Below, piece by piece: positions 1-32,296 of a DNA stretch of 32,296 bases (the first letter of the stretch is position 1; the number at the start of each line of letters is the position of its first letter). The notes under the pieces are model-generated. The model was not told the origin of the DNA, did no database searches, and saw only the letters and a list, made by a program, of their open reading frames with translations. The position numbers and the translations under genes were made by a program. This DNA is from Candidatus Nitrosopumilus sp. (GTDB lineage: Archaea > Thermoproteota > Nitrososphaeria > Nitrososphaerales > Nitrosopumilaceae): assembly GCA_003702525.1 (NCBI GenBank), contig REGJ01000012.1:1-32296 (forward strand), given 5' to 3'.

Positions 1-51
1 GAAGCAACACAAAAAGGAATTGGAGGATTTTTGATAGGATATGTCTACTAG
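1..51 (+). CDS. rps8: Ribosomal protein uS8, C-terminal end (partial)
   Basis: The frame is open from the window edge to a TAG at 49-51 and ends in GGFLIGYVY, which fits the conserved C-terminus of archaeal small-subunit protein uS8. Its last codons overlap the ATG of rpl6 at 41, so the two genes are translationally linked, as expected in the archaeal spc ribosomal operon. Only 16 residues are visible; the identification rests on this tail and the neighbouring uL6. Confidence 0.75.
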   Translation, partial: EATQKGIGGFLIGYVY

Positions 52-598
52 TCAACTCGAAAAAATGCAAGACCAGGTAGAAATTCCTGAAGGAGTAACA
101 GTTACACAAAACAAAAACATGTTATTGTTTGAAGGTCCATTAGGTAAAACCCACAAAAATTTCAGAAACATTCCAGTACATATCGAAATTGTAGATGGTA
201 AAGTAAATCTCAAAACAATTGGTGAGAAAAAAAGAGATTATGCTATCTTACACACCGCAAGATCAATTATCAGAAATATTTGCGAAGGTCTTGTTGAAGG
301 ATACACAATTAAAATGAAAGTAGTCTTTGCACACTTTCCAATTACAGTGAAAGTAGAAGGTAAAAAAATTCTAATTGAAAACTTCCAAGGTGAAAGAGCA
401 CCAAGAAGTACACACATCATGGGTAATACAAAAGTAATTCCAAAAGGTGAAGACGTAATTCTTACGGGAGAAGTTTGGACAGACATTACACAAACTGCTG
501 CAAATATTGAATTAAAAACAAAAGTAAAGAACAAAGATCATAGAGTTTTCCTAGACGGTATCTACGTCTATGAAAAGAAAAAAGGCATAGAAAAATAA
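41..598 (+). CDS. rpl6: Large-subunit ribosomal protein uL6 (L6)
   Basis: This is a structural protein of the 50S subunit near the factor-binding region. The 185-aa length and the pattern of two similar beta-rich halves fit archaeal uL6. Recognisable stretches include VEIPEGVTVT at the N-terminus, FEGPLGKTHKNF (about residues 30-41), VEGKKILIENFQGERAPR (about residues 105-122) and VILTGE with the following DI.QTAANIE (residues 139-157). The ATG at 41 overlaps the end of uS8. In many archaea uL6 is followed by eL32, eL19, uL18 and uS5; here an unknown small gene and a tRNA follow instead, so the cluster is broken at this point. Confidence 0.95.
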   Translation: MSTSQLEKMQDQVEIPEGVTVTQNKNMLLFEGPLGKTHKNFRNIPVHIEIVDGKVNLKTIGEKKRDYAILHTARSIIRNICEGLVEGYTIKMKVVFAHFPITVKVEGKKILIENFQGERAPRSTHIMGNTKVIPKGEDVILTGEVWTDITQTAANIELKTKVKNKDHRVFLDGIYVYEKKKGIEK

Positions 599-613
599 AT
601 TTCAGTTTTTCTA

Positions 614-901
614 ATGACCCTAGACCCTGAATTTGCTAAACAAACAACAGACTTAATCACACAGACTTTAGAATTATACAAAAAATCAGGTGCTTCTCCA
701 CGGGTTGGAGAGATTTGGAATTGTGAGAAAATAGGGGACTTCTTGTGTGGTTTTTTTGTTGGAGAAATGGTCGGTTCCGCACTTAGTGCATTTCAAGTTG
801 TACATCAAAGAGAGCCAACTGCAGATGAACACTTGGAAATTATCGAGTTAGTAGAGAGTCATTCAAAAGAAATCAAAGATTTTTTTGCCAAATTTAACTA
901 A
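614..901 (+). CDS. Small conserved-looking protein of unknown function
   Basis: I do not recognise this 95-aa acidic protein. It starts with ATG 15 nt after the uL6 stop and is probably co-transcribed with it. The N-terminal half is polar; the middle holds WNCEKIGDFLCGFFVGEMVG (residues 31-50), a glycine-rich hydrophobic stretch too polar to be a clear membrane helix. The C-terminal part looks like an amphipathic helix (residues 70-94). No catalytic motif is visible. The position after a ribosomal gene suggests housekeeping expression but does not give a function. Confidence 0.75.
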   Translation: MTLDPEFAKQTTDLITQTLELYKKSGASPRVGEIWNCEKIGDFLCGFFVGEMVGSALSAFQVVHQREPTADEHLEIIELVESHSKEIKDFFAKFN

Positions 902-939
902 ACTACAGACAACTTTGGTCTAAATTGTATAGTCGCAAG

Positions 940-952
940 GATTAAATCACTT
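940..952 (+). promoter_or_regulatory. TATA-like box of tRNA-Asn
   Basis: The sequence GGATTAAATCACT lies about 25-30 nt before the first base of the tRNA, the normal distance for an archaeal TATA box. The match to a consensus is only partial, so this is inferred from spacing. Confidence 0.4.
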
Positions 953-973
953 TTCCCAAGGTACAAACATGTT

Positions 974-1047
974 GCCGCCCTAGCTCAGCGTGGTAGAGCA
1001 TCCGACTGTTAATCGGACGGTCGTCAGTTCAAGTCTGATGGGCGGCG
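974..1047 (+). tRNA. tRNA-Asn (anticodon GTT)
   Basis: The cloverleaf can be folded by hand. The acceptor arms are GCCGCCC (974-980) and GGGCGGC (1040-1046) with discriminator G. The D stem is GCTC/GAGC, the anticodon stem TCCGA/TCGGA with loop CTGTTAA, and the T stem GTCAG/CTGAT (one G-U pair) with loop TTCAAGT. GTT reads Asn codons AAC and AAU. No CCA is encoded and no intron is seen. It sits alone between uL6-linked genes and a zinc-ribbon gene. Confidence 0.97.
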
Positions 1048-1051
1048 CTTC

Positions 1052-1077
1052 TTTCTAAACTCGAGTTTTGAAACATT
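1052..1077. repeat. Interspersed palindrome, copy 1 (diverged)
   Basis: TTTCTAAACTCGAG followed by TTTTGAAACATT is a diverged copy of the palindrome at 1119, 1755 and 4487. It starts 5 nt after the tRNA-Asn end. The left half (TTTCTAAACTCG) is identical to copies 3 and 4; the right half has changed. Confidence 0.7.
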
Positions 1078-1118
1078 TTATTTTGATACTAGTAACATAA
1101 TCACAAGTATAGAAAAAT

Positions 1119-1148
1119 AATATTTCTAAATTCGAATTTAGAAATATT
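1119..1148. repeat. Interspersed palindrome, copy 2 (perfect 30-bp palindrome)
   Basis: Positions 1119-1133 and 1134-1148 are exact reverse complements: the left half is AATATTTCTAAATTC and the right half GAATTTAGAAATATT. Copies 3 and 4 share the core arms TTTCTAAA and TTTAGAAA. It lies in the spacer between tRNA-Asn and the zinc-ribbon gene, 87 nt before that gene's start. Confidence 0.9.
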
Positions 1149-1223
1149 GATCGGTTGACAGTAATTGGTTTACACTATTAGACAACATAGATCTAATAGA
1201 TGATCGCACATTTAGAATAATGC

Positions 1224-1230
1224 AGGAGGT
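1224..1230 (+). promoter_or_regulatory. Strong Shine-Dalgarno for the zinc-ribbon gene
   Basis: AGGAGGT lies 5 nt before a TTG codon at 1236. It fixes the TTG as the start and is an unusually complete Shine-Dalgarno for this window, where most genes seem leaderless. Confidence 0.8.
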
Positions 1231-1235
1231 TTACA

Positions 1236-1484
1236 TTGGTCAGAACTAGAAGGGCCAACAGATATTGTGTTGATTGTGGCGCAAGACTAGTGTATTACCC
1301 TAGATTATCAAACCCAAAAGCACCAAATGAACACAGAGTACTAGTTTATGCATGTCCAGATTGTACTGACGACTTTGAAAAACCAAAAATGTTCTCAATT
1401 AAACGAAACCAAGTAGAAGATCCATTAGAAACAGTAGAGATAGAAATCACACAGTTACAGAAAAAAGCAGCTTCTACAAAATAA
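1236..1484 (+). CDS. Small zinc-ribbon protein
   Basis: This 82-aa protein has two cysteine pairs, CVDC (residues 11-14) and CPDC (residues 40-43), spaced as in a zinc ribbon with a basic N-terminus (MVRTRRANRY). The C-terminal third is charged and probably helical. The TTG start is chosen because of the AGGAGGT 5 nt upstream. Zinc ribbons of this size commonly bind nucleic acid or protein, but the target is unknown. It is followed after 10 nt by a small membrane-protein gene on the same strand. Confidence 0.8.
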   Translation: MVRTRRANRYCVDCGARLVYYPRLSNPKAPNEHRVLVYACPDCTDDFEKPKMFSIKRNQVEDPLETVEIEITQLQKKAASTK

Positions 1485-1494
1485 TTTTAAGAAA

Positions 1495-1722
1495 ATGTCA
1501 TATCCAGAAAGACCAAGAAGCAATCTATGGTTTTTGTTACCAATATTTTTTGGGATAATAGGCGGAATTATTACGTATTTTATTTTGCGTAATGATGATC
1601 CAAAAAAAGCAAAAAATTGTTTGTATCTAGGAATTGCATTAATGGTGGCAGGATTAGTTTTCAATGCAATTATTGCATCAATTATTCCTGAATTTGGTCC
1701 TGGTTTCAGAGTAAACGTGTAG
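1495..1722 (+). CDS. Small two-helix membrane protein
   Basis: The 75-aa product has a polar, proline-rich N-terminus (MSYPERPRSN), a first membrane helix (about residues 11-31), a short charged loop (RNDDPKKAKN, 32-41) and a second helix (about 42-63). Small proteins with this layout and a DDPKKAK-like loop are common in marine Thaumarchaeota as uncharacterised membrane proteins. The 10-nt gap after the zinc-ribbon gene suggests one transcript. Its function is unknown. Confidence 0.75.
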   Translation: MSYPERPRSNLWFLLPIFFGIIGGIITYFILRNDDPKKAKNCLYLGIALMVAGLVFNAIIASIIPEFGPGFRVNV

Positions 1723-1754
1723 AGAATTACGATGTTTTACAAGTAAAGATTTAC

Positions 1755-1784
1755 AATATTTCTAAACTCGAATTTAGAAACATT
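1755..1784. repeat. Interspersed palindrome, copy 3
   Basis: Left half AATATTTCTAAACTC, right half GAATTTAGAAACATT; these are reverse complements except for two positions. It differs from copy 2 at only two bases. It sits 33 nt after the stop of the small membrane protein and 62 nt before the DUF2299-like gene. Confidence 0.9.
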
Positions 1785-1846
1785 ATAAATTTAGTACTGT
1801 AATCATTTGATTTAGAGTCATATAGGACCACTTACAACAATTTGTA

Positions 1847-2296
1847 ATGAGTGCCTCAAGAATGAGAGATAATGTTGAAAGATGGTTAATTCATGAAGGA
1901 TTAAAGTTCGAAGAGGTCAAAAATCCTGAAAATATGTTTCAAATTCTTGTAAAACATGCAGGTCCTGCAGGAGTTCCTGTAGAAATCTTTGAGCCAAAAG
2001 CACAAGAAGGAATTTTGGTAGTTGGTTCCAAAGTTAATATGAAAAATAACCAAATTGCAAGGTATTTGGGATTTAGTGAAGAAGAAAAAGCAAAATTTGA
2101 GAAAAAAGTGGCAGATTATTGCTACACACTACAAGCAATTAACAAAAATACTACAGAAGATGGAAAACTAAAGATCGGAGTTTACGTGGTGTTGGACAAA
2201 GAAGGAGACATCAATCAACAAGGATTGTTTGATGCAATGGATAGAGTTTCAGAAATGCATGAAAAAACTGCAAGATTTCTAATGAAGACATTCTAA
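1847..2296 (+). CDS. DUF2299-like protein
   Basis: The 149-aa protein resembles the archaeal DUF2299 family in length and in its N-terminal pattern VERWLIHEGLKFEEVKNPEN followed by a beta strand (MFQILVKH). The middle, residues about 70-90, is a charged helix with EEEKAKFEKKV, and the end has a strand (KIGVYVVLDKEG) and a helix. The layout recalls type III secretion chaperone-like folds, but that is inference. No catalytic residues are evident. A TATA-like ATTATAAATTTAG lies at 1782-1794, overlapping the end of palindrome copy 3. Confidence 0.6.
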   Translation: MSASRMRDNVERWLIHEGLKFEEVKNPENMFQILVKHAGPAGVPVEIFEPKAQEGILVVGSKVNMKNNQIARYLGFSEEEKAKFEKKVADYCYTLQAINKNTTEDGKLKIGVYVVLDKEGDINQQGLFDAMDRVSEMHEKTARFLMKTF

Positions 2297-2353
2297 ATAG
2301 ACAATTTATCAGTTATACGCGGGCCTTATATCAAAAATTACAATATTCAAATC

Positions 2354-2506
2354 ATGAAAAGAAAAACAACAAAATCAAAACCAAGAGAACTTACAATTTC
2401 TACAACAGAATTGTCAAGATTTGGCATGGGGGTTATGAATAGAGCCCTCAAAGTAGTAAATACTGCAAAAAAAGGCAAAATTACAATCAGAGTAGAGCAA
2501 CAATAA
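2354..2506 (+). CDS. 50-aa basic protein
   Basis: The short frame begins with ATG (MKRKTTKSKP) and ends at TAA 2504-2506. It is strongly basic at the N-terminus, followed by an amphipathic stretch (residues 14-40, including SRFGMGVMNRALKVVNTAKK) and a strand KITIRVEQQ. It is supported by gene-like composition, a position 57 nt after the DUF2299-like gene and a strong hairpin just after its stop. The pattern could suit a small nucleic-acid-binding protein, but no family was recognised. Confidence 0.65.
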   Translation: MKRKTTKSKPRELTISTTELSRFGMGVMNRALKVVNTAKKGKITIRVEQQ

Positions 2507-2528
2507 ACTCAAGTTTTGTCATTTCAGC

Positions 2529-2553
2529 AAGGGGCTAAAAAGCCCCTTTTTTC
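2529..2553 (+). terminator. GC-rich hairpin with T-tract
   Basis: AAGGGGCT (2529-2536), loop AAAA, AGCCCCTT (2541-2548) and a run of T follow the 50-aa gene by 22 nt. This looks like a bacterial intrinsic terminator. Archaeal RNA polymerase mainly needs the T-tract, so the hairpin may also protect the RNA 3' end. Confidence 0.75.
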
Positions 2554-2766
2554 CTATTTTCTGGATGTATTTTTGGAAGACATACCAGTGGTTAGTACAA
2601 AATAATTGGCATAATTTTCATGAGGTTAGATTCAATATTGGACATGGAAATAATCATTGGTCCTGCAACAGAGCTTGCAGACAAAATGATGGATAGTACA
2701 TTAGTGCTAGTTGACAAGTTAATGTCATCAGTTCTACTAAGTTAGATTGGTTTAGGGCAAATTTCT

Positions 2767-3210
2767 GCTCAAAAACCCCCCTATTTTGGTAGAAAATGTA
2801 TGTTCAAATGGACAAGCAGAAGGTAAAATCACAATATTTTGCTAAAAATTCATGGAAATCAATTCTTTACAGATTGATGAAGATGCAATAAACGAGTAAT
2901 TTGCAGGTACCAATAACATATTGGATAATTTTAGAATCCTTTCATCTGAGATTTTTACTCAAGTTTCAGAGTTAATTGGAGAACTTGCGCAAAAATTTCT
3001 AAAATGAGTAATTTGTTGTAATTATGCCTAGGCGTTAAACCCCCCTCTAATTTTACCACAATTAGGCACAATACCAATTTTTCAAAATCAGGCGTTTTGA
3101 GGGGGGGTTGAACACTTGTGCCTAGATGTGAAATGCAACCATCAAACCACCAAGATGTCCCAGCTAAACATGTATGACCTTTTTAGGTCATGCCTAGAAG
3201 CTCAACCCCC
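2767..3210. repeat. Degenerate C-tract repeat family (four copies)
   Basis: Three plus-strand copies read CTCAAAAACCCCCCTATTTT (from 2769), TTAAACCCCCCTCTAATTTT (from 3035) and CTCAACCCCCATATTTTGAT (from 3201). A fourth lies inverted at 3099-3125 (reverse strand GTTCAACCCCCCCTC). Two plus-strand copies are preceded by ATGCCTAG and the inverted one by CTAGGCAC. Copies at 3038-3047 and 3099-3109 form an inverted pair that could fold as a stem. Confidence 0.55.
2852..3007 (+). pseudogene. Possible decayed small gene
   Basis: The frame from ATG 2852 reads MEINSLQIDEDAINE, meets TAA at 2897-2899, then continues open with coding-like, helix-forming content (NNILDNFRILSSEIF and VSELIGELAQKFLK) to TGA 3005-3007. 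A single in-frame stop in otherwise protein-like sequence suggests a recent loss of function. It could also be chance in AT-rich sequence. Confidence 0.3.
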
Positions 3211-3221
3211 ATATTTTGATG

Positions 3222-3285
3222 AAAAAATCACCAAAAATTACTAAAAAATAGACCAAAAAATTACCCAAAAAATACCTCAAAAAAA
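3222..3285. other. Phased A-tracts (probable intrinsically bent DNA)
   Basis: Six A-runs of 5-7 bases start at 3222, 3233, 3243, 3255, 3267 and 3279, so they repeat every 10-12 bp. A-tracts in phase with the helical turn bend DNA. The linkers are short and similar (CACC, TTACT, TAGACC, TTACCC, TACCTC, GACC). Confidence 0.7.
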
Positions 3286-3360
3286 GACCAAGATGGAACA
3301 CTGGATCGAATCAAAATTCCGTGGATTTTATGTCATAAAGTGTCGTAATACTATCAGAGT

Positions 3361-3407
3361 TTAGGCCCCTGCCCCTCTCACTTGTGCAATTTTGCACCGG
3401 GGTCTAA
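3361..3407. repeat. Nested inverted repeat before the DUF4352-like gene
   Basis: TTAGGCCCC (3361-3369) pairs with GGGGTCTAA (3399-3407) with one G-T pair. Inside it GTGCAA-TT-TTGCAC (3384-3397) is a second hairpin. It covers the only upstream start codon (TTG 3382) of the next gene. Confidence 0.6.
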
Positions 3408-3945
3408 GCGCTTTTTTTCCAAACTATGCAACTATATATCAAAAAAACAGTGGTTTTTTGTGGCAGGAATAGCTATTGTGATATTATTTGGAGCCGTAAT
3501 CGCTTCAATGGCAGTTGCAATGTACATGTACAGTGAATATCAGGTGAATTTTATCGAAACAAAAGCAGGAGAACCTGTCACAGTGGGACCTGTAGAATAT
3601 ACAGTCACATTTGAAGGAACACATGAGGGAGATAAAGAAACACAGCCAGAAAATACGTTTGTGATGATAGGAATTACAGCTAAGAATGTTGGAGATGAAA
3701 AAACAGTACTCTCAGGAGGACAATTCCATTTCGTTGATGAAAAAGAACAGAAACATGAAGCAGTTTATGGAGAATTTTCTGCTAAAGATCTTCTTTTGGA
3801 AGGATTAGAACCTGGCAAATCAATTGAAAAAACAACACAGTTTGATTTTCCATTTAATGAAGAAGAAACTTATAAAATAATTATTCGACCACAAAAAGAA
3901 CAATCAACAGTTGATGTTGCAGTGATTTGTATAACAAATTGTTGA
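3382..3945 (+). CDS. Membrane-anchored DUF4352-like protein
   Basis: The product has a short cytoplasmic N-terminus, one membrane helix (about residues 25-50, WFFVAGIAIVILFGAV and beyond) and an extracytoplasmic beta-rich domain (about 55-187). The pattern of PVTVGPVEYTV, NTFVMIGITAKNVGD and LEPGKSIEKTTQFDFP is typical of DUF4352/telokin-like immunoglobulin-fold domains. There is a Cys pair at the C-terminus (CITNC). The start is uncertain: there is no in-frame ATG. TTG 3382 lies inside a hairpin, while GTG 3460 would begin within the membrane helix and lose the basic N-terminus. A likely role is an envelope-exposed binding domain. Confidence 0.7.
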   Translation: MCNFAPGSKRFFSKLCNYISKKQWFFVAGIAIVILFGAVIASMAVAMYMYSEYQVNFIETKAGEPVTVGPVEYTVTFEGTHEGDKETQPENTFVMIGITAKNVGDEKTVLSGGQFHFVDEKEQKHEAVYGEFSAKDLLLEGLEPGKSIEKTTQFDFPFNEEETYKIIIRPQKEQSTVDVAVICITNC

Positions 3946-4047
3946 TCGCAATTACAAAAAATGTGAAATTATAGTCAAATTTTTCTATAGATTACGTAAT
4001 ATTGTGTGACTTTTACCATATAACACACATCATTTTTGAAAAAAATC

Positions 4048-4449
4048 ATGGCAATATCTAAAGCCAAAAGAGCCGAAGCAGCTAAGAAAGCAGCAAGAAC
4101 TCGTAAGAGAAATGCAGCTAAGAAAGCAGCAGAGGCAGCAGCAGCAGCAGCATCTCGTAAGAGAAAAGCAGCACGTAAAAGAAATGCAGCTACTAAAGCA
4201 GCACCAAAGAGACGTACTGCAGCTAAACGTAAGGCAGCTCCAAAGAGAAAGGCAGCTACTAAACGTAAGGCAGCTCCAAAGAGAAAAACTGCAGCTAAAA
4301 GAAAAGCAGCTCCAAAGAGAAAAGCCGCAAAACGAAAGGCAGCTCCAAAGAGAAAAACTGCAGCTAAAAGAAAAGCCGCTCCAAAGAGAAAGGCAGCTAC
4401 TAAACGTAGAGCCGCTCCAAAGAGAAAGGCAGCTAAACGTCGACGTTAA
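4048..4449 (+). CDS. Lys/Arg/Ala repeat protein resembling the histone H1 tail
   Basis: From ATG 4048 the 133-aa protein is almost only Ala, Lys, Arg, Thr and Pro, with hardly any acidic or aromatic residues. The second half (4198-4446) is seven tandem units of 11-12 residues, AAPKRK(A/T)A(A/T/-)KRK. This is the composition of eukaryotic H1 tails and of bacterial H1-like proteins such as HctB and AlgP, which bind DNA through charge. It probably compacts or coats nucleic acid. A TTG 12 nt upstream in frame is an alternative start. The repeated DNA makes copy number prone to change. A T-tract (4463-4469) follows. Confidence 0.85.
   Translation: MAISKAKRAEAAKKAARTRKRNAAKKAAEAAAAAASRKRKAARKRNAATKAAPKRRTAAKRKAAPKRKAATKRKAAPKRKTAAKRKAAPKRKAAKRKAAPKRKTAAKRKAAPKRKAATKRRAAPKRKAAKRRR
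4198..4446 (+). repeat. Tandem 33-36-bp coding repeat in the H1-like gene
   Basis: Seven units beginning GCAGCTCCAAAGAGAAA (variants GCAGCACCAAAGAGACGT, GCCGCTCCAAAGAGAAA) alternate 36-bp and 33-bp lengths. Synonymous differences (GCA/GCC/GCT, CGT/AGA/CGA) show the array is not a very recent pure duplication. Confidence 0.85.
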
Positions 4450-4486
4450 GCTGCTAGGCTACCTTTTTTCTACACTCTATATTTAT

Positions 4487-4516
4487 TATATTTCTAAACT
4501 CGAATTTAGAAACATT
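4487..4516. repeat. Interspersed palindrome, copy 4
   Basis: Left half TATATTTCTAAACTC, right half GAATTTAGAAACATT. It lies between two convergent genes (the H1-like gene and the PPOX gene), a place where no promoter is needed. That argues that the palindrome family is not simply a promoter operator. Confidence 0.9.
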
Positions 4517-4524
4517 AGAAATTG

Positions 4525-4929
4525 CTAGTCTGACATTTTCAATTCAGGTAAAACAAAAACTTTGTTTGGTTTTATTTTTAGGATAACTCTTTTCTCATCA
4601 TCGCGTTTGAATGGATAATGTTCACGTCCCATGTATTGCTGTGTTAATTTGTCTGCATGTTTGTAATCATAATCAGGAATTAATTCTTCAACAATTCCAC
4701 GGATTGTGGTCATATCAAGTGGGTTATCTTTTGAAACAACAGAAACTGCGACTCTAGGATCTCGTAAAACATTTTTGTGTTTTATTCTACCTTCTGCAGT
4801 GTTTACCAAAACATAGCCGTCTTCATAATTTGCCCAAACAGGTGAAACTTGTGGAGAACCATCTTTCATTACAGTTGCAATATATACAAGATTTTTTTCA
4901 GAAAATAATTTTACAGCTTTTTCATCCAT
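4525..4929 (-). CDS. PPOX-class (pyridoxamine oxidase-like) flavin/F420-binding protein
   Basis: The 134-aa protein has the split beta-barrel pattern of the pyridoxamine 5'-phosphate oxidase superfamily: NLVYIATVMKDGSPQVSPVW (residues 13-32), then YVLVNTAEGRIKHKNVLRDP (39-58) and a following strand VAVSVV. The R.KHKN.LRDPRV motif is typical of the F420-dependent branch (TIGR03618-like). Members bind FMN or F420 and reduce small molecules; the substrate cannot be told. Its ATG overlaps the end of the upstream gene by 8 nt, so the two are translationally coupled. Confidence 0.88.
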   Translation of the reverse strand: MDEKAVKLFSEKNLVYIATVMKDGSPQVSPVWANYEDGYVLVNTAEGRIKHKNVLRDPRVAVSVVSKDNPLDMTTIRGIVEELIPDYDYKHADKLTQQYMGREHYPFKRDDEKRVILKIKPNKVFVLPELKMSD

Positions 4930-5242
4930 TTACTTCATTTCTCCATATTGTAGGCAGTTGTTCGATTTTTGTAATTATTTCTAATGCTTTTTCGTTGTCT
5001 TTTTCTTGCATTGCCACTGAAAAATCATATCCTAATCGGATCGCTTCAGGGGAAAGATCTTTTATGGACTCTAAATCCTTGCCTTCAATCTTTATTCGTT
5101 CACCAATTGCACACATTTTCCAGTTATCAGACATATCCTGGTGTTCTTGACCAAGTTCTTGCATAACTTGTTGACGCCAATTTGTAAGAGTCATATTTTC
5201 GATGAGGTCTTCAGTTTTCTGGCTGTAAAAAACACGCACCAT
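4922..5242 (-). CDS. Unknown 106-aa protein coupled to the PPOX gene
   Basis: I do not recognise a family. The sequence is mostly helical and soluble, with NWRQQVMQELGQEHQDMSDN (residues 21-40), KIEGKDLESIKDLSPEAIRL (51-70) and a C-terminal ITKIEQLPTIWRNE. Its stop overlaps the PPOX start by 8 nt. It lies 37 nt downstream of an ArsR-like regulator gene, and a 24-bp near-palindrome ends 2 nt before its ATG. The three genes probably form one regulated unit; the function is unknown. Confidence 0.7.
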   Translation of the reverse strand: MVRVFYSQKTEDLIENMTLTNWRQQVMQELGQEHQDMSDNWKMCAIGERIKIEGKDLESIKDLSPEAIRLGYDFSVAMQEKDNEKALEIITKIEQLPTIWRNEVNG

Positions 5243-5244
5243 AC

Positions 5245-5268
5245 AAGAATTTCTTGCAAGAAATACTT
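5245..5268. promoter_or_regulatory. Near-perfect 24-bp palindrome just before the 106-aa gene
   Basis: Core ATTTCTTGCAAGAAAT is a perfect 16-bp palindrome, extended by AAGA/TACTT arms with one mismatch pair. It sits directly before the start codon on the minus strand and 12 bp from the end of the ArsR-like gene. It could be an operator or an RNA hairpin that masks translation. Confidence 0.55.
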
Positions 5269-5279
5269 AGGTGTAACGA

Positions 5280-5783
5280 TTATTTTTTGCCAGAATTCTC
5301 AAGGACATTTGTCATGGCGCGATTCATAATCTCCATTACCAAATACTGAGAATATTCTTCAGATTTCTTTCCTTTTGATTTTCCAGTTTTTGGAGTTAAA
5401 CCTTTGAGGATTTTTTCGATTTTTGCAGATGTGTTGTCGATGAGTTTTGAATATTTTGAATCAAAATCTTCAGGAGTTTCAAAATCAAGCAACTTTGTTG
5501 AGGTGCTATAGAATTTTGTTATGGCACCACGAGATTCCTCAATTTTTACAATTTCAATTAATCCTGATTCTTTTAGGATTTCTAAATGATGACGGATTGT
5601 TGTTAATGCTTTTTTGAATCCAGATTTTTTCAATGCAGTTGTAATCTGGTCAGCAGAGAGAGCCTGATGATATAATATTTCAACAATTTTTGCACGTGCA
5701 GGGTCTTCAATTGCTCGAGCGTGTTCAATACTTGTCGTAACAATACGATTTACTTTGATTTGTTTTTCTAATAACGTAGACAT
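5280..5783 (-). CDS. ArsR-like winged-helix transcription regulator
   Basis: Residues about 20-100 form a winged helix: ARAIEDPARAKIVEILYHQA, then SADQITTALKKSG, the probable recognition helix KKALTTIRHHLEILKESGLI, and the wing IVKIEESRGAITKFYSTS. ArsR-family and related repressors share this order. The C-terminal 60 residues are a lysine-rich helix (LKGLTPKTGKSKGKKSEEY) and a final helix, perhaps for dimerisation. No metal-binding Cys/His cluster is present, so another signal is likely. It is the first gene of a minus-strand unit with two downstream genes. Confidence 0.85.
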   Translation of the reverse strand: MSTLLEKQIKVNRIVTTSIEHARAIEDPARAKIVEILYHQALSADQITTALKKSGFKKALTTIRHHLEILKESGLIEIVKIEESRGAITKFYSTSTKLLDFETPEDFDSKYSKLIDNTSAKIEKILKGLTPKTGKSKGKKSEEYSQYLVMEIMNRAMTNVLENSGKK

Positions 5784-6131
5784 ACTGAGATTACCTTTAT
5801 TTCTGATCTAAAAGATCCTTGTATCATATTTTTTTGTCTAATCGCATCAATTTTTTTTCATTTCTAAAAATATCATAACGATACTAAATTCATCATTATC
5901 ATTACGATAATTATGGTACCGCAACCAAGAAATGTTTTACCACTACAATGTATATTGTATCAGATAAAGAATTATTGTAGCGGTCTAAGATTTTTTGTAA
6001 AATCTCAAAAAACCCATGATCATGGGACAAAGGTCTGAAAATGCGTTATTGGGACGTAATTTTGTAAATTTGCAAAAATACAATTCGAGTTGAAAGTTAA
6101 CTATTAGTCAACATTAAATGCAAAAATGCAG
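5784..6131. promoter_or_regulatory. Intergenic region upstream of the regulator
   Basis: No gene is seen. Two near-identical 13-mers, TATCATAACGATA (5871-5883) and TATCATTACGATA (5897-5909), start 26 bp apart; each has TATC/GATA inverted ends. A perfect 14-bp palindrome CCCATGATCATGGG is at 6013-6026, and GATTTT/AAAATC can pair around 5991-6006. The 13-mers may be operator sites for the ArsR-like regulator, 88-126 bp before its start. Confidence 0.45.
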
Positions 6132-6974
6132 TTACAGGGACTTGCCAGAGAGTTTCTCATATGCAGTAATATAACGTTCTGTCATTTTAGAAATAATCTC
6201 TGATGGGATTTCTGGAGCAATTGGTTCTTGTCCTGCATCACGTGCATCATCAAATTGTTTTTGATATCCATTTGCAGTTAACCAGTCACGCAAAAGTTGT
6301 TTGTCATATGCTTCTTGGATTTTACCAACCTCAAAGCATTCTTTTGGCCATAAACGATACTCATCAGGACCAATTGAATCACCCAAAGTGATTTGCCCAT
6401 CTAAAATTCCAAATTCCATTTTCAAATCAGCCAAGATGAAACCAACATCATCAGCAATCTTTGCCATCTTTTTGTAAATTTCAATCGAAGTTTTTTCTAG
6501 CCAGTTGTATTGTTCCTCAGAGACTAGTTTCATTTCAATTGCTTTTGATTTGTCAATGGGTATGTCATGCTCAGATTTTGTTGTAGGATCAAATATTGGC
6601 TCAGGAAGTTTTGCAGCTAGAGTAGTATCAGTTCCTTCTGGAACTTGGACTTCACCTTTTTTCCATCTGCTTACCAAACTGCCATAAAAATAGCCTCGAA
6701 CTACGCACTCTATTGGAAGCATTTTCATTTTTTTAACAAGAATTTCAGTATCTGATTCACGTTTGACAAAGTGGTTTGGAACATCTAGTTCGTTGAACCA
6801 AAATTCAGCAAATTTACACAGAACTTCGCCCTTTCGAGGGATGTCTTGTTTGAATTTCACATCATATGCAGATACACGATCAGAGAATTTGAAGAGTAAA
6901 GTACTCTCATCTACATCATAGAGATCCTTTACCTTCCCACTAGTAAGAAATTCCAAGCAAAAACACTGAATCAT
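6132..6974 (-). CDS. purC: SAICAR synthetase (PurC)
   Basis: It joins CAIR and aspartate using ATP to give SAICAR, a step of purine synthesis. The 280-aa protein has the family's N-terminal [12 protein letters not shown], then [20 protein letters not shown] (residues 90-99) and [10 protein letters not shown] (182-191), all PurC signatures. The length is at the upper end of the usual 235-300. The first ten residues ([10 protein letters not shown]) may not all be translated. It is the last gene of the minus-strand purQ-purL-purF run, 15 nt after a membrane-anchored gene. Confidence 0.95.
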
Positions 6975-6989
6975 TAGAGAATTTAACTG

Positions 6990-7376
6990 CTAAGACCCCA
7001 TCATACCTACCATTTTTGGCATCTCACGATAGGCCTTGTTGACAAATATGTCATTATCAGCACTGATCATAACAAATTCCATCGAGTTATCAGGAGGAGG
7101 AGATACAATAATCTTTTGTCCAACTTTCAGAGTTTGAATATCCAAAATATCACCATCACCAAAATTTATGTGGATATTGGTTATTGGTTTGGCACCAAGG
7201 TTTTGTATGGTGACTCGACCCATGGTAAACATTCCTTGTTCATCTAAAAGAGGATCAACAAAAATCTCATAGTCTTGAGTCGTTACAGAGAATTTAAAAA
7301 AATCTGCACCAAAAATTACACCAATTGTAACAATTACTCCCACACCAACACAAAGCAATGCAGTGTATTGTTTCAC
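6990..7376 (-). CDS. Membrane-anchored protein within the purine operon
   Basis: The 128-aa protein starts with GTG. It has one N-terminal membrane helix or signal anchor (residues 5-27, ALLCVGVGVIVTIGVIFGAD) and an extracytoplasmic beta-rich region. GRVTIQNLGAKPITNIHINF (residues 53-72) looks like an immunoglobulin/CARDB-type strand pair. The end is methionine-rich (EMPKMVGMMGS). No enzymatic motif. It lies between DUF427 and purC with short gaps; nothing in the sequence links it to purine chemistry, so it is likely a passenger. Confidence 0.7.
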   Translation of the reverse strand: MKQYTALLCVGVGVIVTIGVIFGADFFKFSVTTQDYEIFVDPLLDEQGMFTMGRVTIQNLGAKPITNIHINFGDGDILDIQTLKVGQKIIVSPPPDNSMEFVMISADNDIFVNKAYREMPKMVGMMGS

Positions 7377-7410
7377 AAAAACCAGATAGGCATTCTAATA
7401 ATTAAGTTGG

Positions 7411-7689
7411 TTACTTTACTTCAACGCCATTCCAAAAGGCAACCATACCTTTGATTTTCATGGCAGCATCATTTGGTTCTGCATAGTACCATGCACAGTC
7501 TTTATTGGTTTTACCATTTACTGTTACAGAATAGTAATTTGCCATTCCCTTCCAACCACAAAAACTAGTCATGTCAGTTTTCTTAAAATATTCTTGTTTG
7601 ATAGAATCAATTGGAAAGTAATGATTACCTTCAACTACAACAGTATCATCACTTTCGGCAATTATCTCACCATTCCAAACTGCTTGCAT
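7411..7689 (-). CDS. DUF427 family protein
   Basis: The 92-aa sequence matches the DUF427 pattern: MQAVWNGEIIAESDDTVVVE, then GNHYFPIDSIKQEYF, FCGWKGMANYYSV and CAWYYAEPNDAAMKIKGMVAF with a final WNGVEV. The family is a small beta-barrel of unknown function; the C.WKG..YY and WYY..P segments are its most conserved parts. The gene begins 2 nt after the purF stop and is almost certainly co-transcribed with it. Confidence 0.88.
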   Translation of the reverse strand: MQAVWNGEIIAESDDTVVVEGNHYFPIDSIKQEYFKKTDMTSFCGWKGMANYYSVTVNGKTNKDCAWYYAEPNDAAMKIKGMVAFWNGVEVK

Positions 7690-7691
7690 AA

Positions 7692-9161
7692 CTAACTTGC
7701 TTCTCCCTTGATTTCTTCTCTACTCTTAAACTCAGGAGTAATTCCAAGGGAATCATAATTTCCAGATGAGCATGTAAAGCACATGGAATCGGCAGGAATT
7801 CCCACTGCGGCTGCAAGATTTTCAGCATCATTGTATCCTAAAAAGTCAGCACCAATGTCTTTTCTTACCATGTCTATCATTTCTTCATCATTCATGTCTT
7901 TTCCATTAGAAAATGTTGCAAGTTCTTCTTGGGATGGAAAATCAATTCCAGCATAACATGGGTATTTGATTGGAGGGTAAGTAATCACCATACTAATTTT
8001 TCTTGCACCAGCTCGTCTTAGTGCCTTGATAATAGCCTTGGAGCTTGTACCTCTAACTAAACTATCATCAATTACAACAACATGTTGTCCATCAATAATT
8101 TCTCGGATAGGGATAATCCAACGATTAATTTCCACTCTATCTGTTTGGTGAGGTTCAATGAAACTTCGCAATGGTCCTTTCTTGCTGTATCGGTCTTTGA
8201 GTAATCCTTCATCAAAAGATACACCAAGTTCTTGAGCATATCCTAATGCTGCAGGTCTTGCTGAATCAGGTACTGGAATAACTAAATCAGCATCTTTGAT
8301 TGGGAATTTTTTTGCAAGGTATCTACCGATGTTTTTTCTTGCGACATAGATGTTAGTTCCTTCCATGTTACTAGTTGGATGAGCAAAGTAAGTAAATTCA
8401 AAAGAACAATGTGCACGTTTAGGTTCATCAGAAAACATTTCGGTGTCAAGACCGTCTTTGCTCATTCTGATAAGTTCCCCAGGAGTTACATTACGTTGCA
8501 TTTTAGCACCCACTGCAGAAACTGCAGAGGATTCAGAAGCAACAATGTACGTATCATCAGATTCTTTGTGACCCAAAACCATTGGACGGAATCCTTTAGG
8601 ATCACGTGCAGCAAAAACAGAGTTATCATCAGAGATGAACGTAAAACAATACGAGCCCACCATTTCATTTTTGAGAACAGATAATGCTTTTCCCATTTGA
8701 CCATTTTCAGAAATTAATGAGACAAGTCTTTGAGCAGCAACCAAAGTGTCACTAGCATTTTGAGGAGTAAATGAACATCCACCTACCAAATTTGAGAGCT
8801 CCTGAACATTGGCAATTGTTCCATTATGGGCAACACAAAGATCCTTTACTTTTAGAGGCTGTGCGTTTTCCAAGGAACTTCTACCCATAGTAGAATATCT
8901 AACATGTCCAATTACACAAGGTGAAGAATACTCTTCTGCAATTGATTTGAATTCAGATGATGCAGATGAAACAAGACCTAGTCTTTTGAGAGGGGGTTTA
9001 TTTGGAATTGCAAGACCCCATGCTTCTTGACCTCTATGTTGCAAAGCACGTAATGCATCAATTGCCATTGGAATAACATTAGCACCACTTAGACTATAGA
9101 TTCCAATAACACCACAATTTTCTTTTGGTTTGTCATCAAGAGTATGCTGGGATTTATCCAT
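7692..9161 (-). CDS. purF: Amidophosphoribosyltransferase (PurF)
   Basis: It makes 5-phosphoribosylamine from PRPP and glutamine, the first committed purine step. The N-terminal glutaminase domain has the nucleophile Cys16 after a 15-residue propeptide (ENCGVIGIYS), as in the Bacillus-type enzyme that is cleaved on maturation. The PRPP-binding loop is VVVIDDSLVRGTSS (361-374). Cys252, Cys402, Cys461 and Cys464 fit the four ligands of the 4Fe-4S cluster of that class. The ATG overlaps the purL end by 8 nt and DUF427 follows 2 nt after the stop. Confidence 0.97.
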   Translation of the reverse strand: MDKSQHTLDDKPKENCGVIGIYSLSGANVIPMAIDALRALQHRGQEAWGLAIPNKPPLKRLGLVSSASSEFKSIAEEYSSPCVIGHVRYSTMGRSSLENAQPLKVKDLCVAHNGTIANVQELSNLVGGCSFTPQNASDTLVAAQRLVSLISENGQMGKALSVLKNEMVGSYCFTFISDDNSVFAARDPKGFRPMVLGHKESDDTYIVASESSAVSAVGAKMQRNVTPGELIRMSKDGLDTEMFSDEPKRAHCSFEFTYFAHPTSNMEGTNIYVARKNIGRYLAKKFPIKDADLVIPVPDSARPAALGYAQELGVSFDEGLLKDRYSKKGPLRSFIEPHQTDRVEINRWIIPIREIIDGQHVVVIDDSLVRGTSSKAIIKALRRAGARKISMVITYPPIKYPCYAGIDFPSQEELATFSNGKDMNDEEMIDMVRKDIGADFLGYNDAENLAAAVGIPADSMCFTCSSGNYDSLGITPEFKSREEIKGEAS

Positions 9162-11319
9162 GTAGAACCAAGTCCTTTAACGAATTTAACCAAGTTTTTT
9201 GCGCTTTATCAACTCTTAGATCAATGATTGATTTTTTGCCCTTTGTAAATTGGATGTTCTCGCCACCAAATTTACCAATAATGTTGTAAGATGTCTTGTT
9301 CTTTTTGAGAATTTTTTCAACTTTTGAGAGGTTTTTCTTATCAAAGGTTAAGAGATAACGAGAATGACTTTCTGAAAACAAGATTCTATCAGCATCTAAT
9401 TTTTTGGCAGGAACTTTATCCAAATCCACCTTACAGCCAATCTGATTATTCATAGATAATTCAGATACTGCAACTGCCAGTCCTCCTTTAGAACAATCAT
9501 GTACAGATTTCAAAAGTTTCTTTGGGATTATTTCTAAGACAGATTTCATGTTTTTCTTTGATTCGGTAAAATCGACTGTAGGACATTTTCCTCCAATGAA
9601 TTTGTGAATATATTCAAAGTATTCTGAACCACCAAGTTCATCTTTAGTTTCCCCAACAATTATCAAACAATCATCTTTGCTGATTCTTTGAGGAATTTGA
9701 GGAGTTTTATCAATTAGGCCAATGACACCAATTAGTGGGGTAGGCTTGATAGGACCATCAGGAGTTTCATTGTACAGGCTCACTTTACCTCCAACACAAG
9801 GAATTTTGAAGTCTTTAGCAAAGTCAGTTAGTCCTTTTAGAGATTCTAAAAATGTCCAAAAGATTTCAGGGTCTTTTGGACTACCAAATTGAAGATGGTC
9901 TAGCATTCCAATTGGTTTTGCACCAGTACACACAACATTTCTGCATGCTTCTTCAAAGCATCCAATTGCACCCTCTCTTGGATTGATGTAGCATTGTTTT
10001 GGGTTACCATCTATTTTGACTGAAAGGAATTTTCCATTATCTAATCTCAACACAGATGCATCTCTACCAGGTTTTACAACAGTTCTAATTCCAACTTCAT
10101 GATCATATTGACCATACACCCAAATTTTGCTTGCAATGTTTGGTGATGAAAGTAATTTCATCATGGTTTTAGAATAATCTGAAATTGGTTTGAGTTTTTT
10201 TTCTTTTTCAATTGTTTTAAGATATGTAGGCTCTTTTGAGGGCAAATCAAGTAATGTTGCATTTGCAACAACATCAGTAGGGAGATTTGCAAATGTCTTT
10301 TTACCTTTTTTGACATGCATTTGATTATCAGACTTTACAGTTCCAATAACAGAACAGCCAATTCTGAATTTCTTACAGATTTCTTGCAGTTTTTTGAATT
10401 TAGTTTTACTAGTAATAATTAACATTCTTTCTTGAGATTCTGAAACCATAATCTCATCAGGATGCATGTCAGATTCTCTAGTGTGCACCTTGTCTACATC
10501 CATCTCAATTCCTATCTCCAAGGCATCAGCAGTTTCTGAGATTGCACATGACAATCCACCACCGCCCAAGTCTTTCATGGCATGAATGACTTTTTCATTT
10601 CTTGCCTCCAAGATTGCTTCAATGATTAGTTTCTCAATGAAAGGGTCAGGGATTTGAACAGCAGAGCGGTCTTCAGATTCTAGTGAATCAGATGCAAATT
10701 GAGAGCCTCCAATTCCATCTCTGCCTGTAGAGCCACCCATCAATACAACTATGTCACCTTTTTTGGCATGATTTTTTATCAAATTCTCTTTTTTACCAAA
10801 GCCAACAGCAGCAACATCAACTAGTGCATAGTTTTCATAGCATTTATCAAATTCAACCTCGCCGCCAATTGTTGGAATTCCTAAACAATTCCCATAATCA
10901 GCAATTCCAGTAACAGCATTTTTGAACAACCATCTTGCTTGTTGATCTTTTTCAATATCTCCAAATCTTAATCCATCAAATATTGCAATAGGTCTTGTTC
11001 CAGCAGATAAGATGTCACGAATTACACCGCCAACTCCAGTTGCAGCTCCACCATATGGCTCTACAGCTGAAGGGTGGTTGTGACTTTCAATATGGGCAGT
11101 GACAACATACCCATCACCAACATCTAAAACACCAGAATCATATCCTTTCTCAGTAATTACAAGAGGCCCTTCCATTGGAAGCATTTTGAGATGTCGTTTC
11201 GATGATTTGTATGAACAATGCTCAGACCATTCTGCTGCAACAATTTGCAGTTCTGTTGAAGTTGGATCTCTTCCAATTTTGGATTTTAGTTCAGTTAGTT
11301 CTTGAGGTTCTAAACTCAA
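9154..11319 (-). CDS. purL: FGAM synthase large subunit (PurL)
   Basis: With PurS and PurQ it converts FGAR, glutamine and ATP to FGAM. The 721-aa length is that of the short, multi-subunit PurL. Signatures are AAEWSEHCSYKSS (about 28-40), AHIESHNHPSAVEPYGGAAT (about 75-94), MGGSTGRDGIGG, MKDLGGGGLSCAISE and SVHDCSKGGLAVAVSE, the last two being the paired AIR-synthase-type glycine-rich segments. The TTG start overlaps the purQ stop (TTGA), so PurQ and PurL are translationally coupled. Confidence 0.97.
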   Translation of the reverse strand: MSLEPQELTELKSKIGRDPTSTELQIVAAEWSEHCSYKSSKRHLKMLPMEGPLVITEKGYDSGVLDVGDGYVVTAHIESHNHPSAVEPYGGAATGVGGVIRDILSAGTRPIAIFDGLRFGDIEKDQQARWLFKNAVTGIADYGNCLGIPTIGGEVEFDKCYENYALVDVAAVGFGKKENLIKNHAKKGDIVVLMGGSTGRDGIGGSQFASDSLESEDRSAVQIPDPFIEKLIIEAILEARNEKVIHAMKDLGGGGLSCAISETADALEIGIEMDVDKVHTRESDMHPDEIMVSESQERMLIITSKTKFKKLQEICKKFRIGCSVIGTVKSDNQMHVKKGKKTFANLPTDVVANATLLDLPSKEPTYLKTIEKEKKLKPISDYSKTMMKLLSSPNIASKIWVYGQYDHEVGIRTVVKPGRDASVLRLDNGKFLSVKIDGNPKQCYINPREGAIGCFEEACRNVVCTGAKPIGMLDHLQFGSPKDPEIFWTFLESLKGLTDFAKDFKIPCVGGKVSLYNETPDGPIKPTPLIGVIGLIDKTPQIPQRISKDDCLIIVGETKDELGGSEYFEYIHKFIGGKCPTVDFTESKKNMKSVLEIIPKKLLKSVHDCSKGGLAVAVSELSMNNQIGCKVDLDKVPAKKLDADRILFSESHSRYLLTFDKKNLSKVEKILKKNKTSYNIIGKFGGENIQFTKGKKSIIDLRVDKAQKTWLNSLKDLVLHG

Positions 11320-11996
11320 TTGCTCACACCCATTTTAGATAATAGAGATTCAAAGATTAGGGAAGATGGTTTATTATCAATTGGGTTAATTTCTGATTCA
11401 ACTGCTCGCTCAGGATGAGGCATCATACCAACAACATTTCCATCCTCATTACAAACTCCTGCTATTCTGTTTGAAGAACCATTTACCACTTCATCATATC
11501 GGAATACAATTTGGTTCTTCTTCTTTAGTTCTTTTAGAGTATCATCATCAACATAGTATCTTCCTTCTCCGTTTGCTATTGGAATTGGGATTTTTTGTCG
11601 TAGTTTGAATTGATTTGTAAACGGAGTCTTGTTATTTTCTACAACCAAGTTTGTCCATTCACACATAAAGTTCAGAGATTCATTTTTGAGCAAGACTCCA
11701 GGCAAGAGGCCAGATTCAACTAGGATTTGAAATCCATTACATACCCCTAAAACAGGCACTCCTTTTTTTGCCATCTTTTGAACATCTTTGATAATAGGGC
11801 TATGAGCGGCAATAACTCCAGCACGTAGTCTATCACCATATGAGAATCCACCTGGAAGAATTACAGCATCAATATTTTTTGGAAGGGACTTTTCATGCCA
11901 ATAGTATTGAGCATCCAGATTAAAGACATCAGTTAAAACATGATACATGTCACGATCACAATTACTACCAGGAAAAACTACAACCCCAACTTTCAC
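11316..11996 (-). CDS. purQ: FGAM synthase glutaminase subunit (PurQ)
   Basis: It releases ammonia from glutamine for PurL. The 226-aa protein is a class I glutamine amidotransferase with nucleophile Cys86 in LGVCNGFQIL and the His194/Glu196 pair in MMPHPERAVE. ILPGGFSYGD (residues 46-55) forms the oxyanion region. The start is GTG, and a TATA-like TTAAATATC lies about 24 nt upstream, suggesting a leaderless transcript that begins the purQ-purL-purF-DUF427-anchor-purC run. Confidence 0.96.
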   Translation of the reverse strand: MKVGVVVFPGSNCDRDMYHVLTDVFNLDAQYYWHEKSLPKNIDAVILPGGFSYGDRLRAGVIAAHSPIIKDVQKMAKKGVPVLGVCNGFQILVESGLLPGVLLKNESLNFMCEWTNLVVENNKTPFTNQFKLRQKIPIPIANGEGRYYVDDDTLKELKKKNQIVFRYDEVVNGSSNRIAGVCNEDGNVVGMMPHPERAVESEINPIDNKPSSLIFESLLSKMGVSN

Positions 11997-12015
11997 AATT
12001 ACAATTAGATCTCGC

Positions 12016-12024
12016 GATATTTAA
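12016..12024 (-). promoter_or_regulatory. TATA-like box of the purQLF run
   Basis: TTAAATATC on the minus strand is centred 24 nt before the GTG of purQ, the distance expected when transcription starts at or very near the start codon. Confidence 0.6.
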
Positions 12025-12073
12025 TTTGACTCTAGTCAGAAAAAATTATTAGCGGAATTACAATCGTGATCGC

Positions 12074-12499
12074 ATGGCTCATGTACGAGATATCATGCAA
12101 AAAAACATCATAACTATTGAACATGATAAAACAGTATATGATGCAGCAAGCATTCTAAAAGAAAAAGAGATCAGTTTTTTGGTTATAATCAGAGACGAAA
12201 AGCCAATTGGGGTAATCTCTGAAAGAGATATTGTTCAAAAAGTAGCTGCCCAAGATCAAAAGGCATCATCAATCAAAATAGAAGATGTCATGTCAAAGAA
12301 ATTCCGATGGGTCACACCAGATACCCCAATTGAGGATGCAGTTCAAAAAATGCTAAACAACAACATTCGTAGATTAATCATTTTAGATAATGATGAAAAG
12401 TTGGCAGGAGTCATCACTCAAACAAACTTGGCAGAATTTTTACGCAGTAAACTCTTGATTAATGGAATGCTAGATAACATAGATTCTGAAAAATCTTAG
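12074..12499 (+). CDS. Two-CBS-domain protein
   Basis: The 141-aa protein is a pair of CBS domains and nothing else: the first has VRDIMQKNIITIEHDKTVYD and PIGVISERDIV, the second EDVMSKKFRWVTPDTPIEDA, RRLIILDN and LAGVITQTNLAEF. CBS pairs bind adenine nucleotides and report energy state. It lies between purS and purQ, divergent from purQ, and its stop interlocks with that of purS by 4 nt. A role in sensing purine nucleotides near these genes is plausible but inferred from position only. Confidence 0.9.
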   Translation: MAHVRDIMQKNIITIEHDKTVYDAASILKEKEISFLVIIRDEKPIGVISERDIVQKVAAQDQKASSIKIEDVMSKKFRWVTPDTPIEDAVQKMLNNNIRRLIILDNDEKLAGVITQTNLAEFLRSKLLINGMLDNIDSEKS

Positions 12500-12756
12500 G
12501 CATCAAATACGTCAATTGTGACTTTGCTTACCATTGGATTATAGATACGCAAGTCATCACAGATTTCCTGTACTTTAGACTGGGCTGTTTTTTTGTCTTT
12601 TTCTTTGATTGTGAATTTGAGCATTTTGGCAGTTTTGATTTTTGAGACGGTTTTGTGAGTTCCTTTTAGAACCAAGTCATTGAGTATGGTATCACCTTCA
12701 GGATCACTGATTCCAGGTTTGTTTTCGATAGTTACATGAACGTTGTATGTTGCCAT
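12496..12756 (-). CDS. purS: FGAM synthase small subunit (PurS)
   Basis: PurS bridges PurL and PurQ in the FGAM synthase complex. The 86-aa protein shows the PurS pattern: YNVHVTIENKPGISDPEGDT at the start, then LVLKGTHKTVSKIKTAKML and a C-terminal KVQEICDDLRIYNPMVSKVT. It is transcribed separately from purQ and purL, about 500 bp away, with the CBS gene between them. GTATAAAAAC on the minus strand near 12808-12817 is a good TATA box and would give a leader of about 30 nt. Confidence 0.92.
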   Translation of the reverse strand: MATYNVHVTIENKPGISDPEGDTILNDLVLKGTHKTVSKIKTAKMLKFTIKEKDKKTAQSKVQEICDDLRIYNPMVSKVTIDVFDA

Positions 12757-12836
12757 AATAATTTGCAGATTTGAATCGAGGTTAATCTATCTTCCGAAAA
12801 ATTCTGTGTTTTTATACTTATTTTGAGATAAGCAGT

Positions 12837-12898
12837 AAAGTTTCCGATTCTGAGGACTTGTGTTGTGCAGATATACCCGGCCCAGAATCGGTCACTTT
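12837..12898 (-). other. Long imperfect hairpin after the 128-aa gene
   Basis: CCGATTCTG (12844-12852) pairs with CAGAATCGG (12883-12891). Beyond a 2x2 internal loop, AAAGT (12837-12841) pairs with ACTTT (12894-12898). The minus-strand internal loop is GA opposite AA, a stable purine pairing, which slightly favours the minus strand. The right arm covers the stop codon of the gene ending at 12892. It may be a 3' end structure or a small RNA. Confidence 0.5.
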
Positions 12899-13278
12899 GA
12901 ATTCATATTGTTTTTTATAAATTCAGTGTATTTTCGATATAGCCCAGATATGTAATGAGGATTCTCAATGATTAGCTTCTTGTCTTTCAAATCTTCTTTT
13001 GATTGAAACATCTCTTTTTCAATAATTCCTTGATCATCAAGAGTTATGCAAAGATCCTGCCATGCAAATACTTCAGAGGTATTTCGATTTGCAGTTGCAT
13101 AATACACATACAGTAATCGAAGTTTATTGTATTCATCTTGAGACAGTGTTTTTCCTAAAACATAATTTCTTTTCAAAGACTGGAAATACACCAAACCATC
13201 AGCAGTCAAAACATAATCAAAGAGTTTTGGATAATCATCAATCTCAATTGGATAAAGAGGGTTGTTTTGTTCTGTCAT
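12892..13278 (-). CDS. Unknown 128-aa soluble protein
   Basis: No family recognised. The protein is mostly helical and rich in Tyr and Asn: DDYPKLFDYVLTADGLVYFQ (residues 14-33), LRLLYVYYATANRNTSEVFA (53-72) and a C-terminal IENPHYISGLYRKYTEFIKN. The start MTEQNNPLYP is an ATG. It stands alone, with the long hairpin directly at its stop codon. There is no signal peptide or membrane helix. Confidence 0.7.
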   Translation of the reverse strand: MTEQNNPLYPIEIDDYPKLFDYVLTADGLVYFQSLKRNYVLGKTLSQDEYNKLRLLYVYYATANRNTSEVFAWQDLCITLDDQGIIEKEMFQSKEDLKDKKLIIENPHYISGLYRKYTEFIKNNMNSK

Positions 13279-13342
13279 GACTAATTGAAACTAGAGATAG
13301 TAAATGAACAATTGCATTGTAGTACTTATGCTTTGTATTTTT

Positions 13343-13480
13343 TTAGTCCTTCACCTGAACCAGGTTCAATACATGTGAGAAACTGACTGATTTTGATGAA
13401 GTTCTGATCATTTTTGCTTGGATATTTCGTAGTTTTTCAGCATGTTCAGTTTTTAGTACCACAGTGATTCGGTCTCCCAA
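13343..13480 (-). CDS. 45-aa ribbon-helix-helix-like protein
   Basis: From TTG 13480 the frame reads MGDRITVVLKTEHAEKLRNI, then QAKMIRTSSKSVSFSHVLNL and VQVKD. A basic beta strand (RITVVLK), a helix (EHAEKLRNIQAKMIR), a small turn and a second helix (SFSHVLNLV) is the order of the CopG/ribbon-helix-helix fold. Such proteins bind DNA as dimers. The TTG start is fixed by an in-frame stop two codons before it. A minus-strand TATA box (CTTTTATATG, 13501-13510) lies about 25 nt upstream, suggesting a leaderless mRNA. It was easily missed because it is so short. Confidence 0.75.
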   Translation of the reverse strand: MGDRITVVLKTEHAEKLRNIQAKMIRTSSKSVSFSHVLNLVQVKD

Positions 13481-13500
13481 TGTTCATAATTGGTGTATTT

Positions 13501-13510
13501 CATATAAAAG
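13501..13510 (-). promoter_or_regulatory. TATA box of the ribbon-helix-helix gene
   Basis: CTTTTATATG on the minus strand is centred 25 nt before the TTG start. It shares the short divergent spacer with the plus-strand promoter at 13564. Confidence 0.6.
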
Positions 13511-13563
13511 AAGTCGTAGAACTTCCAAATACGAATACTAGCCTCAGTTAGGCAATATTGGAA

Positions 13564-13571
13564 TTTATATC
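13564..13571 (+). promoter_or_regulatory. TATA box of the 154-aa gene
   Basis: TTTATATC is centred about 27 nt before the ATG at 13594, as for a leaderless archaeal transcript. Confidence 0.6.
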
Positions 13572-13593
13572 AGATGATTTGTGATAAATCAAC

Positions 13594-14058
13594 ATGGCAA
13601 GATCAAGATATTGGAAGATCACATCTGAGGAGATGGAAGGATTCAGTTACAAAGAAGAGAACTTGCTAAATTGGGAGATAAAATGTGTAAGAGAACCAGA
13701 AGAGGAAGCACATTTTATCGGAGTTTTCATGTATCGTAATGGAACAGCATATGACTATGAATCAGTAAAAGGAATTTGTTATTTTCATAATAATATCAGC
13801 AGAGATGAACTACCATCAATTACCAGTTTCCTTCAAGGGAAATTTGGTGGAAAAGAGATGGAAAAAGGAGAAAGAATTTTCTTAAGAGATTCACAAGAAA
13901 TCTACTCTAGCAAAGACATTGCAAGTTTGGCAAAAGAGATGGAATCCAAATTCAACACAAAGGCCATAATTTCCTTAGAATTTGACAATATTTCCATAGA
14001 ACAATTAAAAGAAGATGGATTGCCTGAAGCAAAACTATTGCCAATTCCAGGCAAATAG
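13594..14058 (+). CDS. Unknown 154-aa protein upstream of tatC
   Basis: I do not recognise this protein. It begins MARSRYWKITSEEMEGFSYK and alternates strands and charged helices: NLLNWEIKCVREPEEEAHFI (residues 23-42), GTAYDYESVKGICYFHNNIS (50-69) and ISLEFDNISIEQLKEDGL near the end. No membrane helix or catalytic motif. It is 27 nt before tatC on the same strand, so it may be co-transcribed with the Tat genes, and it is divergent from the ribbon-helix-helix gene. Confidence 0.7.
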   Translation: MARSRYWKITSEEMEGFSYKEENLLNWEIKCVREPEEEAHFIGVFMYRNGTAYDYESVKGICYFHNNISRDELPSITSFLQGKFGGKEMEKGERIFLRDSQEIYSSKDIASLAKEMESKFNTKAIISLEFDNISIEQLKEDGLPEAKLLPIPGK

Positions 14059-14085
14059 ATATAGCTTAAAGCATAAAGTGATCAA

Positions 14086-14877
14086 ATGTCAGAGTTGGAT
14101 GGCATCAATCAGCATTTTGAGGAATTAAGAAAGAGACTACTAAGAATCGTCTTAGTGATTGGAGTAATTACAGTATTCATTCTAACATTTCATGCAGAAC
14201 CGATTCAAGTTGGACAAACCACACTATACTATCCAACACCTGAACCACTAAACAATATTGCAGCCCAAATCACAAACCACATGAAAATAAATCTCGTACC
14301 AGAAGATGTTCAATTAATTCAAACAGCTCCTGGTCAAGCATTCTTTGCACAAGTCTACATTGCAGCACTTGTTGGAATTGTAGTTGGCATGCCAATTATT
14401 ATCAAAGAACTAGTAGGGTTCATCAAACCAGCTCTTAAAGAAAATGAAATCAATGTTAGTAGAAGCATTACAATTCCTGCATTAGGACTATTCATTACAG
14501 GATGTGCATTTTCTTACAACTTGGTAATTCCATACATCTTAGAATTTTTGTACAGATATGGTGAGTCTGCAGGACTAGTTACATTCCTTAACGTAATTGA
14601 ATTTGTGACATTTGTATTACAATTCTTGTTGGCATTTGGATTTTCATTTCAACTTCCTCTAGTAATGTATGCAGTATCTGCATCAGGTATGGTTGATGCT
14701 GACTTTTGGCGAAAAAATATCAGATACGCAATTGTCATAATTGTGATCTTTGGTGCAATCATCACCCCTGATGGTAGTGGTGTCACTATGTGGTTTATTG
14801 CAGGACCTATGATTGCATTGTACGTTACAGGCATGGTACTCATCGAGCGTAAAGAACGTAAAAAGTTGAACACTTAA
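14086..14877 (+). CDS. tatC: Twin-arginine translocase subunit TatC
   Basis: TatC is the membrane receptor for folded proteins with twin-arginine signals. The N-terminus has HFEELRKRLLRIVLVIGVIT (residues 10-29), the conserved E.R.R segment before helix 1. GFIKPALKENE (about 122-132) is the family's F.PALK..E motif. About six membrane helices follow in 263 residues. The loop between helices 1 and 2 is long (about 45-100). tatA follows 28 nt after the stop, so the pair is a minimal Tat system. Confidence 0.95.
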   Translation: MSELDGINQHFEELRKRLLRIVLVIGVITVFILTFHAEPIQVGQTTLYYPTPEPLNNIAAQITNHMKINLVPEDVQLIQTAPGQAFFAQVYIAALVGIVVGMPIIIKELVGFIKPALKENEINVSRSITIPALGLFITGCAFSYNLVIPYILEFLYRYGESAGLVTFLNVIEFVTFVLQFLLAFGFSFQLPLVMYAVSASGMVDADFWRKNIRYAIVIIVIFGAIITPDGSGVTMWFIAGPMIALYVTGMVLIERKERKKLNT

Positions 14878-14905
14878 ATCCGAATTTAGTTAAAGAGACA
14901 CAGAA

Positions 14906-15112
14906 ATGTTTGGAATGAATTTAGCCAATTTCATTGCTGGCCAAGAATGGATATTCATCATTGTTATCGCAGTAGTGTTAATTTTTGGTGCAAAGAAAAT
15001 TCCAGAGTTAGCAAAGACCTTTGGTAAAGCCAAAGGAGAATTTGAGAAAGGCAAGATTGAAGGTGAAAAAGAGCTTAAAGACTTCAAAGACAAAGAAGCA
15101 AAATCTGATTAA
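14906..15112 (+). CDS. tatA: Twin-arginine translocase subunit TatA
   Basis: The 68-aa protein has one membrane helix (about residues 14-27, WIFIIVIAVVLIFG), the hinge FGAKKIPELAKTFGKAKGEF (26-45) and a charged amphipathic tail, the pattern of TatA/TatE. It oligomerises to form the export path with TatC. Its stop interlocks with that of the convergent SRPBCC gene by 4 nt. Confidence 0.93.
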   Translation: MFGMNLANFIAGQEWIFIIVIAVVLIFGAKKIPELAKTFGKAKGEFEKGKIEGEKELKDFKDKEAKSD

Positions 15113-15537
15113 TTTTCAGCAATTTTTATAAAATTATCTAAAATCTCTTCGTAATTTTCTTGATATCGATTTTTTGAAAACATGCCGCCTAGTTTCATTT
15201 TCCCCTTTAGTTTCAAATCCACATCAACTAGGATTTTTGTTCCTTCAGGAATCTCAATGAATTGTTCTTGAATGTGAGAGCCCTTTGCATCGCCCCCGAT
15301 AACATAGACATCATGCAGAACCGGTTCATCAGTGACATGTTTTGTCATGACTACAAACTCTTCATCACCCAAATTCATATGCTCTTCAACTACTGCGACA
15401 TTATTTCTAACAGAACGAATTCGAATTGATGGGAAAAACTCTGGAGAAATTCTTTGATAGTTTTCATAATCTGAAAAAACTTTGTAGACAGTATCTCTAT
15501 TAGCAGTACAGGTTTTTTCAAAAGAGAATTGTGGCAA
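15109..15537 (-). CDS. SRPBCC (START/polyketide cyclase-like) protein
   Basis: The 142-aa protein fits the SRPBCC helix-grip fold: FSFEKTCTANRDTVYKVFSD (about 4-23), YENYQRISPEFFPSI, then a set of strands (IRSVRNNVAVVEEHMNLGDE) and a C-terminal helix NYEEILDNFIKIAEN. Such domains bind hydrophobic ligands. It starts 7 nt after ubiX on the same strand, so the two are probably translated from one mRNA; a link to a prenylated or lipid-like ligand is possible but inferred. Confidence 0.8.
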   Translation of the reverse strand: MPQFSFEKTCTANRDTVYKVFSDYENYQRISPEFFPSIRIRSVRNNVAVVEEHMNLGDEEFVVMTKHVTDEPVLHDVYVIGGDAKGSHIQEQFIEIPEGTKILVDVDLKLKGKMKLGGMFSKNRYQENYEEILDNFIKIAEN

Positions 15538-15544
15538 TTATGAT

Positions 15545-16102
15545 TTAGGAAGAGCCCCATCTAGGGTATAAATTGTGTTCAATGTCAAATTGGTCTAAGC
15601 ATTTTCCAACACCATGATTTACAATATCATCAATGGATTGGGGTTTTGTGTAAAATTCAGTGACAGGAGGCAAAATGACAATACCCAATCTTGAAAGCTT
15701 TAACATATTTTCCAAATGTATTGCAGACAATGGAGTTTCTCTTACCATTAAAATTAATTTTCTAGACTCTTTGATTGTAACTCCTGCAGCACGTGCAACA
15801 AGTGTATCATCATAGCCATTAGCAATTGCAGCCAATGTCTTCATACTACATGGTGCAACAATCATTCCATCAATTCTATGAGTACCGCTAGAAATGTTAG
15901 CAGCCATGTTTTTTTCATCAGATACTTCGGTTGCAAGAGATTTTACATGATCAACTGTAAACTCGGTTTCCATAGGAATACATTTTGCTCCCCAATCAGA
16001 CATTATCAAGTGAGTATCGATGTTTAGTTTTTTTAGAGTCTCAAGCATTCGTATCCCATAGATTACTCCAGTACTACCAGTAATTCCAATGATTAGTTTC
16101 AA
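15545..16102 (-). CDS. ubiX: Flavin prenyltransferase UbiX
   Basis: UbiX attaches dimethylallyl to FMN, giving the prenyl-FMN cofactor of UbiD decarboxylases. The 185-aa protein has the N-terminal IIGITGSTGVIYGIRMLETL (residues 3-22), MIVAPCSMKTLAAIANGYDD (79-98), LVARAAGVTIKESRKLI and MVRETPLSAIHLENMLKLS, all family signatures. The start is TTG. No UbiD gene is in the window. It is followed by the SRPBCC gene and preceded by a 47-aa membrane protein. Confidence 0.95.
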   Translation of the reverse strand: MKLIIGITGSTGVIYGIRMLETLKKLNIDTHLIMSDWGAKCIPMETEFTVDHVKSLATEVSDEKNMAANISSGTHRIDGMIVAPCSMKTLAAIANGYDDTLVARAAGVTIKESRKLILMVRETPLSAIHLENMLKLSRLGIVILPPVTEFYTKPQSIDDIVNHGVGKCLDQFDIEHNLYPRWGSS

Positions 16103-16159
16103 TAAAGAACATTACAATACAGAGTATTTTATGTATTAGATGGAATTGCGCCCTTAGCA

Positions 16160-16303
16160 CTAGATAGGAGGCTCGTCATTTTTGAAAGATGCCTCAAATT
16201 CTTTTCTCTCTCGTCTTCGTTTTAGCCAGAGACTAATTCCTCCAACAGTCATAGCAGTTAGTAGTATTACACCGGCCATTTGTAATTCAAAAGAATACAG
16301 CAT
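16160..16303 (-). CDS. 47-aa single-helix membrane protein
   Basis: The frame reads MLYSFELQMAGVILLTAMTV then GGISLWLKRRRERKEFEASF and a short tail ending EPPI. One membrane helix (about residues 8-27) is followed by a cluster of arginines and lysines, so the C-terminus should lie inside the cell. A second ATG at residue 9 is possible. It is 58 nt upstream of ubiX on the same strand. The function is unknown. Confidence 0.65.
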   Translation of the reverse strand: MLYSFELQMAGVILLTAMTVGGISLWLKRRRERKEFEASFKNDEPPI

Positions 16304-16401
16304 AGATATTCTCAAAGGACAATTTCAGAAAAATCTTGTGCTTTGATGCGATCCTAGAAAATGGAAATTAGCTATATTAGATCCTAGTTTCAAGGAATCA
16401 T

Positions 16402-17493
16402 GTGATTAAGAGTTCTGAGATCAAGAAAATTGTTAACGAGTACTCAGATGTAAAAATAGGCGTTCTTGGAAGTCATTCTGCACTCGAAATAATGGATGGT
16501 GCAAAAGACGAGGATTTTCAAACTAGGGTATTTTGCCAAAAAGGCAGAGAAGGACCATATCAAAGATTCAACAGAATTGCCGATGAGATTACAGTATTAG
16601 ATAAATTCAAGGATATGGCTTCAGCCAAAATTCAAAAGGAGTTAAGAGATTCAAATACAATTATTGTCCCACATCGCTCTCTTACAGTCTATTTGGGATA
16701 CAAGACAATTGAAAATTCTTTCAAAGTACCAATCTTTGGAAACAGGAAATTATTCCAAGCTGAAGAGAGAACTGCAAAGAAAGGGCAGTATTATCTCTTA
16801 GAAAAAGCCAGAATAAAATATCCAAAATTATTCAAAGATCCTAAAAAAATCAATAAACCTTGTATAGTCAAAGTACAAGAAAAGAACAGACCATTAGAGA
16901 GAGCATTTTTTACAGTATCATCTTACAAAGATTATGTTAAAACATCTGAAGAAAAAATCAAACAAGGGGTAATTGCAAGAAAAGACCTAGAAAAAGCAAG
17001 TATCGAAGAATTGGCAATTGGGACATACATGAATTTTAATTTTTTCCATACTCCAATTTCAGACCAAGTGGATTTTATTGGAATCGAGAGAAGACTGCAA
17101 ACAAACCTCATGGATTTTAATGCATTACCTGCAAAACAACAACTAGACATTGATGTTGATTTACAAAATATTGAAGTGGGTCATACACCTGCAAGTATTA
17201 GAGAGTCACTACTAGAGAAAGTCCTCAAGATGGGAGACAAGTTTGTCAATGCAGTAAAAAGAGAATATGCTCCAGGAATTATCGGACCATTCTCACTTCA
17301 AAGTGTAATTACAAAAGATTTGGAATTAATCGTCTATGACGTATCGTTAAGAGTTCCAGGAAATCCAATTGTTGCAACAACTAGCCCATATACAAAATAC
17401 CAATACGGACAGACATTTGGAGTGGGCAGAAGAATTGCGATGGAAATCAAAAGAGCTCAAGAAGAAGATAGACTAGACGAGATAGTTACATAG
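16402..17493 (+). CDS. purP: FAICAR synthetase (PurP)
   Basis: PurP is the archaeal formate- and ATP-dependent enzyme that formylates AICAR to FAICAR. The 363-aa length and motifs fit: IGVLGSHSALEIMDGAKDED (about 19-38), FCQKGREGPYQRF (44-56), IIVPHRSLTVYLGY, VPIFGNRKLFQAEE and a C-terminal FSLQSVITKDLELIVYDVSL with RVPGNPIVATTSPYTK. It is an ATP-grasp protein. GTG 16402 is used; the ATG at 16400 runs straight into TGA. The gene is separate from the purQ-purC run. Confidence 0.96.
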   Translation: MIKSSEIKKIVNEYSDVKIGVLGSHSALEIMDGAKDEDFQTRVFCQKGREGPYQRFNRIADEITVLDKFKDMASAKIQKELRDSNTIIVPHRSLTVYLGYKTIENSFKVPIFGNRKLFQAEERTAKKGQYYLLEKARIKYPKLFKDPKKINKPCIVKVQEKNRPLERAFFTVSSYKDYVKTSEEKIKQGVIARKDLEKASIEELAIGTYMNFNFFHTPISDQVDFIGIERRLQTNLMDFNALPAKQQLDIDVDLQNIEVGHTPASIRESLLEKVLKMGDKFVNAVKREYAPGIIGPFSLQSVITKDLELIVYDVSLRVPGNPIVATTSPYTKYQYGQTFGVGRRIAMEIKRAQEEDRLDEIVT

Positions 17494-17528
17494 AAAAATT
17501 TTCGAGCAACAAACAATTTTTAGAAATT

Positions 17529-17660
17529 AAAAAGGCGCAACCCCCTAATTGCAGAACTTTGAGAGATTCCCTCTCATGGTCAAACATCACAATGTTTGAG
17601 TGCCTTTATCGTTCTGCGGGGCTACGCAGTTTATTCGTTAGATTTTGTAACTAACGACAT
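17529..17660 (-). ncRNA. Candidate structured RNA of unknown family
   Basis: Read on the minus strand, GCGTAGCCCC (17627-17618) pairs with GGGGTTGCGC (17544-17535) as an unbroken 10-bp helix using two G-U pairs. On the plus strand the same helix would have two mismatches, so the minus strand is favoured. Inside are GCAGAAC/GTTCTGC (17617-17611 with 17557-17551), then two hairpins: TCAAACAT/ATGTTTGA around TGTG and TGAGAG/CTCTCA around GGAAT. T5 (17533-17529) follows the closing helix. A 5' hairpin CGTTAG/CTAACG (17656-17636) and a TATA-like CTTAAATAC (17690-17682) precede it. It does not resemble SRP, RNase P, 5S or C/D RNA as I know them. Confidence 0.65.
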
Positions 17661-17681
17661 CAATTCTTATAGGAAATTTTA

Positions 17682-17690
17682 GTATTTAAG
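17682..17690 (-). promoter_or_regulatory. TATA-like box of the structured RNA
   Basis: CTTAAATAC on the minus strand lies about 26 nt before the predicted 5' end near 17660. It is the best box in the right place, but the match is not perfect. Confidence 0.45.
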
Positions 17691-17870
17691 ATTTAGTATG
17701 AAAAATTACAATAATGATCTAAAAATATTGTAAGAATTAATCTTAATAGATCAACAAACAAAAACATATTTTCAAAACATTTCATGAGACTTTGTTAATT
17801 GGTTAGATTGGAAATACGTTGAATACCATTCATTCTAACTTTGGGTGATTAAAACGGTTTGACACTCAAA

Positions 17871-18191
17871 ATGGAATTGCTGATGCCAATTAACAATACA
17901 CTTTATTCATCAAACCAAAAACATCACAACATGGGCAGAACTATCTTTGTCAAAGAGATAATCATAATTCTAAAAGAACCAAAGATTTGCCCCACATGTG
18001 AGAAAGAAGACAGACTGGAACGAGATGTCATTAGAGAAGAAAGGTCAGATGGAAAGACCATACTTTGTACTCGTTGTGAGGCACTAATTGTAGTAACAAA
18101 TCTAAACCTCAGGCAAGTAGAATTATCTTCTAGAAAAGATGATACCATTATGCTCAAAGAGCCACATCTGATTAGAAAAGTTGCATACTAG
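17871..18191 (+). CDS. Small zinc-binding protein
   Basis: The conserved part is KICPTCEKEDRLERDVIREE and ILCTRCEALIVVTNLNLRQV, two CxxC pairs 25-26 residues apart, forming a probable zinc ribbon. ATG 17871 has a TATA-like GATTAAAAC about 20-25 nt upstream; ATG 17883 and ATG 17931 (MGRTIFVKE) are also possible starts, so the N-terminal 20 residues are doubtful. A TTG at 17859 is less likely. The stop interlocks by 4 nt with the convergent gene. The function is unknown; the ribbon may bind nucleic acid. Confidence 0.65.
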   Translation: MELLMPINNTLYSSNQKHHNMGRTIFVKEIIIILKEPKICPTCEKEDRLERDVIREERSDGKTILCTRCEALIVVTNLNLRQVELSSRKDDTIMLKEPHLIRKVAY

Positions 18192-18436
18192 TCATCAGTT
18201 CTGGACAACAATTCTTCTATGATATGCCTTCTAACATGTGCAATCTCCCAATCTCGGAGATTAGCTAGTTTGCATTCTTCTTTGATAACTAATCCAACCA
18301 ACCCATCACTCCACATGTGACGTTTTGGATCATAAACCTGAATAATTCTACCATGTCTTTTTATTCGAATCCCACCATGGCATCTCTCAATTACTTGCAA
18401 TGCAACTCTTTTGTAGAGTTTTTCAAAATTAACCAT
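18188..18436 (-). CDS. Unknown basic protein
   Basis: From ATG 18436 the 82-aa product reads MVNFEKLYKRVALQVIERCH, GGIRIKRHGRIIQVYDPKRH then a helix-rich end. It is rich in Arg and His and soluble; a strand pair (GGIRIKRHGRIIQVYD) is clear. The open frame continues upstream to 18532, but those 32 codons (MSVNHQQIVLFSNSILSFMY and following) look non-coding. No family recognised. Confidence 0.65.
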   Translation of the reverse strand: MVNFEKLYKRVALQVIERCHGGIRIKRHGRIIQVYDPKRHMWSDGLVGLVIKEECKLANLRDWEIAHVRRHIIEELLSRTDD

Positions 18437-18587
18437 GATTTCAAAAAGATTACTTGTATCAAAAAGGTTCTGATACATGAATGATAATATACTATTAGAG
18501 AACAATACAATTTGCTGATGATTAACCGACAACTAAGCTATCACTGAAAGATGATGAGTTTGCCGAATTATGAAGCAGAAATTTCAA

Positions 18588-18980
18588 TTACATACTTCGT
18601 GTTTCAACATTTACAATCATAGATAGAGGAGGAGACAAGGCTTCAGGATTGTCAATACTTTCCCAAACAAAAACTTGGATATGAAAAGTTCCAGTTTCAG
18701 TTGGAGTCCATGATTGAGCAGGAGAAAATGATTGTCTAGGAGATAGAGAACCAGTTAACCAAGACAAGGATATCACAACACCTTGATCGTTTTTTACCTG
18801 AGTCAAGTATGCAAAGTTTTGCGGTACATCTTGATTGTTTGAAATGTCAGCCATGACCATTATTTGTTCATCAACATAGTGAGTTTTTTCTCCAGAGGGA
18901 ATTGCAGTGGAGACAGGTTCAGCAAATGCAAAACCACTACTTAATGCAAGCAAAAGTGCAAAGAATACTGCAATCTTCAT
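18588..18980 (-). CDS. Secreted protein with an immunoglobulin-like domain
   Basis: The first 20 residues (MKIAVFFALLLALSSGFAFA) are a classic signal peptide with likely cleavage before EPVSTA. The rest is beta-rich: DEQIMVMADISNNQDVPQNF (residues 38-57), VVISLSWLTGSLSPRQSFSP and TGTFHIQVFVWESIDNPEAL. This pattern is common in surface or cell-wall-associated Thaumarchaeal proteins that resemble CARDB or copper/quinol-protein accessory domains. It is probably on the cell surface; the partner is unknown. Confidence 0.75.
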   Translation of the reverse strand: MKIAVFFALLLALSSGFAFAEPVSTAIPSGEKTHYVDEQIMVMADISNNQDVPQNFAYLTQVKNDQGVVISLSWLTGSLSPRQSFSPAQSWTPTETGTFHIQVFVWESIDNPEALSPPLSMIVNVETRSM

Positions 18981-19016
18981 AACGAGTATTAGTGGGTACG
19001 ATATTTAATCTAGCTA

Positions 19017-19208
19017 ATGGGAGAACTGCCTGAAAAATTTCCAGAATACTCTATAATGTATAGAACTATTTCAAACCAGATCAAGTCATTACAAAAACAA
19101 AAAGAAGACATTCAAAATAGTTTAGAAATAGATTCCAAAATCAAAAAGTATCAAGAAGAGTTAGACAGAATAAAGAAAATGTTTCCAGATAATTTCTTTG
19201 AAAACTAG
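19017..19208 (+). CDS. 63-aa coiled-coil protein ending in RIKKMFPD
   Basis: The first 14 residues (MGELPEKFPEYSIM) are polar; residues 15-55 form a coiled coil (NQIKSLQKQKEDIQNSLEID). The end DRIKKMFPDNFFEN is like the end of the protein at 24686 (VRIKEMFPDITDE), suggesting a family. Its stop abuts the next convergent stop with no gap. The function is unknown. Confidence 0.7.
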   Translation: MGELPEKFPEYSIMYRTISNQIKSLQKQKEDIQNSLEIDSKIKKYQEELDRIKKMFPDNFFEN

Positions 19209-19427
19209 TTACTCATGATGATGATCATGACCGCAATCGCATTGATGATTACCACCATTTGCCGCCATTAATTTTTGAACCATCTCGTCTCGGATTTGCA
19301 ACAAATCACCAACTTGTTTTTTGTGAGAATCAGATTCCCAATTTCCTTGCTGGAGTTCCCTTACAACGTCAATAATTTCAAGATCCACATTTAGTAGATT
19401 ATCCATCAATTGTTCTTGTTCATTCAT
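19209..19427 (-). CDS. 72-aa protein with Cys/His-rich C-terminus
   Basis: A helical body (MNEQEQLMDNLLNVDLEIID and following, residues 1-56) ends in ANGGNHQCDCGHDHHHE. The tail has two Cys and five His in twelve residues, a likely metal-binding sequence (nickel, copper, zinc or cobalt) as seen in metallochaperones. The TAA-side stop is directly next to that of the preceding convergent gene. No domain family recognised. Confidence 0.75.
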   Translation of the reverse strand: MNEQEQLMDNLLNVDLEIIDVVRELQQGNWESDSHKKQVGDLLQIRDEMVQKLMAANGGNHQCDCGHDHHHE

Positions 19428-19467
19428 GATAATTCACAATCATACTAGGAGAAAAACCGTTCCAATC

Positions 19468-19920
19468 TTAGGTCTCAGCTTCCATGCTTTCTTTGAGCAG
19501 AGTCTTTCTGACAAGGATTGGAATGTTGTAGTATGCGGCAAGTGCCATAGCATCAGATGCACGATAATTTCTCAATACAAGGTCTTTTTTGCCTGTAAAG
19601 TACAGATTTGCTCGCAAAACCTCACCGCTTTCATAAATTTTGACCTTGACTAGAACCAATTCATTTTCTTCACAAATATCTTCAATCATTTTGTAAATTG
19701 AGGGAGCCGCTTCTGAACCTTTGTCATCACCAAAGCTTGAGATGTGTTTTGCAACTTCACCAGAAAAGGCTCTCATGTGAAATTCTTTTCCACTATCTGC
19801 TTTTAGAATAACCATACCTTCAACAGCATAAGGGTCTACAAATCCAACATAATCAATTTTTACCGATTCATAATCAGGCTCTTGTGCTTGATTGATATCC
19901 ATTGTACGCATAAACTTCAC
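19468..19920 (-). CDS. Bifunctional-nuclease family (DUF151) protein
   Basis: The 150-aa protein fits the DUF151/bifunctional nuclease family: VDPYAVEGMVILKADSGKEF (about 28-47), IYKMIEDICEENELVLVKVK (about 75-94) and the C-terminal RNYRASDAMALAAYYNIPIL (about 119-138), where R.SDA.ALA.....PI is the strongest family motif. Plant and bacterial members bind or cut nucleic acid; many archaeal ones are uncharacterised. It stands alone on the minus strand. Confidence 0.85.
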   Translation of the reverse strand: MKFMRTMDINQAQEPDYESVKIDYVGFVDPYAVEGMVILKADSGKEFHMRAFSGEVAKHISSFGDDKGSEAAPSIYKMIEDICEENELVLVKVKIYESGEVLRANLYFTGKKDLVLRNYRASDAMALAAYYNIPILVRKTLLKESMEAET

Positions 19921-20023
19921 GCTCAGTGCTTATAAAGATAGCAAAAATTTGAGATCAATACTGATCATTTTCTCAAGGTTAATTTTTTTTAGACGATCAA
20001 TGCTGTTGCGTAACCCCAAATTA

Positions 20024-20033
20024 TTTAAAATCC
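20024..20033 (+). promoter_or_regulatory. TATA-like box of the CBS-TrkH gene
   Basis: TTATTTAAAATC lies about 22-30 nt before the ATG at 20052, the usual leaderless spacing. Confidence 0.5.
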
Positions 20034-20051
20034 CTAACAAAGGGTAGCTTA

Positions 20052-21869
20052 ATGTCGACAAATCCAGAACGTGCAGTTTCGTATGTTCTAAACAAGTCAG
20101 TAACAGAATACATGGACAAGGATGTTCTGATTCTTAGTCAGAATACACTGACAAGAGAAGCAGCTAGAATGTTGCGTCACTATGAAACAGACGACATTAT
20201 TGTTACAGATGAAGATAGAATACCAGTTGGAATTGTTACAGATGAAGATATTCTAAGTAAAGTAAGTGATGTTACAGTGTATGCAGAAGCTACTAAACTA
20301 AAAGACATCATGACTACACCCCTTGTTACAATTAATGAAAAATCAACATTACAAGACGCATTACACAAAATGAGAGATAACAGTATTAGGAAATTACCGG
20401 TCATATCAAAAAAGAACGAAGTTATTGGAATGGTTTTCCAAACAACTATTGCAAATGTAATTAGAGATGCAACAGCATCTGAACCCCGATTATTGAGTCC
20501 ACCAGTAAAAGCAGTACTTGGTAATCTTGGATTTGTTTTACAGTTTGCAGGAGTCCTGTTACTGGTTCCAGCAATCATCTCTACAATTTTAGAGGATACA
20601 CTTACTGCTACTGGGATTTACCTTACAACAGTTCTGCTGCTAGTTACAGGATTCTTTTTGAACTCTTATGGTGAAAAATCCAGTCTGAATCTGCAACAGG
20701 CGTCGATATTGGTGTTTTCTAGTCTGTTTTTGCTGTCATTGTTTGGAACTATACCGTATCTGTACGTGTTCCCAAGCGAAGAAACCAATGTAGAAGTATT
20801 TGGAAATGCATTCTTTTCAAGTGCAGCAGGATTTACCACAGGAGGAATCTCTCTATTTGATACGCCGGAAGAAGACTTGACACAGAGTTTCACATTCTAT
20901 CGTAGTTATACACAACTTGTAGGAGGGATGAGTTTCATTTACCTGGTAATTACAGCGTTCTATCCTGAATCAAAATTACAATCAATGCGTGGTTTTATTT
21001 CAGGAAGAACTTTACACATGAAAGAACTCTTCTCAACAATTACTGTCATCTTTGCAGTGTACATTGTAATTGTTGCAATGTTGTTGTACTTCTTTGGACA
21101 AGAAAACTTGCTTGATGACTTTTCATTGGCAATGAGTACACTTGCGACAGGTGGATTTGTCCCGTCATCAACCATTATCGACAACTTGGGTTGGCAAGAA
21201 GAAGTAATCTTGATGGGAGCAATGATACTTGGGGCATTACCATTTACATTCCACTATGCATTTGTAAGAAAGAAATTCCTTGCACCAAAACTAGGAAAAG
21301 AAGTTCTTACATACTTTGCAATTTTAGGTGGTGCCACTGTATTATTCATCTCAATAAGTGGGTTAGATCCACTAGAAAGTGCATTCTATTCAGTTTCTGC
21401 AAGTACAACTGCAGGACTACAACTGCAAAGTTTAGCAGGACTAGGAGGATTTGCACATGCAATTTTGATTACACTGATGTTCATTGGAGGTTGTGGATTC
21501 TCAACAGCAGGAGGACTGAAGATTTTCAGGTTATTCCATCTTAGAAACTGTAGATCATTTTTCAGTAGTGTAAAAAGAAAAGAACTTTCAACGCAGACAA
21601 AAAAAGAGATAATGTCAACACTAATCATTGTAGCATTATTCCCAGTAATTTCAGCAATCACAGGATTACATTTGGCAGAGATTGAAGACGTGTCTTACCA
21701 GGATGCATTCTTTGAGGCGGCAGGCGTGATTACCACAGGGGGATTGTCAGCTGGAGTAATTGATTCAGATACTGATCCTGCAACAAAGATTGTCTTAGGA
21801 TTTTTAATGATATTTGGAAGGCTTGAGATAATTGCAATTATCTACATCTTTGTACCCAGATTAAGTTAA
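20052..21869 (+). CDS. trkH: CBS-TrkH fusion, potassium/sodium transporter
   Basis: The first 140 residues form two CBS domains (EYMDKDVLILSQNTLTREAA, VGIVTDEDI, LKDIMTTPLVTINEKSTLQD). The rest is a TrkH/KtrB-type channel subunit with about eight or more membrane helices and four pore-loop motifs: SSAAGFTTGG (256-265), MSTLATGGFV (361-370), SVSASTTAGL (447-456) and EAAGVITTGGLS (555-566). It ends with the usual MIFGRLEIIAI. TrkH normally needs a separate TrkA/KtrA regulator; here the cytoplasmic CBS pair may sense adenine nucleotides instead. That is inference from the fusion. The gene is followed 16 nt later by a membrane protein. Confidence 0.9.
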   Translation: MSTNPERAVSYVLNKSVTEYMDKDVLILSQNTLTREAARMLRHYETDDIIVTDEDRIPVGIVTDEDILSKVSDVTVYAEATKLKDIMTTPLVTINEKSTLQDALHKMRDNSIRKLPVISKKNEVIGMVFQTTIANVIRDATASEPRLLSPPVKAVLGNLGFVLQFAGVLLLVPAIISTILEDTLTATGIYLTTVLLLVTGFFLNSYGEKSSLNLQQASILVFSSLFLLSLFGTIPYLYVFPSEETNVEVFGNAFFSSAAGFTTGGISLFDTPEEDLTQSFTFYRSYTQLVGGMSFIYLVITAFYPESKLQSMRGFISGRTLHMKELFSTITVIFAVYIVIVAMLLYFFGQENLLDDFSLAMSTLATGGFVPSSTIIDNLGWQEEVILMGAMILGALPFTFHYAFVRKKFLAPKLGKEVLTYFAILGGATVLFISISGLDPLESAFYSVSASTTAGLQLQSLAGLGGFAHAILITLMFIGGCGFSTAGGLKIFRLFHLRNCRSFFSSVKRKELSTQTKKEIMSTLIIVALFPVISAITGLHLAEIEDVSYQDAFFEAAGVITTGGLSAGVIDSDTDPATKIVLGFLMIFGRLEIIAIIYIFVPRLS

Positions 21870-21885
21870 GATAGAATTTAATCTC

Positions 21886-22719
21886 ATGGCAAAAAACAGA
21901 GACAATATGGAACAATCAAATTCAGTTAGCAAAGGCAAAAAGCTAATTGTAATAGGATTTGTTGCAATTGCATTATTATTCATCATTTATGCAAGATACC
22001 AGGATTCAGAATTACTAACACCTAGTGCAATTGAGGCAATTCAAAGAATTGCGTATCTATTTTATGTTGCATTAATTGCAGCATTTGGAGCAATTGCACT
22101 TGGTATGTACAGATATCACAAAGGAAAGATTGAAAGAAATGAAAAAGATCTTTCAACAATAATTGCACTAGTTACTTGGAATAAAAAATCAAGAAAAATT
22201 TTTGTTGCAACCTTTGTAGGATATGGAATATTCTTTGCACTAGTATCAGGGACATTGGTGTATCAACCAGAAGTTACATTCTCAATACATTATGGTGCAG
22301 AGATTCCTTCAGGATTTATTGCACCATGTTGTGGCGAACTAGGATATATGCCAAAAGTAATCATTTACCTTACAGAACATATTGGATTGCAAATAATTCC
22401 AATCAATCTAGTACTACAAATTATTGTATCGTATCTAGTTGCATTAAACACATCAATTGCAGTTAGCGCATATACATTTTCTAAACAAGGAACTGGAATG
22501 AGTGGAACGGGTGCAATCATTGGGGCATTTATCGCATGTCCAACCTGCGCAGGCACATTTTTCTCATTATTCATTGGAACAGCAAGTGGAATTGCACTGT
22601 CTCTTGCATTAGCACAATTGCAGACACTACTAATTGCAGTATCAATACCAATATTGCTAGCAACACCATACATTATGGCAAAAAAATTACGCAACTCAGA
22701 TGGAAGTTGTAAAATCTAA
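21886..22719 (+). CDS. Polytopic membrane protein with CC and CPTC motifs
   Basis: The 277-aa protein has about six membrane helices. Two cysteine motifs stand out: IAPCCGELGYMP (about residues 145-156) and ACPTCAGTFF (about 217-226), both near the ends of helices. Such pairs could bind a metal (copper or iron) or form a redox disulfide. The short N-terminus is cytoplasmic (MAKNRDNMEQSNSVSKGKK). The gene starts 16 nt after the TrkH gene and is probably co-transcribed. I do not recognise the family by name. Confidence 0.75.
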   Translation: MAKNRDNMEQSNSVSKGKKLIVIGFVAIALLFIIYARYQDSELLTPSAIEAIQRIAYLFYVALIAAFGAIALGMYRYHKGKIERNEKDLSTIIALVTWNKKSRKIFVATFVGYGIFFALVSGTLVYQPEVTFSIHYGAEIPSGFIAPCCGELGYMPKVIIYLTEHIGLQIIPINLVLQIIVSYLVALNTSIAVSAYTFSKQGTGMSGTGAIIGAFIACPTCAGTFFSLFIGTASGIALSLALAQLQTLLIAVSIPILLATPYIMAKKLRNSDGSCKI

Positions 22720-22724
22720 GTTTT

Positions 22725-22988
22725 TCAAGTGAACCAGTGATTGAATTTTTTCACATGAGGACGTTTGTGATTACCGATATCATATCCATCTCTTCTCAAA
22801 AATTTTAGTGTAAGTTTGTAGATTAATTCATCATGATCAACTTGCTCTAAAATTTGAGACCAAAGGATTCTTCCATTTTGTTCAATATGATCTTTAAATT
22901 TAGGATTCAAAGATTCAGCAATCTCTTTACATTGCTCCATAGTTTTGCCATTTTTGTATGCACGAACACGTCGATCACAAGAATCCAT
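22725..22988 (-). CDS. Unknown 87-aa basic protein
   Basis: The product is soluble and charged: MDSCDRRVRAYKNGKTMEQC, then a helical middle (GRILWSQILEQVDHDELIYK) and a C-terminal NHKRPHVKKFNHWFT rich in His and Lys. It is 5 nt downstream of the convergent membrane-protein gene. No family recognised. Confidence 0.65.
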   Translation of the reverse strand: MDSCDRRVRAYKNGKTMEQCKEIAESLNPKFKDHIEQNGRILWSQILEQVDHDELIYKLTLKFLRRDGYDIGNHKRPHVKKFNHWFT

Positions 22989-23063
22989 GAAATATGTTAA
23001 TCTTTAAAATTATTTTAATCTAATTCAGAGTGCAAACAAATACCAGATAAAGAATCATCTAGT

Positions 23064-23297
23064 ATGGGTATTGCAAGTGCTGAAGAGTACATTGATTTTT
23101 TCATCAATCTAAACATGGGTGAAAATGTCCCCCTGATTAGTTTTGTAAATAATGAAAAAATGGTTCTAAAACAAAAACTAGAAAATAAAAACATTCCAAA
23201 AGAGCCACTCAAAAAAGGAATAGAGATTCTAGAACAACTGGCAAAAGAGATTAGTGAGATGGGTCAAGACAAAGTCATAGAAAAATATCAAAAATAG
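23064..23297 (+). CDS. Unknown 77-aa helical protein
   Basis: The protein begins MGIASAEEYIDFFINLNMGE and is mostly amphipathic helix, with KEPLKKGIEILEQLAKEISE in the second half. It is followed after 9 nt by a winged-helix gene with a TTG start, so the two are probably one unit. Function unknown. Confidence 0.65.
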   Translation: MGIASAEEYIDFFINLNMGENVPLISFVNNEKMVLKQKLENKNIPKEPLKKGIEILEQLAKEISEMGQDKVIEKYQK

Positions 23298-23306
23298 GAG
23301 AAAATA

Positions 23307-23873
23307 TTGGACAAAAACTCAGAAATTATCAGAATAGAAATTATCAGAATCCTAAACGAAAATGGAAAGACTCGAGGTACAGAATTAGCAAAAAGAGTGA
23401 TAGAAAAGGTTGGAAATGAAAAAACAGTATACAGAGAAATTAGCGCCCTTGTCGAATCAGGAGATATTGAAAAAAGAGTTCATAGTAGATCCCATATCGA
23501 ATACGAACTAGTAAACCTGTATGAGTCAGTAAACAATCAATTAAAGAATCTACACAGTGAAGTCAAAACAATCTTTGAGGAAATTGAAAACTTTGATAAC
23601 ATTAGTAAAATAGAGAGTCTTTCATTTCATGAAAGATTAAGATCAATAATTCATCTAATACAGATTGTACAATCAACTGATGGAATTATGAAATTGTTAT
23701 CATTTTATCCTACATTTAGAAAAGACAAAATGTTTCCCCAAATCAATAGAAAGATTGATGACTGTTGGCAAGCAATCATGACAAGCATTTCTCATCAATC
23801 TGAAGATGTATTTCTCAATGAAATTTTAGCAAATTTGAGAATATCACATATGGATGCAAAAAATATCAATTGA
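23307..23873 (+). CDS. Winged-helix DNA-binding protein
   Basis: Residues about 5-75 form a winged helix: IIRIEIIRILNENGKTRGTE (6-25), LAKRVIEKVGNEKTVYREIS with the recognition helix around KTVYREISALVESG, and a wing (DIEKRVHSRSHIEYEL). The rest (75-188) is helical with a coiled coil (NQLKNLHSEVKTIFEEIENF), likely for dimerisation or ligand binding. The start is TTG, preceded by AGGAG at 23297-23301. It is probably a transcription regulator. Confidence 0.8.
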   Translation: MDKNSEIIRIEIIRILNENGKTRGTELAKRVIEKVGNEKTVYREISALVESGDIEKRVHSRSHIEYELVNLYESVNNQLKNLHSEVKTIFEEIENFDNISKIESLSFHERLRSIIHLIQIVQSTDGIMKLLSFYPTFRKDKMFPQINRKIDDCWQAIMTSISHQSEDVFLNEILANLRISHMDAKNIN

Positions 23874-23889
23874 AAAAATATTAAGAAAA

Positions 23890-24192
23890 CTAATCGATTA
23901 TTTTAACCCGATAGATAGGTCTGTCTGCTTCATCTTCATAGTGTAGTTCTGAAATCTGAACTGTGTTTATTTCTTGACTAAGAAAATGTGTGTATGCTTT
24001 ACTATCAGCAGTTATCAAATCACATTCTTTATCTTTACAAAATTTACCCAAACCTTCATCATACTCTCTTTGTTTCAAATCTTTTCCAACTACATACATT
24101 TTATCGTAATTTTCAAAATAATGTTGAAACTCATCTTTAGCAAGATATTTGCAATTTTGATCAATTAGAAAATTTTTCATTATAGGTGGCAA
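23890..24192 (-). CDS. PIN-like (DUF5615/Mut7-C-type) protein
   Basis: The 100-aa protein has the acidic-residue pattern of small PIN-like nucleases: NFLIDQNCKYLAKDEFQHYF near the start, then YDEGLGKFCKDKECDLITAD (residues 43-62) followed by SKAYTHFLSQEINTVQI. LGKFC...CDLITAD is the core seen in DUF5615/Mut7-C domains. It could be an RNase or a toxin-like protein; no paired antitoxin is obvious, though a winged-helix gene is convergent next to it. The first ATG or the one four codons later (MKNFLI) may be used. Confidence 0.65.
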   Translation of the reverse strand: MPPIMKNFLIDQNCKYLAKDEFQHYFENYDKMYVVGKDLKQREYDEGLGKFCKDKECDLITADSKAYTHFLSQEINTVQISELHYEDEADRPIYRVKIID

Positions 24193-24227
24193 AATTAGAT
24201 TTTAATTCAATATTAGTGTAAAATTAT

Positions 24228-24326
24228 TCAAGGCAATTCATGGCCACATGCAGGACAGACTTTGAGTTTACAATAGTCACATCCACATTTACTACATGAC
24301 TTTATGGAATCCAATGGAAATGTCAT
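24228..24326 (-). CDS. 32-aa Cys-rich protein
   Basis: From ATG 24326 the product reads MTFPLDSIKSCSKCGCDYCK and LKVCPACGHELP, with six cysteines in 21 residues (CxxCxCxxC...CxxC), probably binding zinc or iron. A minus-strand AT-rich box (AAAATAAATTTTG) lies about 25 nt upstream of this ATG. The frame is open further up to 24419, but that part runs into the end of the upstream gene and looks non-coding. Confidence 0.6.
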   Translation of the reverse strand: MTFPLDSIKSCSKCGCDYCKLKVCPACGHELP

Positions 24327-24384
24327 GATATACATTACAAAATTTATTTTTAAGCTTGATTTGGCATTCAAGCCTGAGATTTTT

Positions 24385-24561
24385 CTAGGTAGGAATTGCT
24401 GAAATCTTCTTTTTGACATATTTTCCCAAGGTCTCAGGAGAGTACTCTATTCCATGCTCCTTTGCCATATGGTTCCAATATGCAAAAACCACTTGATTCA
24501 TTTCCCCACTCACAGAATAATCGCAGTCAAAGCCACAATCATCGCATCTGATATCTACCAT
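24385..24561 (-). CDS. DUF1059-like small protein
   Basis: From ATG 24561 the 58-aa protein reads MVDIRCDDCGFDCDYSVSGE, then MNQVVFAYWNHMAKEHGIEY and a basic end. RC.DCGFDCDY with a following helix and HM..EHGIE is the DUF1059 pattern, a small Cys-bearing domain of unknown function. A longer frame begins at 24597, but MVDIRC is the typical start. It lies directly before the 32-aa Cys-rich gene on the same strand. Confidence 0.8.
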   Translation of the reverse strand: MVDIRCDDCGFDCDYSVSGEMNQVVFAYWNHMAKEHGIEYSPETLGKYVKKKISAIPT

Positions 24562-24685
24562 CAAAAAAACACTAAATCCATAGAATAAAAGCAGCAATAT
24601 GGCAAATCTGAAAATTTGTTTAAAAATTTAAAGAAATTTGTATGAACTTAAGTAAATAAGAATACCAAAACATCAAATACTTATT

Positions 24686-24919
24686 TTGCAAAAATTTACC
24701 CATTTTGTGGACGTAAAAGAAGAAGACAAGTCAGATGAATCAAAAAAGAATCATGTTCGCTATTACAAGTCATTAACAAAAACAATTTCAGATATTAGAG
24801 AAGAAGAAAAACAGGAACAAGATCCAATTATTAAAAATCATCTCAAAAAGAGAATAGAAGCAATGGAAAAAGACAAGGTAAGAATTAAAGAAATGTTTCC
24901 AGATATCACGGATGAGTAA
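24686..24919 (+). CDS. Small coiled-coil protein ending in RIKEMFPD
   Basis: The 77-aa frame starts with TTG; GTG 24707 (then DVKEEDKSDESKKNHVRYYK) is an equally good start. A charged coiled coil (residues 25-65) ends in KVRIKEMFPDITDE, like the tail of the 19017 protein. The next gene starts 2 nt after its stop, so they are translated from one mRNA. No family recognised. Confidence 0.65.
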   Translation: MQKFTHFVDVKEEDKSDESKKNHVRYYKSLTKTISDIREEEKQEQDPIIKNHLKKRIEAMEKDKVRIKEMFPDITDE

Positions 24920-24921
24920 AT

Positions 24922-25128
24922 ATGCCAACCCCAACAGAGAATAACCACAACAAGCATTTGGATTTGCTACACGATTACAAGATACATCTTGTAAAGTACA
25001 TTCAAGAACTAGAGAAAATGGATCAAAAATCAGAATTTGCAAAAAAATGGAATGAAAATACAATCAAAGAAAGAAAGCAAGAACTAAAAGCCATAGATAA
25101 GATATTAAAAAATTTAATCAGATTCTAA
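24922..25128 (+). CDS. 68-aa helical protein
   Basis: It begins MPTPTENNHNKHLDLLHDYK and continues as a charged helix with ELEKMDQKSEFAKKWNENTI and a final KAIDKILKNLIRF. It follows the previous coiled-coil gene after 2 nt. Its stop interlocks by 4 nt with the convergent gene ending at 25125. Function unknown. Confidence 0.65.
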   Translation: MPTPTENNHNKHLDLLHDYKIHLVKYIQELEKMDQKSEFAKKWNENTIKERKQELKAIDKILKNLIRF

Positions 25129-25472
25129 GAGTTTTGTGTCATATCATAAAGAGCATTACAAAAAGAATCTAAACTTTTTGAAGAAACTCCATCAAACCAT
25201 GCAAGTTCAGATGTTATACTAAATCCCTGTAATTTAGGCTCAGAGTTGGACTGTAAAGAATTATTTTCAATCTCAACCATTTTTTCTAATCGTTCCTCAT
25301 CACTTTTTGAGAGTTTGTAATTACAAGGCATCAAATCAATTTGCACAAAATAATTTCCATGTTGAGGATTGATTTTGGCTTTGATGAATGGTTTGTCAAA
25401 CTGCTGACAGTCTCTATAGTGTTTATCATATTCAAACATCTTTGAATCACCAAGATATTTTGGAAAAGTCAT
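25125..25472 (-). CDS. Unknown 115-aa protein
   Basis: The protein begins MTFPKYLGDSKMFEYDKHYR and has a beta-rich part (IKAKINPQHGNYFVQIDLMP, residues 30-49), a charged helix (KSDEERLEKMVEIENNS) and an end rich in Ser (WFDGVSSKSLDSFCNALYDM). No membrane helix. No family recognised. Confidence 0.65.
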   Translation of the reverse strand: MTFPKYLGDSKMFEYDKHYRDCQQFDKPFIKAKINPQHGNYFVQIDLMPCNYKLSKSDEERLEKMVEIENNSLQSNSEPKLQGFSITSELAWFDGVSSKSLDSFCNALYDMTQNS

Positions 25473-25505
25473 GATATTTGTAAAATACAGAGTCTTGAAA
25501 TTATT

Positions 25506-25883
25506 CTAAAGACCTACAGTGAGTTTTTTAATTTTTGTGATTAATCTAATTTTGGTGTTAATTGGCATCTCTGGCTCCATTGTAAAGTAGATGATGTTTC
25601 TTTTTGCATATACAACCATTTGAGACACCTTCTCTCTTTCAACATGGACATATCGAACTTTACCTAAAGATCTGTCAAACTCCTTTCTCATAGCACGTCT
25701 TTGGGCAACTTGCTTGCAGAAATGTTCTTCTTCTTTTTGAGATTTGAGGTTTGTTTTACCTGTCTTCATAATTGCCTCTCTAATGTTACCTTTAGAGTCA
25801 ATTATGGCTGCAAATCTCATTTTAGAATCCAAATTAATGATTTTTTGAACAATATCAAGCAGATCGACTTTCTTTGCTGCCAT
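25506..25883 (-). CDS. DUF6659-like protein (roadblock-like)
   Basis: From ATG 25883 the 125-aa protein reads MAAKKVDLLDIVQKIINLDS, then KMRFAAIIDSKGNIREAIMK, a lysine-rich helix, and MVVYAKRNIIYFTMEPEMPI. RFAAIID..G is typical of small roadblock/profilin-like domains common in Thaumarchaeota as DUF6659. A TATA-like TTATATTTG lies about 30 nt before this ATG. The longer frame to 25931 adds a hydrophobic piece that is probably not translated. Confidence 0.65.
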   Translation of the reverse strand: MAAKKVDLLDIVQKIINLDSKMRFAAIIDSKGNIREAIMKTGKTNLKSQKEEEHFCKQVAQRRAMRKEFDRSLGKVRYVHVEREKVSQMVVYAKRNIIYFTMEPEMPINTKIRLITKIKKLTVGL

Positions 25884-25983
25884 ATACACAAGAAAAAATC
25901 TTTGGCAAATATAATCTAATAAAAACACCACACAATCTTAGAATGACTAATACGAGGATGAATCCATTTCAAACACAGAAAAA

Positions 25984-26598
25984 ATGACTAATGTTTTTGA
26001 TGTTCTAGAAAAATTAGAAAAACAATCATCATTAGAAAAATCAAGGCAAGTTGATGTTCCTTCTGATGAAAGAATGTTGGCAATAACAAAAGAGACAGGA
26101 GAATTACTCAATATGCTAATACGCCTAAAAAATGCAAAAAATATGCTTGAAGTTGGAATGTCAGTTGGATATTCTACAATATGGTGTGCTGAAGCAATTA
26201 GTGAAAATGGTGGCAAAATAATAACAATAGAACAAAATCCAAAAAAGATCAAAAGAGCAAAAGAGAATTTTCAAAATGCAAATGTCACGAATACCATATC
26301 AATTCAAGAAGGGTTGGCTATGCAAGTTCTAAGAGAGTTTAGTTTACAAGAAGAATACAAAGAATATTTTGATTTTGTTTTAATTGATGCCGATAAGGAA
26401 AACGTCATAGAGTATTTTGACATGATATTGCCAATGGTGTCAATTGGAGGAGTAATTATTACGGATAATATGATGTATCCAGAAAAATATAGAGAAGATA
26501 TGAAAAAATATGCATCACACATACAAGCAAATCATAATGTTAGAACAATAACTTCACCAATAGGAAATGGTGAAGAAATCACAGTGAAGTTAAGATGA
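25984..26598 (+). CDS. SAM-dependent O-methyltransferase
   Basis: The 204-aa protein is a class I methyltransferase of the catechol/caffeoyl-CoA type: KNMLEVGMSVGYSTIWCAEA (about residues 54-73) is motif I, IITIEQNPKKIKRAKENF holds the acidic residue that binds the SAM ribose, and DFVLIDADKENVIEYFDMIL (about 131-150) and GGVIITDNM are the metal-dependent active-site region of that family. The substrate is unknown. ATG 25984 is used. Confidence 0.88.
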   Translation: MTNVFDVLEKLEKQSSLEKSRQVDVPSDERMLAITKETGELLNMLIRLKNAKNMLEVGMSVGYSTIWCAEAISENGGKIITIEQNPKKIKRAKENFQNANVTNTISIQEGLAMQVLREFSLQEEYKEYFDFVLIDADKENVIEYFDMILPMVSIGGVIITDNMMYPEKYREDMKKYASHIQANHNVRTITSPIGNGEEITVKLR

Positions 26599-26617
26599 TT
26601 TTTTCTTTATTGTTTTC

Positions 26618-28090
26618 TTAGTTGATACTTTTTTTACTAGATTTAGTTGATATTTTTTTTGTAGGTTTTTTAGCAGGAGTCTTTTTTGCACCTAAAGATT
26701 TGAGTTCGTTGTCTTTTTCAGAGATTTGTTCTTTGAGTTTTTGTTGTTTTTCTTTTAGTTTTTGATTCTTTAGTTTGATTTGTTGTTCTGTCTTTTCACG
26801 TTTCTTTTTGAGTGATTCATAGACTTTTTCTTCTTTTTTGAGTTGTTTTGCCAGATTTTCTTGGGATTTCAAGCGGTCTTTTTCTTCTTTTGTCTTTTTA
26901 GTGATTGCCTCTTTTTCTTTAGATATGGCATTTATCAAATTGAGGCGGTCTTCTTTCACTTTTATCAAATCGGCCTCTTGAGTTTTGATTAGATTCTTTA
27001 GTTTCTCGGATTCTGCAAATTTTACCTTTTCTTCATTTACTTGAGATACAATAAACTCGTAGTCTTTCTTGGTTTTCTCCAAGTCATCTTGTTTTGATTT
27101 AATTTCACTTGCAATTGTTGCCTGTTCAACCAAGCGTGATTTTTGTTCCTCAATCATCTTTGCAAGTAGTGCTTGCTCTGTCTCTACTTGTTTTTCAAGT
27201 TTCTCTTGTTCTAGTTGTGCTTGAGCTAGTTGTCGTTTTTGTTGGGATAGTTCTTTTGAGATTTTTGTTTTCTTGGAATTAATATTTTTGATAATTTTAG
27301 CACGTTCTTTTTTGACTTTATCCAATTCTTCTTTTTGGACAATCATTTCTTCAGAAAGTTTAGTTTGAGATTCAATTTTGAGTCGCTCTTCTTTGATTTG
27401 TGCTTCTAGCGTTGCTTTTTCTTGAGTGACCTTTTGTTCATACTCTTTTCTGTGAGATACTAGTTGTGTTAATTTTGAGCGATGGACATCAATTTCACTT
27501 GAAATTAATTTTTGTTTTTCAATCTTTTCTTCCTCTTTTTGAATATCTTTAGAAATTTTTTCAACTTCAGCTGAATCAGGCATGGAGTTCCAACCCTTTG
27601 GCATGGTTCCTTTAGAAACAGGTTTTGATTCTGGTGCAGGTTTTGGCGGTGGGGGAGGGGGAATGTATTCATTTTGTTTTGGTAGAGTTTTAGGTTCTGC
27701 AGGTTTTGGAGAAATAGATTCATTAAGTTTTGATTCTAAATAGGAAACATCAGAATGATATAGGGTTTTGTTGTTTAAAATCATATCATAGATGTGTTGT
27801 AATCTACCAGGATCACCAATTCCAGAATTTATTAATTCTTGAATTTTTGGCAAGACATCACTGCCAGTAGCAGGTTCTGGTTTGTCTTCAAGACTAAAGG
27901 AAGATTCTAATTTTTTCTCTAGATAATTTTGGTCAGAATGGTATAGTGATTTGTTGTTTTTTAGACACTCTAGAATATGGTATAGTCTACCAGAATCACC
28001 ATTTCCAGAATCAATTAGGGATTGTACATTTTCAATTGTTTGTGAAAGAGTCAATTGTGACATATCCAGACCTGTGGTTAATTTTCTCAT
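26618..28090 (-). CDS. Large coiled-coil protein with duplicated N-terminal motif
   Basis: Residues 15-62 and 77-122 are two copies of one module, each with I.SG.GD.GRL.HI, NNK.LYHSD and YLE.KL. A proline run (PPPPPP) near 144-149 links to a long coiled coil (about 175-470) of Lys/Glu/Gln/Leu. The end is basic (KKTPAKKPTKKISTKSSKKS). The design suggests a structural or scaffolding protein that binds something through the short modules. ATG 28063 (MSQLTLSQ) is a second possible start. No name recognised. Confidence 0.8.
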   Translation of the reverse strand: MRKLTTGLDMSQLTLSQTIENVQSLIDSGNGDSGRLYHILECLKNNKSLYHSDQNYLEKKLESSFSLEDKPEPATGSDVLPKIQELINSGIGDPGRLQHIYDMILNNKTLYHSDVSYLESKLNESISPKPAEPKTLPKQNEYIPPPPPPKPAPESKPVSKGTMPKGWNSMPDSAEVEKISKDIQKEEEKIEKQKLISSEIDVHRSKLTQLVSHRKEYEQKVTQEKATLEAQIKEERLKIESQTKLSEEMIVQKEELDKVKKERAKIIKNINSKKTKISKELSQQKRQLAQAQLEQEKLEKQVETEQALLAKMIEEQKSRLVEQATIASEIKSKQDDLEKTKKDYEFIVSQVNEEKVKFAESEKLKNLIKTQEADLIKVKEDRLNLINAISKEKEAITKKTKEEKDRLKSQENLAKQLKKEEKVYESLKKKREKTEQQIKLKNQKLKEKQQKLKEQISEKDNELKSLGAKKTPAKKPTKKISTKSSKKSIN

Positions 28091-28175
28091 AGTCTAGTAA
28101 AAATAACTTTTTAAAAAAAATTCACCCACGCATAAATTTTAGGTGATTTATTAATCAGAAAATCCACAACAGAAT

Positions 28176-28406
28176 ATGCAAGCAGGGAAATCCATGTTAC
28201 TCATAGGAGGAGGGATGTTTCTGGCAGGATTGGTTATGTTTTACTCAATTGAGACAGGTCAGTCAGAACCAGTATTAAGATTAATCAAAAATGTTGGAAC
28301 GTTCATTGGACTTTCAGGAATTGGTGTGGGAGTAGCAGGAATTTTGTTGTATCTAATTAACAGGAATCAACCGCCAATACAAGAAAATTTTGAACCACGA
28401 GAATGA
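28176..28406 (+). CDS. Small two-helix membrane protein
   Basis: The 76-aa protein has a first helix (about residues 5-23, MLLIGGGMFLAGLVMFYSIE), a short loop and a second helix (about 37-61, VGTFIGLSGIGVGVAGILLY), with a polar C-terminus (NRNQPPIQENFEPRE). Small glycine-rich membrane proteins of this kind are frequent in Thaumarchaeota. It is divergent from the coiled-coil gene. Function unknown. Confidence 0.75.
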   Translation: MQAGKSMLLIGGGMFLAGLVMFYSIETGQSEPVLRLIKNVGTFIGLSGIGVGVAGILLYLINRNQPPIQENFEPRE

Positions 28407-28459
28407 TTCAGTAGATCTTGTGACAACTAAATTATAGCACATCAATTACAACTTTGTAA

Positions 28460-28885
28460 ATGGCAGAAAAAGTATGGTTGGGTGCAATCTTTCTAAAAGA
28501 TGAAGGAGGGTATGAGATAGTATTAAAATCACTAGAGCATTATCGAAAAAGATTACGAACCCTTTCAAAAAGTCCAGAACTGAAAGATTCTGCTGCAATG
28601 TTTGCATCGGTTTTGAATCAACAAGCAATGAAGACAGTTCCAAAAATTGATGAAGTAGTTGAGAAGATAAAAAACAGTATCAACGATATTCAAGCAGTCA
28701 AAGAACTAAGTGACGAAGTATCATTCTTTGAGAAAGCACTGATGTGTTATGAATCAGATATTGACAAGGCACAAAACACAGGACACGAGTATTTTGTAGA
28801 GTTGGTCGGGGATTTGGCAATAGCAAAAAATGATGTAAATACAATAAAAACTGCATTAAAGAAAATAAAAGAATATTCTGAATAA
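28460..28885 (+). CDS. Unknown 141-aa helical protein
   Basis: It begins MAEKVWLGAIFLKDEGGYEI and is then almost entirely helical: SLEHYRKRLRTLSKSPELKD, IDEVVEKIKNSINDIQAVKE and KNDVNTIKTALKKIKEYSE. It probably forms a helical bundle. Its stop is 2 nt from the stop of the next convergent gene. No family recognised. Confidence 0.7.
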   Translation: MAEKVWLGAIFLKDEGGYEIVLKSLEHYRKRLRTLSKSPELKDSAAMFASVLNQQAMKTVPKIDEVVEKIKNSINDIQAVKELSDEVSFFEKALMCYESDIDKAQNTGHEYFVELVGDLAIAKNDVNTIKTALKKIKEYSE

Positions 28886-28887
28886 TT

Positions 28888-29118
28888 CTAGAGTCCTTGC
28901 AGATACCAGTCCAAGTAAGGAGTCAATGCTTTGCATTGTTTCTTTTTCTCAGATTCATCTTCAATATCTACAATTTTCTGAATTTTGCCATCAAGGTATT
29001 CAGATGTTAAATTGCTCTTAAACTGAGGCCGGATTTGCTTTAAAACATCAAGGATTTCACTTGAAGAGGCATCATCAAAATTTTCTAGGATTTTAGAGAC
29101 TTGTTCGTTTAAAGACAT
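28888..29118 (-). CDS. Unknown 76-aa helical protein
   Basis: The protein begins MSLNEQVSKILENFDDASSS and has helices around EILDVLKQIRPQFKSN and KKKQCKALTPYLDWYLQGL. It is acidic, soluble and shows no motif I can name. Its convergent partner is the 141-aa helical gene. Confidence 0.65.
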   Translation of the reverse strand: MSLNEQVSKILENFDDASSSEILDVLKQIRPQFKSNLTSEYLDGKIQKIVDIEDESEKKKQCKALTPYLDWYLQGL

Positions 29119-29152
29119 GATGAAATTTTCAACTAATACCCATATAATTTTT

Positions 29153-29356
29153 CTATTCTAAAACATCTTCATCATCCCAAGTTAATCTGAACCTTCCAGT
29201 AACTCGGAACATCTGAATTTTTCCACCTTCTTTGAAACGAAGTTTGTAAAATTTGTGAGATGCATCATCAATCTCCAAAGTGACATTTTCTTTTTTAGTC
29301 TGAAATATTATAGGATCATTTGAGATTTGATTCCATTCATCATCATCAAAATCCAT
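29153..29356 (-). CDS. Unknown 67-aa beta-rich protein
   Basis: From ATG 29356 it reads MDFDDDEWNQISNDPIIFQT, then strands KENVTLEIDDASHKFYKLRF and KIQMFRVTGRFRLTWDDED. It looks like a small beta-sheet domain. The frame is open further up to 29464, but that part overlaps the upstream gene's end, so the later ATG is preferred. No family recognised. Confidence 0.6.
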   Translation of the reverse strand: MDFDDDEWNQISNDPIIFQTKKENVTLEIDDASHKFYKLRFKEGGKIQMFRVTGRFRLTWDDEDVLE

Positions 29357-29426
29357 GTAAAATTTTGTGTATAATAATCCCATAAAATATGCTAAAATAA
29401 ACCTGAATAAATAACTAAAGAATATA

Positions 29427-30005
29427 CTATTTATCTGAAGTGTCTTTTGGGACGATAACTCCAAGAAAACTGGTAATTGTAGGAATTAACAATTCGGAAT
29501 CCTTGTCATTTCGGACTATCTCATAAACTTGGAAAATTAGTTGTTGAATTGTCAAATGTTCATCTCGATACAAAGTCTTCTTTGGATTTTTAATAGAATC
29601 TAAAATGGTAAAGCCATTATCTGTTTGGAGCAATCTCTTTAAAATGGAATTTGATGTGTTTATCTTTTCATCTACATCCTTGTGAGGAAAGTCAGTTCCT
29701 AGGCGTTTGATTTGGAGTTTGAGATCATGAAAAGAGTTGTTTGTTGTCTGCTCAATGTGTTGTGCTGCTTTATGAGTATAGTTTTCAGTGATATGGTAAA
29801 ACTTCATGTTTCCTTTTGATTGAACATAGATGATCTCTTTTTCAATTAGGGAATCACGAGTCTTCTCAAAGGTGGTTTTTGCCATAAACTTTGGAACCAC
29901 CAGTTTTAGCAGAGCGTTATGATGTAATTCAGGATTATCTTTGATACACTCAAAAATTATCCTCTCACGCTCGTACATCATTAAGGTAGGCTCAGATTGA
30001 CTCAT
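29427..30005 (-). CDS. Winged-helix regulator-like protein
   Basis: Residues 10-75 look like a winged helix: YERERIIFECIKDNPELHHN (11-30), then ALLKLVVPKFMAKTTFEKTR as the recognition region and DSLIEKEIIYVQSKGNMKFY as the wing. The C-terminal part (90-192) is helical; KNPKKTLYRDEHLTIQQLIF has weak likeness to the modules of the coiled-coil protein. It is probably a transcription regulator. An AT-rich stretch (30006-30140) separates it from the next, divergent frame. Confidence 0.72.
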   Translation of the reverse strand: MSQSEPTLMMYERERIIFECIKDNPELHHNALLKLVVPKFMAKTTFEKTRDSLIEKEIIYVQSKGNMKFYHITENYTHKAAQHIEQTTNNSFHDLKLQIKRLGTDFPHKDVDEKINTSNSILKRLLQTDNGFTILDSIKNPKKTLYRDEHLTIQQLIFQVYEIVRNDKDSELLIPTITSFLGVIVPKDTSDK

Positions 30006-30140
30006 TTTATCTAGGTCAACCTATTATTAACAGGTCAACTATTAAAAAATTCCTGTAGAATAATTCAAAAGATTAAGGCAAGGTGTTGAAAAAAATTTGG
30101 CACATATATTTAGATCCAAGGATCAAAAAGGAATTGTGAG

Positions 30141-30251
30141 ATGGGCACGCAGGAAATAACTAGCGAACAAAAAGAAGAGATTCAACAAAAAATCATTGAT
30201 GCATGCAAAAACGACGTTGGGCACATCCAAAAAATCTGTTCAGAGATTTAG
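30141..30251 (+). CDS. Possible 36-aa protein
   Basis: The frame from ATG 30141 reads MGTQEITSEQKEEIQQKIID then ACKNDVGHIQKICSEI before TAG. It is polar with two Cys. A TATA-like CATATATTTAG lies about 30-40 nt upstream at 30101-30111. It is too short to judge by composition. Confidence 0.4.
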   Translation: MGTQEITSEQKEEIQQKIIDACKNDVGHIQKICSEI

Positions 30252-30300
30252 AAAATCACGCCTAATTGAGAAATTAGTTGGGAATCTATCTCATATTTAA

Positions 30301-32296
30301 ATGCAGGAAACATTTTGGATCAATGTGATTCAAGGTGCAGTAATTACCATTTCAGCATTAGTTATTCTAGGATTTACAACTTCAGGATTTGCTCAAAGTG
30401 ATTCAGAGATATTTCCAGAGTGGATAAAGACCACAATAAAATTTTGGGCAGATGGAATGATGACAGATACTGAATTAAAAAATGCGCTAGAGTACATGAT
30501 TGAAAATGGAATTATCAAAATAGAACAGCCATCAAAAGGATTTGGGGGGATTCTTGCAACAGATGATCAAAAAATAATATCAGGGATTTCATTTGCAGGA
30601 TTAGATTTATCAAATGTTAACTTTGTAAATGCCAAAGTCATCGATGTTGATTTTACAGGGGCTGACTTGTCAGGAAAAGATTTTACCTGGACAACATTTC
30701 ACAATGTAGATTTTACAAATACGAATCTTAGTGATACTAATCTATCAAACCAAAATTTATCTGGTTTGATTTTGAGTGGAACAATTTTGAAAAATTCAGA
30801 TTTAAGTGGTGCAAATATGGAAGGAGTTGCTTTTGATAATGTTGATTTATCAAATACGAATTTGCAAAATGCAAACTTGGAAAAAATTACTATGAAAAAC
30901 TCTATTCTAACAAATGCTAATCTTGATGGCGTGAATTTACTCAAAAGTACAATTAGCCAAACAAGATTGGATGAAACAAGTTTGAAAAATTCAGTTCTAA
31001 AAGATAGTGATCTTAGTTGGTCGATGTTTGATCATGCAGATTTAACAAATGCTGATCTCTCTAATGCAAAATTTGACAATACAAATTTTAGATTGGTAAA
31101 TTTTAATAATGCAAAATTAGACAATGCAGATTTTAGAGATGCAATTTTAGAAGAAGCAAACCTTGCAGGTGCTAAATTAATTGGTTCAAATTTATCAGAA
31201 ATGAAACTAAGTAGAATCAATCTTTCAGGAGCAAATCTAACGGGAGCAGACATATCTAATTCAATACTAATTGAATCTAATTTGGCAAATGCAGATTTTG
31301 ATAATACAATGGCAAAAGGAGCTGATATGCGAGGGGCAATTTTAAAGAATTCAGAGTGGAAAAATGCCAATCTAGAAGAAGTTAATCTAAGTAATGCAGA
31401 TTTAACATTTGCAGTAATAGATCAGGCAATAATGGGAAATACGACAATAACTAATTCAATTTTCAAAGACGTAGATCTTACAGAGTCACAAATTTATGGA
31501 TTCATTAATGAGTGTGAAGTTAAACCATTTTCAAATTTAATTGGTTGTGATCTCTCAAATGAGTCAATTTCAGGAATTCAAATGCAAGGTTCAGATCTAA
31601 GATTTGCAGACTTATCCAATACAATGTTAGAAAACATTATTCTAACAAATTCTAATCTGGAGAATTCTAACTTGCAAGGGGCAAAACTAATTGATGTTGA
31701 TTTGTCAAATGCAATCTTCAAAGACACAATGATAAACAATTCAACTCTAAATAATGTAATATTTACCGATGTTTCACTAGAAGGAATTAACCTACAAGAC
31801 AGTATAATTTCAAATGTTGATTTTGTTGATGTTAACTTACAAGGTGTAGACATGAGTTTTGTAAGGATTTCAGATTCAGATATGACTGGAGCTGATATGA
31901 CAGGAGCTGATATGCGTTATGCAATTATTGACAACACCATTGCAAAGTATGTTGATTTTACTGATGCAAATCTAGATACAATTATAGTAAGAAATTCAGA
32001 TTTATCAAAATCAAACTTTGAAGGAGTCCATTTGAATCAAATTGATTTTGATAATATAGTTTTGAAGCATACTGACATGACAGGGTTAAATCTAGAGAAT
32101 GATAAAATTACAAATTCAGACTTTTCAGATGCAATACTATCTAAAATAAAATTAGCAGGAGCCAATCTCCAAAATTCCATATTTACTAATGCTGAAATCA
32201 AATTTGCCAATCTTGCAGGCTCAGATTTGACAAATGCAGATATGAGTGGAACGAATCTAGAGGGGTCAATACTAACCAGTGCAATATTGATTCAAG
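30301..32296 (+). CDS. Giant secreted pentapeptide-repeat protein (partial, runs off the window)
   Basis: The frame is open from ATG 30301 to the window end, at least 665 residues. The first 35 residues are a signal peptide or anchor (VIQGAVITISALVILGFTTS), followed by FPEWIKTTIKFWADGMMTDT and a matching helix (YMIENGIIKI), a small domain often found on Thaumarchaeal surface proteins. From about residue 95 the rest is a chain of five-residue repeats of type A(D/N)LXX (for example LDLSNVNFVNAKVIDVDF, TNTNLSDTNLSNQNLSG), forming a long right-handed beta-helix. A break with two cysteines (Cys405, Cys416) lies near residue 405. It is probably an extracellular rod. Confidence 0.9.
   Translation, partial: MQETFWINVIQGAVITISALVILGFTTSGFAQSDSEIFPEWIKTTIKFWADGMMTDTELKNALEYMIENGIIKIEQPSKGFGGILATDDQKIISGISFAGLDLSNVNFVNAKVIDVDFTGADLSGKDFTWTTFHNVDFTNTNLSDTNLSNQNLSGLILSGTILKNSDLSGANMEGVAFDNVDLSNTNLQNANLEKITMKNSILTNANLDGVNLLKSTISQTRLDETSLKNSVLKDSDLSWSMFDHADLTNADLSNAKFDNTNFRLVNFNNAKLDNADFRDAILEEANLAGAKLIGSNLSEMKLSRINLSGANLTGADISNSILIESNLANADFDNTMAKGADMRGAILKNSEWKNANLEEVNLSNADLTFAVIDQAIMGNTTITNSIFKDVDLTESQIYGFINECEVKPFSNLIGCDLSNESISGIQMQGSDLRFADLSNTMLENIILTNSNLENSNLQGAKLIDVDLSNAIFKDTMINNSTLNNVIFTDVSLEGINLQDSIISNVDFVDVNLQGVDMSFVRISDSDMTGADMTGADMRYAIIDNTIAKYVDFTDANLDTIIVRNSDLSKSNFEGVHLNQIDFDNIVLKHTDMTGLNLENDKITNSDFSDAILSKIKLAGANLQNSIFTNAEIKFANLAGSDLTNADMSGTNLEGSILTSAILIQ

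Follow-up and report, generated by a model that had tools for sequence, protein, structure and literature searches.

A conserved nine-codon open reading frame abuts the folded core of a small RNA gene family in Nitrosopumilaceae

The gene purP of a Candidatus Nitrosopumilus sp. is followed by a spacer that a preliminary description had read as an independent gene for a structured RNA of about 130 nt. Here, we asked whether this spacer holds such a gene and, if so, what kind of RNA the gene would make. The window analyzed is the entire 32,296-nt stretch of contig REGJ01000012.1 (GenBank assembly GCA_003702525.1), and coordinates given without a locus or genome handle refer to it. purP (16402–17493, plus strand; DUF1246/DUF1297 by Pfam) has its stop at 17493, and the next open reading frame (ORF) begins at 17859, leaving a gap of 365 bp (17494–17858), the size reported earlier. 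Comparative evidence places a structured RNA gene of about 130 nt in this gap, on the minus strand at 17660–17529, with purP as its convergent neighbor. BLAST found a second copy of the RNA gene at another locus of the window's own genome, which the preliminary description had missed.

The minus strand forms the closing helix P1 as originally drawn, with 10 bp including two G-U pairs. The 5' strand GCGUAGCCCC (17618–17627) pairs with the 3' strand GGGGUUGCGC (17535–17544), and covariation supports both strands, with two-sided changes in 7 of the 10 pairs. Inside P1, the 7-bp helix P2 pairs GCAGAAC (17611–17617) with GUUCUGC (17551–17557, minus strand); 99.1% of its cells are paired, and two-sided changes occur in six of seven pairs. 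The junction J2/3 (17600–17610, minus strand) is conserved as GAAAAAGGCAA within Nitrosopumilus in alignment A1 and is variable in other genera. Hairpin P3 (17580–17599, minus strand) has 8 bp in the window, and all five of its modeled core pairs show two-sided changes. Hairpin P4 (17561–17575, minus strand; GAGAGGGAAUCUCUC, consensus GAGAGGnAAUCUCUC) is also supported by covariation and has 5–6 bp, where 6 had been counted. An unpaired C (17534, minus strand) follows P1 and is invariant among the distinct cores that we compared. The T run 3' of the closing helix is present as T5 (17529–17533, minus strand); it does not lie exactly after the helix, as had been thought, because this C intervenes. 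The run is a probable terminator, T-rich yet not fixed in relatives.

The minus strand folds at a z-score of -5.3, with none of 200 shuffles as good, and the plus strand at -4.2. We scored the structure (P1, 10 bp; P2, 7 bp; P3 core, five pairs; P4, 5 bp) on 79 distinct sequences. In total, 95.5% of the cells are paired, versus 35–50% in slid controls with the partners moved by 1–3 columns, and two-sided changes occur in 21 of 27 pairs (186 cells). None of 500 shuffles reaches any of the observed covariation measures; the alignment was fitted to an earlier model that already had most pairs and so leans towards structure, though the effect size leaves little doubt. Homologous spacers thus keep the pairings with many compensatory changes, the outcome on which the preliminary description had staked its reading. 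P4 is the most conserved part by sequence and P3 the most variable, in both length and sequence, and CGCC stands at the 3' end in 125 of 126 distinct cores. On the aligned sequences, the core is a three-way-junction RNA with a P1-P2 stack, a variable P3, a conserved P4, and a CGCC end followed by a T-rich terminator. We regard the gene and its fold as real with near certainty. We also rejected a further helix between the junction AAAAAGG and the 3' tail GCCUUUU: inspection gave no covariation support, and genera other than Nitrosopumilus have lost this sequence. The 5' side and loop of P4 (17561–17575) read GAGGnAAUC (GGAGGUAAUC in one genus) and are Shine-Dalgarno-like. To compare GAGGnnnUC of P4 with the 3' end of 16S rRNA, we looked for that end by its pattern and obtained no match in the window's incomplete genome.

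The gene also has a conserved promoter of its own, with a strong TATA box. A TATA-like box had been noticed upstream; its presence holds, and its sequence and position are corrected to TTAAATA at 17689–17683 (minus strand). TTAAATA or a close variant occupies the same upstream position in essentially all members with enough upstream sequence. The order is TTAAATA, then a CTATAATA-like element, then ATG or GTG at constant spacing, 27–29 nt from the TATA box. The element recurs upstream of members and in the window is CCTATAA (17667–17673, minus strand), just 5' of the presumed transcription start, where it may have a promoter function, judging from archaeal promoter anatomy.

When 80 purP loci were searched by BLAST, the element turned up downstream of purP in more than 40 Nitrosopumilus-type genomes besides the window's own. 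Entire genomes were searched with covariance model R1 and, after it, R2; of 398 genomes drawn from the phylum, 62 of the 63 Nitrosopumilaceae had a match, versus none of the 335 others. By hand count, 41 of the 62 genomes with the element hold two copies, 12 hold one, eight hold three, and one holds four. The only Nitrosopumilaceae genome without a match belongs to genus g11, and a permissive search recovers the element there (E values of 4e-11 and 4e-4); the permissive search found nothing in G124 and G119, two genomes of other genera, and in several incomplete metagenome-assembled genomes (MAGs). Two weak matches outside the family (E values of 0.05 and 2.5) have neither promoter nor ORF and were set aside as chance, as were four model matches at E > 0.39. 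One exact-pattern scan of IMG/VR gave no matches for viral carriage. As examples of paired copies, G042 carries both copies of the RNA, and G044 has them at 690199–690303 and 22427–22533, both on the plus strand. In a Nitrosopumilus MAG (G316), locus L229:1421–1630 has a very divergent core and a different P4, and its ORF still has nine codons. The family is probably broader than the model's reach. The wide distribution, conserved promoter, and conserved fold together bear out the original proposal of an independent RNA gene.

The reading as an RNA gene is incomplete, because the 5' quarter is a conserved nine-codon ORF of the leaderless type, which was previously missed. In the window, this mini-ORF (17631–17660, minus strand) reads ATG TCG TTA GTT ACA AAA TCT AAC GAA TAA and would encode MSLVTKSNE*; its start presumably coincides with the 5' end of the transcript. 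Of the 130 members in alignments A3 and A4, 129 have an ORF of eight or nine codons that ends 0–5 nt before P1, and the sole exception, L123, has lost the stop. A nine-codon ORF (eight in a few) ending 2–5 nt before P1 was found in 120 of 121 members. L226 has lost its stop and has TGA as the next codon, directly before P1, and the ATG is gone from two extra copies (L093 and L159). A few members start with GTG instead of ATG, and TTG is found in two extra copies that are degenerate. The 88 distinct ORFs use all three stops (53 TAA, 21 TAG, and 14 TGA), and TGG was never seen at the stop position, versus 3.3 expected with the two positions varying independently. ORFs that differ in length do so by whole codons (30 versus 27 nt), and none has an in-frame stop inside it. 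All 19 diverse 5' domains that we compared have the stop just before P1, versus a probability of 0.03–0.13 for each shuffled domain, and the other two frames are open in four and nine of the 19. We did not use the shuffle product of ~1e-20 as a probability, because shared ancestry and a window chosen afterwards inflate its value.

We also searched for TTAAATA followed at 27–29 nt by ATG or GTG, which gave 66 sites in 1.06 Mb with both strands counted. The family sites all open exactly nine codons (41 of 41), and the other 25 sites open 19–439 codons. Therefore, the start codon of the mini-ORF sits at the position of a leaderless gene. A core-only model, built without 5' information, gave three distant matches after the ORF rule had been set out, and each has nine codons (MPIVAKLID, MSVNPSSID, and MNKSANFNP). 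It is highly probable that the segment is selected as an ORF, and the RNA gene is not purely non-coding.

The same bases can also pair. In the window, the mini-ORF forms an upstream 7-bp hairpin (17657–17635), and hairpins of the 5' segment show some compensatory changes in relatives, e.g., CGTTAG/CTAACG versus CGA..TCG and CAG..CTG. Because of these changes, the conservation of the 5' segment is partly structural, and one could hold that the whole gene is a plain structured non-coding RNA in which ATG to stop is a 5' hairpin between a conserved transcription-start motif and an A-rich linker, with translation serving no purpose. The lack of peptide conservation described below would also fit. 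However, the hairpins vary in sequence and shift position between groups while the start, the in-frame stop, and the frame hold. The whole-codon length changes, the three stops without TGG, the nine codons in the three distant members found blind to the 5' segment, and the leaderless position of the start codon all speak against it as well. We consider a plain non-coding RNA unlikely.

If the segment is an ORF, its product might be expected to matter, with the nine-residue peptide as the active product and the 3' domain as a regulator or stabilizer, as in a dual-function small RNA. A short ORF does lie beside a structured RNA here, on what the promoter suggests is a single transcript. Among members of a single locus, conservation of the ORF equals or exceeds that of the core (identity of 0.875 versus 0.80–0.85), and K-D-x-x-(P/S)-I-D recurs among many ORFs. 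However, although start, stop, frame, and length are conserved, the peptide sequence is not. Column entropies of 1.12, 1.33, and 1.21 for codon positions 1, 2, and 3 give no coding-type pattern, as variation is not concentrated at third positions, and we found no amino-acid-level conservation pattern of the kind a conserved functional peptide would leave. Mean ORF identity is 0.88 per locus across genomes versus 0.64 between the two copies of one genome; these two copies encode unrelated peptides, and the peptides of different genera have almost nothing in common. An active peptide is therefore improbable. In four genomes, G031, G063, G066, and G073 (L089/L158, L160/L108, L146/L111, and L098/L149), the cores of the copies are 94–99% identical and the ORFs are locus-specific, which suggests gene conversion between loci confined to the core. 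The locus-specific 5' parts and the conserved neighbors of the copies argue against a mobile element.

We then looked at the genes around 49 loci. The convergence with purP first described is correct for the window, and the purP neighborhood, recognized by Pfam, is one among several locations of the family. Nearly half of the loci lie tail to tail with a related secreted-looking protein gene that has no Pfam match, and the stop of this gene is often 3–17 nt from the RNA end. This protein, of 142 aa at L002 (1073–1501), is also encoded downstream of the RNA at 21 other loci and is its neighbor in many genera. This association is old, and it may or may not reflect a functional link. Further neighbors are genes that, by eye from sequence, we take to be those of TFIIB, a small heat-shock protein, and SOD. 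Neighbors differ by lineage, and the downstream gene is convergent at most loci, as it is in the window.

Mini-ORF and structure together resemble an attenuation leader, and in one genus seven copies (L127, L133, L137, L139, L164, L165, and L174) lie 71–107 nt upstream of a same-strand corA. Each of these is a second copy, located between corA and a divergent gene that, recognized by eye, is presumably a TYW1-like radical-SAM protein. The RNA could then be a cis-acting leader, either a riboswitch or a leader-peptide attenuator, for the gene downstream. However, the gap contains a separate TATA box for corA, on which ground we rejected an Mg2+ riboswitch or leader at these copies, and the mostly convergent downstream genes speak against a leader elsewhere. 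No constant downstream gene was found among the 49 loci; therefore, the RNA is a separate transcription unit and, most simply, trans-acting. We judge a cis-acting role very improbable.

The earlier statement that the RNA belongs to no recognized family agrees with our searches. Rfam 15 gave no match above the gathering threshold in the window stretch, and no credible match at E values up to 10 for the local stretch or up to 1 for 20 diverse members; a pT181 antisense match (E value of 1.8) was put down to chance. The genome has its own archaeal RNase P RNA (RF00373) and archaeal SRP RNA (RF01857) genes elsewhere, on C38 and C14, respectively. A C/D box sRNA was rejected, with box C (RUGAUGA) in none of 126 distinct cores, as was an H/ACA sRNA, since the hairpin is followed by CGCC and U-rich sequence with no constant ANA by inspection. 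A tmRNA-like or tRNA-like ribosome-rescue RNA, for which the joining of coding and structured parts in one RNA, the long P1-P2 stack, and the acceptor-like stem ending in CGCC might be cited, is the least probable reading of all, as ARAGORN finds only tRNA-Asn at 974–1048 in the window and neither class at the RNA gene, no T-loop is present, the stem shows no constant G-U pair, and the ORF supplies a start codon of its own, for which a resume frame would have no need.

The genome paper of N. zosterae lists two ncRNA genes only (PMC13248708). We found no report of the element in the open-access literature, and reads of it may stand unannotated in sRNA lists from earlier metatranscriptomes. The two ncRNA genes of N. 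zosterae are, we assume, those for RNase P and SRP RNA. Tan1 of Thalassoarchaea and Yfr103 of picocyanobacteria are described as lineage-specific marine ncRNAs from metatranscriptomes with unknown function (PMC5069720). The likeness lies in a structured RNA confined to one abundant marine lineage and, for Yfr103, in several copies per genome; lineage, sequence, and fold differ, and no mini-ORF is mentioned there for either (PMC5069720).

With gene, strand, fold, promoter, distribution, and the conserved start, stop, and frame established by the sequence comparison, we favor, at about an even chance, a stand-alone RNA that probably acts in trans and that carries a 5' mini-ORF translated in the leaderless manner, with ribosomes stopping against the fold. 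A transcript of ~130 nt would be made from the gene's own TATA promoter, and by promoter spacing its 5' end would be the start codon of the ORF. Ribosomes would load on this leaderless start codon, read nine codons, and terminate 0–5 nt before P1. A ribosome with the stop codon in its A site would hold the beginning of P1 in its entry channel, so that each round of translation would open the 5' ORF hairpin and part of P1. The folded domain would be complete only once translation of the ORF lapses; it would act in trans, and its activity or stability would report on translation. On this reading, P4 would be the likely contact site for a protein or the ribosome. We put forward this gating by translation tentatively, from the geometry. 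The idea of a translation-gated trans RNA, in which a mini-ORF of constrained length and free peptide exists only to bring the ribosome to the fold, is one that we hold to be somewhat less likely than not.

In SgrS/SgrT and RNAIII/hld, a short ORF and a structured part share one small RNA, and the peptide is conserved and active. The dual-function bacterial sRNAs (SgrS/SgrT and RNAIII/hld; SR1, PMC8501984) likewise combine a short ORF with a separately acting structured part. Unlike in these RNAs, the peptide is free here, and the ORF is leaderless and abuts the fold at near-fixed spacing. Leader-peptide attenuators offer a second comparison. In the trp, his, and mgtL leaders, translation of a mini-ORF changes the folding of the RNA downstream, and here too it would alter folding just downstream; unlike in attenuators, no regulated gene follows, and the transcription unit is free-standing. 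These two are the nearest kinds, and the defining feature of each, the conserved peptide or the downstream gene, fails here. To our knowledge, there is no exact precedent for a leaderless mini-ORF with fixed frame and length and a free peptide that is fused to a structured RNA. The family appears to be a novel type of translated small RNA.

Ammonia-oxidizing archaea rank among the Earth's most abundant cells. Practically all Nitrosopumilaceae genomes have the RNA, usually as two copies, and it therefore likely has a core function. The arrangement of mini-ORF and fold would connect translation with RNA folding in archaea, a link that can be tested directly. If true, gating by translation would link the state of translation to an RNA machine with no need of a downstream gene.
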